From the NCBI RefSeq assembly GCF_030506365.1, contig NZ_CP073092.1:930001-994000 (forward strand): 64,000 nt of DNA, written 5' to 3'. Within the stretch, counting starts at the first letter, position 1. Each line of letters begins with the position of its first letter. The notes under the pieces were generated by a model. That model did not search any database. It saw nothing but the letters and a program-made list of their open reading frames with translations, and had not been told where the DNA came from. This document shows, in pieces, positions 1 to 64,000 of the stretch. Both the position numbers and the translations under genes were made by a program. Source of the stretch: Corynebacterium tuberculostearicum (GTDB taxonomy: Bacteria; Actinomycetota; Actinomycetes; Mycobacteriales; Mycobacteriaceae).

Positions 1-55
1 TGCGCAAATAGCCCGTTTGCTGGGCCGGCTAAAAGGGCACTACACTGCCATAATT

Positions 56-559
56 ATGGCTAAGAAGGGCAAGAAGAATAAGAAGGCGGCGTCCGGCGAA
101 GCAACGCTCGCTACTAACCGCCGGGCCCGGCATGACTACAAGATCCTCGAGGAATACGAGTGCGGCATCGTCCTGCTCGGCACCGAGATCAAATCCCTGC
201 GGGAGGGAAAAATCTCGCTTAATGATGCTTTCGCCACCATCGACGATGGCGAGGTATACCTGCGCAACCTGCACATCCCGGAATACTCCATGGGCTCGTG
301 GACGAACCACAGCCCGCGGCGTACCCGCAAGCTTTTGCTGCACCGCCGCGAGATCGACAAGCTTTACGGGCAGGTGCGCAACGGCAATAAGACCTTGGTC
401 CCGCTCAAGGTCTACCTCAAGAATGGCTACGCGAAGCTTTCGCTCGCGCTGGCCCAAGGTAAGCAGGACTACGACAAGCGAGAGGATATTAAGCGTCGCG
501 ACCAAGACCGCGAAATTTCCCGCGAGCTCGGCCGCCGCGTGAAGGGAATCAATGTTTAA
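56..559 (+). CDS. smpB: SsrA-binding protein SmpB
   Basis: SmpB binds tmRNA and delivers it to stalled ribosomes for trans-translation. The 167-aa product has a Lys-rich N-terminus, the conserved core NRRARHDYKILEEYECGIVL, then GTEIKSLREGK and a basic C-terminal tail (KRREDQD-like, ending GRRVKGINV) that enters the ribosomal decoding site. The ATG at 56 gives the usual length; the in-frame codon at 17 only adds an atypical leader. The gene overlaps the following DUF488 gene by 8 nt, and its RNA partner ssrA lies 0.4 kb downstream, so the two parts of the system are encoded together. Confidence 0.97.
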   Translation: MAKKGKKNKKAASGEATLATNRRARHDYKILEEYECGIVLLGTEIKSLREGKISLNDAFATIDDGEVYLRNLHIPEYSMGSWTNHSPRRTRKLLLHRREIDKLYGQVRNGNKTLVPLKVYLKNGYAKLSLALAQGKQDYDKREDIKRRDQDREISRELGRRVKGINV

Positions 560-908
560 GACGGCGAAGGTTCACGACGTGGTAAAGGGCGAGGACACCA
601 TCCATGGCACTGGGGTGCTGGTGGATCGGATGTGGCCCCGGGGCGTCGCCAAGAGCGACTTAGCCTACGACGAGTGGTTCAAGGACGTCGCGCCGAGCCC
701 CGAGCTGCGCAAGTGGTGGAACCACGACGAGGACCGCTTCGACGAGTTTGCCCGCCGCTACAAGGCCGAGCTCGACGACAATGATTCCGACGAGCTTGCC
801 CAATTGCGTGCGCTTGCCGACGCCACCCTCCTCTTTGCCGCCGCCAACCGCACGATCAACCATGCGGTCGTCCTCAAGGAGTGGTTAGAGGAGCACTTGA
901 GGAAATAA
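552..908 (+). CDS. DUF488 family protein
   Basis: A 118-aa protein of the DUF488 family, whose members are small soluble proteins of unknown biochemical role. Family features visible are the N-terminal VLVDRMWPRGV segment, the central Trp-rich SPELRKWW stretch and the C-terminal segment LLFAAANRTINHAVVL. The ATG at 552 lies inside the last codons of smpB, so translation is probably coupled. Length is normal for the family. Nothing in the sequence gives a substrate. Confidence 0.85.
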   Translation: MFKTAKVHDVVKGEDTIHGTGVLVDRMWPRGVAKSDLAYDEWFKDVAPSPELRKWWNHDEDRFDEFARRYKAELDDNDSDELAQLRALADATLLFAAANRTINHAVVLKEWLEEHLRK

Positions 909-925
909 AAGCGGGTGGGGTAGTG

Positions 926-954
926 TTGAACGAACCGTAGGGAAGATGCACTAT
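926..954 (+). promoter_or_regulatory. Candidate promoter of ssrA
   Basis: TTGAAC at 926-931 and CACTAT at 949-954 are separated by 17 nt and end 16 nt before the tmRNA 5' end. The -10 match is weak, so this is a plausible but unproven sigma-A-type promoter. Confidence 0.4.
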
Positions 955-970
955 CCCGTCCCTACAGCAT

Positions 971-1350
971 GGGGTTGATTTGGTTTCGACTTCGTGCACT
1001 GCGCCAGGGGAAGCGTGCCGGTGCAGGCTAACGACCACCGTTTAAGCGTCGTAGCAACCAATAAACGCAGAGAAGAACTCTCAGCGTGACTACGCCCTCG
1101 CTGCCTAATTACAGCGACGCGTGTCTGTCAGCCTAGGTTTCGTTCCTGACCTAGATACTGGCATCGACTAAGGAACTAGCCGGCTGGCCGGGTCATCAGG
1201 ACCAGTCGGGACTCTTACTGGTGACTGGGCCCATCATCCGGACGTGTTCGCCCGATCCGGAGGGCCGAGCAGAGATTCTGTGCGGACTGCGCACGGAGAA
1301 GCCCTGGCAAGGTGACGAAGGACCCGGGTTCAATTCCCGGCAGCTCCACC
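971..1350 (+). ncRNA. ssrA: Transfer-messenger RNA (tmRNA)
   Basis: The 5' end GGGGUUG pairs with CAGCUCC near the 3' end to form the tRNA-like acceptor stem, and the T-arm motif GGGTTCAATTCCC is present at 1325-1337. The tag reading frame starts at 1067 (resume codon GCA) and ends with TAA at 1106-1108, encoding AEKNSQRDYALAA, the corynebacterial type of degradation tag with the ALAA end. The terminal CCA is not fully encoded (ACC then G), so it must be completed enzymatically. A terminator follows directly. Confidence 0.97.
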
Positions 1351-1354
1351 GATA

Positions 1355-1383
1355 GGCCCCCGAGAAATCGGGGGCCTTTTTCC
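1355..1383 (+). terminator. Rho-independent terminator of ssrA
   Basis: GGCCCCCGA and TCGGGGGCC form a 9-bp stem with a GAAA loop, followed by five T residues. Confidence 0.93.
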
Positions 1384-1659
1384 ATGCAATGGCTTTTAGA
1401 TCTGCGAACCCTCTCCTGCAGCACTGAGAGGAGGCAATCTCGCAGTGGGATTGAGGCCTTCTATATGGCTTAAGTCTCCCACCGAATCCTGCCTTCTGGC
1501 GCGGAGTAGTCGGCATGTAGTGCGGAAAAGCCCCGAAAAATCCGCCCTGTGCTGGGGATTTGTCATTGGTGGAGGGGTTGGACTACATTAATCGAAGTCG
1601 CCGCGAGGTAGCCGGGAGGTTACTTCCTAGCGAATTTTGTACGGACTTGGTTCGATGAT

Positions 1660-1688
1660 TTGACAGGGTTCATTGAGTTGAGTAAGTT
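1660..1688 (+). promoter_or_regulatory. Candidate rrn promoter
   Basis: A perfect -35 hexamer TTGACA (1660-1665) is followed after 17 nt by TAAGTT (1683-1688). The position, about 430 bases upstream of 16S and before the leader elements, fits an rrn promoter. The -10 is imperfect and more promoters may exist. Confidence 0.45.
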
Positions 1689-1747
1689 TGTACGAGCCGC
1701 CAACGAGAGGTTAACGGTAGGTTAATTTTTTGTGGTGTGCGGATGAT

Positions 1748-1770
1748 GTTTGAGAACTCAATAGTGTGCC
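1748..1770 (+). promoter_or_regulatory. rrn leader antitermination/processing element
   Basis: GTTTGAGAACTCAATAGTG resembles the conserved actinobacterial rrn leader element containing a boxA-like GAGAACT core. A related sequence (TGTGAGAACTGTATAGTGG) occurs in the spacer before 23S at 3930-3947, so the motif is repeated ahead of both large rRNAs. Confidence 0.5.
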
Positions 1771-2116
1771 AATGTACTTTTTATTTTTTGTGTGCATGGT
1801 TGTGTGTTGATTGGTTTGTCTGCCAGCAGGCTTAGTGGTTTGTTGGTTGGTGTGTGCCGGTTGGGTATGTGGAACACGTACCTTTTTGAATGCTGTTTGG
1901 TGTTTCGGCTGCATTGAGATGGATTGGTTGGCATGTGATTGTGTTCAACTTTTTGGTTTCCTTATTTTTGACCCCGTCGGGTTGAGGGAACTGTTTATTT
2001 TTTCTTTGTAGTAATTTTTTGGACGCCAGCACAGGCTTTTGTGGTTTGTGGTGGTTTGTTCTTTTGTTGGGTTTCGGGCTTTTCACGGCCTGTTTCGGAT
2101 GTTGTTCTGAAATTTT

Positions 2117-3636
<1,520 letters not shown>

Positions 3637-4087
3637 AAGGAGCTTTTATTTTTGGGGTGCAGTTGCACCCTTGGTTGGTTGAGTATGCGAGTGTCATGCT
3701 GCCAACTTTTATTGTTGAAAAATTGTCCGGGTGAAACACACGCTTAAGAGGCAAGCCGAGTGTTTGAATGGCGCTTTGTGACACACGTTGTCCATGCACA
3801 GTGAAAAGTAATTGTTGTTTGTATGTTGGTGCATTGTTGGGTGTCTGGGGCATTATCCCCCTTTTTTTGTGCCTGACCATGTGGCTTGTTGACACTTTTT
3901 GTGTTGGCAGGGTGTGGTTGGGGTGTTGTGTGAGAACTGTATAGTGGACGCGAGCATTAAACACGCACGGATGGATTGCTTTTGTGGTTTGTTTGTGTGT
4001 GTTTGTGTGATTTCTTTTTTCTTTAATCAATTTTTTGTCAAGTTCACTTGTGTGGCCACCCGCATTTTTGTTGTGTGGGTGGTTTGT
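3637..4087 (+). other. 16S-23S internal transcribed spacer
   Basis: A spacer of about 450 bases with no tRNA-Ile or tRNA-Ala gene. The plus strand is G/T rich. It contains the 3' arm of the 16S processing stem (about 3779-3814) and the 5' arm of the 23S stem (about 3922-3952), the latter within a boxA-like GAGAACTGTATAGTGG element. No ORF here looks real. Confidence 0.85.
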
Positions 4088-7159
<3,072 letters not shown>

Positions 7160-7284
7160 ACACTCCGTGTATTGGCAAAAAGAGAATGAAGAAATGTAAA
7201 TAGTCACTGTCGTGACCGCGTCCACTATGCAGTATCTGACACAACACCCGAAAGCACACCTAAGGGTTGGAATGCTTCGTATGT

Positions 7285-7404
7285 TTGTCGGTGGTCAATA
7301 GCTGCAGGGAAACGCCCGGTCCCATTCCGAACCCGGAAGCTAAGCCTGCACACGCTGATGGTACTGCAACCGGGAGGTTGTGGGAGAGTAAGTCACCGCC
7401 GACA
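7285..7404 (+). rRNA. 5S ribosomal RNA
   Basis: Contains the conserved GAAACGCCCGGTCCCATTCC and GGAAGCTAAGCC segments. GTCGGTGGT at 7287-7295 pairs with ACCGCCGAC at 7395-7403 to close the molecule. About 120 nt, last gene of the rrn operon. Confidence 0.96.
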
Positions 7405-7440
7405 CCAAACAACAAAAACATAACTAAATACACCAACACT

Positions 7441-7480
7441 AAGAAGGGGACGGTTAGACACCGTCTCCTTCTTTTTTTGT
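7441..7480 (+). terminator. rrn operon terminator
   Basis: AAGAAGGGGACGGT and ACCGTCTCCTTCTT form a 14-bp stem (one G-U pair) with a short TAGAC loop, followed by a run of T. It ends the rRNA operon 20 bases before the next CDS. Confidence 0.96.
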
Positions 7481-7498
7481 TTTGCTATTCTCCTCACC

Positions 7499-7726
7499 AT
7501 GGACCAAAAGCAAATTTCTTATGTGGTGGACCAGGTCGAGCAAGGAATTCTTGGCCTCGAAGGCGTCGATAAGCTGCTGGCTTACTTGGACAGCCTGCAT
7601 CCGGATGATTTGGCCGGCGTGGATTTCCTCGTTGACCGCATGTTTGAGGAGGAGCGTAACCAGATATGGGAGCTCACGGAAGCGCTGAAGGAGTTTCTCG
7701 CGGATCTAAAGGAATGCCAGAAGTAG
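7499..7726 (+). CDS. Small acidic protein of unknown function
   Basis: A 75-aa, strongly acidic protein (many Asp/Glu, pattern LDSLHPDDLAGVDFLVDRMFEEE) predicted mostly helical. I do not recognise a family. It overlaps the next gene by 13 nt, so the two are very probably translated from one mRNA and may act together. It lies just after the rrn terminator, so it needs its own promoter within a very short space or some read-through from the rrn operon. Confidence 0.6.
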   Translation: MDQKQISYVVDQVEQGILGLEGVDKLLAYLDSLHPDDLAGVDFLVDRMFEEERNQIWELTEALKEFLADLKECQK

Positions 7727-8859
7727 TGCAGACGCTTGACGAAGCAACCAACACCCTTGTAAACCCCTCCGGTTTGAATCTGACTGACCCCGACGATTCA
7801 CGGGCGTATGCCGACCAGGTGTGGCAGGCGGGTGTGCTTTTGAATGTGGCAATTGATGAGCCTCAACGCCTGACTAGCGAAGGCGTTAAGTCAATAGAGC
7901 CTTGCGATGTCTTCTCGGTCGCGCAACGGGCGCTAGAAGAGGTTCTGCTACAGTTGCCGCTGGTTAATGATCCAGTTGGGTCCGTGATCTGGAGCGCGGA
8001 ACGCTTGGCCCAGGAACTACCTCAGGCCGCCCAATTGGCCCAGGTTGACGGGCTGCGCTTAGCCGAGTGGCTTTTGGGCGTTCTCGAGTCGCCGTATGCG
8101 GAGCAGGTTTATATCGACCCCGTACAGTACGCGCAGGCTTTAGGGCCTGAAGGCCTCAAAGAGCTGCGCGAGCGTGCGCAGGGTGAGTATGTCGGTCGTC
8201 GGTTAGCGGTGCTTTCCGGTTCTGTCGAGGAGGTATTTCGTACCCACACGGACGGATACGAGCAGCTCATTAGCGGGCTTTCGGAGATCGGCCGGTTCGA
8301 CCTTGCTTACACGTACTCGGAAGAAGCGATGCGAATCCTCCCCGCTGAGGAAACGTTCAACATTGCTGGTGGTTGGGCCGCGATTACCGACGTCCACTTT
8401 CCTCACCGCAGCCCTTACGTCAATGAGCGAGTATTCGATGCGTTTCCACGGCTTTCGACGGCGGAAGGTCTTTTTGCGGCGGTGGGGGATAGCGCAGTGG
8501 AGCACATCGAGGCTCGGCTGCGCGATAAGCCCTGGGATCTTGCAATGTTTCAGTATCAGTGCCTACGCGATCCGCAACGAGCATGGGCGACAGCCTCGGA
8601 CGCCGGGCTCCAACGCAATGTGGCAGAACTACTTCTTCCGCACCTGCCGGTCGAAACCATTCCCGTTCTTATGCAACTCATTGAGGACAAGCTGGAAACA
8701 CAAAATGTCTATGGTCGCGACCAAGCGTATGGGTTGCTCGGGAAAGTTCAGAAGGCAGCTGACCCGGCTTCATTTGAGGACTTCTTAGGTCGCCTACAGC
8801 GGAAGTTTGCTGACTGCCCTGAAATTCGCAACCAGCTTGCCGACGCCGCCCAACCCTAA
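7714..8859 (+). CDS. Helical-repeat protein, SWIM-family C-terminus-like
   Basis: A 381-aa protein starting at the ATG (MPEVVQTLDEA) that overlaps the preceding small gene. Its middle and C-terminal parts resemble the helical repeat region that follows the zinc finger in actinobacterial SWIM zinc-finger proteins (also related to DUF6880): a LAEWLLGVLES segment, IDPVQYAQALGPEGL, then paired helices and a final segment of the type YGLLGKVQKAAD. There is no SWIM motif (CxCxnCxH), so the nucleic-acid-binding half is absent. The gene at 11665 is a shorter relative. Function unknown. Family assignment is by eye. Confidence 0.65.
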   Translation: MPEVVQTLDEATNTLVNPSGLNLTDPDDSRAYADQVWQAGVLLNVAIDEPQRLTSEGVKSIEPCDVFSVAQRALEEVLLQLPLVNDPVGSVIWSAERLAQELPQAAQLAQVDGLRLAEWLLGVLESPYAEQVYIDPVQYAQALGPEGLKELRERAQGEYVGRRLAVLSGSVEEVFRTHTDGYEQLISGLSEIGRFDLAYTYSEEAMRILPAEETFNIAGGWAAITDVHFPHRSPYVNERVFDAFPRLSTAEGLFAAVGDSAVEHIEARLRDKPWDLAMFQYQCLRDPQRAWATASDAGLQRNVAELLLPHLPVETIPVLMQLIEDKLETQNVYGRDQAYGLLGKVQKAADPASFEDFLGRLQRKFADCPEIRNQLADAAQP

Positions 8860-9042
8860 ACCTTTGCTTTTACCCCCGCTGCCGGTTGTGGTGCGACTCT
8901 GGGGATCCCTGCGGATTTAGGGTATCCTATTCGAACATAAACACCCCCACACAAGGCACATGTCCACCAGTCGGGATACTATAAGGACACTCGTTAGAAA
9001 ACACATACGAACTCTGTTCTTCTCTTCTGGAGTGCCCCGTCC

Positions 9043-9471
9043 ATGACTGCCACACTCACCCCACCCGAACCAGATACCACCCTCGACTACCCAAACACCC
9101 TCCTCATCGGCGACCACCCCGACACCGATCCCCTAGACGATGGTGATGTACCGGAAGCGTTCTACACCACCAACGCACCCGGCAACCACATCGGCAAAGC
9201 CGGCACCTACACACGCAAAACCTCCTGGTTCCTCTACCGCGCCATCCTCCCCCAACTAGACGACGACGTCGACCAGAGCCTCACCAGCTTCGCCAAAGAC
9301 CTCGGCATCTCCTACCACAAGCTCCTAGGCTTCCTGCGCGCCCACTTCCGCATGCGCCAACTACCCCTCGTCACCGAAGTCCAAGGACAGCACTGGATAC
9401 TCGACCTGACCAAACTGCGCATCATCGACCGCGAACTCAACCGCCTAGACAACAATCCAGACCACCTCGAA
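9043..9471 (+). pseudogene. HNH endonuclease-type gene, 5' part, disrupted by IS3
   Basis: Encodes 143 residues beginning MTATLTPPEPDTTLDY and ending NPDHLE, where the IS3-family element begins; the next codon after GAA (TGA at 9472-9474) is supplied by the IS. Removing the IS and one copy of the CGAA target duplication restores the reading frame: L-E is followed directly by A-I-D-A-A-L of the 3' part (10799 onward), giving a protein of about 415 aa. The N-terminal half of such proteins varies among actinobacteria. As it stands this half lacks the HNH motif and is probably non-functional. Confidence 0.85.
9468..9471. repeat. Target-site duplication CGAA, left copy
   Basis: CGAA at 9468-9471 is repeated at 10795-10798 immediately outside the IS3 element, the 4-bp duplication expected for this family. 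Confidence 0.85.
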
Positions 9472-9540
9472 TGAGGTTACCCTCGTTTAGTGGACACCCT
9501 ATTTGTGCGGATCTTGTGTCCGTAGGAGAGGATGTTCATT

Positions 9541-9849
9541 GTGAGTCAACAGCGCAAGAAGTACACGCCGGAGTACCGGCGTGAAGCCGCGAACTTGGTA
9601 ATCGAGTCAGAGCGCCCGATCGCTCATGTGGCTAAGGAGATTGGCGTCTCCGCCGGGCTTTTAGGCCGGTGGGTCAAACTCGAGCGTGAACGCCGAGGGG
9701 CCTCGGATGGGATGAGTGAGGCTGATCTTCGTGCTGAGAATGCTCGTCTGCGCCGTGAGTTGGCGGAAGCCAAGATGGATAATGAGTTCTTGTCAAAAGC
9801 GACAGCCTTCTTCGCCGCGAAGCAACGCGAGCAGAAGAGTTCGAATTGA
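9541..9849 (+). CDS. IS3-family transposase OrfA (HTH protein)
   Basis: A 102-aa DNA-binding subunit with an N-terminal helix-turn-helix (KKYTPEYRREAANLVIES ... IAHVAKEIGVSAGLLGRWV) followed by a leucine-zipper-like coiled coil (LRAENARLRRELAEAKMD). The GTG at 9541 has an AGGAGAG ribosome-binding site 10 bases upstream; the ATG at 9532 is only 1 base from that site and is less likely. Its TGA stop overlaps the ATG of orfB (TGATG). Confidence 0.92.
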   Translation: MSQQRKKYTPEYRREAANLVIESERPIAHVAKEIGVSAGLLGRWVKLERERRGASDGMSEADLRAENARLRRELAEAKMDNEFLSKATAFFAAKQREQKSSN

Positions 9850-10748
9850 TGCAGCAGGAGAAGGCAAACTACAGCATCAAACGCATGGCACGGCTATTAA
9901 AAGTGTCTCGGTCTGGATACTACAAATGGGCTGATACGCAGCAGAAGCGACTATCTGGCGAAAATGATCGTGCTGCATTTTACGATGACGTTGACCGCAA
10001 GATTCATCAGATCTGGAAAGACTCCGATGAGGTTTATGGTGCTCCCCGGATCACCGCAGAACTTACCGAGCGTTACCGGATCACCCTGAATCGCAAGACT
10101 GTGGCTAAGCGGATGCGCCTGATGGGCATTGAAGGGATTTCACCGCGTGCCTTTGTCCCGGTGACAACGATTCAAGCTAAGCGTCAGTCGAGTCTTCCTG
10201 ACCTGGTCAAGCGCGTGTTTGATACTGGTGAGCTCAACCGAGTGTGGATGTCGGATATTACCTACCTACGCACCAGCGAGGGATGGTTGTACTTGTGTGC
10301 GGTCCGCGACGGCCATTCCCGCAGGGTGCTGGGCTGGGCGATGGATAGCGTTCAAGATACATGCCTGGTCGAACGGGCCCTGCGGATGGCATATACACTG
10401 CGCGGTGACGTTCCTGATGGGCTGGTGTTCCACGCTGACCGCGGAACGCAATTTACCAGCGAGAAGCTCTGGGAAGTCTGCCATAACCTGGGCATTGCTC
10501 AGTCTGTGGGGCGTACTGGTGCGTGCTTTGATAACGCGATGGCTGAGTCGTTCTGGTCGACGCTTAAAACCGAGTTCTACGACCGCAAGCGTTGGCCTAC
10601 CCGCGATGCTGCGCGCAAGGCCGTTGCCTACTGGATGGAAGTCGTTTACAACCGTCGGCGCCGGCACTCTGCACTAGGGATGGTCAGTCCCGTCGACTTC
10701 GAAAACCACATTGGTCTAACCACCAGTAGAAAAGAAATAGCTGCCTAA
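9849..10748 (+). CDS. IS3-family transposase OrfB (DDE integrase)
   Basis: A 299-aa catalytic subunit. The RNase H-like core shows the DDE triad in the segments WMSDITYL, FHADRGTQFTS and NAMAESFWSTLK, with a conserved YNRRRRHSALG motif at the C-terminus. It is in the -1 frame relative to orfA, but the junction is a stop-start overlap (TGATG at 9847-9851) and I see no A6G-type slippery site, so coupled reinitiation may replace frameshifting here. Open and full length, so the element may still be active. Confidence 0.94.
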   Translation: MQQEKANYSIKRMARLLKVSRSGYYKWADTQQKRLSGENDRAAFYDDVDRKIHQIWKDSDEVYGAPRITAELTERYRITLNRKTVAKRMRLMGIEGISPRAFVPVTTIQAKRQSSLPDLVKRVFDTGELNRVWMSDITYLRTSEGWLYLCAVRDGHSRRVLGWAMDSVQDTCLVERALRMAYTLRGDVPDGLVFHADRGTQFTSEKLWEVCHNLGIAQSVGRTGACFDNAMAESFWSTLKTEFYDRKRWPTRDAARKAVAYWMEVVYNRRRRHSALGMVSPVDFENHIGLTTSRKEIAA

Positions 10749-10798
10749 GCACTAGGTAGCCCCACTACGTGTCCACGATTTGCGGGCAACCCCACGAA

Positions 10799-11617
10799 GC
10801 CATCGACGCCGCACTCGCAGACTTTCTGACCCCCACCACACCCAACCAAACAGTCCCCACCGACGCCGACCTTCGCCGCTTCATTCGCACCTTCATCGAC
10901 ACCCACCTGCGCCCCGAAGACAAAGAACAACAACCCGAACCACGCCTGCGCATCAACTACAACCCGGATAACACCACCACACTATCTTTGACCTGCGATA
11001 GTGCCACCGCCACCATCATCGCCCGCCACATCGATGCTTACACCAACCAGACCACCACCACCGCAGCACAAGCACTCATCGACCTCATCTTGGAAGACAC
11101 CCACACCAGTGTTGCCATCAACACCTTCACCACAAACGAGAAAGCCAACCTCGTCTTCCACCCCGGTGCCGGATGGATAAACCTCAACCATGCCCCCACA
11201 GACAACACCTTCATCCGCCGACTCTTAGCCGACGAGGCAGACTCGTACACCCCCACCACCGACATCCGCGCCTACACCCAAGGCAGAGACGCTACCTGCC
11301 GCTGGCCCGGCTGTACCGTCCCCGCCACCCGGTGCCAACTCGACCACCGCATCGAATACCACCTTGGCGGGCCAACCAGCCCAGACAATTTAGTCAACCT
11401 CTGCCAACACCACCACAACATCAAAACCGACCGCAGAGTCCATTACATCCTCGACCCGATTACCGGAACCATCGCCTGGCTCCACCGCGACGGCACCTAC
11501 CAACTAGACCACCCCACCGGACCACTAACCACACACCACACACACTGGAACCACACCTGGGCCCAATACCTCACACACCAACGACAAAGAACAGAAAGGA
11601 AGACCTCCAAAGGGTAG
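10799..11617 (+). pseudogene. HNH endonuclease-type gene, 3' part, disrupted by IS3
   Basis: Encodes 272 residues continuing the frame of the 5' part after the IS. The C-terminal HNH domain is complete: CRWPGCTVPATRCQLDHRIEYHLGG followed at about 14 residues by NLVNLCQHHHNIKTD, with Cys pairs that would bind a structural zinc. An in-frame GTG at 10769 inside the IS right end could start a 282-aa product, so the catalytic domain might still be made. Codon use is rich in CCx/ACx, typical of these corynebacterial HNH genes. Confidence 0.85.
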
Positions 11618-11664
11618 GGGACGCCGTTAAAATGGGCTGACAGCCTACCGAGGAGGCCGAACTG

Positions 11665-12447
11665 ATGAGCTCACTGGCTGCCATCGCCTTGCCATTTTTT
11701 CAGAGTAGGACTCGATCCTTTCTTGATGAGGATCGGGCAGCTAGACGTGCACTGAAAATGCAAGATGGAATTGGCGTGCTCGATTTTGCCGTGGAGGACC
11801 CTTCGGAGGATCCAGCCCAAGTATTCTCGGTTGTGCAAGAAGCGCTGGAGATTGCCGTAGATGTGATAGCCAATGCGGATGACTCACTTGGTATGTTAAG
11901 TGAGGTTGTTGAAGAGCTTATCGAGCTCCACGCTAAGAGCGCACAGCGCGCCAAGCCTGCGCCAAGGGAGCTGGCCGAGTGGTTCATTGATTTCCATGAG
12001 AGCAACGAGGTTGATTACTTCGATCTTGACCCTGTTGCATATTCAACGGTCCTCGGAGAAGACGACCTGGCTCGGGTGCGCGCTTGGGCGGAAAACGCAG
12101 ATGTTATCCGCCGTAAGTATATGGAGAAGCGCTTTGCGGTTTTAGATCAAGACGTCGAAGCAATCATTCGTACACACCTGGCTGAGGGTAGCTACGCGGT
12201 TTATTTCGAAGAGGCAGCTAAAGCCTTAGAAGAAATCGGTGAGAATGACGCTGCGTGGGAGTACGCGAAGCGTGGAACCGAATCTGATCCAGATTGGCAA
12301 GCGCGGTCTTGCGGGCAATTCTGGGTGGAACTAGCGAGGGATCATTTCTCCGAAAGGGAGGAAGAGGTCGCCCAGATAGTTCTCAACAAGTGGCCGGACC
12401 CGCTCCTAGAAGTAATGCTGTATCCAGAAAGGTTTGTGGAGCCCTAG
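11665..12447 (+). CDS. Truncated relative of the 7714-8859 helical-repeat protein
   Basis: A 260-aa protein with a good ribosome-binding site (GAGGAGG) before the ATG at 11665. From about residue 30 it aligns by eye with the 381-aa protein: VFSVVQEALE versus VFSVAQRALE, LAEWFIDFHES versus LAEWLLGVLES, LDPVAYSTVLGEDDL versus IDPVQYAQALGPEGL, EKRFAVLDQDVEAIIRTH versus GRRLAVLSGSVEEVFRTH. It then stops near the middle of the longer relative, lacking its last 120 residues or so, and its first 30 residues differ. It could be a decayed copy or a short functional paralogue. Tail-to-tail 4-nt overlap with the DUF3239 gene. Confidence 0.6.
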   Translation: MSSLAAIALPFFQSRTRSFLDEDRAARRALKMQDGIGVLDFAVEDPSEDPAQVFSVVQEALEIAVDVIANADDSLGMLSEVVEELIELHAKSAQRAKPAPRELAEWFIDFHESNEVDYFDLDPVAYSTVLGEDDLARVRAWAENADVIRRKYMEKRFAVLDQDVEAIIRTHLAEGSYAVYFEEAAKALEEIGENDAAWEYAKRGTESDPDWQARSCGQFWVELARDHFSEREEEVAQIVLNKWPDPLLEVMLYPERFVEP

Positions 12448-13067
12448 AGAACTAGAAGGTCGAACTTCGTGGCCTTCACGTCGGACAGGCGCTTGCGGGC
12501 GCGCTCGAGGCGCTGCCATTCCTCCTGGGGGATGGACTTTCGGGCAATGGTGACGGTTTCGGCGTCAGGGGTGCCCCAGGCGATGGGCATAGGGGTGATT
12601 TGCTGCCAGTGGTTGTTGTCTGCGCGGCCGGACACAGCGGCGACGGGAACCTTGGTGCCTACGGTGCGCTGAGTGCCGGGAATAGCGGTCACGGTGCGCA
12701 GGCAAGCGGCCCAGCGGGGAGGCAGGGAAGGATCCACATTGGTATTGACTAGGGCGAGCAGGACCATGTCGCGTTCGTTGACCTCAGCGATGACAGCCGG
12801 AGCAAGGGGATAGGAGTCATAGAGCTGTTGGGCGGTGCCAACTTTACGTGCGGCGGCGAAGCCGACGATAGCCACCATGATTCCGAAAAGGATCATGCCG
12901 AGGCCGATGGTAATGCCCCAGGAAAATCCCCACCAGATGGCCGCGCCGCCGATGATGAGCAGGATGCCCAGCACGAGGCCGGAGATGCGAAGGCGGTTGG
13001 AATCGCGCAAGAGCTCGTTATTGGCCTTGGCAAAGGACTCGTCTACGTCGAACTTGAAGATTTTCAT
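12444..13067 (-). CDS. DUF3239 domain membrane protein
   Basis: A 207-aa protein with two closely spaced membrane segments (LVLGILLIIGGAAIWWG and ITIGLGMILFGIMVAIVGF, roughly residues 29-70) and a soluble C-terminal domain of the corynebacterial DUF3239 family. Function is not known. Its ATG overlaps the XPB-like helicase stop by 4 nt (13064-13067), making it the third gene of a tightly coupled operon. Confidence 0.8.
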   Translation of the reverse strand: MKIFKFDVDESFAKANNELLRDSNRLRISGLVLGILLIIGGAAIWWGFSWGITIGLGMILFGIMVAIVGFAAARKVGTAQQLYDSYPLAPAVIAEVNERDMVLLALVNTNVDPSLPPRWAACLRTVTAIPGTQRTVGTKVPVAAVSGRADNNHWQQITPMPIAWGTPDAETVTIARKSIPQEEWQRLERARKRLSDVKATKFDLLVL

Positions 13068-14689
13068 TGTTCCAAGTCTAGTGCGTCGATAAGCCGGTAG
13101 GCATATCCCTGCTCGGCGAGGAAACGCTGGCGGTGCACGGCGTAGTCCGCGTCGAGGCTATCGCGGGTGACCAGCGAATAGAAGAGGGCTTCCTCTTCCT
13201 TGGGGCGCAGCAGCCGACCGAGGCGTTGAGCCTCTTCTTGGCGGGAGCCGAAGGTGCCGGAGACCTGGATGGCTAGGGCTGCCTCGGGAAGATCGATGGA
13301 GAAGTTGGCCACCTTGGACACCACGAGAACGGGAAGTGTGCCGTCGCGGAATTGTTGGAAGAGGCGCTCGCGCTTGGCGGTGGAGGTGGAGCCGTCGATA
13401 ACGGGGGCGTCGAGATGCTCGCCGAGCTCTTTGAGCTGGTCAACGTAACCGCCGATGATGAGCGCCTGCTGTGGGTGCCGCGCCAGGATCTTATCCACTG
13501 CCCGGAGCTTGGCGGCGGCTTGGGCGGCGATGCGGTAGCGGTCGCGAGGTTGGGCGGTGGCATACAGCATGCGTTCCTCGGCGTCCATATCCACGCGGAC
13601 CTCGATGCATTCGGCGGTGGCGATATAGCCGGCCATTTCGAGTTCTTTCCACGGGGCGTCGTAGCGCTTGGGGCCGATGAGGGAGAAGACGTCGCCCTCG
13701 CGGCCGTCCTCGCGCACGAGGGTAGCGGTAAGTCCTAGCCGACGCCGCGATTGAAGGTCCGACGTCATGCGGAACACCGGGGCGGGAAGGAGATGGACCT
13801 CGTCGTAGATAATGAGGCCCCAGTCGCGGGAATCGAAGAGCTCGAGGGCGCGGTATTCGCCCTTGGTTTTGCGGGTGACCACCTGGTAGGTGGCGATGGT
13901 GATGGGTTTGATTTCCTTCTTTTCGCCGGAGTATTCGCCGATTTCGTTTTCGGTTAGGGTGGTGCGGCGCAGGAGCTCGTCGCGCCATTGGCGGCCGGCG
14001 ACGGTATTGGTGACCAGGATGAGCGTGGTGGATTCCGCCTTGGCCATCGCAGCCGCGCCGACGATGGTTTTGCCGGCGCCGCACGGCAGCACGACGACGC
14101 CGGAGCCGCCGGACCAGAAGGCTTCGGTGGCGTACTGCTGGTAGTCACGCAGCTGCCAGCCGTCGTGATTGAGGGCGATGGGATGGGACTCGCCATCGAC
14201 GTAGCCGGCGAGATCCTCGGCCGGCCAGCCGGCCTTGAGGAGGGCTTGTTTAAGGCGGCCGCGCTCGGAGGGCGGGACGGCGATGGAATGCTCGTCGATG
14301 CGCGCACCGAGGAGTTTTCCGGTAGCTCCGCGGGTAAGTTCTTCCAGGATGGGCGGCTCATCGGACTCGAGGATGAGGCCGTGGGCTGGGTGGGCGTGGA
14401 GGCGGACGCGGCCGTAGCGGGACATGGTTTCGGCGACGTCGACAAGCAGGGCTTGGGGGACAGGGAAGCGGGAGTAGTTTTCTAGGACGTCGACGACCTG
14501 CTCGGCGTCGTGCCCGGCCGCGCGGGCATTCCACAACGCGAGCGGGGTGATGCGGTAGGTGTGCACGTGCTCGGGGGCGCGCTCCAGCTCCGCAAAAGGA
14601 GCGAGCGCGGCGCGGGCCTCGGCGGCCTGGGCGTGATCTACCTCGAGCAGGACGGTCTTATCCGACTGCACAATCAATGGTCCATTCAT
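13064..14689 (-). CDS. XPB/Rad25-type DNA repair helicase
   Basis: A 541-aa superfamily 2 DNA helicase of the bacterial XPB type, homologous to the archaeal/eukaryotic repair helicase ERCC3. Visible motifs: Walker A LPCGAGKTIVG at about residue 205, DEVH box IIYDEVHLLPA, motif III LTATLVRED, and in the C-terminal RecA domain VVSKVANFSIDLP and the QRLGRLLRPK motif VI. The N-terminal part carries the damage-recognition-like domain. It is coupled by 4 nt to the upstream 671-aa partner and to the downstream DUF3239 gene. It probably unwinds DNA in repair; the bacterial role is not firmly established. Confidence 0.93.
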   Translation of the reverse strand: MNGPLIVQSDKTVLLEVDHAQAAEARAALAPFAELERAPEHVHTYRITPLALWNARAAGHDAEQVVDVLENYSRFPVPQALLVDVAETMSRYGRVRLHAHPAHGLILESDEPPILEELTRGATGKLLGARIDEHSIAVPPSERGRLKQALLKAGWPAEDLAGYVDGESHPIALNHDGWQLRDYQQYATEAFWSGGSGVVVLPCGAGKTIVGAAAMAKAESTTLILVTNTVAGRQWRDELLRRTTLTENEIGEYSGEKKEIKPITIATYQVVTRKTKGEYRALELFDSRDWGLIIYDEVHLLPAPVFRMTSDLQSRRRLGLTATLVREDGREGDVFSLIGPKRYDAPWKELEMAGYIATAECIEVRVDMDAEERMLYATAQPRDRYRIAAQAAAKLRAVDKILARHPQQALIIGGYVDQLKELGEHLDAPVIDGSTSTAKRERLFQQFRDGTLPVLVVSKVANFSIDLPEAALAIQVSGTFGSRQEEAQRLGRLLRPKEEEALFYSLVTRDSLDADYAVHRQRFLAEQGYAYRLIDALDLEQ

Positions 14690-16701
14690 GGCTCCAGCGT
14701 AACGGAGGTGATTCGGTGCAAGGGGAACCGGATGGTAGAGCCATCGGCCGCGCGAGCGTCGATTTGCCCGCCCGCCACGGTCAGCGGGGTGACGGTGCGT
14801 TTCTTTTCGTTGCCGTTTTTGTCCGCATAGCCGATGGTGATTGGCCGGGCAGTGCGCGCGGCGGCGTGGACTATGTCGAGGCTGGGCGTGGAAGGCGTGG
14901 CGTCGTCGCGCAGGGTGCGCATGGCCTTCGTGATGTCTGGGGAAGCGGTGACTCGGCGGGCGGTGGGCGTCGGCAGGGTAGCCGGTTCGGGCGCGACGGT
15001 GAGGCTGGCACCGCTTTCGTCCTCTGCCGCGGGGGAGAGTCCGTGCTCGCGCAGGCGCTCAAGCAGGTCGTGCACGGGTAATTGGGACACCGCGACGGTG
15101 GGCGTGAGCAGGCGCAAGGGCGCGGCTTTGAGCGCGATCTGGAGGAGGGCCGGGTCCTCGCTGCGCAGGTAGGACAGCGCCGGGCCGGAACGCAGGGTGC
15201 CATGGCGCTTGGCGACGTCCCCGATGTGGAACTCCAGCGTCTGCGGCACCTCCCCGTGGTCGGCGAAGAATGCCTTGATTTCCTCCCCGGTCATGCCGCG
15301 ATCCAGGCCGCGGCGCAGGGAAGCGTCCGAGATGCGATAGACGCTGGCCAGGCCGGGGGACTCGAGGTCGGCGACTGCTTCGAGCCGCTGGTGGGTCTCC
15401 GGATCGAGCGGGCCGGGAACCAGGACCGTCATATCCGCTTGGATGAGGAAGTAGTTGACCGTGTCGGGGGTGAGGCGGGCGGCGGCTTCGGGGGCGTCGA
15501 TAAGCACGCTGGTGGGGCGCTCAAGGGCAATGGCGCCGATCCATTCCGCTTCCGCGCGGAGTTCGGCGATGGTCTCGTCCGAGGTATGCGTGGCAAAGAG
15601 CGGGAAATGGAAGCGCAAGGATTCTTCGAAGGTGGGCTTCGCCCCGCGCAGGTAGACCTGCAGGACTTTGTCCCTGAAGCCAGGAAGCCGGTCATTGGTG
15701 TGCGCTAGCGTGCGGCCTTCCTTTGTCCATGGGGAGGCAGTCCACGCCTCGAGCAGGACCTGCCACTTTTCGGCGAGGCTCGCATCGAGCCAGGTTTGAG
15801 CCAGTTCCGTTGGCGCGAGGAAGTTGCCCTCGAAGTTTTTCGGCTCGCCGCGGCTGAGCAGGCGGGCGCTCATGCCGAGCTCAATGAGGCGACGCAGCTC
15901 TCCTTCATCGATGGTGAGGGTTTTGCTCAGGTTGGTGAGTTGGCGAACGCCCACGGTCTTGTCCTTGAGCAGTTCTATCGGCCGCGCGCCTAGGGCGTCA
16001 ATGACGCGCTGCATGCCACGCACGGCGGAAAGCCCGGCCGCGGTACCGGCATCATCGGCCTTGGAATCCGGGGCAGGGGATTCGGTGATTCCCTCTACCG
16101 GAATCGGTACGGTGGTTTTGCCGTTGAGCGCAAGGTGCACGGCGCGCGGCAGGCGGACGGTAGTGGCGTCCACGCGCTGGAGCAGCTGCTTGGCGATGAG
16201 CCGCGGAATCGGCCGGGCCGGATCCGCGTCAATCGCCGCATCCCGCGTGGTGCCCAGACCATTGGAACGCGACAGGGTATCGAGGACCTTCCGTTCTTCG
16301 TCCGGCAGCTTGGCGATGTCCTCCGAGCTGACCTGGACCTGGTCGAGGAGAGACCAGCCCGTGGGAAGGGCAGGTATGACCTCGGGCGGGATGAGGATGT
16401 TGCCGTAGGCCAGGCCGCGCTCCTTGAGCTGGCGGGTGATATCCGGATTAAGGTCTTCTACCTCTTCGAGTTCCCCGCCGCGGCGCGCGATGTCTTCGAT
16501 TTCTGCAAGCTGCCGTGCAGTGCAGTTCATGAGCGCCCGCGCGATAGACGTGCGCAATAGCAGGCGGGTGGCGAGCGCGGCGATGCTCGGGGGTAGCGGA
16601 TTGAGCACATCCGGCCGGTTGCGGAGGATGGTGGCGAGCTCTTCTTCCTCAAGGGAGGCGAGCCACGTGCGGAAATGCGGGAGGTGGGAAGACTGAGTCA
16701 T
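14686..16701 (-). CDS. Helicase-associated protein, partner of XPB
   Basis: A 671-aa protein found next to XPB-like helicases in actinobacteria. The segment YFLIQADMTVLVPGPLDPETHQRLEAVAD belongs to the helicase C-terminal type 3 domain (Helicase_C_3), here without ATPase motifs. The last 75 residues (ARPITIGYADKNGNEKKRTVTPLTV) look like a WYL-type ligand/nucleic-acid-binding fold. It lacks Walker motifs, so it is likely a regulatory or DNA-binding partner. First gene of the minus-strand operon, its stop overlapping the XPB start (ATGA). Confidence 0.85.
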   Translation of the reverse strand: MTQSSHLPHFRTWLASLEEEELATILRNRPDVLNPLPPSIAALATRLLLRTSIARALMNCTARQLAEIEDIARRGGELEEVEDLNPDITRQLKERGLAYGNILIPPEVIPALPTGWSLLDQVQVSSEDIAKLPDEERKVLDTLSRSNGLGTTRDAAIDADPARPIPRLIAKQLLQRVDATTVRLPRAVHLALNGKTTVPIPVEGITESPAPDSKADDAGTAAGLSAVRGMQRVIDALGARPIELLKDKTVGVRQLTNLSKTLTIDEGELRRLIELGMSARLLSRGEPKNFEGNFLAPTELAQTWLDASLAEKWQVLLEAWTASPWTKEGRTLAHTNDRLPGFRDKVLQVYLRGAKPTFEESLRFHFPLFATHTSDETIAELRAEAEWIGAIALERPTSVLIDAPEAAARLTPDTVNYFLIQADMTVLVPGPLDPETHQRLEAVADLESPGLASVYRISDASLRRGLDRGMTGEEIKAFFADHGEVPQTLEFHIGDVAKRHGTLRSGPALSYLRSEDPALLQIALKAAPLRLLTPTVAVSQLPVHDLLERLREHGLSPAAEDESGASLTVAPEPATLPTPTARRVTASPDITKAMRTLRDDATPSTPSLDIVHAAARTARPITIGYADKNGNEKKRTVTPLTVAGGQIDARAADGSTIRFPLHRITSVTLEP

Positions 16702-16767
16702 GATGTCACCCCAGTTTAGTTATCGTTTGAGTTACGTTTTTGCGCAAGGTTTGAAATAATAAGGGCT

Positions 16768-16953
16768 ATGTCGAATCAGAAGAAGGGTCACGTTTCCCCG
16801 GCTTGGCCGAAGAACGAAAATCGCGAGCACGCAATCACGGAAATCTCTGCGCCTTTTGCTGGTGCATCCAGCCCCTACGGCGATGATCTGATCTTGCCGA
16901 TGCCGGCAGAGAAGCTGAACTACGTTCACCCTTATACTCGCATCAATCGCTAG
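16768..16953 (+). CDS. Small conserved-looking protein, unknown function
   Basis: A 61-aa ORF beginning MSNQKKGHVSPAWPKNENRE and ending NYVHPYTRINR, followed 7 bases later by a clear terminator and transcribed away from the helicase operon. Its own terminator and isolated position support a real gene. No signal peptide, membrane segment or known motif; Pro and charged residues are spread through it and it may be unstructured. Similar short proteins occur at this place in other corynebacteria as far as I recall. Confidence 0.7.
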   Translation: MSNQKKGHVSPAWPKNENREHAITEISAPFAGASSPYGDDLILPMPAEKLNYVHPYTRINR

Positions 16954-16960
16954 AGTATGT

Positions 16961-16987
16961 CCCCGCCTTGGTGCGGGGATTTTTCTT
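16961..16987 (+). terminator. Terminator after the 61-aa gene
   Basis: CCCCGC at 16961 pairs with GCGGGG at 16973, followed by a T run (TTTTTCTTT). Confidence 0.85.
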
Positions 16988-16993
16988 TCATAC

Positions 16994-17026
16994 AAAAAGG
17001 GCCCATTGCTATTGCAATGGGCCCTT
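16994..17026 (-). terminator. Terminator of rpf1
   Basis: GGGCCCATTGC and GCAATGGGCCC form an 11-bp stem with a 4-nt loop. On the minus strand it is followed by CTTTTTG, so it ends rpf1; on the plus strand CCCTTT gives weak back-up termination. Confidence 0.88.
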
Positions 17027-17038
17027 TATCGCTATGTC

Positions 17039-17989
<951 letters not shown>

Positions 17990-18370
17990 ATGCCTATTGG
18001 CAAAGTGAAGTGGTATGACGCCGAGAAAGGTTTCGGTTTCGTCAGCAACCCGGGCGATGAAGACGTGTATGTTGGCCGCAACGTGCTGCCCAAGGGAGTA
18101 GAGGAACTGTTCCCCGGCCAGCGCATCGACTTCGATTTCGCGGCCGGGCGCCGCGGTCCGCAGGCGCTGCGGGTCAAGGTATTGGATAAGCCGCGTCGCC
18201 GCACGCCGGCCCGCAAGCCGGAAGAGCTCGGCAGCATGGTCTCTGACGTGATGACCTTGCTGGAGTCGCAGATTCAGCCGGTGCTCAATTCCGGCCGCTA
18301 CCCGGAGCGCAAGACTGGGCGCCAGGTAGCAGAAATCCTTCGCGCAATCGCGAAGGATTTGGATAGCTAA
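17990..18370 (+). CDS. cspB: Cold-shock protein CspB-like
   Basis: A 126-aa protein whose first 65 residues are a cold-shock domain: MPIGKVKWYDAEKGFGFVSN contains the RNP1 motif KGFGFV, but RNP2 is altered (DVYVG instead of VFVH). The remaining 60 residues form a basic linker (KPRRRTPARKPEELG) and a helical tail, an arrangement typical of actinobacterial CspB. It binds single-stranded nucleic acid. It overlaps the convergent DUF2771 gene by 4 nt. Confidence 0.92.
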   Translation: MPIGKVKWYDAEKGFGFVSNPGDEDVYVGRNVLPKGVEELFPGQRIDFDFAAGRRGPQALRVKVLDKPRRRTPARKPEELGSMVSDVMTLLESQIQPVLNSGRYPERKTGRQVAEILRAIAKDLDS

Positions 18371-18945
18371 TTAGAAGCCTTCGTGGATTCCTCCGCGGAG
18401 GCTTCTCGTTCTTTATCGGTCATCGTGGTCAGCGACCACACGGTGGCCAAGGGGGTTTCGTCACCGTTGTCATCGGTGCCGATCATCATGGAGGAAATCT
18501 CCACCACCTTTAGGCGGGGGCGCTTGCCGGTAGAGGCCTTGATGGGGTCTACCGAGCCGGGGATCGAAACTTCGGTGGTCTCGTTTGCGCCGTGCGCGGT
18601 TTCATCGTTGGCGGCGGGGTCATCGTAGATGGAAAGAATCTTCCACTCGTGGTCGGAGATTTCTTCGGGAATATCGAGCTTGAGGGTGTCATTGTCCCCC
18701 ACGGTGAGGTTCGGGACCTCGCCTTCCGGGCACTCGGAGCCGGGCTCGCATGCAATGTACGGGGCGACGTCGATGGACTTATCGCCCACGGAGGCGGTGA
18801 CCTCGATGTCGCGGGGATCGGGACCCGGGCGCTGGTTCCACCAGTTTTGGAAGATCACTACGGCGGCGACGATGACCGCCACGACCACGATGAGGGCCAA
18901 GATCTGCAGCAGCGACTTTTTCCTTGCTTCCTTACGGGTTGCCAT
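18367..18945 (-). CDS. DUF2771 family membrane-anchored protein
   Basis: A 192-aa protein with a basic N-terminus (MATRKEARKK), one membrane segment (about residues 13-33) and an extracytoplasmic domain with one Cys pair (IACEPGSECPEG). It matches the actinobacterial DUF2771 family, function unknown. It follows the glutaminyl cyclase gene by 6 bases, suggesting an operon. Confidence 0.8.
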   Translation of the reverse strand: MATRKEARKKSLLQILALIVVVAVIVAAVVIFQNWWNQRPGPDPRDIEVTASVGDKSIDVAPYIACEPGSECPEGEVPNLTVGDNDTLKLDIPEEISDHEWKILSIYDDPAANDETAHGANETTEVSIPGSVDPIKASTGKRPRLKVVEISSMMIGTDDNGDETPLATVWSLTTMTDKEREASAEESTKASN

Positions 18946-18951
18946 GGGCCT

Positions 18952-19716
18952 TTACCTTACTCGAACGTGGAAGAGTTCTTCCCACCGCTTGCCGGTAAGC
19001 CAGAACTCATCGTCTGTGATGTGTGCGATGCCGTTGAGGACATCATCGGGGTCGGTGTAGCGGGACTTATCAATCGCGTCGGTAGCGATGACGGCGGTTA
19101 CTCGGCCGGTGGAGGGATCGATGCGGTAGATGTTGTCATCCATCCACACATTGGCGTAGACGGCATCGCCCACGCACTCGAGTTCATTGATATCTTCGAG
19201 GGGCTTTCCCTCTAGGGTGACGTCGGTAGAGGAGCGCTCTGCGAAGGTCTCTGGGTCCATGTGTCGCAGGGTCGCGGAGCCATCGGACATGAGGAGATCC
19301 TCGCCGGTATTGCACAGACCCCAGCCCTCGCCCGAGTAGGTGGCGGTATCTACCTGGCGCAGGTCGTGGTCGTATTTCAGGGCTTGGCCGGACTTCCAGG
19401 TCAGCTGCCAAATGGAATCGCCGGCTTGGGTGATGCCCTCGCCAAAGTAGCGGTTATCCAGGCGCGTTTCGGCCAAGGTTTCGCCGGTTTCGGGGGAGAA
19501 GCGCTCCAGGCGGGATTCTCCCCATTGGCCGGTGCCTAGAAGCAAGTTGCCGTCCGGATCGGTTTCGAGGCCCTGCGTAAAGGAATTGGGCGGCAGGGAA
19601 GCGGTGCCGAGAACCTCGACGGAGAGGTGCTCTACTTCGGGTTCTGCTGGTGTAGAGGAACAGGCGACGAGCGTGCAGGGGAGGAGAATGCAGGCGGCGC
19701 GGGAAAGAAACGACAT
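18952..19716 (-). CDS. Glutaminyl-peptide cyclotransferase, lipoprotein
   Basis: A 254-aa protein of the plant/bacterial type glutaminyl cyclase family (five-bladed beta-propeller), which converts N-terminal Gln of exported peptides to pyroglutamate. Family motifs: SFTQGLETDPDGNLLLGTGQWG, YFGEGIT, WQLTWKSG and LNGIAHITDDEFWLTGKRW. The Met at 19716 gives a clean lipoprotein signal ending in LVAC-SS; in-frame codons further upstream only add an unlikely leader. It should be anchored on the outer face of the membrane. Confidence 0.88.
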   Translation of the reverse strand: MSFLSRAACILLPCTLVACSSTPAEPEVEHLSVEVLGTASLPPNSFTQGLETDPDGNLLLGTGQWGESRLERFSPETGETLAETRLDNRYFGEGITQAGDSIWQLTWKSGQALKYDHDLRQVDTATYSGEGWGLCNTGEDLLMSDGSATLRHMDPETFAERSSTDVTLEGKPLEDINELECVGDAVYANVWMDDNIYRIDPSTGRVTAVIATDAIDKSRYTDPDDVLNGIAHITDDEFWLTGKRWEELFHVRVR

Positions 19717-19754
19717 GCACCATATGTACCATCGCGTGCGCTCCATAATGAATA

Positions 19755-20423
19755 ATGAGGGGCGTGAGTAAGCGAAAAGCAAATCCGTTGATCGATTCCC
19801 GCGCCGTGCGCATCGCGCGCGAGGCGTTGGATGAGGTGGGGGAAGGGGGCGTCGGCAAGCATATCGGCGTCGCCGGGATGGGCCGAAACGTTGCTACCCA
19901 CCGATTTGAAGCAGAAATGCCTGGCTACCCTGGCTGGGAATGGCAGGCGGTGCTCGCCTGCGCGGAAGGATCGCGCTACGTCACCGTCAATGAGGTGGCG
20001 CTGGTGCCGGGAGGGGAGGCCCTGCAGCCGCCGGAATGGGTGCCCTATGAGGACCGTGTGCGCCCCGGTGACCTTGGCCCCGGAGACCTGATGCCACCGG
20101 CCGTGGATGATTCCCGGCTAGACGGTGACAAACTTTCCAAGTCCGGCCTGGAAGATGCCAAGAAGCGCTGGCGCACCGAGTTTGGCCCGAATACGGATAT
20201 GGCGGCCAAGGCGCGCCTGCAATGCCGCACCTGTGCGTTTTATGTGCAGCTGTTGGACAACTATGGCGTCTGCGCCAATGAGTACTCGGCGGACGGCCGG
20301 GTGGTGCACTCGCGCTATGGCTGCGGTGCACATTCGCAGACGCGCGTGCGGGAAGAAAAGACGCCGGAAGTGGCTTTCGATGATGAAAAGCCCATCTTCC
20401 AGGATTTTGAAATCGAGGATTAA
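19755..20423 (+). CDS. DUF3027 family protein
   Basis: A 222-aa actinobacterial DUF3027 protein. The central part has GWEWQAVLACAEGSRYVTVNEVALVPG, and the C-terminal third has a Cys cluster (CRTCAFY ... YGVCANEYSADGRVVHSRYGCGAHS) that could bind a metal. Function unknown. The start is uncertain: ATG 19755 or GTG 19764 (MSKRKANPLID); neither has a strong ribosome-binding site at a good distance. Confidence 0.82.
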   Translation: MRGVSKRKANPLIDSRAVRIAREALDEVGEGGVGKHIGVAGMGRNVATHRFEAEMPGYPGWEWQAVLACAEGSRYVTVNEVALVPGGEALQPPEWVPYEDRVRPGDLGPGDLMPPAVDDSRLDGDKLSKSGLEDAKKRWRTEFGPNTDMAAKARLQCRTCAFYVQLLDNYGVCANEYSADGRVVHSRYGCGAHSQTRVREEKTPEVAFDDEKPIFQDFEIED

Positions 20424-20472
20424 GGCAGCACACTTATGGCGTAAGACTCGCTGTACGTGAAAGGCGCAGGCG

Positions 20473-21876
20473 TTGAAAGCCACTCTCGATCGCTACTTCC
20501 ATATCTCTGAACGTGGTTCCTCCATTGGAACCGAGCTACGCGCGGGAACGGTCTCGTTCTTCGCCATGGCCTATATCATCCTCTTGAACCCGCTCATCCT
20601 CGGTACTACCGAGGACGCGGAGGGCTACGCGCTGGGCGTGCCACAGGTCGCCGCCGCCACCGCGCTGGTCGCCGGCGTCATGTCCATCCTCTTCGGCGCC
20701 ATTGCCAAGTACCCCTTCGCCATGGCCGCAGGCTTAGGCATGAATACCTTCGTGGGCGTGAGCATGGTCGCCACCAGCGGGCTGACCTGGCAGGAATCCA
20801 TGGGCCTGGTGGTCATCGAGGGCATCATCATCGTCCTGCTGGCCATCTCCGGTTTCCGCACCGCCGTCTTTGACGCCATCCCGCAGTCCATGAAGGCGGC
20901 GATGGGCGTGGGCATCGGCATGTTCATCGCCATGATTGGCCTCGTGGATGGTGGCTTTGTCACCCGCGTGCCGGACGCCGCGCACACCACCGTGCCGGTG
21001 AGCCTGGGTATTAATGGATCGATTTCCACTTGGCCGGCGCTGGTCTTTGTCATCGGCCTCATTATTTGTTCCTTTATGGTCATCCGGAACGTGCCGGGCG
21101 GGCTCTTCATCGCCATCGTGCTCACCACCGTCATCGCGTTTATTATCCAGGCGTTTACCGGCTCTGAGGACTGGGGCATGGCCGCGCCCGTGAAGCCGGA
21201 GGCGCTCGGCGGCATTCCGGATCTGTCCATCGTGGGCGATGTGAACCTGGTGGGCGCGTTTACGAAGATCGGCGTGGTCTCCACCATCCTGCTGATTTTT
21301 ACCCTGTTGCTCACCAACTTCTTCGACGCGATGGGCACCATGACCGGCCTGGGCAAGCAAGGCAAGCTTGTCGACGCCGACGGCAACCTCCCCGATATGA
21401 AGAAGGCCCTCGTCGTTGAGGGCTTTGGTGCAGTGGCCGGCGGCCTGGGCTCTGCTTCTTCGAATACCGTCTTTGCGGATTCCTCCGCCGGTATTGCCGA
21501 TGGCGCCCGCACGGGCCTAGCCAACCTCATGACCGGTGTGCTGTTCCTCGCCGCGATGTTCCTGACCCCGCTCTATGAGATCGTGCCCATCGAGGCCGCC
21601 TCTCCGGTACTCGTCATCGTGGGCGTGATGATGGCCGCGCAGCTGACCGAGATCCGCTGGACCAAGATGGAGATCGCCATCCCCGCCTTCCTGACCATCG
21701 TGACCATGCCGTTTACTTATTCCATTGCCAACGGCATCGGCGTGGGCTTCATCTCCTTCGCGCTCATGTCCACCTTCGCCGGCAAGGCCAAGGACGTGCA
21801 CTGGATCATGTGGCTCTTGGCAGGCCTCTTCGTGATTTTCTTTGGCATGGATCCGATTTCCAATGCTATCGGCTAG
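20473..21876 (+). CDS. NCS2 purine permease (AzgA/PbuG type)
   Basis: A 467-aa polytopic membrane protein of the AzgA-like branch of nucleobase transporters, which take up adenine, guanine or hypoxanthine. Family motifs: the N-terminal STELRAGTVSFFAMAYIILLNPLI-type segment, the AAGLGMNTFVG motif near residue 90, and TNFFDAMGTMTGLGKQG plus SSSNTVFADSSAGIADGARTG in the substrate-binding half. The start is a TTG at 20473 preceded by AAAGG; no in-frame ATG gives the full first helix. It lies 10 bases before the methyltransferase gene. Confidence 0.9.
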   Translation: MKATLDRYFHISERGSSIGTELRAGTVSFFAMAYIILLNPLILGTTEDAEGYALGVPQVAAATALVAGVMSILFGAIAKYPFAMAAGLGMNTFVGVSMVATSGLTWQESMGLVVIEGIIIVLLAISGFRTAVFDAIPQSMKAAMGVGIGMFIAMIGLVDGGFVTRVPDAAHTTVPVSLGINGSISTWPALVFVIGLIICSFMVIRNVPGGLFIAIVLTTVIAFIIQAFTGSEDWGMAAPVKPEALGGIPDLSIVGDVNLVGAFTKIGVVSTILLIFTLLLTNFFDAMGTMTGLGKQGKLVDADGNLPDMKKALVVEGFGAVAGGLGSASSNTVFADSSAGIADGARTGLANLMTGVLFLAAMFLTPLYEIVPIEAASPVLVIVGVMMAAQLTEIRWTKMEIAIPAFLTIVTMPFTYSIANGIGVGFISFALMSTFAGKAKDVHWIMWLLAGLFVIFFGMDPISNAIG

Positions 21877-21885
21877 CCTAAGGGC

Positions 21886-22692
21886 ATGCTGATTACTGAC
21901 CCCGCAGACCCTCGCCTGGACGATATTCGGAACCTCAACAAATCCGATAAGTCCGGCGAGGGTCTCGTCATTGCAGAGGGCCCGCTGGTGGTCTCCCGGC
22001 TGGCCGAATCCCGGTTCCCCATGCGCTGCCTCGTGGGCTTTCCCAAGAAGGTGGAGGCCTATATTTCCGAGTATGGCGAACCCGAGTGCCCCATCTACGA
22101 GGTTTCTCGCGAGACCCTAGCGGAGGTGGCCGGCTTCGATATGCACCGCGGGCTGGTCGCCGCCGCGGACCGCGCCCCGGAGCCGGAGGTGAGCGAGATC
22201 GTGGAATCCGCCAAGACCATCGCCGTGCTCGAGGGCGTAGGCGATCATGAAAATATCGGTGCCATCTTCCGCCATGCCGCCGGCATGGGCGTGGATGCGG
22301 TGCTGCTGGGCTCCGGTGCGGCGGATCCGCTCTATCGTCGCTCGGTGCGCGTGTCCATGGGGCACGTGCTGCGCTTGCCCTTTGCCCATTTAGAGGGCGG
22401 GTTTACTACCTGGCAGCGTTCCTTGCAGGCGCTTGCCGACGCCTCCTTTACCCTCATTTCCTTAACCCCCAACCCCCAGGCGGTGCACTTGGCCGAGGCC
22501 ATGCATGGCCTGGATAAGGTGGCGATGCTCGTAGGCGCGGAGGGCCCCGGCCTTACCGAACACGCAATGAAGGCCACCGATATACGCGCACGCATACCGA
22601 TGGCCCCTGGCACCGATTCTCTTAATGTGGCGACCGCCGCCGCCATTTCCTTTTATGAGCGCCAGCGCTCCTTGAGCGACTTAAACGTCTGA
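21886..22692 (+). CDS. TrmH/SpoU family RNA 2'-O-methyltransferase
   Basis: A 268-aa SPOUT-class methyltransferase that uses S-adenosylmethionine to methylate a ribose in tRNA or rRNA. The three SpoU motifs are visible: NIGAIFRHAAGMGVDAVLL (motif 1), MLVGAEGPGL (motif 2) and IPMAPGTDSLNVATAAAIS (motif 3, trefoil knot). The N-terminal 100 residues form an RNA-binding substrate domain. The target cannot be read from the sequence. Its last 40 bases overlap the end of the convergent DUF6928-like gene. Confidence 0.92.
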   Translation: MLITDPADPRLDDIRNLNKSDKSGEGLVIAEGPLVVSRLAESRFPMRCLVGFPKKVEAYISEYGEPECPIYEVSRETLAEVAGFDMHRGLVAAADRAPEPEVSEIVESAKTIAVLEGVGDHENIGAIFRHAAGMGVDAVLLGSGAADPLYRRSVRVSMGHVLRLPFAHLEGGFTTWQRSLQALADASFTLISLTPNPQAVHLAEAMHGLDKVAMLVGAEGPGLTEHAMKATDIRARIPMAPGTDSLNVATAAAISFYERQRSLSDLNV

Positions 22693-23483
22693 GCGCCCCA
22701 ATTGCCGATGAGCGAGCCCAAGTGCTTGGCGGTGGAGATGATTTCCTCGCCGGTGGATTCCGGTTCGGCGCTGTGGTCCTCGTAGTCGTCATAGTCGTTC
22801 AGGCCCAGCTTATTGGCCGACTGTGCGGCTAGCTCACCCACGGATCGCTTGGGCTTCGGCGGGTCGATCTTGGGCTCTGGGCGGCCGTCGACCGCGTAGC
22901 CCACGACGTCTAGGTCCGGGCCATCGTGCCCCACCTCGATGCCAAGCCAGTATTCCTGGGCCGCTTCCATGATGCCCTGCGGCTCGAAAGGCAGGGAGAT
23001 TCCGCCCAGCGGCTCATACTTTTCGCCCGCCCAGTAGGGCGCCTCGAAGGGCTCGGGCAGGCCGGTGTCCTCGTAGAGGTGCTCGCGGGTAGCGCACAGG
23101 CAGCGCTTGAGTTCGCCGCCCTCCCACAGGGCGAAGCCGGCGTAGCCTTCTTTCTCATTGCTCGCCAGCGCAATGACGCGCTGGGCCGGCACCGCATTCA
23201 GGAGCGTTTCCGGCAGCTGGGAAAGGAGAACAGAATCACCCTCGCAGACCGTTTGCACCACGGTGATGCCGGGGTAGCCGCCGATGTAGTACTCGTTCGG
23301 GTCCGTTTGCGCGGAGCGGTTGAGCGGGAATTGCCCAATGGGCGTGACCGGGAAGGTCGGGTCCAGCTGGGCGAGGAATTTCCGCCCAAAGCCGCGATCC
23401 GCCTTGGGTTCGGTCTTCAACACCTCTTCCGCATTGGGTTGAGAGATGTACCAGAGAGTTAGTACTGCGTGAGAGATGTCCAC
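22653..23483 (-). CDS. DUF6928-like protein
   Basis: A 276-aa soluble protein. The N-terminal 190 residues resemble the actinobacterial DUF6928 family, including the GYPGITVVQTVCEG segment and the EYWLGIEVGHDGPDLDVVGYAVDGRP segment. The C-terminal 80 residues are charged with an acidic low-complexity part (NDYDDYEDHSAEPES). Unknown function. Two bases separate it from the sepH stop, so it is probably cotranscribed with sepH. Confidence 0.7.
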   Translation of the reverse strand: MDISHAVLTLWYISQPNAEEVLKTEPKADRGFGRKFLAQLDPTFPVTPIGQFPLNRSAQTDPNEYYIGGYPGITVVQTVCEGDSVLLSQLPETLLNAVPAQRVIALASNEKEGYAGFALWEGGELKRCLCATREHLYEDTGLPEPFEAPYWAGEKYEPLGGISLPFEPQGIMEAAQEYWLGIEVGHDGPDLDVVGYAVDGRPEPKIDPPKPKRSVGELAAQSANKLGLNDYDDYEDHSAEPESTGEEIISTAKHLGSLIGNWGAQTFKSLKERWRS

Positions 23484-23485
23484 GA

Positions 23486-24361
23486 TTAGTCCCTAGGGCG
23501 CTTGGTATTGGAGCGAACGCCGAGCAGCACGTCCTCCCAATGCGGGGTGACGGCCTTGCGGCGGCGCTTGGTGGGCTTTTCTTCTGGCGAGGGGTTCTGC
23601 AGGAACTCCTCTTCCTCCGGCTCTTCCGGAGGGGTGGTCGGCGCGGTGAGGTCGGTGACGTTGCTGGGCTGGTCGCCATCGATAGCTTCGTCATAGCGGC
23701 CGCTGCCCAGCGAAGTTAGCGAGCGCACCGGCTGCACGAAATCGGGGTCCGTTAGGTCCGCGGCCACCGAGTTGCGCGCTTCCACCGTGGCGGGCGAGGA
23801 CATGGACTGCTTGAAGTACCACTCGGCCTCGTTCTCGGACAGGCCGGCCTTCCACGTCACGCGCACGATCCAGGCCTCGCCCTGGTGGCGGTAGGCGTCC
23901 CAGGTGGACTCGGAGAGCGAGTGCCCGCGGGCGGCAAAGGCGGTGGCCAGAACCTCCCACAAGGTGAGCTTGGCCGGTCCGTCCTCGCGGACGGGGTGTG
24001 CCTGCTTGGCAATCTCCGCGATACGGTTGCGCTCCAGCATGACCGGGTAGGCGAAGGGCTCGATGCGAGATTCGGTCACGCCCATTTCTTCCGCCAACTC
24101 CGCCGCGGAGGCGCCAGCGCGAATGCGGTTTTGGATCTCCGCCGGGCGAATCTTTGTCTCTTCCACCGGTTCCGGTTTGGTGGGCTTGGCCAGGCTGATG
24201 GCCGGAGCCGCCGGTTCCTCTTCCGGGGTTTCTACCGGCTCGCCCTGCAGGGCCTCGCGCAGCTCATCGGTGATGGAGAGGAAAAACTCTTCGCCGTCTT
24301 CGGTGCGCAGCACCAAAGAGGTTTCGGTCGACTCGCTGTCAACTGGGAACAGCTCGCGCAT
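23486..24361 (-). CDS. sepH: Septation protein SepH
   Basis: A 291-aa protein of the SepH (DUF3071) family, an FtsZ-binding factor that promotes Z-ring assembly in actinobacteria. The start MRELFPVDSES at 24361 has an AAGGAG site; the earlier in-frame codon is not needed. The N-terminal LVLRTEDGEEFFLSITDELREAL part, the helix-turn-helix-like PAEIQNRIRAGASAAELAEEMG segment (about residues 70-105) and a long disordered acidic/Pro tail ending in a basic KRRRK cluster all match the family. Confidence 0.93.
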   Translation of the reverse strand: MRELFPVDSESTETSLVLRTEDGEEFFLSITDELREALQGEPVETPEEEPAAPAISLAKPTKPEPVEETKIRPAEIQNRIRAGASAAELAEEMGVTESRIEPFAYPVMLERNRIAEIAKQAHPVREDGPAKLTLWEVLATAFAARGHSLSESTWDAYRHQGEAWIVRVTWKAGLSENEAEWYFKQSMSSPATVEARNSVAADLTDPDFVQPVRSLTSLGSGRYDEAIDGDQPSNVTDLTAPTTPPEEPEEEEFLQNPSPEEKPTKRRRKAVTPHWEDVLLGVRSNTKRPRD

Positions 24362-24424
24362 AATAGGGCGCTCCTTTTGCCTATCGACGGCGGACAAATC
24401 TGTGATGCATTCAACTATAACGCG

Positions 24425-24456
24425 AAAAAGCCCCGCGGCCTGCGAGGCGGCGGGGC
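24425..24456 (-). terminator. Terminator of serC
   Basis: On the minus strand GCCCCGC pairs with GCGGGGC around a loop of about 13 nt, followed by TTTTT. It separates serC from sepH. Confidence 0.85.
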
Positions 24457-24473
24457 ATGTTGGGGGTGATGCG

Positions 24474-25628
<1,155 letters not shown>

Positions 25629-25752
25629 TTATTTTAGCCGGCCAAATCCTGTTGGCGGCGTCACAAAGTTTGCTAAAGTGTGAAGAGGTATCAAGCTAGC
25701 TTCCTTAAGTTAGTGCTTAATAGTGACTCTTCACATAGAGAAAGGAACTTCC

Positions 25753-27045
25753 GTGGCTTCTGAAGACAACAAGGTAGTACTCCAGTACCCAGGCGGCGAG
25801 TACGAGATGGACATCAAGCAGTCCACCGAGGGCGACTCCGGCTTTGACATTTCCAAGCTCCGTAACGAGACCGGGCTCGTTACCTTCGACCCTGGTTATA
25901 CCTCCACCGGTTCCACCGAGTCCAAGATCACCTTCATTAACGGTGAAGAGGGCATCCTGCGCCACCGCGGCTACGATATCGCGGACCTGGCGGAAAACGC
26001 CACGTTCAATGAGGTTTCTTACCTGCTGATCAAGGGTCATCTGCCTAACGAGGAAGAGCTCAGTCACTTTAACCGCGAAATCCGCCACCACACCCTGTTG
26101 GATGAGGACTTCAAGGCCGCGTTCAATATCTTCCCGCGCAACGCGCACCCAATGGCCGTGCTGGCTTCCTCCCTTAACATCCTTTCCGCGTACTACCAGG
26201 ATCAGCTCAACCCGCTGGACCCGGAGCAGCTGGATAAGGCCACCGTCCGCCTTCTGGCCAAGGTTCCAATGCTGGCTGCGTATGCTTACCGCGCTTCTCA
26301 GGGTAAGCCTTATATGTACCCGGATAATAGCCTGAACGCCCGCGAGAACTTCCTGCGCATGATGTTCGGCTACCCCACCGAGGAGTACGAGGTGGACCCG
26401 GTTGTAGCTAAGGCCCTGGATAAGCTGCTTATCCTCCACGCTGACCACGAGCAGAACTGCTCCACCTCCACCGTGCGCATGATTGGTTCCGCTCAGGCCA
26501 ATATGTTCGTCTCCATCGCCGGCGGCATCAACGCCCTGTCCGGTCCGCTGCACGGCGGCGCAAACCAGGCCGTTCTGGAGATGCTGGAAGATATCCAGAA
26601 CAACCACGATGGTGACGCTACCGACTTCATGAACCGCGTGAAGAATAAGGAAAAGGGCGTTCGCCTCATGGGCTTTGGCCACCGCGTGTACAAGAACTAC
26701 GACCCACGCGCGGCCATCGTTAAGGAGACCGCGCACGAGATCATTGAGCACCTGGGCGGCGACCCAATGCTGGATCTGGCCATGAAGCTGGAAGATATTG
26801 CGCTGAATGACGACTACTTCGTCTCCCGCAAGCTCTACCCGAACGTGGACTTCTACACCGGCCTGATCTACCGCGCTATGGGCTTCCCGACGGACTTCTT
26901 TACCGTCCTCTTCGCTATCGGCCGTCTGCCAGGCTGGATTGCACAGTACCGCGAGCAGCTGGAGATCAACACCAAGATCAACCGTCCGCGCCAGATTTAC
27001 ACCGGCGAGTCCCTGCGTAAGGTCACCCCGCGTAGCGAGCGTTAA
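25753..27045 (+). CDS. gltA: Citrate synthase
   Basis: A 430-aa type II citrate synthase, first step of the TCA cycle (acetyl-CoA plus oxaloacetate). Catalytic residues are visible in LHADHEQNCSTSTVR, GPLHGGANQAV and GFGHRVYKNYDPRA (the two His) and in the late SRKLYPNVDFYTG (Asp). The GTG at 25753 follows a GAAAGGA site by 8 bases and is preferred to the GTG at 25723, which has none. A strong terminator follows. Confidence 0.97.
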   Translation: MASEDNKVVLQYPGGEYEMDIKQSTEGDSGFDISKLRNETGLVTFDPGYTSTGSTESKITFINGEEGILRHRGYDIADLAENATFNEVSYLLIKGHLPNEEELSHFNREIRHHTLLDEDFKAAFNIFPRNAHPMAVLASSLNILSAYYQDQLNPLDPEQLDKATVRLLAKVPMLAAYAYRASQGKPYMYPDNSLNARENFLRMMFGYPTEEYEVDPVVAKALDKLLILHADHEQNCSTSTVRMIGSAQANMFVSIAGGINALSGPLHGGANQAVLEMLEDIQNNHDGDATDFMNRVKNKEKGVRLMGFGHRVYKNYDPRAAIVKETAHEIIEHLGGDPMLDLAMKLEDIALNDDYFVSRKLYPNVDFYTGLIYRAMGFPTDFFTVLFAIGRLPGWIAQYREQLEINTKINRPRQIYTGESLRKVTPRSER

Positions 27046-27071
27046 AGCGCTCCGCGGTCAGCCTAATTAAG

Positions 27072-27120
27072 CCGAATCGGGTGGTAGCACCTATAATAGG
27101 TGCAGCTCGGTTCGGTTTTT
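27072..27120 (+). terminator. Terminator of gltA
   Basis: CCGAATCGGG pairs with CTCGGTTCGG (10 bp, with G-U pairs), enclosing a second small hairpin CACCTA-TAA-TAGGTG, then TTTTT. Confidence 0.9.
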
Positions 27121-27167
27121 AATGCGACCGCACGAACAAACTAGATTTCCCAAGGAGAATAATCCCC

Positions 27168-27527
27168 ATGGATAAGCCTGTTATTGAAGCCCAGTCTGGC
27201 CCAGCGCCGACCGACCTTGTCGTAGAAGACATCGTCGTCGGCGACGGTGCTGAGGCGCAGCCTGGTGCCGTAGTGGAGGTCCACTACGTCGGCGCTGAAT
27301 ACGAGACCAACCAAGAATTCGATTCCTCGTGGGACCGTGGCCAGTCCATCGAGTTCCCGCTGACCGGTCTCATCGCCGGCTGGCAAGAGGGCATTCCGGG
27401 AATGAAGGTGGGCGGTCGCCGCAAGCTCATCATCCCGCCGGAAAAGGCCTACGGCCCCGCCGGTGGTGCGCACCCGCTGTCCGGCCGCACCTTGGTCTTC
27501 ATTATTGACCTCATCCGCGCCGACTAA
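27168..27527 (+). CDS. fkpA: FKBP-type peptidyl-prolyl cis-trans isomerase
   Basis: A 119-aa single-domain FKBP that speeds prolyl isomerisation in folding proteins. Domain hallmarks: VEVHYVGAEYETNQEFDSSW, the FPLTGLIAGWQEGIPGMKVGGRRKLIIPPEKAYG core and the LVFIIDLIRAD end. No signal peptide, so cytoplasmic. ATG 27168 is preceded by AAGGAG. Position after gltA matches C. glutamicum, from memory. Confidence 0.94.
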   Translation: MDKPVIEAQSGPAPTDLVVEDIVVGDGAEAQPGAVVEVHYVGAEYETNQEFDSSWDRGQSIEFPLTGLIAGWQEGIPGMKVGGRRKLIIPPEKAYGPAGGAHPLSGRTLVFIIDLIRAD

Positions 27528-27537
27528 AAGCGCTCAG

Positions 27538-27560
27538 CCCCAGGGTCCGCCCTGGGGTTT
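27538..27560 (+). terminator. Terminator of fkpA
   Basis: CCCCAGGG at 27538 pairs with CCCTGGGG at 27550 around a 4-nt loop, followed by TTT. Confidence 0.8.
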
Positions 27561-27605
27561 CGTCGTTTTCGGCGCGGTCAGAAAAACTGCGGCACAATGG
27601 AGGGC

Positions 27606-28460
27606 ATGACAGTGCCAACCGTAACTTTCAATGATGACCGCGAAATGCCCCAGCTGGGCTTGGGTACGTACAAGCTATATGACGAGGAATGCATCCGCGT
27701 CATCCGCGAGGCCATCGATTTGGGCTATCGCCACTTCGATACCGCCACGCTCTACAAGAACGAAGAGGCGGTAGGCACCGCCCTGAAGCAGGCAATGGAT
27801 GCCGGCGATGTCACCCGCGATGAGCTCTTTATTACCTCCAAGGTGTGGCACTCCCACCAGGGCGAGCACAAGGTGGAAGAGGCATTCCAGCAGTCGCTGA
27901 AGGATCTGCAGCTGGATTACCTCGACCTGTATCTTATCCACTGGCCGTGGCCGCAGGGTGGACTGTACAACGAGACCTTTGAGGCTATCGCCCGCCTGCA
28001 GGGTATGGGGCAGATTGCGTCCATCGGTGTGGCGAATTTCTACGAGGACGTGCTCAAGGACCTCATTTCCACCACCGGTATTTCCCCGGTGCTCAACCAG
28101 GTGGAGATCCACCCGGGCTTTACCCAGTCCAGCCTGCGCGCCTTCCACCACGATAATGACATCGTCACCGAGGCATGGGCCCCGCTGGCGCGCGGCGTCG
28201 TGCTCAATAACCCCGTGATTGAGCAGGCTGCTGCTGACCACGAGGCAACCGAGGGGCAGGTTGTGCTGTCTTACCTCATGTCCAAGGGTATCTCCGTCAT
28301 CCCGAAGTCCGCGCGCACCGAGCGCCTGAAGGAAAACTTGGCCGCCACCGAGCTGGAGCTCACGGCGGAGGAAGTATCCGCCATTGACGCCCTTGAGGGC
28401 CAGGAAGGCTTTGGACGCATGTTCAATGACCCACGCGAATTCCCAGGCAACGAAGAGTAA
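27606..28460 (+). CDS. Aldo/keto reductase
   Basis: A 284-aa NADPH-dependent oxidoreductase of the 2,5-diketogluconate reductase-like group. The catalytic tetrad is visible: Asp and Tyr in GYRHFDTATLYKNEEAVG, Lys in FITSKVW, His in YLIHWPWPQ; the NADP-binding IPKSARTERLKENL segment is near the C-terminus. ATG 27606 (MTVPTVTF) has a GGAGGG just upstream. Substrate not predictable. Own terminator follows. Confidence 0.92.
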   Translation: MTVPTVTFNDDREMPQLGLGTYKLYDEECIRVIREAIDLGYRHFDTATLYKNEEAVGTALKQAMDAGDVTRDELFITSKVWHSHQGEHKVEEAFQQSLKDLQLDYLDLYLIHWPWPQGGLYNETFEAIARLQGMGQIASIGVANFYEDVLKDLISTTGISPVLNQVEIHPGFTQSSLRAFHHDNDIVTEAWAPLARGVVLNNPVIEQAAADHEATEGQVVLSYLMSKGISVIPKSARTERLKENLAATELELTAEEVSAIDALEGQEGFGRMFNDPREFPGNEE

Positions 28461-28475
28461 CGTCAATCGCAGATG

Positions 28476-28499
28476 AAGCCCCCTCACGGGGGCTTTTTC
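28476..28499 (+). terminator. Terminator of aldo/keto reductase gene
   Basis: AAGCCCCC pairs with GGGGGCTT around a 4-nt loop, followed by a T run. Confidence 0.88.
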
Positions 28500-28530
28500 T
28501 TTTGCCAAGCGGTTGTTAACAATCTTTACA

Positions 28531-28708
28531 AGGGGTAAAAAATTCTTCCCGCGGGGGTAGTTTGCTAAAGATGTTATTCCAGTTCAGTGAAGCCTATGGG
28601 GTTAAAAGGGTGGGGGAGTGGAAGGTTTTCTTGGCAGAGTTTACAACCTTGCAGAAAATGTTCTGTAACTTACAGATCAACGTGGATAGTGAGCAGTGAC
28701 ACACTATC
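28531..28708 (+). promoter_or_regulatory. mctBC upstream region with RamA-like motifs
   Basis: Three short G-runs fit the RamA consensus (A/C/T)G4-6(T/C): AGGGGT at 28531-28536, CGGGGGT at 28552-28558 and TGGGGT at 28597-28602. Nearer the gene, GATAGTG (28685-28691) and CACTATC (28702-28708) form a perfect 7-bp dyad. C. glutamicum mctC is known to be under RamA control; the sites here are inferred from pattern only. Confidence 0.4.
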
Positions 28709-28750
28709 TCGTGTGACCTAAGTTCCTCTCACCCAAGGAGACGATGCTCT

Positions 28751-29098
28751 ATGAGTGACGTAGCTGCAACTCCTGTCTCGCGCCGTGAACCCACCGGTAG
28801 CGAGTTCATCGCGATGCGCGACTCCGCCAAATTCGGCGAGCTGCGCCGCACCTACCGGAGTTTTACCTTCCCTATGACCGTGGCCTTCTTCGTGTGGTAC
28901 GTGGTCTACGTTCTTGCCGCCGTGTTTGCCCCAGGCTTCATGGCAACCGAGCTCGGCGGCGGCTGGAACATCGGCCTAGTCTTCGGCCTCGCCCAGTTCC
29001 TCACCACCTTCATCATCACGTGGATTTACGTGAAGTACGCCAATAAGAATATCGAGCCGAAGTCGGCCGCCATCCGTGAAGAACTGGAGGGCATCTAA
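28751..29098 (+). CDS. mctB: DUF485 membrane protein MctB
   Basis: A 115-aa protein with two membrane helices (around residues 38-58 and 75-95) of the DUF485 family, which accompanies acetate/monocarboxylate symporters. The conserved FGELRRTYRSFTFPMTVAFF segment is present. It overlaps mctC by 1 nt (TAATG), as expected for a coupled pair. It follows an AAGGAG site. Confidence 0.92.
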   Translation: MSDVAATPVSRREPTGSEFIAMRDSAKFGELRRTYRSFTFPMTVAFFVWYVVYVLAAVFAPGFMATELGGGWNIGLVFGLAQFLTTFIITWIYVKYANKNIEPKSAAIREELEGI

Positions 29099-30741
29099 TG
29101 ACTACCACCACCCTTGCCGCCGAGTCTTCCGCCGGCAACCCCATACTGAATATTTCCATCTTCGCCATCTTCCTTATCGTCACCATGGCGGTGGTGCTGC
29201 GCGCCGGTAAAACCACCAAGGAAGCCTCGGACTTCTACACCGGTGGCGGCAGCTTCTCCGGACGCCAGAACGGCCTGGCCATCTCCGGTGACTACCTCTC
29301 CGCCGCATCCTTCCTCGGCATCGTCGGCGCGGTGGCGCTCAATGGTTACGACGGCTTCTTGTACTCGGTGGGCTTCTTCGTCGCCTGGCTGGTAGCACTC
29401 ATGCTCGTCGCCGAGCCCATGCGTAACGTCGGCCGCTTTACCATGGCGGACGTCCTATCCTTCCGCCTGAAGCAAAAGCCCGTGCGCGTGGCGGCGTCCA
29501 TCGCCACCCTCTTCGTCACGCTCTTCTACCTCATCGCGCAGATGGCCGGCGCCGGCTCCTTGGTTGCGGTGCTCTTGGATATCCACGACTTCAAGTGGCA
29601 GGCCCTCGTCGTGGGCATCGTGGGCGTGCTCATGATTGTCTACGTCCTAGTCGGCGGCATGAAGGGCACCACCTACGTGCAGATGATTAAGGCCGTGCTT
29701 CTGGTCGCCGGCGTGGTCATCATGTGTTTCTTGGTCTTCATAGCCCTGCGCGGTGGCTTTAGCACCCTGTTTAATAATGCCATCGACATGCACGCCGCCT
29801 CCGAGCAGATTAAGGAGAAGGGCTACGAGGCCAAGGACATCATGGCCCCTGGCCTGAAGTACGGCGCCACCACCGCCACTAAGCTGGACTTTATCTCCCT
29901 GGGCATTTCCCTGGTACTCGGCGTGGGTGGCCTGCCACACGTGCTGATGCGCTTCTACACCGTGCCCACCGCTACCGAGGCGCGCCGCTCCGTTACCTGG
30001 GCGATCGTCATCATCGGTGCCTTCTACCTCATGACCCTGGTCCTGGGCTACGGCGCAGCTGCGCTGGTCGGGCCGGACCGCATCCTCGCCGCGCCGGGCG
30101 GGGCCAATGCCGCGGCACCGCTACTCGCAATGGAGATTGGCGGCTCCATCTTCATGGCGATTATTTCCGCCGTGGCCTTCGCCACCGTGCTCGCCGTGGT
30201 GGCCGGCCTGGCCATTACCGCCTCCGCGTCCATTGCGCACGATATCTACCACGCCGTTATCCGCAACGGTGAGTCCACCGAGGCCGAGCAGGTCCGCGTC
30301 TCCCAGGCCACCGTGGTGGTCCTTGGCATTGTCTCCATCATCCTGGGCATCCTGGCCATGACCCAGAACGTGGCCTTCCTAGTCTCACTGGCGTTTGCGG
30401 TGGCAGCCTCTGCCAACCTGCCGACCATCCTGTACTCCCTGTACTGGCGCCGTTTCAACACCGCGGGTGCGGTGGCTTCCATGTATACCGGCGTGGTGTC
30501 CTGCCTGGTGCTCATCTTCTTCTCCCCGGCGGTCTCCGGTTCTGAGAGCTCCATGTTCCCAGGCGCGGACTGGGCCATCTTCCCGCTTTCCTCGCCGGGC
30601 TTGGTCTCCATTCCGCTGTCCTTCTTCGTTGGCTGGTTGGTATCCATCATGACCAAGCCGGATAACTTTGAGGAGCTTTCCGCAGAGATGGAAGTTCGCT
30701 CCCTTACCGGCGTGGGCGTGGAGGCACCCGTGCAGCATTAA
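29098..30741 (+). CDS. mctC: Monocarboxylate/acetate cation symporter MctC
   Basis: A 547-aa solute:sodium symporter family transporter with about 13 membrane helices. In C. glutamicum MctC takes up pyruvate, acetate and propionate. The family motifs FYTGGGSFSGRQNGLAISGDYLSAASFLG near the N-terminus and GVGGLPHVLMRFYTVP in the middle are present. It lies with mctB in an operon driven from the 28.5-28.7 kb region. Confidence 0.94.
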   Translation: MTTTTLAAESSAGNPILNISIFAIFLIVTMAVVLRAGKTTKEASDFYTGGGSFSGRQNGLAISGDYLSAASFLGIVGAVALNGYDGFLYSVGFFVAWLVALMLVAEPMRNVGRFTMADVLSFRLKQKPVRVAASIATLFVTLFYLIAQMAGAGSLVAVLLDIHDFKWQALVVGIVGVLMIVYVLVGGMKGTTYVQMIKAVLLVAGVVIMCFLVFIALRGGFSTLFNNAIDMHAASEQIKEKGYEAKDIMAPGLKYGATTATKLDFISLGISLVLGVGGLPHVLMRFYTVPTATEARRSVTWAIVIIGAFYLMTLVLGYGAAALVGPDRILAAPGGANAAAPLLAMEIGGSIFMAIISAVAFATVLAVVAGLAITASASIAHDIYHAVIRNGESTEAEQVRVSQATVVVLGIVSIILGILAMTQNVAFLVSLAFAVAASANLPTILYSLYWRRFNTAGAVASMYTGVVSCLVLIFFSPAVSGSESSMFPGADWAIFPLSSPGLVSIPLSFFVGWLVSIMTKPDNFEELSAEMEVRSLTGVGVEAPVQH

Positions 30742-30795
30742 TTGCTTGAAAAGTGCACAGACCCGGTAATGTGGTTGGACGTGCTTAGAACGTCT

Positions 30796-31803
30796 GTGAC
30801 CCGCAAGGCGGCATCAGTTAAGGCTGGTGCCGCTTTGGCCGTATGCATGCTCGCCTTGACCACCACCGCGTGCAGCAATAGCGAGCGCGAAAGCGATGCG
30901 CTTGCCGACGCCCCCTTAAAAGCAACAGACACCAACCGCGACGTCCCACCGGAAACCAATGAGTTCCTGGAGGGCGATGAGGGTCATTCAATTACCTATA
31001 TCCGCCTGCACGATGGCATGCACATGGGCTCTGCCTCGGAGCACGAGGCCCGCCCAGCGCTAAGCCTTATCAAGCTCTATATCGCCACCTACGTCATGGA
31101 AAAAGGCGAGTACGAGGACAAATATGAGGCGCTGGATATGATCGCTAGCTCCTCTGATAAGTCCGCCGAAGACCTCTTTGACAAGTACCCGGATTCCATC
31201 GACGCGATTGCCGATGAATTCCACCTCGAATCCACCAAGGCCGGCGAGAAGTGGGGTTACTCGCAAACCTCCACGTATGACGTAGCCAGCTTCATCTCGC
31301 AGCTCATTGAGCACGATGAAACCCACCCGGTGCTCGTAGCTATGGCGCATGCCGATCCCATCTCTGAGGATGGCTACCTTCAGAACTACGGCACAGCCAA
31401 GCTCTCTAACGTAGTAGGCAGCAAGTGGGGCTGGTCCAATGACAAGTCCATTAACTCTTCGGTTTCCTTTGGTGAGAACTTCGTCGCCGCCGCCTCCATT
31501 ACCGGCTCATCCGATGACCTCACCGACTACGTCAAGGACGAGGTGACCGGCAAGAATCTGGGCAAGGCCACCGAGCGCTTCCTTAAGTACAAAGACGGCG
31601 AGGACGTTCCACCGATCGAGACCTCCACTTCAGAGACCCCCACCACGTCCTCCAACAAGAAGGACAAGGACGAGAAGTCCGGCAAGGGCAAGAAGGAAAA
31701 GTCCTCGTCCAAGGAGCCCACTAGCGAATCCACCACGTCCAAAAAGAAGTCCGCAGACAAAAAGAAGGGCTCGGAGAAAACCTCCGAGCCTTCCAAGAAG
31801 TAG
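30796..31803 (+). CDS. Lipoprotein with SxxK serine-hydrolase-like fold
   Basis: A secreted lipoprotein of about 335 aa (signal ending LTTTAC-SN). The body has a class A beta-lactamase/transpeptidase-like pattern: PALSLIKLYIATYVM supplies SxxK (Ser-Leu-Ile-Lys), SSSDKSAEDLF stands where SDN is expected, and SKWGWSNDKS stands in the KTG position. It ends in a Lys/Ser/Thr-rich tail of 80 residues. It may be a penicillin-interacting enzyme or an inactive relative. The start is unsure: GTG 30796 gives the best signal peptide; ATG 30769 and TTG 30742 are alternatives. Confidence 0.72.
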   Translation: MTRKAASVKAGAALAVCMLALTTTACSNSERESDALADAPLKATDTNRDVPPETNEFLEGDEGHSITYIRLHDGMHMGSASEHEARPALSLIKLYIATYVMEKGEYEDKYEALDMIASSSDKSAEDLFDKYPDSIDAIADEFHLESTKAGEKWGYSQTSTYDVASFISQLIEHDETHPVLVAMAHADPISEDGYLQNYGTAKLSNVVGSKWGWSNDKSINSSVSFGENFVAAASITGSSDDLTDYVKDEVTGKNLGKATERFLKYKDGEDVPPIETSTSETPTTSSNKKDKDEKSGKGKKEKSSSKEPTSESTTSKKKSADKKKGSEKTSEPSKK

Positions 31804-31805
31804 TA

Positions 31806-32804
31806 CTACCGCGCCTTAGAGACCGTTTCTGCGACGATCTTCGCCAGCTGGCGAATCTGATCGTTGCTCAACGTCTTGCCATTAAAAGACACGCCATTGG
31901 CAGTGACCTGCGGCAGCTCTGGTAGCTCCGGGTGCGTGCTCTGCAGCTGCGAGCTCAGCTGATTGACTAGGTCGGACGAGCCATTGCTCGGGGCCTTGGT
32001 CTGCGGCTGCGGCTGCGGCTTAGGTTGTGGTTTCTTAGCGGTCGGCTTCTTTGCCGGTGCAGGAGCCGCGGATTTGCCTGGCGTCCACTGTCCCCAGTCT
32101 TCGGCGTAGACCTCATTGACGTCAACGATGACGCCGCCAATCGTCTGCTGCTTGCCGTGCGGCAGCTGGTGGATAGTGGTGCGCGGGTGAATCTTGCCGT
32201 TGGAACCCCAGTCATGCATCCAGAAGTACTTGCCGATGCCATCCTGGATCGCCCACTCAATAGTGCTGTAGTTGCCGTAGATGCCCGTCTGGTAACCGGC
32301 CAGCTCCAGCGTTTTGGAGAATGCCTGCAGGTACGGGCGGATTTGGCGGGTGTACTGTTCGCGGGTGGGGTTATCGTCGATCGCGATGTAGATCGGGCGT
32401 TTGGTGGGGCCGCCTGCCTTCTTGTGTAGCGCAATCGCCTTCGGTGCGTGTACTGCCGCACCTGCTGCACCCTGCTTCCAATCGGCAGTTTCCGCACGGC
32501 CGAATTGGTATACCGACGCCGTGGGCAGGCCTGCTGCTGCATTGGCCTTAGTTTCCTTGAGAGTTACCGGCTTGCCGGTCATCCACGCTGCGCCAGGGCG
32601 CTTGTCGGAGACGTAGCGAATCGCGCCCATATGGCCGGCATTCTTAATTGCCTGCGGGGAAGGTACGCCGGCGGAGAAATCAATGATGGTGCCGCGCACC
32701 GGTCCGAGTGCCGCTGCATGTGGAGCGGCAGTACCGATGGCGCCTGCGGTCAGGGCGAGAGCGCCGACCTTAAAGAGGCCGCGACGGGAGAAAGATGGTG
32801 ACAT
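31806..32804 (-). CDS. Tat-exported Rv2525c-like glycoside hydrolase-like protein
   Basis: A 332-aa protein with a twin-arginine signal (FSRRGLFKVGALALTAG) and an Ala-rich cleavage region. Residues 38-230 match the DUF1906/Rv2525c-like TIM-barrel family (GTIIDFSAGVPSPQAIKNAGHMGAIRYVS, IYIAIDDNP, GIYGNYSTIEWA, FWMHDWGS), thought to act on cell-wall glycans. A Pro/Lys/Gln linker (about 250-275) joins a C-terminal segment of 55 residues (ANGVSFNGKTLSNDQIRQLAKIV) that looks like a separate small domain. Convergent with the SxxK lipoprotein gene. Confidence 0.88.
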   Translation of the reverse strand: MSPSFSRRGLFKVGALALTAGAIGTAAPHAAALGPVRGTIIDFSAGVPSPQAIKNAGHMGAIRYVSDKRPGAAWMTGKPVTLKETKANAAAGLPTASVYQFGRAETADWKQGAAGAAVHAPKAIALHKKAGGPTKRPIYIAIDDNPTREQYTRQIRPYLQAFSKTLELAGYQTGIYGNYSTIEWAIQDGIGKYFWMHDWGSNGKIHPRTTIHQLPHGKQQTIGGVIVDVNEVYAEDWGQWTPGKSAAPAPAKKPTAKKPQPKPQPQPQTKAPSNGSSDLVNQLSSQLQSTHPELPELPQVTANGVSFNGKTLSNDQIRQLAKIVAETVSKAR

Positions 32805-32917
32805 GTTGAGCTCCTGCAGTAATCACATTTGTCACAGTAGTTAACAACTGCACCATAGCAGCAGGTCTAGAGTCCTAGTCGGAACGAAACTGCATGTCGC
32901 GCTTTTACTTTGTAACG

Positions 32918-33346
32918 CTATTTCGAGTCATTGCTAAACAGCACTCGCGTGGGGTTCTCAACCGTGCGCGATACCGTGCAGTCCTTCTCGTGGGAGATGC
33001 GAATCAGGTTGTCCACCAGTTTGCGCGCTTGGTTGCCTTCCGGTGTATCCGGGAACGATAGATCGAAGCCCACACGAACCTCCGACAGACGCGATGCACC
33101 ATCTTCGTTTACGCGGTCACCCTCTACGTGCACGTCGAAGGATTCCGGCTTCGCTCGCCGGGACGTCACAACGTCCACATCGACCGCGGAACACCCCGCG
33201 ACGGCGGCTAGCAAAAGCTCGACAGGGGAGAGGAGCCCCTCACCACTGCCAAATTCAATGCTGGCTCCCGCGGAATTGGTAGCGCGGTATACGGCGGTGT
33301 CGAGGCGGGTGAGGTCTACGACATAGCGTTCAGTGCTTTCACTCAT
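32918..33346 (-). CDS. OsmC family protein
   Basis: A 142-aa OsmC/Ohr-like protein. The signature SPVELLLAAVAGCSAVDVDVV carries the first conserved Cys; the second is in SHEKDCTVSRTV near the C-terminus, so both redox Cys of the family are present. These proteins reduce organic hydroperoxides or respond to osmotic stress. The upstream gene is unrelated and a 190-base gap without genes separates it from the ABC transporter. Confidence 0.9.
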   Translation of the reverse strand: MSESTERYVVDLTRLDTAVYRATNSAGASIEFGSGEGLLSPVELLLAAVAGCSAVDVDVVTSRRAKPESFDVHVEGDRVNEDGASRLSEVRVGFDLSFPDTPEGNQARKLVDNLIRISHEKDCTVSRTVENPTRVLFSNDSK

Positions 33347-33538
33347 GGCTTAGAGCTTAAGCAAGGAACGGGAAAAGTAGAAGGAAATGGCCGTGAGGAT
33401 GGTGCGATAGTCAACGGTCCTCGATATTTGTGGTCACTATGGACATAAAATTGTGCTCCTGAAAATGGGGGCAGCTGTCAAAGAAGATTAGAGCTCTGTG
33501 AAACTGTCGAGTTTTTAAAGTTCGCGGAACGTGACGAA

Positions 33539-34567
33539 TTAAAAAATCAAGGGTGGCGAGAAGTGAACCCACACGGATTGTCCCATTGCGGGTTTATGGT
33601 CTGCAGTGGTGCGGAATTTGGTTCCAGATTCATGAGTGGCGGTAACAGAGTAGTGGTCGCCTTCGAAAATTGCGGAGTCCACTATTGCTGGAACCGTGGT
33701 GCCTAGATAGTCTTCGTCCACAATCTTTGCGTGGTGCGGCAAGATAGCGGCTTTAGTACCGTCCCCTCGCACAGTTACATCGCTCAGCGGCCATGAAACA
33801 CCAAGCGTGGGACACTCGACGAGGCTTTCTGTAATGGTGGTTTGAACAATTGTGGCGTCCGAAATGAACGCCGCGACCTCCGGACTAGCGGGATTTTCTA
33901 GGAGCTGTTGCGGGGTAGCGATTTGTTGGATTTCGCCGCCGTCTAGGACCACGACTCTATCTGCAATAGCCAGCGCCTCGGCGCGATCGTGGGTCACGTG
34001 CACCGTGGTTAGGCGTTGTTTTTGCGTCAGTTCTACTAGTTCGCGACGCAAATTATCGCGCAATGGTTCGTCAAGAGCTGAAAGGGCCTCATCCAGTAAC
34101 AGAAGTTTAGGACTTGCGACGATCGCTCTGGCAAGAGCCACGCGCTGGCGTTGTCCGCCAGAAAGACTGTTCGGAGACCGGTCTTCGAATCCCGGCAGGC
34201 CTACGAGGGTCAAAGTTTTAGAAATGTGCTCTTCGCGTTTAGCCTTAGCTACTTTCGCTCGGCGTAGTGGATAGCCAACATTCTCTTTAACAGACATGTG
34301 TGGCCAAATCGCGTGCTGTTGGAAAACCATACCAATGCCGCGCTCTTCGGGAGGAGTTGAAGTCATCTGTTTGCCATCGATGTCGAGCTCACCCGATGAT
34401 GGGGAAATAAAACCAGCGATGGTGCGAAGGAGGGTGGTTTTGCCGGAGCCTGACGGTCCCACAAGTGCGATGAGTTCTCCTGGCTCGATGGAGAGGTTGA
34501 TATCGCGTAGGCCGGTGGTTCCGTCCGGAAAAGTGACCGTGAGGTGGGAAGCTGCAATTTTCGCCAT
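33539..34567 (-). CDS. ABC transporter ATP-binding protein (FbpC-like)
   Basis: A 342-aa ATPase of the iron(III)/polyamine-type importer group. Walker A GPSGSGKTTLLR (about residue 37), Q-loop MVFQQHAIWPHMSV, signature LSGGQRQRVALARA, Walker B LLLLDEALSALD and the His switch VTHDRAEAL are all intact, followed by a C-terminal regulatory TOBE-type region of 100 residues. Two bases separate it from the permease gene. The substrate may be iron(III) or a similar anion or chelate. Confidence 0.9.
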   Translation of the reverse strand: MAKIAASHLTVTFPDGTTGLRDINLSIEPGELIALVGPSGSGKTTLLRTIAGFISPSSGELDIDGKQMTSTPPEERGIGMVFQQHAIWPHMSVKENVGYPLRRAKVAKAKREEHISKTLTLVGLPGFEDRSPNSLSGGQRQRVALARAIVASPKLLLLDEALSALDEPLRDNLRRELVELTQKQRLTTVHVTHDRAEALAIADRVVVLDGGEIQQIATPQQLLENPASPEVAAFISDATIVQTTITESLVECPTLGVSWPLSDVTVRGDGTKAAILPHHAKIVDEDYLGTTVPAIVDSAIFEGDHYSVTATHESGTKFRTTADHKPAMGQSVWVHFSPPLIF

Positions 34568-34569
34568 TA

Positions 34570-36189
34570 TTAAGTCCTTACCTTGGGAGCACGGATAGTC
34601 AGTGCGACGGCAATGATGCCAAGCAGCGCAAAGAGTAGGGCGAGTGCCGATGCCTGGTTATAATTTCCTGCCTGTTGCAGATTGAAGACTTGGACACCCA
34701 GTGTTGTGGTTCCGGGTGCGACGAGGAGCACGGAAATAGTAAGTTCTCGAATCGCGGTCACCGCTACGAGCACCGCACCGGATATCGCCGCTGGAATGGT
34801 CATCGCGCCGGTGGTAGTAAATAGCGCCTTAAGCGGCGTGGCGCCAGAAATGCGCGCTGCTTCTTCCACGGTGACCGGGGTGCTTATTAGCGGGGCGCGC
34901 ACGGCCTGGACAACGAGTGCAGTAAAAGCACAGACGTAGGCGATAAGGATTATCCAAATGGTGTTATACAGCCCGGTATAGCGCCCGGCAATCAGCCAGG
35001 CGACACCGATGATGAGCCCAGGCAGCGCGCTCGGTAGCAGCGCAGAAAGGGTTAAAAGCGTATTTCCTCGTGCCTGAGTCCGGGTCACTAGAATTCCGAT
35101 GACCCAACCAAGAATCCCGCAGATTATCGCGGCGGCTATTGACAGAAATGCGGAATTACTGAGTCCGTCGATGACGCGCGGGTTGGATAAAGCGCTGCTA
35201 AAGTTCGCCAGCGAGATGGTTTCTAAGGTAAATGGAACCCCAGGAGCTGGCAGCAATGCGCGGTAGGCCAAACCAAGAATTGGGCCAATGGAAATGGCGA
35301 GCCCGCACACCCACATGATGATCGTGACCGGCCAGCGCGCCGAATGCAGTGCGAAACGCGCCGGACTTCCGGAGTCATGTGTAGAAGACGAGTTTTTCAG
35401 GGAAGTGAGATAGTCCATGATTACTGCGCCGATTCCCAAAAATAAGAGGACAACGCCGATGGTCGAGACCACTTGTAAGGGGTTGGATACGGTGCCGGAA
35501 TCAATGAACCGGTAAATCATCGTCGCGAGCGTTTCGAACCGAGCCGGCGAGCCGATAATAGCGGGAATGCCGAAATCAGCCAGATTAGCAATCGCTGTGA
35601 GAGTGAACGCGGACAATAGCGCGGGGCGCAGGAGTGGAAGGGTGACCGTGCGCAGAACTGTCATCACGGACGCGCCAGATACTCGGGCGGCTAGCTCAAA
35701 ATCGGGGGAGATGGAGCGCAAGCTTGAAGAAATGATGACATATGCCGTGGGAAAAGAATGGATAGTCATCAGCGCAATGACCCCGTCTGCGCCGTAGATA
35801 TTCCATATTTCGAACTCAAAGAGCTTATTCAAGCCCTGATTCGGGCCGAAGAGTTGAATCCAGGCGATCGCTCCGATAAATGGCGGAACCAAGAGGGGCG
35901 AAAGCAAGAATAAGCGCAGTACCGAAGAGCCGTAGATATCTGTGCGGTCTAGCGTGATGGCAATAACGGTGCCGATGATGACGGCAGCGAGAGCCGAAAG
36001 CGCCGTGGAAAATAGAGAATTCCAGGTAGCGATGCCGAGCCCTTGCTCTAGCAGGATGGGAATTTGGTTTCCGCCCAGTGCAAGGGAGACAACAAGGGCC
36101 AAAGGCGCGATGAACAGGCCAATGGCAATCAGCCACACGCCAACGCGTAGCGCGGTTACGGAGGGATTTTTCAACAAGTTGGTCACCAA
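34570..36189 (-). CDS. ABC transporter permease, two fused halves (FbpB-like)
   Basis: A 539-aa polytopic protein with two repeated transmembrane modules of about 6 helices each, the fused arrangement of FbpB-type iron permeases. Each half has an EAA loop for contact with the ATPase: ELAARVSGASVMTVLRTVTLPL near residue 180 and EEAARISGATPLKALFTTTGAM near 445. It sits between the binding protein (3-base gap) and the ATPase. Confidence 0.9.
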   Translation of the reverse strand: MVTNLLKNPSVTALRVGVWLIAIGLFIAPLALVVSLALGGNQIPILLEQGLGIATWNSLFSTALSALAAVIIGTVIAITLDRTDIYGSSVLRLFLLSPLLVPPFIGAIAWIQLFGPNQGLNKLFEFEIWNIYGADGVIALMTIHSFPTAYVIISSSLRSISPDFELAARVSGASVMTVLRTVTLPLLRPALLSAFTLTAIANLADFGIPAIIGSPARFETLATMIYRFIDSGTVSNPLQVVSTIGVVLLFLGIGAVIMDYLTSLKNSSSTHDSGSPARFALHSARWPVTIIMWVCGLAISIGPILGLAYRALLPAPGVPFTLETISLANFSSALSNPRVIDGLSNSAFLSIAAAIICGILGWVIGILVTRTQARGNTLLTLSALLPSALPGLIIGVAWLIAGRYTGLYNTIWIILIAYVCAFTALVVQAVRAPLISTPVTVEEAARISGATPLKALFTTTGAMTIPAAISGAVLVAVTAIRELTISVLLVAPGTTTLGVQVFNLQQAGNYNQASALALLFALLGIIAVALTIRAPKVRT

Positions 36190-36192
36190 GAA

Positions 36193-37224
36193 CTAGGAAG
36201 ACACTGCCTTTTGGAATACCTCGACGGCCGCGTCTTTATCCTTGGTGATTTTCCCCAAGTCCTGGTCCATGAGCTCAATGTCTGTGAGTTCAGGGGTGCC
36301 TGCTGGGGTTCCCACGTCCTCACGCACCGGGAGGTACGACTGCTCGACGGCGATTTCTTGTGCCTTCTTTGAAAGCAGGAAGTTGATGTATTTCTGTGCT
36401 GCTTCTTGTTCCTGGGAGTCTTTGAATACGCCCGCAGGCTCAGAAATATACGGTGATCCTTCGGTGGGGTAGGCGAGGGCAACTGGGGACCCCTTATCCG
36501 CCAGGTCGCGGACTAAGTAATCGACGACCACGCCCACGGGCTTGGAACCGGAGGCGATTTCCTGGGAGGTAGGGCCATTGGACTCTGCGATCATCGGGGA
36601 ATTCTTGCCCAGATTTTCGATCCACGCTTTTCCGAGATCCGAATTATTCTTCCACGCAGAGGCGTTGAAAGCCGCTGCACCTGAGACCGCTGGGTTCGGC
36701 AGGACGAGTTTGTCCTTGTACTTCGGATCGGTGAGATCCGCCCACGAGGTTGGGGCATCCCCTTCTGCGATTTCGTCGGTGTTATAAGCAATTACAGTAG
36801 GGATTATGCGCGTGCCAACATAAAAATTCTCGTCGTCCTTGGCTTCGTCGATGATGTCATCGGAATCGACATCGGCCAGCTCGATGAGGTCGCCATCCTC
36901 GGCGTAGTTTTCAAAGGTAGGTGCATCGGCCGCCCAGAAAACATCTGCTTCAATGTCGCCAGATTGCTTCTCTGAAGAGATGCGGGCGTTCAAATCACCG
37001 GTACCAGCGCGGTATACATTGACCTCGATATCGGGGTATTCCTCATTGAAGGCCGCATTGATTTCATCGACCTTTTCTTCTGGTTCGGAGGTATAGACGG
37101 TTATGGAGGTTGAATCGCTGGTCGCCTGTGAATCTTCTTGGTCGGACGCAGGCTCGCCGCACGAAGTAAGAAGGACGGTTGAAGCAAGGGCTATGGCAGA
37201 GAGAGAAGTGTGCTTCGACTTCAT
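36193..37224 (-). CDS. ABC transporter substrate-binding lipoprotein (FbpA-like)
   Basis: A 343-aa binding lipoprotein (MKSKHTSLSAIALASTVLLTSC-GE) of the iron(III)-type periplasmic-binding family: ITVYTSEPEEKVDEINAAFNEEYP, DVFWAADAPTFENYAEDG, PTVIAYNTDE and PNPAVSGAAAFNAS are family segments. The classical consecutive Tyr pair for iron is not obvious, so another substrate, such as a phosphonate, is possible. The start at 37224 gives the best lipoprotein signal. First gene of the three-gene operon. Confidence 0.87.
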   Translation of the reverse strand: MKSKHTSLSAIALASTVLLTSCGEPASDQEDSQATSDSTSITVYTSEPEEKVDEINAAFNEEYPDIEVNVYRAGTGDLNARISSEKQSGDIEADVFWAADAPTFENYAEDGDLIELADVDSDDIIDEAKDDENFYVGTRIIPTVIAYNTDEIAEGDAPTSWADLTDPKYKDKLVLPNPAVSGAAAFNASAWKNNSDLGKAWIENLGKNSPMIAESNGPTSQEIASGSKPVGVVVDYLVRDLADKGSPVALAYPTEGSPYISEPAGVFKDSQEQEAAQKYINFLLSKKAQEIAVEQSYLPVREDVGTPAGTPELTDIELMDQDLGKITKDKDAAVEVFQKAVSS

Positions 37225-37550
37225 CGTGGGAGTTCCTCCAGAGAGAGTAGTGATCAGGAACATCAATCTAACTGCACTGAAGTTAAGAAAACCTGGGATC
37301 GATGTAAACGTGCAGTAAATTTTTAGGTCCCTTGAGCGGGTGTTTGGAGGAAGCGGTGGTTATTAATGAAATCCCTAATGAGGGTCGGCCCCCCTCTTTA
37401 TCTAATGGACCAAACAGTCAACCGACTGGTTGATTGCAGTTTCAACCAGTCCTGTGATTCAAAACGGGGATGAATGTAGAAAAATGAGTCCTAAGAGTAT
37501 TTGATCCATCGCTAATCCAGCCGTGACAGCAGTTGGGAAGGAGAATGACC
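37225..37550. promoter_or_regulatory. Divergent intergenic region with two dyads
   Basis: About 325 bases without a gene between the ABC operon and the DUF2871 gene. TAACT (37269-37273) and AGTTA (37281-37285) form a dyad close to the ABC start. TCAACCGACTGGTTGA at 37418-37433 is a perfect 6-bp-arm dyad of the kind bound by TetR-type repressors, with a half-copy TCAACCAGTC about 10 bases further right (near 37441). No regulator gene is adjacent. Confidence 0.45.
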
Positions 37551-37994
37551 ATGAAAGCTTTGGATTGGGCATCTATTTTCTACCTCGTGTTGGGCTTGGG
37601 CGCTGGCGTGTTCTACCGAGAATTCACGCGTGCCAATGATTTCCCCGCGGGCGAGTTCACTCAGCTAAGCGTGGCGCATACTCACTTGCTAGCGCTCGGT
37701 TTCATGATGAGCCTTATCTTCTTGCTATTGGAGAAGGTCTTTGGTCTGTCACGCAGTCGCGGTCAGTTCAATGCGTTCTTTTGGCTGTATAACGTCGGCG
37801 TGGTCGTCACCGTTGGCGTCATGATCTGGCACGGATGCTTGACCGTAATGGGGGAGGAGTCCTCTGCAATGATCTCTGGTATCGCTGGTCTTGGGCACAT
37901 CCTCATCACGGTAGGCCTAATCGCATTCATCGCAGCGCTTGGTAATGCCATCGGTGAGTCCCAAGAAACTAAGTCCCAAGTAGCAGGTGAATAA
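37551..37994 (+). CDS. DUF2871 family membrane protein
   Basis: A 147-aa protein with four membrane helices of the DUF2871 family. FTQLSVAHTHLLALGFMMSLIFLLLEK and a second His segment (MIWHGCLTVMG) suggest a heme- or metal-binding His pattern, but this is inference. The ATG at 37551 stands 7 bases after AAGGAG and is preferred to the ATG at 37545. It is downstream of the TetR-type dyad. A 15-codon ORF follows at once (37997-38044). Confidence 0.82.
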   Translation: MKALDWASIFYLVLGLGAGVFYREFTRANDFPAGEFTQLSVAHTHLLALGFMMSLIFLLLEKVFGLSRSRGQFNAFFWLYNVGVVVTVGVMIWHGCLTVMGEESSAMISGIAGLGHILITVGLIAFIAALGNAIGESQETKSQVAGE

Positions 37995-38180
37995 CAATGA
38001 GTGAGACTGTCTCAAAGCGCCACAACGTCGGCTCTGCGAGATGAGAGCTCACCAAAATAAATGACCCTCATGGCCCCTACATAGTATTTTTAAGGGAACT
38101 GCTCGGTCACAAGGAAAGTGCTGGTAGTTGAGGCGAAAAATGGATTTTCCTAGTCTGCTTGGCGTGTTTGTAATCGCAGA

Positions 38181-38774
38181 TTAGATGAGAATGGACTTTT
38201 CATCTTCTATAAAGAGCGCTTGCCCATCTCTCAAAAGCAGCAGGTTCCATTCTCGGCCGTAGGTCTCGACAGTCTTACTGATGACCTCTATTGAATAGGG
38301 CCCAGTGGTTCCTTGTGCATGAGGAACAATGACATGAGGAGTGAAGTTTAGCCCTGTATATTCGGTGAGCTGCGGTGCAGTTTTGGAATCGTCCATGATT
38401 GATGCCGGCTCAATTGATGGGCCGGCAACAACTGCTCCTGCAGAACTTCCAGCGTAAAATTTTCCTTGCTTTACTGCCCCAGTCAGTGCACGGTCGGCAC
38501 CCGTTTTCTTCAGTACGTCAAGTAGGCGGAACACGTCGCCGCTCGCGACATAAATGCAGTTGGCTGATGCAATTTCATTTTGAAGATCGCTTGAGTTTGT
38601 TTGCGATAGGGTGAGAGGGACTAAGGTCTCTGCTGTCTCTCCAATTGCCTTCAGTTCTGCCTGTGCAAATGGTGCCTGGCGCATCTCTGAAGCGGCATCA
38701 TCGATATACAGCACTCGCCCCGAAATGTAGTCGCCGATGTCCGGGTGCAGGAATGAAGCGAGAAGAAGTTTCAT
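38181..38774 (-). CDS. Peptidase S51-like (type 1 glutamine amidotransferase fold)
   Basis: A 197-aa protein of the dipeptidase E/cyanophycinase-like group. The nucleophile elbow is GKFYAGSSAGAVVAG with the catalytic Ser in GSSAG; upstream IYVASGDVFRLLDVLKKTG matches the family's GGN-type strand with changes, and a His in TPHVIVPHAQG could complete the triad. Slightly shorter than PepE (229 aa). It is transcribed away from the toxin terminator side, within the lower-GC accessory stretch. Confidence 0.82.
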   Translation of the reverse strand: MKLLLASFLHPDIGDYISGRVLYIDDAASEMRQAPFAQAELKAIGETAETLVPLTLSQTNSSDLQNEIASANCIYVASGDVFRLLDVLKKTGADRALTGAVKQGKFYAGSSAGAVVAGPSIEPASIMDDSKTAPQLTEYTGLNFTPHVIVPHAQGTTGPYSIEVISKTVETYGREWNLLLLRDGQALFIEDEKSILI

Positions 38775-38819
38775 GGGCCTAGATTACGAAATTCTTGCCA
38801 CTCCCACCATTCGAAGAGC

Positions 38820-38862
38820 AAAAGTCTCGAGACATCGACCGGAACGATGTCTCGAGACTTCG
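38820..38862 (-). terminator. Palindromic terminator of the toxin-antitoxin operon
   Basis: AAGTCTCGAGACATCG (38822-38837) and its exact complement CGATGTCTCGAGACTT (38845-38860) form a 16-bp stem with a 7-nt loop; on the minus strand the stem is followed by TTTTGC. It is about 80 bases after the toxin stop. A near copy lies at 40438-40478. Confidence 0.8.
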
Positions 38863-38943
38863 GGAGACTCGGATATTCAGCCTCCCAGCCGGTATGCCTG
38901 TCCCGGTTGAAGTTGATTCCCTAGCAGGATACTCGCCGATTCC

Positions 38944-39330
38944 CTATGGTGTAAGAAAGATTTCCGCGAGGTTAGCGAGAACCTCTTCCATAGCGGCGGG
39001 TGTAATCCCGTCCTGTGATAGGCAGTCTTGTAGGTCACTTTTGAGAAGGCGCTGGCAGTGATCGACCCTCACCCAACTTTTTTTACGTAGCCCTCCTTCG
39101 TAAGCGGCAATTTTAACGTCGAAACTCGATGAGTTACCTCCACTTGAGAGGGGGCACACGAAAATGGCCTCGTTTGACTCATCGCTGTTCACTTTGTCGC
39201 GGGAGACCACCAGAACCGGGCGACGGGTGTCATGCCAAGTTCGCTTACCGTTGGAGACGAATATTATTTTTTCGTCGCTGACGAAGTAGAGGCGGCCTCG
39301 CCGGACAACTTTCGGGAAGGATGAACTCAT
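38944..39330 (-). CDS. PemK/MazF-like toxin
   Basis: A 128-aa protein of the PemK/MazF (CcdB-like SH3-barrel) endoribonuclease toxin superfamily. Family landmarks: RRGRLYFVSDEK where MazF has the first strand, TRRPVLVVSRDKVN, FVCPLSSGG, and SWVRVDHCQRLLKSDLQ, equivalent to the SWV/DQ-R segment that holds catalytic residues. It should cut mRNA and stop growth. Its start overlaps the stop of the upstream gene by 4 nt, the usual toxin-after-antitoxin layout, but here the partner is a Panacea-domain protein rather than a MazE-type antitoxin. Confidence 0.85.
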   Translation of the reverse strand: MSSSFPKVVRRGRLYFVSDEKIIFVSNGKRTWHDTRRPVLVVSRDKVNSDESNEAIFVCPLSSGGNSSSFDVKIAAYEGGLRKKSWVRVDHCQRLLKSDLQDCLSQDGITPAAMEEVLANLAEIFLTP

Positions 39331-39926
39331 CGTTCGGTGGCGTGTCCAGCAAAAATGTTGTGGAATAGTTCTTTGCTTAATCCGTCCGTTGAATACGCGT
39401 CAATATGCGGGGGTAGAGTTTTGAGAGCGTCAACTCGGCGTCGCATTTCGGGTGAACGTTCAAAAATGTGGAGACCATTAATGAAGTCCGGCCACGCGTC
39501 GTGAATCTCATTCTTCGGGATAGTGATACCTCGAACGCCGACTCGATAATGGTGTTCATATGGACCGTAGGTGTGCGTGAAGTTTCGCAGTTTAGTGGCA
39601 GTCATCCCGCCGAAGTTTTCCCAAATGCCATCGAAGATTTCCTCGACATCGTGCGGTATAGCGTCACCCGTCGAAAATGGCTCCAAAGGGGCGGCAGGGC
39701 TATCGCCAACTCGAGACTTGATAAACCGGTACAAATCTGGCTGCGCCGGTCCGTGATCCCAAGCCTGGAAGGTTCCGGCGGATAAATCGCGGTTTTCCAA
39801 GTGTCCATAGAGGCTCTCCGCAAGGTAGGACAACTTCTGTGCCTTCATATTTGTAATCGAAGGGATCAGACCTTCATCAGACTCACGTCGGGTAGCCCAT
39901 GAAAGGAACTGCAACAGGGGTTCCAT
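39327..39926 (-). CDS. Panacea-domain (DUF4065/SocA-like) antitoxin
   Basis: A 199-aa protein with the Panacea domain known from hyperpromiscuous antitoxins. Signature segments: NMKAQKLSYLAESLYGHLENRDLSA (family pattern MKLQKLVYYAQ...) and FQAWDHGPAQPDLYRFIKSRVG (family EAWxxGPVxPxLYxxxK). The rest is helical with a charged C-terminus. It has a strong GAGGAGGTGA ribosome-binding site. It precedes and overlaps the PemK-like toxin gene. Both are AT-richer than the neighbouring core genes, suggesting transfer. Confidence 0.85.
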   Translation of the reverse strand: MEPLLQFLSWATRRESDEGLIPSITNMKAQKLSYLAESLYGHLENRDLSAGTFQAWDHGPAQPDLYRFIKSRVGDSPAAPLEPFSTGDAIPHDVEEIFDGIWENFGGMTATKLRNFTHTYGPYEHHYRVGVRGITIPKNEIHDAWPDFINGLHIFERSPEMRRRVDALKTLPPHIDAYSTDGLSKELFHNIFAGHATER

Positions 39927-40437
39927 AACTTCACCTCCTCAACTTCAATTTGATTCTAACACTAGATTGGTTCGTCCCCTCGTATCCTCGGCTAGAAGGG
40001 TGGCAATCGACACCTGTATTTTGTTTTACAGGCAGGTTCGACATGGTCCCTAAACTAATCGAACATATATTCTCATGTTATGAGGTCGTATTTATGCCCC
40101 GGGTCGCCGCGCAGGGAAATCGCCCTCCAAGTCCGCCGGTCGGCAAAACAGCCGGGAGGTTGGTCACCTCCCGGCTGTGGCTTGGACTCCCGATTAGGAG
40201 TAGTCAGTCGCCACGTCAGACGAGTACAGGCTCACGTTGGAATGTCCTTTAATTGGGCAGTTAATAGGAAGAAACATTATGTTTAAGGTTAGTCCACAGC
40301 AAGCCAAGGGAAGTGGTCGGTACTCCATCACGTGAAGTGTCCCAAGTGTTGCGTCTGCATAAACGAAACCAAACCTGGGGCACCTCTCACAACTAGAAAG
40401 TCAACGACACCAGCGCCAACCAGGGCGAAATACAACG
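39927..40437. other. Intergenic region upstream of the toxin-antitoxin operon
   Basis: About 510 bases with no credible CDS. It includes the operon promoter region, a perfect hairpin AGCCGGGAGGT / ACCTCCCGGCT (40150-40176) followed on the minus strand by TGTTTT, which looks like a minus-strand terminator with no obvious gene, and otherwise featureless sequence up to the tRNA-side palindrome. It may be scar from past integrations. Confidence 0.6.
40144..40176 (-). terminator. Orphan hairpin terminator
   Basis: Eleven-base-pair GC-rich stem, 5-nt loop, TGTTTT on the minus strand. No gene ends here now. Confidence 0.6.
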
Positions 40438-40478
40438 AAAAATCTCGAGACACCATAGGAACGATGTCTCGAGACTTC
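40438..40478 (-). terminator. Palindromic terminator, probable former tRNA-Arg terminator
   Basis: TCTCGAGACA and TGTCTCGAGA form a 10-bp stem, with TTTTT following on the minus strand. It lies right next to the left copy of the tRNA 3'-end duplication (40482-40496), so before the IS481 insertion it stood 3-4 bases after the tRNA-Arg 3' end. Nearly identical to 38820-38862. Confidence 0.75.
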
Positions 40479-40481
40479 ACA

Positions 40482-40496
40482 CGGTGCCCCAGAGTG
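40482..40496. repeat. 15-bp target duplication of IS481, left copy
   Basis: CGGTGCCCCAGAGTG occurs here and at 41930-41944. The right copy contains the 3' end of the tRNA-Arg gene. Confidence 0.8.
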
Positions 40497-40642
40497 TGTC
40501 TGAGTTCATGACATATTTGACAGTCTGTGCCTGAGGGAACCGTCGTGATGCTTGACAGATCAGCCGCGACATATTTGACGCTTAGGGCTACCTTACCGTG
40601 TCGGGTGATGCTTGACTGGTGAGTCGGGACATGTTTGACACT

Positions 40643-41836
40643 ATGAACAGTCCTAACCGCAATATGGCCATCGTTAAAGCTGTACGCCATTAAGGCCGCA
40701 GCCCGTCAAAGGTAGCTAAGCAATTTGGTATTTCCCGGCAGCGCGTCTATCAAATCCTTAACGCTTTCGACGCTGGTGGTGCCAAGGCTGTCGCGCCGAA
40801 ATCACGTGCCCCACACACCCATCCACAGGCCGTGCCAGATAGGTTGCGGGCAGAAATTGTTACTATCCGTCGTCAACTAACGCGTCATGGGCTTGATGCA
40901 GGACCGGAAACTATTGCCTTTCACCTTGAAAGAGACGGAAAACGCAGCCCATCTACGTCTACGATTCGACGCATCCTGGCCAAAGAGGGACTTATCAGCC
41001 CGGAGCCGAAAAAGAAGCCCAAAAGTTCATTTATCCGCTTTGAAGCAGCCATGCCCAATGAATGCTGGCAGGCAGACATCACCCATATCTTCCTAGCTGA
41101 TGGCACCAGGGTCGACGTCCTAGATTTCCTCGATGACCACTCCCGCTATCTCTTATCGATTACCGCTGCCAGCTCTTTTACAGGCCCACAAGTAGCTGCT
41201 GAGCTTACTCGATTGATAACAACCTATGGTCCGCCAGCATCGACGCTTACAGATAACGGGTTAGTCTTTACTGCCCGCTTAGCTGGGCGTAAAGGCGGGC
41301 GAAATGCTTTTGAAAAAGTCTTGAGTACGTACAAAATTCAGCAGAAAAACGGCCGCCCAGGCCACCCACAAACGCAAGGAAAAATTGAGAGATTCCACCA
41401 AACACTCAAAAAATGGATCACCGCCAGACCACCCGCGAAAACTATAGGTGAGCTGCAAGAACAACTAGATGAATTTCGCGACTACTACAACATTCACCGC
41501 CCTCACCGAGCGCTTGGCAGACGCAGCCCGCACCACAGCTACACGACAGGACCCAAAGCCAGCCCAAGTGATAATCCAAAGCAAGAATGGCGCACCAGAA
41601 ACGACATTGTCTGGGACAACGGCAAAGTCACCGTGCGCTACGCTGGCAAGCTTTTCCACCTAGGCATTGGCAGAGCCTTTAAACGACAAAAAGTCCTCAT
41701 GGTCATCGCCGACAATCACGTCATCACGTCACTAGCCGAAACCGGCGAAGTAATCACCGAGCACTACATCGACACAGCCCGCGACTATCAAAGGCCCTAC
41801 TGGAAACAAGGAGACCCACCCCAAGCCACAAAATAA
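40643..41836 (+). pseudogene. IS481-family transposase with in-frame early stop
   Basis: From ATG 40643 the frame encodes MNSPNRNMAIVKAVRH, then TAA at 40691-40693, then continues in the same frame with GRSPSKVAKQFGISRQRVYQ (the N-terminal helix-turn-helix) and the integrase core. DDE candidates lie in WQADITHIFLADG, TLTDNGLVFTAR and QTQGKIERFHQTLKKW. A single base change would explain the stop. A GTG at 40832 could start a 334-aa product without the helix-turn-helix. The insertion is therefore probably immobile by its own transposase. Confidence 0.85.
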
Positions 41837-41841
41837 AAGAA

Positions 41842-41882
41842 ACCGGCACCCCAGAACAAAAAGCAACTGGAATGCCGGTTTG
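41842..41882 (+). terminator. Terminator of the IS481 transposase gene
   Basis: AAACCGGCA and TGCCGGTTT form the stem with an inner CCCCAG/CTGG pairing. Confidence 0.6.
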
Positions 41883-41932
41883 TCAACGATGTCGCGACTC
41901 ATCTGTCAAACATGTCGCGACTCATGACACGG

Positions 41933-42005
41933 TGCCCCAGAGTGGATTCGAACCACCGACACCGGCTTTAGGAGAGCCGTGCTCTATCCCCTGAGCTACT
42001 GGGGC
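41933..42005 (-). tRNA. tRNA-Arg (anticodon CCT)
   Basis: Minus-strand cloverleaf: acceptor GCCCCAG/CTGGGGC, D arm GCTCAGGGGATAGAGC, anticodon arm CGGCT-CTCCTAA-AGCCG with anticodon CCT (reads AGG), T arm with TTCGAAT. Discriminator A; the CCA end is not encoded (CC then G). Its last bases belong to the right copy of the IS481 target duplication, so the gene itself stayed intact. Confidence 0.95.
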
Positions 42006-42075
42006 GGGGTTGCGTGTGCAACTTGGCTAATCATAGCAGTGGGGCAGGAGTGCCCCGAAATGGCTGGGGTGTGGG

Positions 42076-42357
42076 CTAGCTCTCGGCCAATTCCTTCTGC
42101 TTATTGCGAACGGAGGAGGCTGGTGGGTTGGTCTCGTGGGTGCCGTCGGAGTAGAGGACGGTGGGGATGATGCGGTTGCCGTCGTTGACGGATTCGATCC
42201 AGGCGTTGATGTCGTCGGTGTTGTCGCCTTCGACGTCGACAAGCGCGTATGGGGTTTCGGTGCGGTCCAGGTTCTTGATGAGCTTGGCGCAGAAGGGGCA
42301 CCAGTCGGCGTAGAAGATGGTGACGTCGGAATTGGTTTCGGGGGTTCGTACAGTCAT
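42076..42357 (-). CDS. mrx1: Mycoredoxin-type glutaredoxin
   Basis: A 93-aa glutaredoxin-like protein with the active site ADWCPFCAKL (CxxC) and the cis-Pro segment RIIPTVLYSDG. Mycoredoxins use mycothiol as electron donor to reduce mixed disulphides in actinobacteria. The place beside folA matches C. glutamicum mrx1. Met 42357 is the natural start, overlapping the folA stop by 1 nt. Confidence 0.88.
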   Translation of the reverse strand: MTVRTPETNSDVTIFYADWCPFCAKLIKNLDRTETPYALVDVEGDNTDDINAWIESVNDGNRIIPTVLYSDGTHETNPPASSVRNKQKELAES

Positions 42358-42887
42358 TAGGCTGCATCCTTTCGGTCGTAGGTTAAAAAGCGGTATTTGA
42401 TGGGAAGATCGCTGGCCTCTTGGTCCGGCAGCGCGAGGTGGCCTTTGTCGGAAGTAAGCCAATCGGTGCTGTGGGCGAGGCCGAATTCCTCGGGGATGTC
42501 GGGGGCGTAGATCGATTTATCGCCGTAGGTGCTACCGATATTAACGCCCATGAGGGTGACCTCAATGCGGTCCACCTGGTCCAAGGTGGCGGTGTAGATT
42601 TGGCCGCCGCCGATAACCCAGGCGTCGGAAAGCGAGGGCATTTCGGTGAGGACTTGGGCGCCGGCGGACCACTGGCCGGGAGTGCGGGAGGAGAGCACGT
42701 AGTTCTCGCGTCCGGGAAGCGGGCGGAACTTGGGGTTGAGGGACTCCCAGGTTTTCCGGCCCATAATGACCGGTGCGCCCATGGTTACGTCTTTAAAGTG
42801 CTTGAGATCCTCCGGCACGTGCCAGGGCATCTGCTCGCCATCGCCAATGATGCCGTCCAGGGACTGTGCCCAGATTGCGCCCAACAT
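42357..42887 (-). CDS. folA: Dihydrofolate reductase
   Basis: A 176-aa enzyme that reduces dihydrofolate with NADPH, regenerating folate after the ThyA reaction. Motifs: [32 protein letters not shown] (catalytic loop and acidic residue), VIMGRKTWESL (NADPH site) and AWVIGGGQIYTATL. It overlaps thyA by 1 nt and lies in the thyA-folA-mrx1 operon. Confidence 0.95.
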   Translation of the reverse strand: MLGAIWAQSLDGIIGDGEQMPWHVPEDLKHFKDVTMGAPVIMGRKTWESLNPKFRPLPGRENYVLSSRTPGQWSAGAQVLTEMPSLSDAWVIGGGQIYTATLDQVDRIEVTLMGVNIGSTYGDKSIYAPDIPEEFGLAHSTDWLTSDKGHLALPDQEASDLPIKYRFLTYDRKDAA

Positions 42888-43690
42888 TAGACGGACACCT
42901 GCGCCTTGATGGTGGGGTGGGGGTCGTAGCCTTCAATCTCAAAGTCGGCGAAGTCATAGGAGAACATGTCTTCCGCCTTGTGGAGGTTGAGCTGCGGGTA
43001 GGGGCGCGGCTCGCGGGACAGCTGCTCTTTGACCTGCTCCACGTGGTCGTTATAGATATGGCAATCGCCGCCGGTCCAGATGAGCTCGCCCACCTTGAGC
43101 CCGGCTTGCTGGGCAAACATGTGGGTCAGCGCCGCGTAGGAGGCGATATTGAAGGGAACGCCGAGGAACATATCGGCCGAGCGTTGATAGACCTGCATGG
43201 ACAAGGTGCCATCGGCCACGTAGAGCTGGAAGAGCAGGTGGCAGGGCATCAGCGCCATCTTGTCTAGCTCCGCGACGTTCCATGCAGAGACCAAGTTGCG
43301 GCGGGAATCCGGGTTATTCTTCAGAGTGTCGAGCGCCTGCTGGATCTGATCAATGTGCTGGCCGTCCGGGGTGGGCCAGGAGCGCCATTGCACGCCGTAG
43401 ACCGGCCCTAGCTCGCCATTGTCATCTGCCCACTCATTCCAGATGCGGACCTTGTTCTCCTGCAGGAACTTGATATTGGACTCGCCTTTGAGGAACCACA
43501 AAAGCTCGCCCAAGACTGCGTGGAAGTAAACCTTCTTGGTGGTCAGTAGCGGGAAAGATTCGGCCAGGTTGTAGCGCAGCTGCGCACCAAAGATAGAGCG
43601 CGTGCCGGTGCCGGTGCGATCGCCTTTGGGAGTGCCGGTCTCTAGGACCTTGTGCAGCAGATCCTCGTACGGGGTCTCAATCATGGGCAT
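42887..43690 (-). CDS. thyA: Thymidylate synthase
   Basis: A 267-aa enzyme that methylates dUMP to dTMP. The catalytic Cys is in [26 protein letters not shown] near the N-terminus and [29 protein letters not shown] and [10 protein letters not shown] are family segments. The longer frame up to 44035 runs into the upstream cysQ gene and is not real. The start is 43690 ([12 protein letters not shown]) or 43684. Confidence 0.96.
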
Positions 43691-43694
43691 TAGT

Positions 43695-44453
43695 TTAGAA
43701 TCCGCCATGCTCCGCGGCAAAGGCCTGGGCATGCTCCAAGATTTCATCCTTGAGCTCGGGGCGGCAGATGAGGATATCCGGGATGAAGGTGTCCTCATTA
43801 TTGAAACGGATTTCGGAGCCATCGAGGCGGCAGCAATGCAGACCGGAGGCTTGGGCGACTCCCACCGGGGCGGCCTGATCCCACTCGTACTGGCCACCGG
43901 CGTGGATATAACCGTCATAATCGCCCAGCAGCACGTGCATGGCCTTGGCACCCGCGGAGCCGACGCCCACGATTTCATAGCCCATTTTCTCCGCAATGTA
44001 GTCGGCCACCTTGGGCGGGCGGTTGCGGGAGACAACGAACTTCTTAGACAGCGGGCCGGTGACCGCGCGAACGTCCGAGGACTTAAAAGTAACGCCGAGA
44101 TCCGGCAGGCCCACCGCCGCGTGGATGGGGATACCGTTTTCTACCAGGGCGATGTGTACCGCCCAGTCCTGGCGGCCGGTGGCAAATTCTCTGGTGCCGT
44201 CGAGCGGATCCACGATCCACACGCGGTCCTTCTTCAAACGGGCCAGGTCATCGGAGGCTTCCTCAGAGAGCATGCCGTCCTGGGGACGGTGCTGCTCGAG
44301 GACGCGGGCGATCCATTCTTGGGCGGCTTCATCGCCGGCGTCGCCAAGCGAAAGGCCCCGCAGCAGGCCCCCGTTGCGCACGCCTTTAAGGATCTCACCG
44401 CAGCCCTGGGCGAGGGAATTGGTCAGGCGGGAATCAGAAATCTCGACGGTCAT
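43695..44453 (-). CDS. cysQ: 3'(2'),5'-bisphosphate nucleotidase
   Basis: A 252-aa inositol monophosphatase-fold enzyme that removes the 3'-phosphate from PAP/PAPS. Metal-binding motifs [12 protein letters not shown] and [16 protein letters not shown] are clear, and the LSEEASDD segment supplies the third acidic site. Four bases before thyA on the same strand. [10 protein letters not shown] at 44453 is the chosen start. Confidence 0.9.
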
Positions 44454-44488
44454 GGTGCCCACATTACAACGCGGACTAGAGTGTGGGC

Positions 44489-47400
44489 ATGCCAGAAAAC
44501 ATCCTCGACCGCTTCCGGCCCCAAGTAGCGCAGTGGTTTCGGGATGTATTTGCCGCCCCCACCGCCGTGCAGGCGCAGGCCTGGGAGAAGATTTCCCGCG
44601 GTGAGCACGCCCTTGTGGTGGCGCCTACCGGTTCCGGTAAGACGCTCGCCGCGTTCTTGTGGGCGCTGAATAATTTGGTCGAGCGCGAGGGCCAGCTGGC
44701 GCTGCCGGTGGGCTCAGGGACTGCTGGATCCGCCGCCGGGGTCAAGGTGCTGTATATCTCGCCGCTCAAGGCGCTGGGCGTGGACGTGGAAAATAACCTG
44801 CGTGCCCCGCTGACCGGCATCGCGCGCACCGCGGAGAACCTAGGGCTGGACGTGCCGGATATATCGGTGGGCGTGCGCTCGGGCGATACGCCATCTGCCG
44901 AGCGTGCCCGCCAGGTGCGCAAGCCGCCGGATATCTTGATTACCACCCCGGAGTCGGCCTACTTGATGCTGACCTCCAAGGCGGCGGGGATTTTGAAGAC
45001 GGTGGATACCGTCATTATCGATGAGATCCATGCCCTGGCCGGCACCAAGCGCGGCGTGCACCTAGCGCTGACCTTGGAGCGCCTGCAGCAGGTGGCGGGT
45101 AACTTCCAGCGCATTGGGCTTTCCGCCACCGTGCGGCCGCTGTCTGCGGTATCAAACTTCTTGGGCGGCAACCGGCCGGTGGAGATTGTGGCCCCGGATG
45201 CGGAAAAGAAGTGGCAGCTGGACGTGCACGTGCCCGTGGAGGATATGTCCGATCTTCCAACGCCGGAGCAAGGCTCCACCATCGGGGAGATGACCGTGGA
45301 TGATGCCATCGGCATTAGCGCGCCCTCCGTGGATGAATCCGCGCTGCCCACGGCCAAGTCCATCTGGCCGTATATCGAGGATGACCTCTATGCGGAGATC
45401 ATGGCGCACCGCTCCACGTTGGTATTTGTGAATTCCCGCCGCACCGCCGAGCGGCTGACCAGCCGGCTCAATGAGCTCTATGCGGCCGAGCACGATCCGG
45501 AATCGCTCTCGCCGGAGACTCGGCGCGACCCGGCCCAGCTGATGAAGCAGGTCGACGTCGCCGGCAAGGCCCCGGCCGTCATCGCCCGCGCCCACCACGG
45601 CTCGGTGTCCAAGGACGAGCGCGCGATGACAGAGACGATGCTGAAGGAGGGCACGCTCAAGGCCGTGGTGGCCACGAGCTCGCTGGAGCTGGGCATCGAT
45701 ATGGGTGCCGTGGAGCTGGTGGTGCAGGTGGAATCGCCGCCCTCGGTGGCCTCCGGCCTGCAGCGCGTGGGCCGCGCCGGGCACTTTGTGGGCGCGGTAT
45801 CGCACGGCTCCTTTTATCCCAAGCACCGCGCGGATCTAGTGCAGTCCACACTGACGGTAGCGCGCATGCGCGCCGGGCTCATTGAGGAGATGCATACCCC
45901 GCGCAACCCGCTGGACGTACTGGCGCAGCAGACGGTGGCGGCCGTGGCCGCAGCCGGGGACGATGGGCTCGATGCCGATGAGTGGTACGAGATGGTCCGC
46001 CGGGCTTGGCCCTACCGCGATCTGGCGCGCGAGGTCTATGACTCCGTGCTGGACCTGGTCAGCGGCGTGTACCCGTCCACGGACTTTGCCGAGCTCAAAC
46101 CCCGCGTGGTCTATGACCGTGTTTCTGGTGTGATGACCGCGCGGCCTGGTGCCCAGCGCGTGGCCGTGACCAGCGGCGGCACGATTCCGGATAGGGGCAT
46201 GTTCGGCGTATTCCTCTATACCGGCGCTGGTGAGGGCACCGCGGGCACGCCGCGCCGGGTGGGCGAGCTGGATGAAGAGATGGTTTACGAGTCCCGGGTG
46301 GGCGATGTCTTCACCTTGGGTGCGACCAGTTGGCGCATCGAGGACATCACGCGCGACCAGGTGCTGGTCACCCCCGCGCCGGGGCATACCGGCCGCCTGC
46401 CCTTTTGGAATGGCGATGGCGCGGGTCGCCCCTATGAGCTGGGCAAGGCACTGGGCGAGTACCGCCGCGAGGTCTTTAGCTCGCCGGAGACAATTGCGGA
46501 TGCCGACGATAATGCGCGTTCTAATATCGTGTCCTACCTGCAGGAGCAAAATGAGGCCACCGGTGTTATCCCGGATGAAAAGACACTGGTGCTCGAGCGC
46601 TTCCGCGATGAGCTGGGGGATTGGCGCGTGGTGCTGCATACCCCGTTTGGCCGGCCGGTGAACTCCGCGTGGGCGCTTGCGGTAGGCGCCCGGGTGGGCG
46701 AGCGCACCGGCATGGACCCGCAGGCGGTGGCCGGCGATGACGGCATCGTGCTGCGCCTGCCGGAGGCAGAATCCGAGCCCGATGGGGCCATCTTTGCCTT
46801 CGATGCCGATGAGATTGCCGATATCGTGGCCGAGCAAGTGGGCAATTCCGCGCTCTTTGCCTCCCGCTTCCGCGAGTGCGCGGCCCGCGCGCTGCTTTTG
46901 CCCAGGCGCAATCCCGGCAAGCGCGCGCCGTTGTGGCAGCAGCGCCAGCGCGCCGAGCAGCTTTTGGACGTCGCCCGCAAGTACCCGTCCTTTCCCATCA
47001 TCTTGGAGACGGTGCGCGAGTGCGTCCAAGACGTCTACGATGTGCCGGCGCTTACGGAGGTCATGCGGGAGCTGGGCCATCGCCGCATCCGCATCGCGGA
47101 GGTCACCATCGAGCAGCCTTCGCCCTTTGCCTCCTCGCTGCTGTTTAACTACACCGGTGCGTTCATGTACGAGGGCGATTCCCCGTTGGCGGAAAAGCGC
47201 GCGGCCGCTCTGGCCCTCGACCCAGCGCTTCTAGCCAAGCTGCTCGGCACGGTAGAGCTGCGCGAGCTGCTCGATCCAGAGATCATCGCCGAGGTCCATG
47301 CCCAGCTCCAGCGCACCGATCCCTCGCGCCGGGCTCGTACCACCGAGGAGGTTGCGGACCTGCTGCGCGTGCTCGGGCCGATCCCCGTCGACGAGTTGGG

Positions 47401-49288
47401 CGAGCACACCGACGTGCCGTTATCCGCCCTGGACAAGCTGGGCACGCGGATTATGCGCGTGCGCATTGGCGGGCGCGAGCACCTAGCCCAGGCACAGGAT
47501 GCACCCCTGCTTCGCGACGCCCTAGGTATCCCCATTCCTCCCGGCATCCCCGCCCAAGTGGCCACCATTTCCGATGCCTTGCCGCAGCTGGTCTCGCGCT
47601 GGGCGCGCACCCGCGGACCGTTTGTGCTGCGCGATCTCACCGAAGCCTTCGGCATATCTGTTTCCGCCGCGCATACCGTCCTCGGCGCGCTCGATGGGGT
47701 AGTAGAAGGCCGCTACCGACAGGGAGTGGAGGAGCAGGAGTACTGCGCCGCAGCGGTGCTCAAGACGATTCGCTCGCGCTCGCTCGCCGCAGCTAGGGCT
47801 GCCACCGAGCCGGTCTCAGGCGCTACCTTCGCCCGCTTCTTGCCGGAGTGGCATAGCATCGCCCCGGCCGGCAAGCGCCCGGCCTTGCGCGGTGCCGATG
47901 GCGTCTTTTCCGTCATCGAGCAGCTCGCCGGGGTGCGCCTGCCCGCCTCCGCGTGGGAATCGCTCATCCTGCCCGCCCGCGTGGGCGATTATTCTCCCAC
48001 CATGCTCGATGAGCTCACCTCCAACGGCGAGGTGCTCATCCTAGGCGCCGGCAAGGCCGGTGCGGCCGACCCCTGGATTATGCTGCTGCCCTCGGACTAT
48101 GCCGCCCAACTCGCCCCGGAAACCGATGCCGAAGGTGTCAGCATGCTGCAGCGCGCCATCCTCGATGTCCTCGGTCGCGGCGGTGGCTTCCTCTTTGCCG
48201 ATATCGCCGCCGAGGCCCCCGGCACCACCGAGGAGACCCGCGAGGCCCTCTGGGGGTTAGTGGAGATGGGCTTGGTAAGCCCCGATTCCTTCGCGCCGAT
48301 CCGCACCCGGCTGTCCTCCGGCGGCTCGCGCTCAGGCCGCACCGCGCACCGCTCGAAGCGCCGGCCTACCCGCTCGCGCCTGCGCATGGGGCGCACCTCC
48401 TTCGCCCAAGCGCAGAACGCCGCGGCGGCGCAGACCCCGCCCGATGTCATGGGCCGGTGGTCGCTCGCGGTACCAGCCGCCACCGATGCCACCTCCCGGT
48501 CCGTCGCCCATGGCGAGGCCTGGCTCGACCGCTACGGCGTGCTCACCCGCGGCTCCGTCGTGGCCGAGGACGTGCTCGGCGGTTTCGCGCTGGCCTATAA
48601 GGTGCTCTCCGGCTTCGAGGAATCTGGCAAAGCCATGCGCGGCTACGTCATCGACGGGCTCGGCGCCGCCCAATTTTCCACGCCCGCCATTATCGACCGC
48701 CTGCGCGGCTTGGCCGATTCCCCGGACGTGACCGGCTGGCCCTCTGGCGCCACCGAGCCCGAGACTTATGTCCTCGCCGCCTGCGACCCGGCCAACCCCT
48801 ACGGCGCGGCCCTGCCCTGGCCGCAGCGCGACGACGCCGACGGCAAGGCCACCGGCGGTCCCACGCGCTCGGCCGGTGCGCTGGTGGTGCTTATCGACGG
48901 CCTGCCCATCGCCCACCTCACCCGCGGCGGCAAAACCCTCACCACCTTTATCGAATCGCTGCCCGATGGCATCGACCCCGCCGAGTTCTATCCCCGCGTG
49001 GTTTCCGCGCTCACGGACATGGTGGCGAGGGGAGTGTTGTCCCCATTGGTCGTCGAAAAGTGCAATGGCAGCCCCATCCATAAGACCGAAGTGGCGGCCC
49101 ACCTGCGCGACGCCGGCGCCGGGATTACGCCGAAGGGCGTGCGCATCTCTGCTCGCGCAGCCGCCCCGCGCGCCCCACGCGCTGGGCGCCGCGCCAGCGA
49201 GGCCATCGAAGAACTCAGTTTTGATGACCCACCGCCCGTTCCGCGCAATAATGGTGGTTTCCGCCCGCGCGGCGGGTACCGCCGCTAA
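44489..49288 (+). CDS. lhr: ATP-dependent helicase Lhr (large helicase-related)
   Basis: A 1599-aa DNA helicase of the Lhr-core plus C-terminal extension type. Walker A VVAPTGSGKTLAAF (about residue 46), DEIH box VIIDEIHALAG, motif III GLSATVRP and motif VI GLQRVGRAGH are visible in the first 500 residues; winged-helix and Lhr-specific domains follow. The last 800 residues include the region typical of long Lhr proteins. It works in repair of DNA damage in mycobacteria. It is divergent from cysQ and ends 18 bases before nei2, suggesting a repair operon. Confidence 0.95.
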   Translation: MPENILDRFRPQVAQWFRDVFAAPTAVQAQAWEKISRGEHALVVAPTGSGKTLAAFLWALNNLVEREGQLALPVGSGTAGSAAGVKVLYISPLKALGVDVENNLRAPLTGIARTAENLGLDVPDISVGVRSGDTPSAERARQVRKPPDILITTPESAYLMLTSKAAGILKTVDTVIIDEIHALAGTKRGVHLALTLERLQQVAGNFQRIGLSATVRPLSAVSNFLGGNRPVEIVAPDAEKKWQLDVHVPVEDMSDLPTPEQGSTIGEMTVDDAIGISAPSVDESALPTAKSIWPYIEDDLYAEIMAHRSTLVFVNSRRTAERLTSRLNELYAAEHDPESLSPETRRDPAQLMKQVDVAGKAPAVIARAHHGSVSKDERAMTETMLKEGTLKAVVATSSLELGIDMGAVELVVQVESPPSVASGLQRVGRAGHFVGAVSHGSFYPKHRADLVQSTLTVARMRAGLIEEMHTPRNPLDVLAQQTVAAVAAAGDDGLDADEWYEMVRRAWPYRDLAREVYDSVLDLVSGVYPSTDFAELKPRVVYDRVSGVMTARPGAQRVAVTSGGTIPDRGMFGVFLYTGAGEGTAGTPRRVGELDEEMVYESRVGDVFTLGATSWRIEDITRDQVLVTPAPGHTGRLPFWNGDGAGRPYELGKALGEYRREVFSSPETIADADDNARSNIVSYLQEQNEATGVIPDEKTLVLERFRDELGDWRVVLHTPFGRPVNSAWALAVGARVGERTGMDPQAVAGDDGIVLRLPEAESEPDGAIFAFDADEIADIVAEQVGNSALFASRFRECAARALLLPRRNPGKRAPLWQQRQRAEQLLDVARKYPSFPIILETVRECVQDVYDVPALTEVMRELGHRRIRIAEVTIEQPSPFASSLLFNYTGAFMYEGDSPLAEKRAAALALDPALLAKLLGTVELRELLDPEIIAEVHAQLQRTDPSRRARTTEEVADLLRVLGPIPVDELGEHTDVPLSALDKLGTRIMRVRIGGREHLAQAQDAPLLRDALGIPIPPGIPAQVATISDALPQLVSRWARTRGPFVLRDLTEAFGISVSAAHTVLGALDGVVEGRYRQGVEEQEYCAAAVLKTIRSRSLAAARAATEPVSGATFARFLPEWHSIAPAGKRPALRGADGVFSVIEQLAGVRLPASAWESLILPARVGDYSPTMLDELTSNGEVLILGAGKAGAADPWIMLLPSDYAAQLAPETDAEGVSMLQRAILDVLGRGGGFLFADIAAEAPGTTEETREALWGLVEMGLVSPDSFAPIRTRLSSGGSRSGRTAHRSKRRPTRSRLRMGRTSFAQAQNAAAAQTPPDVMGRWSLAVPAATDATSRSVAHGEAWLDRYGVLTRGSVVAEDVLGGFALAYKVLSGFEESGKAMRGYVIDGLGAAQFSTPAIIDRLRGLADSPDVTGWPSGATEPETYVLAACDPANPYGAALPWPQRDDADGKATGGPTRSAGALVVLIDGLPIAHLTRGGKTLTTFIESLPDGIDPAEFYPRVVSALTDMVARGVLSPLVVEKCNGSPIHKTEVAAHLRDAGAGITPKGVRISARAAAPRAPRAGRRASEAIEELSFDDPPPVPRNNGGFRPRGGYRR

Positions 49289-49306
49289 AGATTCACAGGA
49301 GGTGTT

Positions 49307-50125
49307 ATGCCCGAAGGCGATTCCGTCCTGCAGCTATCCAACCGACTGCAGTTTATGGCCGGCCGCGAGGTCACCGGCTGCTCCGTTCGCGTGCCGCGCT
49401 ACGCCACCGTTCACCTCGATGGCATGGTGTGCGAGCGCGTCTGGCCCTACGGCAAGCACCTGTTCATGCAATTCGACCAGACCATCGTGCACACCCACCT
49501 CAAGATGGAGGGCACCTGGGCTATCCACTACGTAGGCGATCGCTGGCGCAAGCCCGGACATACCGCGCGCATCGTGCTGCAGCTAGCCAACTCCCCGCGC
49601 GATATCGAGGTCGTCGGCCACCAGCTGGGCTTCGTGGATATCTATCCCGCCGACCAGTACCATCAGCGCATCGCCCACCTTGGACCGGATATCCTCGACC
49701 CCGACTGGGACCGCGAGGAAGCACTGCGGCGGCTAAATAACCGTCCCCAACGCGCCATCGGCGCGGCGCTGCTCGACCAAAAGGTCGTCGCCGGCATCGG
49801 CAATGAATACCGCGCCGAGGCCTGTTTCCTAGCGGGGGTCCACCCGGCCACGCCAGTATCCGAGGTGGATACCGCCCGCATCCTCGACATCTCTCGGCGC
49901 ATCATGTGGGCTAATCGTTCCTCCCCGGTGCGCGTGACCACCGGCGTGCGCCGCGCCGGGGAGACCACCTATGTCTTCGGCCGCAATCGCAAGCGCTGCC
50001 GCCGCTGCGGCACGTTCATTATCAAGGGCGCGCTCGGCGGCGTGGACCAGGGTGGCGACGAAGGCGAACTCGAGCGCATCATCTGGTGGTGCCCGCATTG
50101 CCAGCCGCTTCACCGCTCGGCGTAG
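49307..50125 (+). CDS. nei2: Endonuclease VIII-like DNA glycosylase Nei2
   Basis: A 272-aa Fpg/Nei-family glycosylase. The N-terminal MPEGDSVLQL has PEGD (Nei2 type) in place of the PELPE of Fpg, with Pro2/Glu3 as catalytic residues. The helix-two-turn-helix has VVAGIGNEYRAEACF, and the zinc finger CRRCGTF ... WWCPHCQ is complete. It removes oxidised pyrimidines. Its AGGAGG ribosome-binding site follows the lhr stop. Confidence 0.93.
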   Translation: MPEGDSVLQLSNRLQFMAGREVTGCSVRVPRYATVHLDGMVCERVWPYGKHLFMQFDQTIVHTHLKMEGTWAIHYVGDRWRKPGHTARIVLQLANSPRDIEVVGHQLGFVDIYPADQYHQRIAHLGPDILDPDWDREEALRRLNNRPQRAIGAALLDQKVVAGIGNEYRAEACFLAGVHPATPVSEVDTARILDISRRIMWANRSSPVRVTTGVRRAGETTYVFGRNRKRCRRCGTFIIKGALGGVDQGGDEGELERIIWWCPHCQPLHRSA

Positions 50126-50143
50126 GCCGCTAAGGTGGGGGCT

Positions 50144-50557
50144 ATGCGTACCCTTCTCAATATCATTTGGTTCATCACCGGCGGGTTCCTCCTAGCCTTG
50201 GCCTACTTCCTCTTTGGCATTATCGCCTGCATCTTCATCGTTACCATTCCAGCGGGCGTGGCGTCGTTCCGCATGGCTAATTTCGCCCTGTGGCCATTCG
50301 GCCGCTCGGTGGTGCAGCCGGTAAAGGGCAGTGGCTCCATGTCCACCTTCTCCAACGTCGTCTGGTTCGTCGTCGCTGGCCTGTGGCTGGCCATTGGCCA
50401 CGTAACCACCGCGGCGGCACAGGTAGTGACCATCGTGGGAATTCCGGCCGCGCTAGCCAACCTGAAGATGATCCCGGTGACCTGCTTCCCGTTTGGCCGC
50501 CGAATTGTGAACTCGGAGGAGATCCCCTTCGGCTGGGAGCCGATGGTCAAGCTATAG
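50144..50557 (+). CDS. YccF-domain membrane protein
   Basis: A 137-aa protein with two copies of the YccF (DUF307) motif, each with a membrane segment pair: NIIWFITGGFLLALAYFLFG and NVVWFVVAGLWLAIGHVTT, each followed by a conserved GIP/PxG and PFGR(S/R) stretch (WPFGRSVV, FPFGRRIV). Function unknown. Start ATG 50144. Confidence 0.86.
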   Translation: MRTLLNIIWFITGGFLLALAYFLFGIIACIFIVTIPAGVASFRMANFALWPFGRSVVQPVKGSGSMSTFSNVVWFVVAGLWLAIGHVTTAAAQVVTIVGIPAALANLKMIPVTCFPFGRRIVNSEEIPFGWEPMVKL

Positions 50558-50579
50558 GCCGTATTTCGCCGAAGAAAAT

Positions 50580-50630
50580 AAGCACGTTCTGCTCAATTTC
50601 GCGCTGATTTTGGGCAGAACGTGCTTGTTT
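50580..50630. terminator. Bidirectional terminator between yccF-type gene and pgi
   Basis: AAGCACGTTCTGC (50580-50592) and GCAGAACGTGCTT (50614-50626) form a 13-bp stem with a 21-nt loop. TTTT follows on the plus strand and TATTTT on the minus strand, so it can serve both convergent genes. Confidence 0.75.
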
Positions 50631-50723
50631 TACATCGTCGTGGGGCAAGCGAGGCCATAAAGCAGCCGCGTTATCCGCCTTCGGAAGGTTCGAAAGCGGG
50701 TTAACGCGGCCAAAAGTGGGCCT

Positions 50724-52361
50724 TTAGCGATTGGAGCGGTACCAACCGATGAGCTCATCGGTGGATTGGTCGCCGGAGTTGGCGGCCTCAGCGCCGGAGA
50801 CGGCCGGCGCCAGGTCATTAGCCTGCTGCTTGCCCAGCTCCACGCCCCACTGGTCGAAGGAGTTGATGTCCCAGATAACGCCCTGGGTGAACACGATGTG
50901 CTCGTAGAGTGCGATGAGCGCGCCGAGGGTCTGCGGGGTGAGTTCCTCGGCCAGGATGGTGGTGGTCGGGCGGTTGCCCGGCATGACCTTGTGCGGCACG
51001 ATGGCCTCATCGACGCCTTCCGCCGCGATTTCTTCCGCGGTTTTGCCAAAGGCTAGTACCTTGGTTTGCGCAAAGAAGTTGCCCATGAGCAGGTCATGCA
51101 TGGAGCCGGAGCCGTCGGCGGTGGGGAAGTCCTGCTTCGGGCGGGCAAAGCCGATGAAGTCAGCCGGGATGAGGCGGGTGCCCTGGTGCATGAGCTGGAA
51201 GAAGGCGTGCTGGCCATTGGTACCCGGCTCGCCCCAGTAAATTTCACCGGTAGACGGGGCGGTAACCGCGGTGCCATCGCGGCGCACGGACTTGCCATTG
51301 GATTCCATGGTCAACTGCTGCAGGTAGGCCGGGAAGCGGCCGAGGTCCTGCGAGTAGGGCAGCACGGCGTGGGTCTGGGCGCCGAAGAAGTTGGTGTACC
51401 AGACGCCGAGGAGGCCCATGAGCGCCGGGACATTTTCTTCCAGTGGGGTGGTGCGGAAGTGCTCGTCCATGGCGTGGAAGCCCTCGAGGAAGCGCATGAA
51501 GTCCATCGGGCCGATGGTGCACATGAGGGACAGGCCAATGGCGCAATCCACGGAGTAGCGGCCGCCGACCCAGTTCCAGAACGGGAACATGTTCTCGGTA
51601 TCGATGCCGAACTCGGCTACCTTTTCCGCATTGGTGGACACGGCGACGAAGTGCTTGGCCACGGCGGACTCGTCACCATCGAATTGCTCGATGAGCCAGC
51701 GGCGCGCAGCGTGCGCATTGGTCAGCGTCTCCTGAGTGGTAAACGTCTTGGACGCGATGATGAATAGGGTAGATTCTGCATCCAGGCCATCGAGCGTGGC
51801 GGCCATATCGGCCGGGTCCACGTTGGAGACGAACTCGGCGGAGATGCCAGCGATCTCATAGGAGCGCAGTGCCTTGGCCGCCATGGCCGGGCCTAGGTCA
51901 GAGCCGCCGATGCCGATGTTGACCACCTTTTTAATGGTGTGGCCGGTATGCCCCAGCCAAGCGCCGGAGCGCAGCGCGGTGGCGAAATCGCGCATGCGGC
52001 CCAAGACCTCGTGGACATCGGCGGCAACATCCTGGCCGTCAACGGTCAAGTCATCTTCGGCCGGGATGCGCAGTGCGGTGTGCAGCACGGCGCGATCCTC
52101 GGTGTTATTGATGTGCTCGCCGGCGAACATGGCATCGCGGCGGGCCTCAAGGTCAGAGGCCTTGGCTACTTCCACCAGCTGCTTGACGATGTCCCCGTCG
52201 ATCAGGTTCTTCGACAGGTCGACGTGCAGCCCGGCGGCGTCGAAGGTGAAGTTGCGGGCGCGGTCTGCATCGGCGGCAAAAAGCTCGCGGAGGTTGAGGT
52301 CCTTCTTCTCCTCGTATACCTTCGCGAGCTCGCTCCACTGGGCAGATGCGGTGATATCCAT
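50724..52361 (-). CDS. pgi: Glucose-6-phosphate isomerase
   Basis: A 545-aa enzyme that interconverts glucose 6-phosphate and fructose 6-phosphate. Phosphate and active-site motifs: [51 protein letters not shown] and the late [16 protein letters not shown]. The Met at 52361 ([12 protein letters not shown]) matches corynebacterial Pgi better than an upstream in-frame Met. Confidence 0.97.
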
Positions 52362-52447
52362 GGTGGTAGGCCTTTCTGGCAACTAGCGCATTGGCAACAT
52401 GTACCCCTCCCACCGTAGTCCAGAAAGCGCCACCGCGTCGGGGCCTT

Positions 52448-53794
52448 TTAGAGGAGGAGTGCGCCTGCCCAGCCGGCGATAAGCAGCGGAATATTGAAGT
52501 GGATGAAGGTGGGAATGACCGAGTCGCGGATGTGGTCGTGCTGGCCATCCGCGCCGAGGCCCGCGGTAGGGCCGAGGGTGGAATCGGAGGCGGGAGAGCC
52601 GGCGTCGCCAAGCGCGCCTGCCGTGCCAATAAGCGCCACGGTGGCCGCGGGGCTAAAGCCCAACGACATGCACAGCGGCACATAGATAACGGAAATAATG
52701 GGCAGGGTGGAAAAGGACGAACCGATGCCCATGGTGACCACGAGGCCCACCACCAGCATCGCGCCGGCGGAGAGGACCTTATTGGTGCCAAAGAGGTTGG
52801 CGGTGGCATCCACCAGCGGGCCGACCTCATCGGTAGCCGTCATAACCGAGGCGAAGCCCTGGGCGGTGATCATGATGAAGCCGATGAGCGCCATCATCTT
52901 CATGCCATTGGTAAAGACATCGTCCGCGTGCTTCCAATCCACCGCGCCGGTAAGCAGCAAAATGCCCAGGCCGGTCAGCGCGCCGACCATGAGGCCATCG
53001 GACTCGAAGTCGAGCGCCTGCATGACAATCTGCACCGCAAAGGTGGCAATGATGGCCACGACGGACACCCACACCTTATAGGCAGAGGGGGCCTCCTGGT
53101 GCTCCTCAGCCGTGATGGGCAAGTTTTCATAGTCGCGCGGATTGCGGTAGCTAAAGAAGATGGCGATGAGTAGGCCGGCGAGCATGCCGAGCGCTGGCAC
53201 GCCCATGACCTGCATGATATTGATATCGGAGGTATCAAGCCCAGCCTGCTGGATATTAAAGAGCAGAATATCGTTCAAGTAAATGGAGCCAAAGCCCACC
53301 GGAATAAACATGTAGGTGGTGATGAGGCCGAAGGTCAGGCAGGTGGTAATTAGCCGGCGGTCCAGGCGCAGCTTATTCATCACCGTGAGTAGCGGCGGGA
53401 TGATGAGCGGAATGAAGGCGATGTGGACCGGGATGAGGTTCTGGCTCATCACGGACATAGCGATGAGTCCGAGGATGAGCATCCACTTGGTGGCCAGGGC
53501 GGCTTTGGGGTCTGCTTCGCCGCTGCCGCCGAGCTTGCGGATGAGGAAATTAGCCAGGACCTGGGGCAGCCCGGCCGAGGCTACGCCCATGGCAAAAGCG
53601 CCCAAGAGGGCATAGCTCAGCGCAATCTTGGCACCGCCGCCCAAGCCGTCTTGGAAGGCAACCATGGTGGCATCAAGCCCCATGCCGGACAGGAGCCCGC
53701 CGACGATGGCTCCTAGGAAGAGAGCTACCACCACATGCACGCGCAGGAGGGCGAGCACGAGCATGACTATGACGGCGACGAGAACTGCATTCAT
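52448..53794 (-). CDS. Na+/H+ antiporter family protein (YuiF-like)
   Basis: A 448-aa transporter with about 11-12 membrane helices of the NhaC-like family with an N-terminal Na_H_antiport_2 domain. The membrane motifs GLITTYMFIPVGFGSIYLN, GIGSSFSTLPIISVIYVPL and the DAGSPASDSTLGPTAGLGADGQHDHI loop near the end match such proteins, some of which carry amino acids. Substrate not known. Transcribed like pgi, 86 bases before the pgi start. Confidence 0.87.
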   Translation of the reverse strand: MNAVLVAVIVMLVLALLRVHVVVALFLGAIVGGLLSGMGLDATMVAFQDGLGGGAKIALSYALLGAFAMGVASAGLPQVLANFLIRKLGGSGEADPKAALATKWMLILGLIAMSVMSQNLIPVHIAFIPLIIPPLLTVMNKLRLDRRLITTCLTFGLITTYMFIPVGFGSIYLNDILLFNIQQAGLDTSDINIMQVMGVPALGMLAGLLIAIFFSYRNPRDYENLPITAEEHQEAPSAYKVWVSVVAIIATFAVQIVMQALDFESDGLMVGALTGLGILLLTGAVDWKHADDVFTNGMKMMALIGFIMITAQGFASVMTATDEVGPLVDATANLFGTNKVLSAGAMLVVGLVVTMGIGSSFSTLPIISVIYVPLCMSLGFSPAATVALIGTAGALGDAGSPASDSTLGPTAGLGADGQHDHIRDSVIPTFIHFNIPLLIAGWAGALLL

Positions 53795-53841
53795 GCTAAT
53801 TCAGGGTACTGCATAGTATCGGCTGGCCAGTAATTATTCGG

Positions 53842-54165
53842 CTAGCCCAACCGCCCGCGGCCCATGCGCAGCAGCGCCGAGGCGATGGTGGGGCCTTCTT
53901 CTCCGAGTTCATCGCGGAACTGATTCAAAATGGCGATCTCGCGCGTGTGAACGAGGCGGGTGCCGCCGGAGCTCATGCGGGTGCGACCAATGGCCTGGGA
54001 GACTTCCGTGCGGCGCTTGGCAGCATCCAAGATGATGCGGTCCATGCGGTTGATTTCTTCGCGATATTGTTGGATCTCCGCATCAGAAAGGGGATCCTCC
54101 GTGCCCGAAGGCGTGCGGATATCCAAGTCATTATTGACGATGTCCTTTTTATCTTCTGCGGTCAT
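53842..54165 (-). CDS. Chorismate mutase (AroQ type)
   Basis: A 107-aa chorismate mutase that converts chorismate to prephenate for Phe and Tyr. The helical core EIQQYREEINRMDRIILDAAKRRTEVSQAIGRTRMSSGGTRLVHTREIAILNQF matches the short AroQ-delta actinobacterial enzyme, with catalytic Arg/Lys candidates in DAAKRRTEV and the end LLRMGRGRLG. Alone it is weakly active in relatives and is activated by binding DAHP synthase. Starts at MTAEDKKD (54165); the longer frame covers the pcrA upstream region. Divergent from pcrA. Confidence 0.9.
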   Translation of the reverse strand: MTAEDKKDIVNNDLDIRTPSGTEDPLSDAEIQQYREEINRMDRIILDAAKRRTEVSQAIGRTRMSSGGTRLVHTREIAILNQFRDELGEEGPTIASALLRMGRGRLG

Positions 54166-54262
54166 GAAACCATATTGTGCCACCCGCTCGTGCAAAAGGA
54201 AATAGCAGCTCGCACGGCGGATACGGGGCGTGTCCGATGGGGCTAGTAGGTTGGTAGGCATT

Positions 54263-56788
54263 ATGAACGAAAACTCTCCTTTTAGCCCTTCCCCGTCCAC
54301 CGGCGGCGCACCCACGCCAAGCCCCTTTGGCGGCTTCGGCGCACCGCGCGCAGCGAGCCCGCAATCCGAATCCCCCGATGCCTTGACCGAGGGCCTCAAC
54401 CCACAGCAACTAGAGGCCGTTACCCACTCGGGCAGCCCGCTGCTCATCGTGGCCGGCGCCGGTTCCGGCAAGACCGCCGTGCTTACCCGCCGCATTGCCT
54501 ATCTCATGCGCCATCGCGGGGTAAATCCGTGGGAGATCCTCGCCATTACCTTTACTAATAAGGCCGCCGCGGAAATGAAGGAGCGCGTGGGCGGGCTGGT
54601 AGGCCCCGTGGCCGAGCGCATGTGGGTTTCTACCTTCCACTCCATCTGCGTGCGCATCTTGCGCCAAAATGCGCAGCTGGTGCCGGGTCTTAATACCAAT
54701 TTCACCATTTATGATGGCGATGATGCCCGCCGGCTTTTGTCCATGATTGCTAAGGACATGCAGCTGGATCTGAAGAAGTACACCCCGCGCGTGCTGTCTA
54801 ACCAGATTTCTAATCACAAAAATGAGCTCATCGGTCCCGAATCCGCGCTGGAAAAGGCGCAGCAGACCAAGAACCCATTTGAAACCACCGTGGCCCAGGT
54901 CTATGCCGAATACCAGCGCCGCCTGCGCGCGGCCAATGCCGTGGACTTTGATGATCTCATCGGTGAGGTGGTGCGGATCTTCACCCAGCACCAGCAGGTG
55001 GTGGATTTTTATCGGCGGCGCTTTAAGCACGTGCTTATCGACGAGTACCAGGACACCAACCACGCCCAGTATGCGCTGGTTGCTGCGCTCGTGGGCAGGG
55101 GAGAGCTCGGCCCTGACGCGCCCGAGCTGTGTGTGGTGGGCGATTCCGACCAGTCTATTTATGCCTTCCGTGGTGCGACCATCCGCAATATCCAGGAATT
55201 CGAGCGCGACTACCCGCAAGCACATACCATCTTGCTGGAGCAGAATTATCGCTCCACCCAGACCATCCTCAACGCGGCCAATGCCGTGATTGCCAAGAAT
55301 GAGAATCGCCGCGAGAAGAACCTGTGGACCGCCCACGGTGAGGGCGAGCAGATCGTAGGCTACGTTGCCGATAATGAGCACGATGAGGCGCGGTTCATTG
55401 CCTCTGAAATCGATTCCTTGGCGGATAAGGGCCGCAGCTATTCCGATATCGCGGTCATGTACCGCACCAATAACGCCTCCCGCACGCTGGAAGATATCTT
55501 CATTCGCTCCGGAATTCCGTACAAGGTGGTCGGTGGTACGCGCTTTTATGAGCGGCGCGAAATCCGCGATATGGTGGCCTACCTGCGCATCTTGGACAAT
55601 CCAGACGATACGGTGAGCCTGCGCCGCATTATCAACGTGCCCAAGCGCGCCATTGGTGACAAGGCGCAGGGGCATATTGCCCTCCATGCGGAAAACCACG
55701 GCATCAGCTTTGGCAAGGCGCTTGCCGATGTCCCTCGGGGCGACGTCCCTGGCCTAGGCACTCGGGCCATCAATGCGGTGGGCAAATTCAACGACATGAT
55801 GGAGGGCATCCGCAATCAGATCCCGTCCATGCGCGATGAGGTTACCGGCCAACCGGATTTGGGTGAGCTGCTTTCCGCCATTTTGGATGCCACGGGATAC
55901 AAGGCGGAATTGGAAAATTCGAATGACCCGCAGGACGGTGCCCGCCTAGATAACTTGAACGAGTTGGTATCGGTGGCCCGCGAATTCACCTCAGAGGCGG
56001 CTAACCAGCTTGCCGCATCCGGTGCGGATACAGTGGACCCCTCTGAGCTAGTAGAGGAGGGCGAAGCTGCGCCCGGTTCGCTGCAGGCTTTCTTGGAAAA
56101 GGTGTCGCTGGTGGCCGATGCCGACCAGATCCCAGATTCTGAGACTGGTGTGGTCACCATGATGACTTTGCACACCGCAAAGGGCCTCGAGTTCCCCGTG
56201 GTCTTTTTGACCGGCTGGGAGGATGGCCAATTCCCGCATATGCGCTCACTGGGTGACCCGAAGGAATTAAGCGAGGAGCGCCGCCTCGCCTATGTGGGCA
56301 TTACCCGCGCTCGCGAACAGCTGTATCTTACCCGCGCCATTTTGCGCTCGGCGTGGGGTAATCCGGTGACTAATCCCGCCAGCCGCTTCCTCGGCGAGGT
56401 CCCAGAAGACCTCATCAACTGGCGGCGAGAAGACTCCGATAGCTCCCTGACCGGAGCGTGGGGCGAGGACGACTACCAATATGGTCGCTCCTACGGCCGT
56501 GATTGGTCCGGGTGGGGCAGTGGTGGTTCCCGGTCCGGGTCGCGCGGTGCAGGGCGCGCTGCGTCTTCCCCATCGCAGCGCACCAGCAAGCCGGCGGCGA
56601 CCTCGATGCCTAAGAACAATAACCTCAACCTAGCCGTGGGTGACCGTGTCAATCACGCCAAGTACGGGCTCGGAACTGTCATTGAGACGTCCGGCTCCGG
56701 CAAGCGCGCCACGGTCACCGTGGACTTTGGTTCTTCCGGTAAGGTCCGGCTGATGCTCATCGGCGGAGTGCCGATGGAAAAGCTTTAG
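54263..56788 (+). CDS. pcrA: ATP-dependent DNA helicase UvrD/PcrA
   Basis: An 841-aa superfamily 1A helicase for excision repair and replication-fork clearing. Walker A VAGAGSGKTAVLTRR with Lys70, motif Ia ITFTNKAAAEM, DEYQDTNHAQY, GDSDQSIYAFRGA, NYRSTQTIL, and MTLHTAKGLEFPVVFLTGWEDGQFP are all present. The last 65 residues form the Tudor-like RNA-polymerase-binding domain (VGDRVNHAKYGLGTVIETSG). The start ATG 54263 follows a Gly/Pro-poor leader and is preferred over an upstream alternative. Confidence 0.95.
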   Translation: MNENSPFSPSPSTGGAPTPSPFGGFGAPRAASPQSESPDALTEGLNPQQLEAVTHSGSPLLIVAGAGSGKTAVLTRRIAYLMRHRGVNPWEILAITFTNKAAAEMKERVGGLVGPVAERMWVSTFHSICVRILRQNAQLVPGLNTNFTIYDGDDARRLLSMIAKDMQLDLKKYTPRVLSNQISNHKNELIGPESALEKAQQTKNPFETTVAQVYAEYQRRLRAANAVDFDDLIGEVVRIFTQHQQVVDFYRRRFKHVLIDEYQDTNHAQYALVAALVGRGELGPDAPELCVVGDSDQSIYAFRGATIRNIQEFERDYPQAHTILLEQNYRSTQTILNAANAVIAKNENRREKNLWTAHGEGEQIVGYVADNEHDEARFIASEIDSLADKGRSYSDIAVMYRTNNASRTLEDIFIRSGIPYKVVGGTRFYERREIRDMVAYLRILDNPDDTVSLRRIINVPKRAIGDKAQGHIALHAENHGISFGKALADVPRGDVPGLGTRAINAVGKFNDMMEGIRNQIPSMRDEVTGQPDLGELLSAILDATGYKAELENSNDPQDGARLDNLNELVSVAREFTSEAANQLAASGADTVDPSELVEEGEAAPGSLQAFLEKVSLVADADQIPDSETGVVTMMTLHTAKGLEFPVVFLTGWEDGQFPHMRSLGDPKELSEERRLAYVGITRAREQLYLTRAILRSAWGNPVTNPASRFLGEVPEDLINWRREDSDSSLTGAWGEDDYQYGRSYGRDWSGWGSGGSRSGSRGAGRAASSPSQRTSKPAATSMPKNNNLNLAVGDRVNHAKYGLGTVIETSGSGKRATVTVDFGSSGKVRLMLIGGVPMEKL

Positions 56789-57543
56789 ACCGAAATGCCG
56801 CGCTCGTTGAACCAGGAAACTGGGTCAACGGGGGCGCCTCCGCCTGGGTGAATCTCAAAGTGGAGGTGCGGGCCAGTGGAGTGGCCCTCGTTGCCAATGC
56901 CGGCGATTTCCTGACCCGCGGTCACGTGCTCGCCCACATTTACCTTGAGCAGGTCTGCCGGCATGTGACCGTAGACGGAGATGGTGCCGTCATCGTGCTG
57001 GATGCGGATCCAGTTGCCAAAGCCCTGCGCTGGACCGGAGTTGATGACGGTGCCGTCCATGACCGCGTGAATCGGGGTGCCCACGGAGTTGGCTACGTCG
57101 ATGCCGTTGTGCATCGTGCCCCAACGCTGGCCAAAGCCAGAAGTAAGTGTGCCGGAGGTAGGAAAGACCACGGTATTGCCGGCGGAGTCCTTGCCGCGCT
57201 TGGTGGTGAGACCGGAGTGGTTTCCTTGCGGGGCAAAGGCTTCCTTCAATCCCGGTACAGAACCCGGATCCAAGACGATATTGACGCCGCCGGATTCGTT
57301 TCCATCTACCTGCGGAGTAGCCTCGCCGTTCAGTACGCCTACGGTGGTGGTGGCCAGGCCAACAAGGGCGTCGACCACGCCGGCGTTATCTACATTGGTA
57401 GCGGTGGGCTCGGAGGAGCCGTCCGATACGTCCACGCTAGCCACTGGCTCTGCAGCAAAAGCGGTGGTGCCGGTAGCAAGTACGGTGCCAAGCGTAACGA
57501 TGCTCAGCGCCACGTTCTTGCGTGCGCGGTTCATGCGCTTCAT
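56785..57543 (-). CDS. M23 family peptidase, secreted
   Basis: A 252-aa peptidoglycan endopeptidase with an N-terminal signal (ALSIVTLGTVLATGTTAFA-AE) and a C-terminal LytM/M23 domain. Zinc-binding residues are in NGIDVANSVGTPIHAVMDG (His/Asp pattern HxxxD) and GPHLHFEIHPGG (HxH). The start MKRMNRARKN has AAAGGA 8 bases upstream. Paralogue of the gene at 58176. It overlaps the end of pcrA by 4 nt. Confidence 0.9.
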   Translation of the reverse strand: MKRMNRARKNVALSIVTLGTVLATGTTAFAAEPVASVDVSDGSSEPTATNVDNAGVVDALVGLATTTVGVLNGEATPQVDGNESGGVNIVLDPGSVPGLKEAFAPQGNHSGLTTKRGKDSAGNTVVFPTSGTLTSGFGQRWGTMHNGIDVANSVGTPIHAVMDGTVINSGPAQGFGNWIRIQHDDGTISVYGHMPADLLKVNVGEHVTAGQEIAGIGNEGHSTGPHLHFEIHPGGGAPVDPVSWFNERGISV

Positions 57544-58117
57544 AGTTAAAGTCCTTTTCATGGCTGTGCATGGTCTCGGGACGCCCAAACCCTAGAGAGA
57601 GTGGCGTCTTTCAACTGCCAACCGCGACACGCCGAAAGCCGAAATGCTTGCGCTCGTAATCGCTCGTGGCAACGAGTTAAAAGTTAGCCCGCTCGAATGG
57701 CCCGCGCAATCTTAAAAAGCGCTGGTAACGGCGGAAATATTTCGAAATCATTCGAACATGCCAGCTTGTTGCGCGTGTTACGAATGTGACTGAAGGGGCT
57801 TCTGTAAAGTATTGGTTTAGGGTCTGGGGGTAGACTTCGGGGGTGGCTGTGTCGCTCTGGGAATAGCGTGTCGTGTTCAGGGTAGTGATTGGCGAAAAAT
57901 GTGCATTTACCTGCGACAAGCCTGTGTGCTGGACTTGCCTGTGTGGCGCAATATGTGCTGTGAGCCCGGTGGTGGGGCGCTTGCCTTGGCGGGGCTTGCC
58001 TTTTGTGGGCGGCGCAATGGGAATGCCGGGACGCCCCTGAGGAGTCTTGGGAAAGGCTGGCTGTAGCCTAGGTGGTCGGGAGCTGTCGCTGGTGCCTTGA
58101 GCGAAATTGTGGACATG
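57544..58117. other. Intergenic region between the two M23 genes
   Basis: About 570 bases with no credible gene. The upstream part contains TGTTACGAATGTGAC (57776-57790), a direct-repeat pattern reminiscent of MtrA sites, about 230 bases from the M23 start. The rest seems featureless. I looked for a ydaO-type riboswitch on the minus strand and saw no convincing match. Confidence 0.5.
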
Positions 58118-58151
58118 AAAAAGCGCCGCAGGGAAAGCCACTGCGGCGCTT
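58118..58151 (-). terminator. Terminator of the second M23 gene
   Basis: AAGCGCCGCA (58121-58130) and TGCGGCGCTT (58142-58151) form a 10-bp stem; TTTTT follows on the minus strand, 25 bases after the M23 stop. Confidence 0.88.
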
Positions 58152-58175
58152 AACAAGAAGGTATTGGGGTGGGCC

Positions 58176-58925
58176 TTAGAGGTCGATGCCTCGCTCGGCC
58201 AGCCAAGGCTGCGGATCGATTGCCTCGCCACCGTTCGGGTGAACTTCGAAGTGGAGGTGGGAGCCGGTGGAAAAGCCCATCGAGCCCATGCCGGCAATCT
58301 TCTGGCCGGCGTGCACATGCTCGCCAACGGCAACGTCAAGAGTTTGCATGTGACCATAAACGGTCATGGTGCCGTCGTCGTGCATGATGCGGATCCACTG
58401 GCCAAAGCCGGAGGCTGGACCGGAGTCGATGACCGTACCATCCATGACGGCAAGGATTGGGGTGCCGGGAGAGTTGGCGATGTCGACGCCCTTGTGGAAG
58501 GTGCCCCAGCGCATGGCGAATGGGGAGGTGAATGCGCCTTCTGCAGGGCGGGCAACGGAAGGTGCGCGAGCGGCTTCGTCGGCAGCTGCACGCTCTTCAG
58601 AAGCCTGGATGGCTTTGTTGAGCTGATCGGTCAGATCGGCAACTGGCTTTGCCTCGGCAACGTTGAGGATCTGTGGGGTGGCATCAACTGGAGCTGCAGC
58701 GGCATCCTCCACCTGGGTGGAGTCGGAGGCGAGCTCGAAGTCGACGGACTGCGTCTTAGTGGTGGCCGCGTCATCGGACTGGATGTTTGCGGCGGCTGCG
58801 CCACCAACGCCGGCGGTGGAAACTGCACCTGCCGCAACCGTCATTACGGCAATGCGGCCCTTCGCGGTCTGCGAGGTGACAATCTTGCGATGGCGGCCGG
58901 CGCCACGCTGAACTTTGCTTCGCAT
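58176..58925 (-). CDS. M23 family peptidase, secreted, second copy
   Basis: A 249-aa peptidase with a long N-terminus (MRSKVQRGAGRHRKIVTSQ, then an Ala/Gly-rich hydrophobic stretch) that may be a signal peptide or a membrane anchor, a helical middle and a C-terminal M23 domain: HKGVDIANSPGTPILAVMDG and GSHLHFEVHPNGG carry the metal-binding His/Asp. About 60% like its neighbour in the domain by eye. The start could be ATG 58943 (MTKEDLMRSK). Confidence 0.88.
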   Translation of the reverse strand: MRSKVQRGAGRHRKIVTSQTAKGRIAVMTVAAGAVSTAGVGGAAAANIQSDDAATTKTQSVDFELASDSTQVEDAAAAPVDATPQILNVAEAKPVADLTDQLNKAIQASEERAAADEAARAPSVARPAEGAFTSPFAMRWGTFHKGVDIANSPGTPILAVMDGTVIDSGPASGFGQWIRIMHDDGTMTVYGHMQTLDVAVGEHVHAGQKIAGMGSMGFSTGSHLHFEVHPNGGEAIDPQPWLAERGIDL

Positions 58926-59355
58926 TAGGTCTTCTTTCGTCATTTTCACAATCTGCGCAGGACGAGTGTTACGTCCCCACCGAGTTAGTTACGAGATTGT
59001 GACCTTCTTGTTACCAACGAGATGTAACAGTAGCGTCTCGAAAAGATAACAGCAACCCAAATTAAAGAATTTTCAGGCTCGCCTCGGGGAAATTGTCCAC
59101 GAGCAGGCAACATGGGGCACACGGAATATTATTAGTGCGATAAAGATCCCACGCGAGCTCCGCGTGCGTCACGCAAAACTAGCGGCCTTTTCCTTCATAG
59201 TATTGCAGCCAGAGTTAAGGGTGTGAAACCAGGGTAGATTTTATACTCCTTATATATTTGTATAGCCCAGGTACAGGGGTTGCCGCCGGTGATTTTGCGA
59301 GCGCCTCGTCGCGCCACCCCGATTTCACTTCCGGAAGGTGGCAAAGTGGACGCCG
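58926..59355. promoter_or_regulatory. Region upstream of the second M23 gene and DUF6350 gene
   Basis: About 430 bases without a gene between divergent genes. TTGTGACC-TTC-TTGTTACC at 58997-59015 is a direct repeat of 8 bp with a 3-bp spacer; it lies 70-90 bases from the M23 start. This matches my recollection of the MtrA consensus in corynebacteria. The rest holds no clear signal. Confidence 0.5.
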
Positions 59356-61035
59356 ATGAACAAAAACACCAGCCCCCAATCTCGGTCAACGCCCCGCCCG
59401 CGTAGCCAGGCGCGGGGCCGTACGGTGCGCACGGAGCGCACCCCACGCGCGCCTCATCCCAGTGGCTCACGCCAGTCTTCTGGATCGGCGCAGCGCGTCG
59501 CCCGTAAAGCCGGCTCCAAGGCCAAGGCGCGCCGTACCCCCGCGCCGCTGACCAAAGCCGGGCGCATTCGCCGCATGCTTATTACGGCGGCAGTGCCCAA
59601 CGTGGTTATTGTCCTTATCATTATGGCCATCGCGCTTGGCAGTCTCATGCTCACCGGCTCTCCCATGGCGTGGTGGTACACCATCGTGGCGGAGGCCTGG
59701 ATGGTCTTTAACCTCGCCCCGGTCTCTGCGGCTGATGTGCATATTTCCTTCCTGCCGGCCTTGCCAGCGCTTATTCTCGCCGTGGTGGTGGCGGTTCGTG
59801 TGCGCAGCGCGGTAAAACACAAGGTCAGCGTAAAGGACCTGCTTACTCTTTTGGCCTGCGTGCTTGGCGTGCCGGTGGTATTTACCATCATCGCGTGGCT
59901 GATGCTGTGGGACGCAGGCAAGGTCTATGACGTCTCCCCGCCTAATCTGGCGCAGGCGTTGCTGCGTGTTATTGTTCTGCATCTGGCCGCCATGGCGTCC
60001 GGTATGGGTTGGCGCTTGTGGCGGGCGTTGGCCAAGCGTTATGGAGTGCCGCGCCCGCTTGTCGACGCCACCCAGATCGCCCTTCGCTACCTCGCCTACC
60101 TGGCCATTGGTGCAGCCGCAGTCTTCGCAGTGGTATTCCTTGTCAATGTCTCCCGCCAGGGCGAGATGATGAATGACTATCCCACGATCTCCGGCTTAGG
60201 CATTGCCGGGCTCGTGCTGCTGAGCGTGCTCTACATTCCCAATGCCATCGTGAGCACCGCGGCGGTATTGGTGGGCTCGGAGTTTTCCGTAGGCGAAGGC
60301 TCGGTAAGCCTCTTTAGCGCCCACCTCGTGCCGCTGCCACCGCTGCCCATTACCGGCGGCATTCCTGCCTCCGCGCCCAGCTGGGCTGTGGCGCTATTGA
60401 TCGTCCCCCTCGGCGCTGCAATCTACTCGTTGTACAAGAAACGTCCGAGCTTTCAAGACGTCCTCGTAGCTACGGTGGCCGCCGCAGTAATCATGCTGGT
60501 TGCCTGCTACCTCGTTAGCGGTGACCTTGGCTACTACGGCGCGACCGGCCCGCAGCTGTGGACTGCCGCAGGCCTTACCGCCCTGTGGATGGCTGTCGTT
60601 GGTTGTGCCGTTGCCGCAGGCTTCGCCTTCGTGGCCTGGCGCGCGGCCCGCACGGCACCAGTTGCGGACCCCGCCGATGATGTCACTGCCGACGCACCCG
60701 ATGCAGCCGCCGCCGAAACCGACGAGGCTCCCACCGACTCGGAGCGCGAGCCCATCACCGATCCGGAAATCGTTGACGCCGAGGTAGTCGAGGACGAACC
60801 CGAGGATTCCGCACCTGGCGAGGCTGCAAAGGAAACGGAAGAAGAGCAGAAAGAAGAGGACACTCCATCCGAAGAAACAGCGGAGGAGCCGGAAGAGGAA
60901 CAGGAAGAAGAGGCTGAGGAGGGCGATGAAAGGGGCGTCGCCAAGCCGCTGAGCCAACAGCTCAAGGACCAAATGGGGGAGAGCGAGCAGGGCTCCGCGG
61001 GCGAAGATTCCCCCGAGGAGGGGGAGAGGGGCTAG
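59356..61035 (+). CDS. DUF6350 family membrane protein
   Basis: A roughly 559-aa protein with a basic, Ser/Arg/Pro-rich N-terminus of 75 residues, then about 9-10 membrane helices (residues 80-430), then a very acidic tail rich in Asp/Glu (about 125 residues). Middle part matches the actinobacterial DUF6350 family. Function unknown. It precedes purN by 11 bases, so it is probably cotranscribed. ATG 59356 (MNKNTSPQ) is chosen; GTG 59338 is the alternative. Confidence 0.82.
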   Translation: MNKNTSPQSRSTPRPRSQARGRTVRTERTPRAPHPSGSRQSSGSAQRVARKAGSKAKARRTPAPLTKAGRIRRMLITAAVPNVVIVLIIMAIALGSLMLTGSPMAWWYTIVAEAWMVFNLAPVSAADVHISFLPALPALILAVVVAVRVRSAVKHKVSVKDLLTLLACVLGVPVVFTIIAWLMLWDAGKVYDVSPPNLAQALLRVIVLHLAAMASGMGWRLWRALAKRYGVPRPLVDATQIALRYLAYLAIGAAAVFAVVFLVNVSRQGEMMNDYPTISGLGIAGLVLLSVLYIPNAIVSTAAVLVGSEFSVGEGSVSLFSAHLVPLPPLPITGGIPASAPSWAVALLIVPLGAAIYSLYKKRPSFQDVLVATVAAAVIMLVACYLVSGDLGYYGATGPQLWTAAGLTALWMAVVGCAVAAGFAFVAWRAARTAPVADPADDVTADAPDAAAAETDEAPTDSEREPITDPEIVDAEVVEDEPEDSAPGEAAKETEEEQKEEDTPSEETAEEPEEEQEEEAEEGDERGVAKPLSQQLKDQMGESEQGSAGEDSPEEGERG

Positions 61036-61045
61036 GCTATAGCGC

Positions 61046-61666
61046 GTGACTTCACCGATGCCTCCGCGCTATACCGCTGACCCTGAACGCCTCCGAGTGG
61101 TGGTGCTCGTTTCTGGAACGGGTTCCCTGCTACAAGCCATCGTGGATGCCCAGGCCGGGCACTACCAGGTAGTCAAGGTGGTGGCGGATAAGGAATGCCA
61201 CGGTATTGCGCGCGCACAGGACCACGGTATTGATACCGAGGTTGTGGCGCTGGGTGCGGATCGCGCCGAATGGAATCAACGTCTGGTTGACGCAGTAGAT
61301 GCTGCGCAGCCAGACGTTGTTGTTTCTGCGGGCTTTATGAAGATTCTGGGCCAGGAATTCTTGGACCGCTTCGAAGGCCGCACCATCAATACCCACCCGG
61401 CGCTACTGCCTGCCTTCAAGGGAGCGCACGCGGTGCGCGACGCCCTAGATTACGGCGTGAAGATCACTGGCTCTACCGTCCACTTTGTGGACGCGGGCGT
61501 GGATACCGGCCCCATCATCGCGCAGCGCCCCGTTGCTATTAACGCGGATGATGACGAGTCCACCCTCCACGAGCGCATCAAACAAGTAGAGCGCGATCTC
61601 ATCGTGGAGGTGCTGCGTGCAGCTAACGTCCACGACGAGAAACTTACTATTCAACTCGCAGACTAA
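61046..61666 (+). CDS. purN: Phosphoribosylglycinamide formyltransferase 1
   Basis: A 206-aa enzyme that transfers formyl from 10-formyl-THF to GAR in purine synthesis. RVVVLVSGTGSLLQAI (phosphate loop), GFMKILGQEFLDRF, THPALLPAFKGAHAVRDALDYG and STVHFVDAGVDTGPIIAQ are family motifs with the catalytic Asn replaced by Thr-His-proximal NTHPALLP. Start GTG 61046 or ATG 61058. Confidence 0.95.
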   Translation: MTSPMPPRYTADPERLRVVVLVSGTGSLLQAIVDAQAGHYQVVKVVADKECHGIARAQDHGIDTEVVALGADRAEWNQRLVDAVDAAQPDVVVSAGFMKILGQEFLDRFEGRTINTHPALLPAFKGAHAVRDALDYGVKITGSTVHFVDAGVDTGPIIAQRPVAINADDDESTLHERIKQVERDLIVEVLRAANVHDEKLTIQLAD

Positions 61667-61693
61667 GACTTTTCGAAAGGCTTAATCCTCCTC

Positions 61694-63226
61694 ATGAGCG
61701 AAGACCGCAAGCAGGTAAAGCGCGCCCTTATCAGCGTGTACGACAAGACCGGGCTGGAGGATCTAGCCCGCGCCCTCGATAAGGCAGGCGTGGAAATCGT
61801 CTCCACCGGCTCCACCGCGAAGAAGATCGCGGACCTTGGCATCGAGGTCACTCCGGTAGAAAAGCTCACCGGCTTCCCGGAGTGCTTGGAAGGCCGCGTC
61901 AAGACGCTGCACCCGCGCGTGCACGCCGGAATCCTGGCCGATACCCGCAAGGAAGATCACCTCAACCAGCTCTCCGAGCTCGAGGTAGAGCCTTTCCAGC
62001 TCGTCGTGGTCAACCTGTACCCCTTCCGTGAGACCGTGGCCTCGGGCGCGGACTTTGATGGCTGCGTGGAACAGATCGATATCGGCGGCCCGTCCATGGT
62101 GCGCGCGGCCGCCAAGAACCACCCGTCTGTTGCCGTCGTCGTGGATCCTTCCCGCTACGACGAGGCCGTGGAGGCCGTGAACAACGGTGGCTTCAACCTA
62201 GAGCAGCGCCGCGGCCTGGCGCGCGACGCCTTCTTGCACACCGCGGATTATGATGCGGCCGTCTCCGCGTGGTTCGTGGACCAGCTCAGCGAGGAGGGCC
62301 AAACCACCCCGCTGCGCTACGGCGAGAACTCTCACCAGGCGGCTACCGTCACCCGCATCGGCTCCAAGGGCCTTGCCAATGCCACCCAGTTCAATGGCAA
62401 GGAGATGAGCTACAACAACTACCAGGATGCGGATGCCGCGTGGCGCGCTGCGTGGGATCACGAGCGCCCCTGCGTTGCGATTATCAAGCACACCAACCCA
62501 TGCGGCATTGCCGTGTCCGAGGAGTCCATCGCCGCCGCCCACCGCGCCGCCCACGCGTGCGACCCAATGTCCGCTTTTGGCGGCGTGATTGCCGTCAACC
62601 GCGAGGTCACCGTAGAGATGGCCGAGCAGGTAAAGGAGATCTTTACCGAGGTCATCGTCGCTCCTTCCTACGAGGACGGCGCCATCGACGTGCTTAAGGG
62701 CAAAAAGAACCTGCGCGTGCTGCAGGCAGAGCACGAAGACCAGCACGAGGAGCGCAAGTACATCTCCGGCGGCGTGCTCACCCAAGAGCCAGACACCTAC
62801 CAGGCCGAGGGCGATAACCCGGCCAACTGGACCCTGGCTGCGGGCGAGGCCCTCAATGAGTCCGACTTGGCTGAGCTCGAGTTCGCCTGGCGCGCCGTGC
62901 GCGCGGTGAAGTCCAACGCCATCTTGCTGGCCAAGGACAATGCCACCGTGGGCGTGGGCATGGGCCAGGTCAACCGCGTTGACTCCGCCAAGCTGGCCGT
63001 CGAGCGCGCCAACACCTTGGCCGATGGCGCCAACCGCACCAAGGGCTCCTTCGCCGCTTCCGACGCCTTCTTCCCGTTCGCCGATGGCTTGCAGGTGCTT
63101 CTCGACGCCGGCGTTAAGGCCGTTGTCCAGCCCGGCGGCTCCATCCGCGACGAAGAAGTCATCGCGGCAGCGAAGGAAGCCGGCGTTACTTTGTACCTGA
63201 CCGGTACCCGCCATTTCGCGCACTAG
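61694..63226 (+). CDS. purH: Bifunctional AICAR formyltransferase/IMP cyclohydrolase
   Basis: A 510-aa enzyme for the last two steps to IMP. The N-terminal MGS-like cyclohydrolase domain has [18 protein letters not shown] and [13 protein letters not shown]; the C-terminal transformylase has [10 protein letters not shown] and [13 protein letters not shown]. Twenty-seven bases after purN with a GAAAGG site. Confidence 0.97.
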
Positions 63227-63241
63227 CCTAAGCTAAATGCC

Positions 63242-64000
63242 ATGACATTCCCTATCCGCCGGGCCTGGGGCCCGGCAGCCGCCCTTATCGCCTGCGCGCT
63301 CACCCTAAGCGCCTGCGGCGACGAGGACGCGGCCAATAATTTCCCTACCTTTGTCAACACCGAGGCACGCGGCACGGCAGATCCCCTCTACGGAAAAGAG
63401 ACCACGTCCGCAGCGCCCGCGGCCTCATCCGCGGCACCGCCTGCCTCTTCCTCGGAGCCATCGGCCGCGGCACCCGCCGGTGACGTTCAAGCCGTGCTTG
63501 ACCGCATCGTGGCAGAACATGGAAACGTGGGCATTGCGGTCTCCGATGGCACCACCACTATTGAAGCGGGGCGCACCGCTCCCGAAGCCGCGTGGTCAAC
63601 CTCCAAGGTGCCGGTGCTCATCGCGGCGAATCGCACGGGTGTGGCCGATAGCCAGCTAGTGTCCTCTGCAATCACCTACTCCGATAACGAGGCCGCCAAG
63701 GCCGCGTGGGCGGGGCTAGGGGAGGGGGCCGCAGCCGCGCAGGTCACACAAAGCGTCATCGCAGAGGCGGGAGATGCCGCCACCCAAGTCCAATCCCAGG
63801 TCACCCGCCCGGAATTTACGGCCTTTGGCCAAACCATGTGGAGCGTGGGCAACCAAGCAAAGTTCATGGCCGGGTTGCGCTGCGTTGAAGGAGCGCAGCC
63901 GATTATCGACGCCATGGGTGTCGCCGATCCCGCCCAAGGCTACGGCCTGCGCACCCTGCCGGGCGCCTTGATGAAAGGCGGCTGGGGCCCGAGCCTGGCC
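63242..64000 (+). CDS. SxxK lipoprotein, beta-lactamase/transpeptidase-like (partial)
   Basis: Runs off the end of the window; 253 codons are visible. A lipoprotein signal (ALIACALTLSAC-GD) leads to an Ala/Ser/Pro-rich linker (about residues 50-80) and a class A beta-lactamase-like domain: EAAWSTSKVPVLIAANRT has SxxK (Ser-Thr-Ser-Lys), SAITYSDNEAAKAAW has SDN, and LMKGGWGPSLA stands at the KTG site near the visible end. It differs from true beta-lactamases in the last motif. Related to the lipoprotein at 30796. It is close after purH but with its own ATG. Confidence 0.82.
   Translation, partial: MTFPIRRAWGPAAALIACALTLSACGDEDAANNFPTFVNTEARGTADPLYGKETTSAAPAASSAAPPASSSEPSAAAPAGDVQAVLDRIVAEHGNVGIAVSDGTTTIEAGRTAPEAAWSTSKVPVLIAANRTGVADSQLVSSAITYSDNEAAKAAWAGLGEGAAAAQVTQSVIAEAGDAATQVQSQVTRPEFTAFGQTMWSVGNQAKFMAGLRCVEGAQPIIDAMGVADPAQGYGLRTLPGALMKGGWGPSLA

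What the first reader, a model, noticed from the sequence alone, without database searches (positions are those of the whole stretch)
38944..39926. Panacea-domain antitoxin paired with a PemK/MazF-like toxin
A Panacea (DUF4065) protein and a PemK/MazF-like protein overlap by 4 nt as one operon. Panacea antitoxins are known to neutralise many unrelated toxin types; MazF-like toxins usually work with small MazE-type antitoxins, so this pairing looks unusual and I cannot place it in a described set. Family calls are by eye from motifs listed for each gene. Both genes are AT-richer than flanking core genes.
Basis: partly seen in the sequence, partly recalled or inferred. Interest (0 to 1): 0.8.

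Follow-up and report, generated by a model that had tools for sequence, protein, structure and literature searches.

The report
Panacea antitoxin guarding PemK-type RNase
Two overlapping genes on a Corynebacterium chromosome encode a Panacea-domain protein and a PemK/MazF-family protein, predicted to work as an antitoxin and the RNA-cutting toxin it restrains; such pairings are already in print, so this is an ordinary new member, though a shared tail on the antitoxin would be a likely toxin-binding part worth testing.

Summary
Window 39327-39926(-) is a Panacea (PF13274) protein and 38944-39330(-) a PemK/MazF (PF02452) protein, both above Pfam cut-offs, overlapping by 4 nt, antitoxin gene first. 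The claim that the pairing cannot be placed does not hold: PemK/MazF-like partners of Panacea antitoxins, two among verified pairs, are in Kurata et al. 2022 (PMC8832971). The pair recurs in P. albus and nine further actinobacterial genomes (in three the antitoxin is below Pfam detection). These 11 Panacea cores form one clade (98/95). Yet it is uncommon in Corynebacterium: 3 of 35 Panacea genes with a downstream partner; an unnamed ~100-170 aa protein (19) and a Fic/Doc group (10) dominate. Both genes are under purifying selection (dN/dS 0.11-0.22). In the window the pair lies in an insertion-sequence-bounded remnant of a restriction island: the last codons of a type III res gene remain upstream. 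The one new lead is a short C-terminal motif on the antitoxin, in 11 of 11 Panacea proteins with the PemK partner seen and 0 of 31 paired otherwise; I propose it as the toxin-neutralising element. It was defined post hoc and is confounded with common descent. Verdict: new member of a known kind, modest interest.

The parts
39327..39926 (-). PanA: Panacea-domain antitoxin, 199 aa; core about 1-150, C-terminal tail after it
   Evidence: PF13274 43.2 bits; AlphaFold2 blocks of ten at pLDDT 76-95 to residue 150, 172-199 under 50; Shine-Dalgarno-like AGGAGGTG just upstream
38944..39330 (-). PanT: PemK/MazF-family predicted mRNA interferase, 128 aa; start codon inside the 4-nt overlap
   Evidence: PF02452 50.7 bits; R37 and S62 invariant in 21 of 21 subfamily rows
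39354..39383 (-). Codons of the PanA tail element G182-x4-L187-x2-N190-I191, proposed toxin contact
   Evidence: G182 invariant in 10 of 10 rows of A5; motif in 11 of 11 PanA with the PemK partner seen, 0 of 31 others
40194..40235 (-). Remnant: last codons and stop of a type III restriction (res) gene, upstream of PanA
   Evidence: blastn to the 3' end of G133 res and read-out YSSDVATDYS*; G133 gene is ResIII
40150..40176 (.). Inverted repeat just after the res stop, similar in G133 (likely terminator)
   Evidence: read, second alignment; not among the terminator-like sites
38822..38860 (.). Palindrome at the left edge of the cassette; homology to G005 ends in it and homology to G133 begins in it
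40439..40478 (.). Second, imperfect copy of the palindrome, at the right edge of the cassette
   Evidence: the half-site has 8 exact copies in the genome
40832..41836 (+). IS481-type transposase next to the cassette
   Evidence: NF033577 203.8 bits, below its cut-off of 224; PF13683 and PF00665 over cut-off

Best explanation
The two genes encode a Panacea-domain protein and a PemK/MazF-family protein in one overlapping pair, predicted to act as a type II toxin-antitoxin module in which the Panacea protein likely binds and blocks a toxin that would cut RNA. Shown: domains, overlap, purifying selection, and repeated pairing in actinobacteria. Inferred: PanT would cleave mRNA as PemK/MazF enzymes do, with R37 and S62 (Ser in the place of the usual Thr) as likely catalytic residues. 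Inferred: no Shine-Dalgarno was seen before PanT, so it is likely translated by coupling through the overlap, which would keep antitoxin in excess. Inferred: neutralisation would be by direct contact, with the PanA C-terminal element G-x4-[LIV]-x2-[NDQE]-hydrophobic as the likely contact with the toxin, much as the Phd-C tail of the C. doosanense Panacea antitoxin blocks Doc, while the Panacea core may sense the trigger. The likely role is guarding or backing up restriction systems against phage, or stabilising the island.
For: Pfam hits over cut-off. Overlap and order kept in G133, G097, P. albus, G304. dN/dS 0.11 and 0.12 for PanA, 0.20, 0.12 and 0.22 for PanT. R37 and S62 invariant in 21 rows; profile alignments to Mtb MazF9 chains put their RP and T at R37-P38 and S62. 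The 11 PemK-paired PanA cores are one clade, 98/95, tails left out. Tail motif 11 of 11 with partner seen, 0 of 31 otherwise, 0.022 on shuffled tails. Restriction genes near the pair in G133 (mod-res), G097 (hsdM, hsdS, helicase), G734 (hsdR), and a res remnant in the window. Panacea pairs with MazF/PemK-like toxins among verified pairs, and complex formation for P. moraviensis, in PMC8832971 (passages); Phd-C tail mechanism in PMC10440598 (passages).
Against: No activity or binding was tested. The toxin model has mean pLDDT 46.7, so its fold rests on the profile alone. No complex could be modelled. The tail motif was defined on the sequences it was counted in, these are one clade, and the tail is low-confidence in the model. 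P0005 (89% identical to PanA, partner not seen) lacks the Gly. Three of the 11 PanA (G869, G680, G719) have no Pfam hit. dS against P. albus (1.4-1.8) and G097 (3.1) is near or past saturation. PDB sequence matches of the toxin are weak (best E 0.017). No restriction gene was found among the one or two neighbours scanned for each of G869, G667, G689 and P. albus.
Confidence: 0.78

Rival explanations
1. Conformational neutralisation: the folded Panacea core itself, not the tail, would bind PanT, and the tail is a linker or degradation tag.
For: Stand-alone Panacea domains neutralise directly in B. choladocola and G. mesophilus (PMC10440598 passages). Between window and P. albus residues 1-150 are identical at 113 of 150 and 151-199 at 24 of 49.
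Against: Gly182 of the tail is one of only 10 invariant positions when most rows have fallen to about 20% identity to the window's PanA.
Confidence: 0.4
2. Type VI, SocA-like: PanA would act as an adaptor that hands the toxin to a protease.
For: The only NCBIfam hit of PanA is SocA_antitoxin, 40.9 bits over residues 23-73.
Against: Far below that model's cut-off of 190; the partner is PemK by Pfam; PMC8832971 favours direct type II inhibition for its pairs (passage), while saying that the two modes may coexist.
Confidence: 0.1
3. The pair is a decaying remnant without function, left by the restriction island.
For: The cassette is cut from its island and bounded by palindromes that resemble insertion-sequence ends; the pair is rare in the genus.
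Against: Both frames are intact with dN/dS 0.11-0.22 and the likely catalytic residues kept.
Confidence: 0.1

Closest known systems
PanAT pairs with EndoA/PemK/MazF-like PanT (B. ruminantium, P. moraviensis; Kurata et al. 2022, PMC8832971)
   Same: Panacea antitoxin gene beside a PemK/MazF-class toxin gene; listed there among verified pairs, with inhibition of protein synthesis by both toxins
   Different: Those two toxins had no CDD hit and were recognised by HHpred; this one scores on PF02452 directly. I could not compare the sequences.
C. doosanense PanA-Doc (PMC10440598)
   Same: Corynebacterial Panacea antitoxin with a C-terminal extension after the core
   Different: Toxin is Fic/Doc, and the tail there is Phd-C; the motif seen here is absent from the Doc-group PanA examined
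Classical MazEF / PemIK
   Same: Toxin family PF02452
   Different: Antitoxin is a 199-aa Panacea protein; no other Pfam domain over cut-off
DarTG of M. tuberculosis (7yk3)

Membership tests
Panacea (DUF4065/SocA_Panacea) antitoxins, PanA | PF13274 domain above gathering score | tested here: met
   43.2 bits, cut-off 25.7
Panacea (DUF4065/SocA_Panacea) antitoxins, PanA | Two-gene operon with a small toxin gene | tested here: met
   4-nt overlap with a PF02452 gene
Panacea (DUF4065/SocA_Panacea) antitoxins, PanA | Neutralises the partner and forms a complex with it | not testable with these tools
   needs expression and pull-down
PemK/MazF toxins | PF02452 above gathering score | tested here: met
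   50.7 bits, cut-off 23.1; phrog_1936 MazF-like E 7e-11; no NCBIfam hit
PemK/MazF toxins | Catalytic Arg and Thr/Ser | tested here: met
   R37 and S62 invariant in 21 rows, Ser where MazF9 has Thr (weak alignment); that these are the catalytic positions is recalled from MazF work
PemK/MazF toxins | SH3-like beta-barrel dimer fold | tested here: inconclusive
   model pLDDT 46.7
PemK/MazF toxins | Sequence-specific RNase activity | not testable with these tools
   needs an assay
MazEF / PemIK modules | Small MazE/PemI-type (AbrB or similar) antitoxin | tested here: not met
   only PF13274 above cut-off in the antitoxin
SocAB (type VI) | SocA equivalog score | tested here: not met
   NF047745 40.9 bits, cut-off 190
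SocAB (type VI) | ClpXP-dependent degradation of the toxin | not tested
   bench only

The most novel reading that the evidence does not exclude
The PanA tail is a PemK-specific neutralising module (G-x4-[LIV]-x2-[NDQE]-hydrophobic) joined to the Panacea core, a counterpart for PemK of the Phd-C tail for Doc and the zinc domain for MqsR: Panacea antitoxins would then be a constant sensor with an exchangeable toxin plug, kept as one unit in a lineage spread over several actinobacterial families and often parked beside restriction systems.
Probability: 0.35. Interest if true: 0.5.

Novelty: new member of a known kind. Interest (0 to 1): 0.3.

Why it matters
It adds an actinobacterial Panacea-PemK lineage in which toxin and antitoxin have stayed together long enough for the antitoxins to fall to about 20% identity, in contrast with the partner swapping for which Panacea is known. 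It also gives a concrete, cheap test of whether Panacea antitoxins neutralise PemK through the core or through a tail, and links the pair to restriction loci, hence perhaps to phage defence.

Tried and rejected
Tried without gain: the toxin has no match at E 1e-5 by tblastn in the phage and plasmid collections; PanA has only partial relatives there (6 plasmid and 42 phage records, none covering 80%). Viral contigs gave no toxin relative and one distant PanA relative, not looked into. DNA search of the plasmids found nothing. PADLOC matched neither protein. The toxin structure model was too poor to search with. Foldseek with the PanA model gave no match at E <= 0.001, and sequence searches of the PDB found no relative of PanA (only chance-level rows, E 0.32 or worse). 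My first search of the genome for the palindrome had the wrong spacing and found nothing; repeated with the half-site. The first neighbour script missed the minus-strand loci and was redone.

Considered and rejected: a MazE-type antitoxin (no such domain); chance neighbours (recurrence and overlap); a partner-driven origin of the tail motif as a proven point (PemK-paired PanA are one clade, so descent alone could explain it). Whether the mycobacterial toxin that pairs with another small protein arose by antitoxin exchange is open: holding the Panacea-paired toxins as one clade is not rejected (p 0.59; that tree carries a long-branch warning).

Rows dropped: L035 was left out of the 32 PanA with a non-PemK partner, leaving 31, because its match holds stops; G854 and G362 were left out of the PanA tail count and the core tree; P0005 was in the tail count but not in the tree.

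Full report
What is there. On the minus strand of a Corynebacterium chromosome (window = G000:C1:930001-994000; genus from kinship to G133, whose 257,322-base contig has the length of the record titled C. jeikeium Cj37130 125), a 199-aa Panacea protein (39327-39926) is followed by a 128-aa PemK/MazF protein (38944-39330), overlapping by 4 nt. Pfam scores are 43.2 bits (cut-off 25.7) and 50.7 bits (cut-off 23.1). PanA has an AGGAGGTG just upstream of its start; no such site is seen in the 20 bases before PanT, so coupled translation is likely (inference).

Is it functional? Against G133, P. albus and G097 the toxin has dN/dS 0.20, 0.12 and 0.22; PanA 0.11 and 0.12 against the first two, with dS not computable against G097; dS is high (1.4 to 3.1) outside G133, so the G133 values are the firmest. 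In a 21-row alignment of the toxin subfamily R37 and S62 are invariant, with W86, R88, Q93 and others. Profile alignments to M. tuberculosis MazF9 chains place their RP and T over R37-P38 and S62 (weak, best E 0.017). That Arg and Thr are the catalytic residues of MazF is recalled.

Prior art. PMC8832971 (passages only) names PemK among the known domains of Panacea partners and has, among its verified pairs, two toxins predicted to be EndoA/PemK/MazF-like RNases; complex formation is reported there for P. moraviensis among five pairs. PMC10440598 (passages only) reports that Panacea neutralises either directly or through added domains such as Phd-C on the C. doosanense antitoxin, and that most of its Panacea pairs are toxin-first, unlike this one. 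In the rows listed by seven searches of the held library (some lists were cut, and other papers were seen as titles or abstracts only) I saw no further paper on Panacea with PemK; supplements could not be read. The pairing itself is therefore known.

How common. In 201 Corynebacterium genomes PF13274 matches 62, PF02452 194, and this very toxin by phmmer only 3. The PF02452 matches are mostly one per genome; in the window's genome that one lies beside a gene I take by eye for lepA. By the coordinates listed, adjacent Panacea and PemK occur in G000, G133 and G097; the list is cut, so more cannot be excluded. Of 49 distinct Panacea places examined (those for which loci were given), 35 have a downstream same-strand ORF of at least 70 aa within 30 nt: 19 of an unnamed 98-172 aa group, 10 of a group whose tested member is Fic/Doc, 3 PemK, 2 of a group whose tested member is GNAT-like below cut-off, 1 other; 13 had none and 1 no ORF. 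The 19 were joined by single linkage and may be two families; two were tested, neither with a Pfam hit, one with a sub-cut-off MAG6450 hit in NCBIfam.

The lineage. A search of 396 genomes of the phylum with the toxin alignment matched 20 (at most 10 candidates per genome scored); with the PanA alignment 14. Only G000 and G304 are in both lists. G304 is a clear further pair, with PF13274 31.1 and PF02452 43.8 bits; the 17 remaining toxin matches besides G362 are weak and their neighbours were not examined. A search of 360 genomes of the class with the 21-row alignment at E <= 1e-10 matched 9 (at most 12 candidates per genome scored): G000; G667, G689 and G734 with a Panacea gene over cut-off just upstream; G869, G680 and G719 with an upstream protein below Pfam detection that aligns with these and groups with that of G734 in the tree; G854 with a doubtful upstream protein; and G362, where a 105-aa protein without Pfam or NCBIfam hit stands upstream instead. 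In a tree of the Panacea core, tails cut off, the 11 PemK-paired rows form one side of a branch with support 98/95 against 28 others; that branch is short (0.041), the two halves of the group are far apart (branch 2.02), and six of the 28 others were judged non-PemK by eye. The toxin subfamily is separate from three other corynebacterial PemK proteins (100/99, with a long-branch warning).

The tail. PanA modelled with mean pLDDT 78.3; blocks to residue 150 are at 76-95 and 172-199 is under 50. In the 10-row alignment Gly182 is one of 10 invariant positions. The pattern G-x4-[LIV]-x2-[NDQE]-[IVFMLY] occurs in the last 50 residues of 11 of 12 proteins taken as PemK-paired and 0 of 31 taken as paired otherwise. 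The miss, P0005, comes from an 876-base contig on which no partner was seen, so with the partner seen it is 11 of 11. Shuffled tails give 0.022. The pattern was written after looking at these sequences, they share descent, and many of the 31 are shorter proteins whose last 50 residues are core, not tail. It is a hypothesis.

Where it sits. From 38843 to 40235 the window matches G133 at 86.6%, and from 37416 to 38855 it matches G005, which has no match to the toxin, at 93.6%; both borders fall in one palindrome at 38822-38860, whose imperfect second copy lies at 40439-40478. In G133 the pair directly follows a type III mod-res operon; in the window only the last codons of res remain (40194-40235). 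An IS481-type element follows, flanked by an 18-bp repeat that overlaps the end of a tRNA-Arg gene (read). G097 has type I hsdM, hsdS and a helicase next to the pair; G734 has hsdR. In P. albus, G869, G667 and G689 no restriction gene was found, but only one or two neighbours each were scanned; the neighbours of G719, G680 and G304 were not scanned. That makes a role in phage defence likely, not shown.

Verdict. A well-formed, conserved member of a published kind. The open and testable point is whether PemK is blocked by the tail or by the Panacea core.

Noticed in passing
G000:C1:2133368-2133667 (L040:5054-5689): A PemK-family match, mostly one per genome, in 194 of 201 Corynebacterium genomes (list cut); in the window's genome it is a 211-aa ORF divergent from a gene I take by eye for lepA. 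Its spread suggests a household gene on the PemK fold.
   Followed up: partly
G000:C1:2013458-2013739 (L001): The genome's second Panacea gene is followed by an ORF of only 50 aa that begins like the Fic/Doc partner of relatives (126 aa in G005, G052); the toxin gene looks truncated here and in G004, leaving an orphan antitoxin.
   Followed up: partly
L149:4792-5487 (G362, same family as the window's genome): A toxin of the window's PemK subfamily stands 3 nt after a 105-aa protein without Pfam or NCBIfam hit, possibly another type of antitoxin for the same toxin; its nearest toxins are those of M. kiyosense, M. ostraviense and M. decipiens.
   Followed up: partly
window 38822-38860 and 40439-40478: A palindrome part of which is 71% like 41883-41903 near the IS481-type element end; its half-site occurs 8 times exactly in the genome, two of them about 1430 bases apart, roughly the length of an IS.
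   Followed up: partly
window 40479-40496 and 41927-41944: An 18-bp direct repeat around the IS481-type element, overlapping the end of tRNA-Arg(CCT) at 41931-42005; either a long target duplication or an attachment-site remnant.
   Followed up: no
L011:1049-1474, L037:1908-2426 and relatives: The commonest partner of Panacea genes in the Corynebacterium loci examined (19 of 35) has no Pfam hit in the two tested; an uncharacterised toxin candidate.
   Followed up: partly
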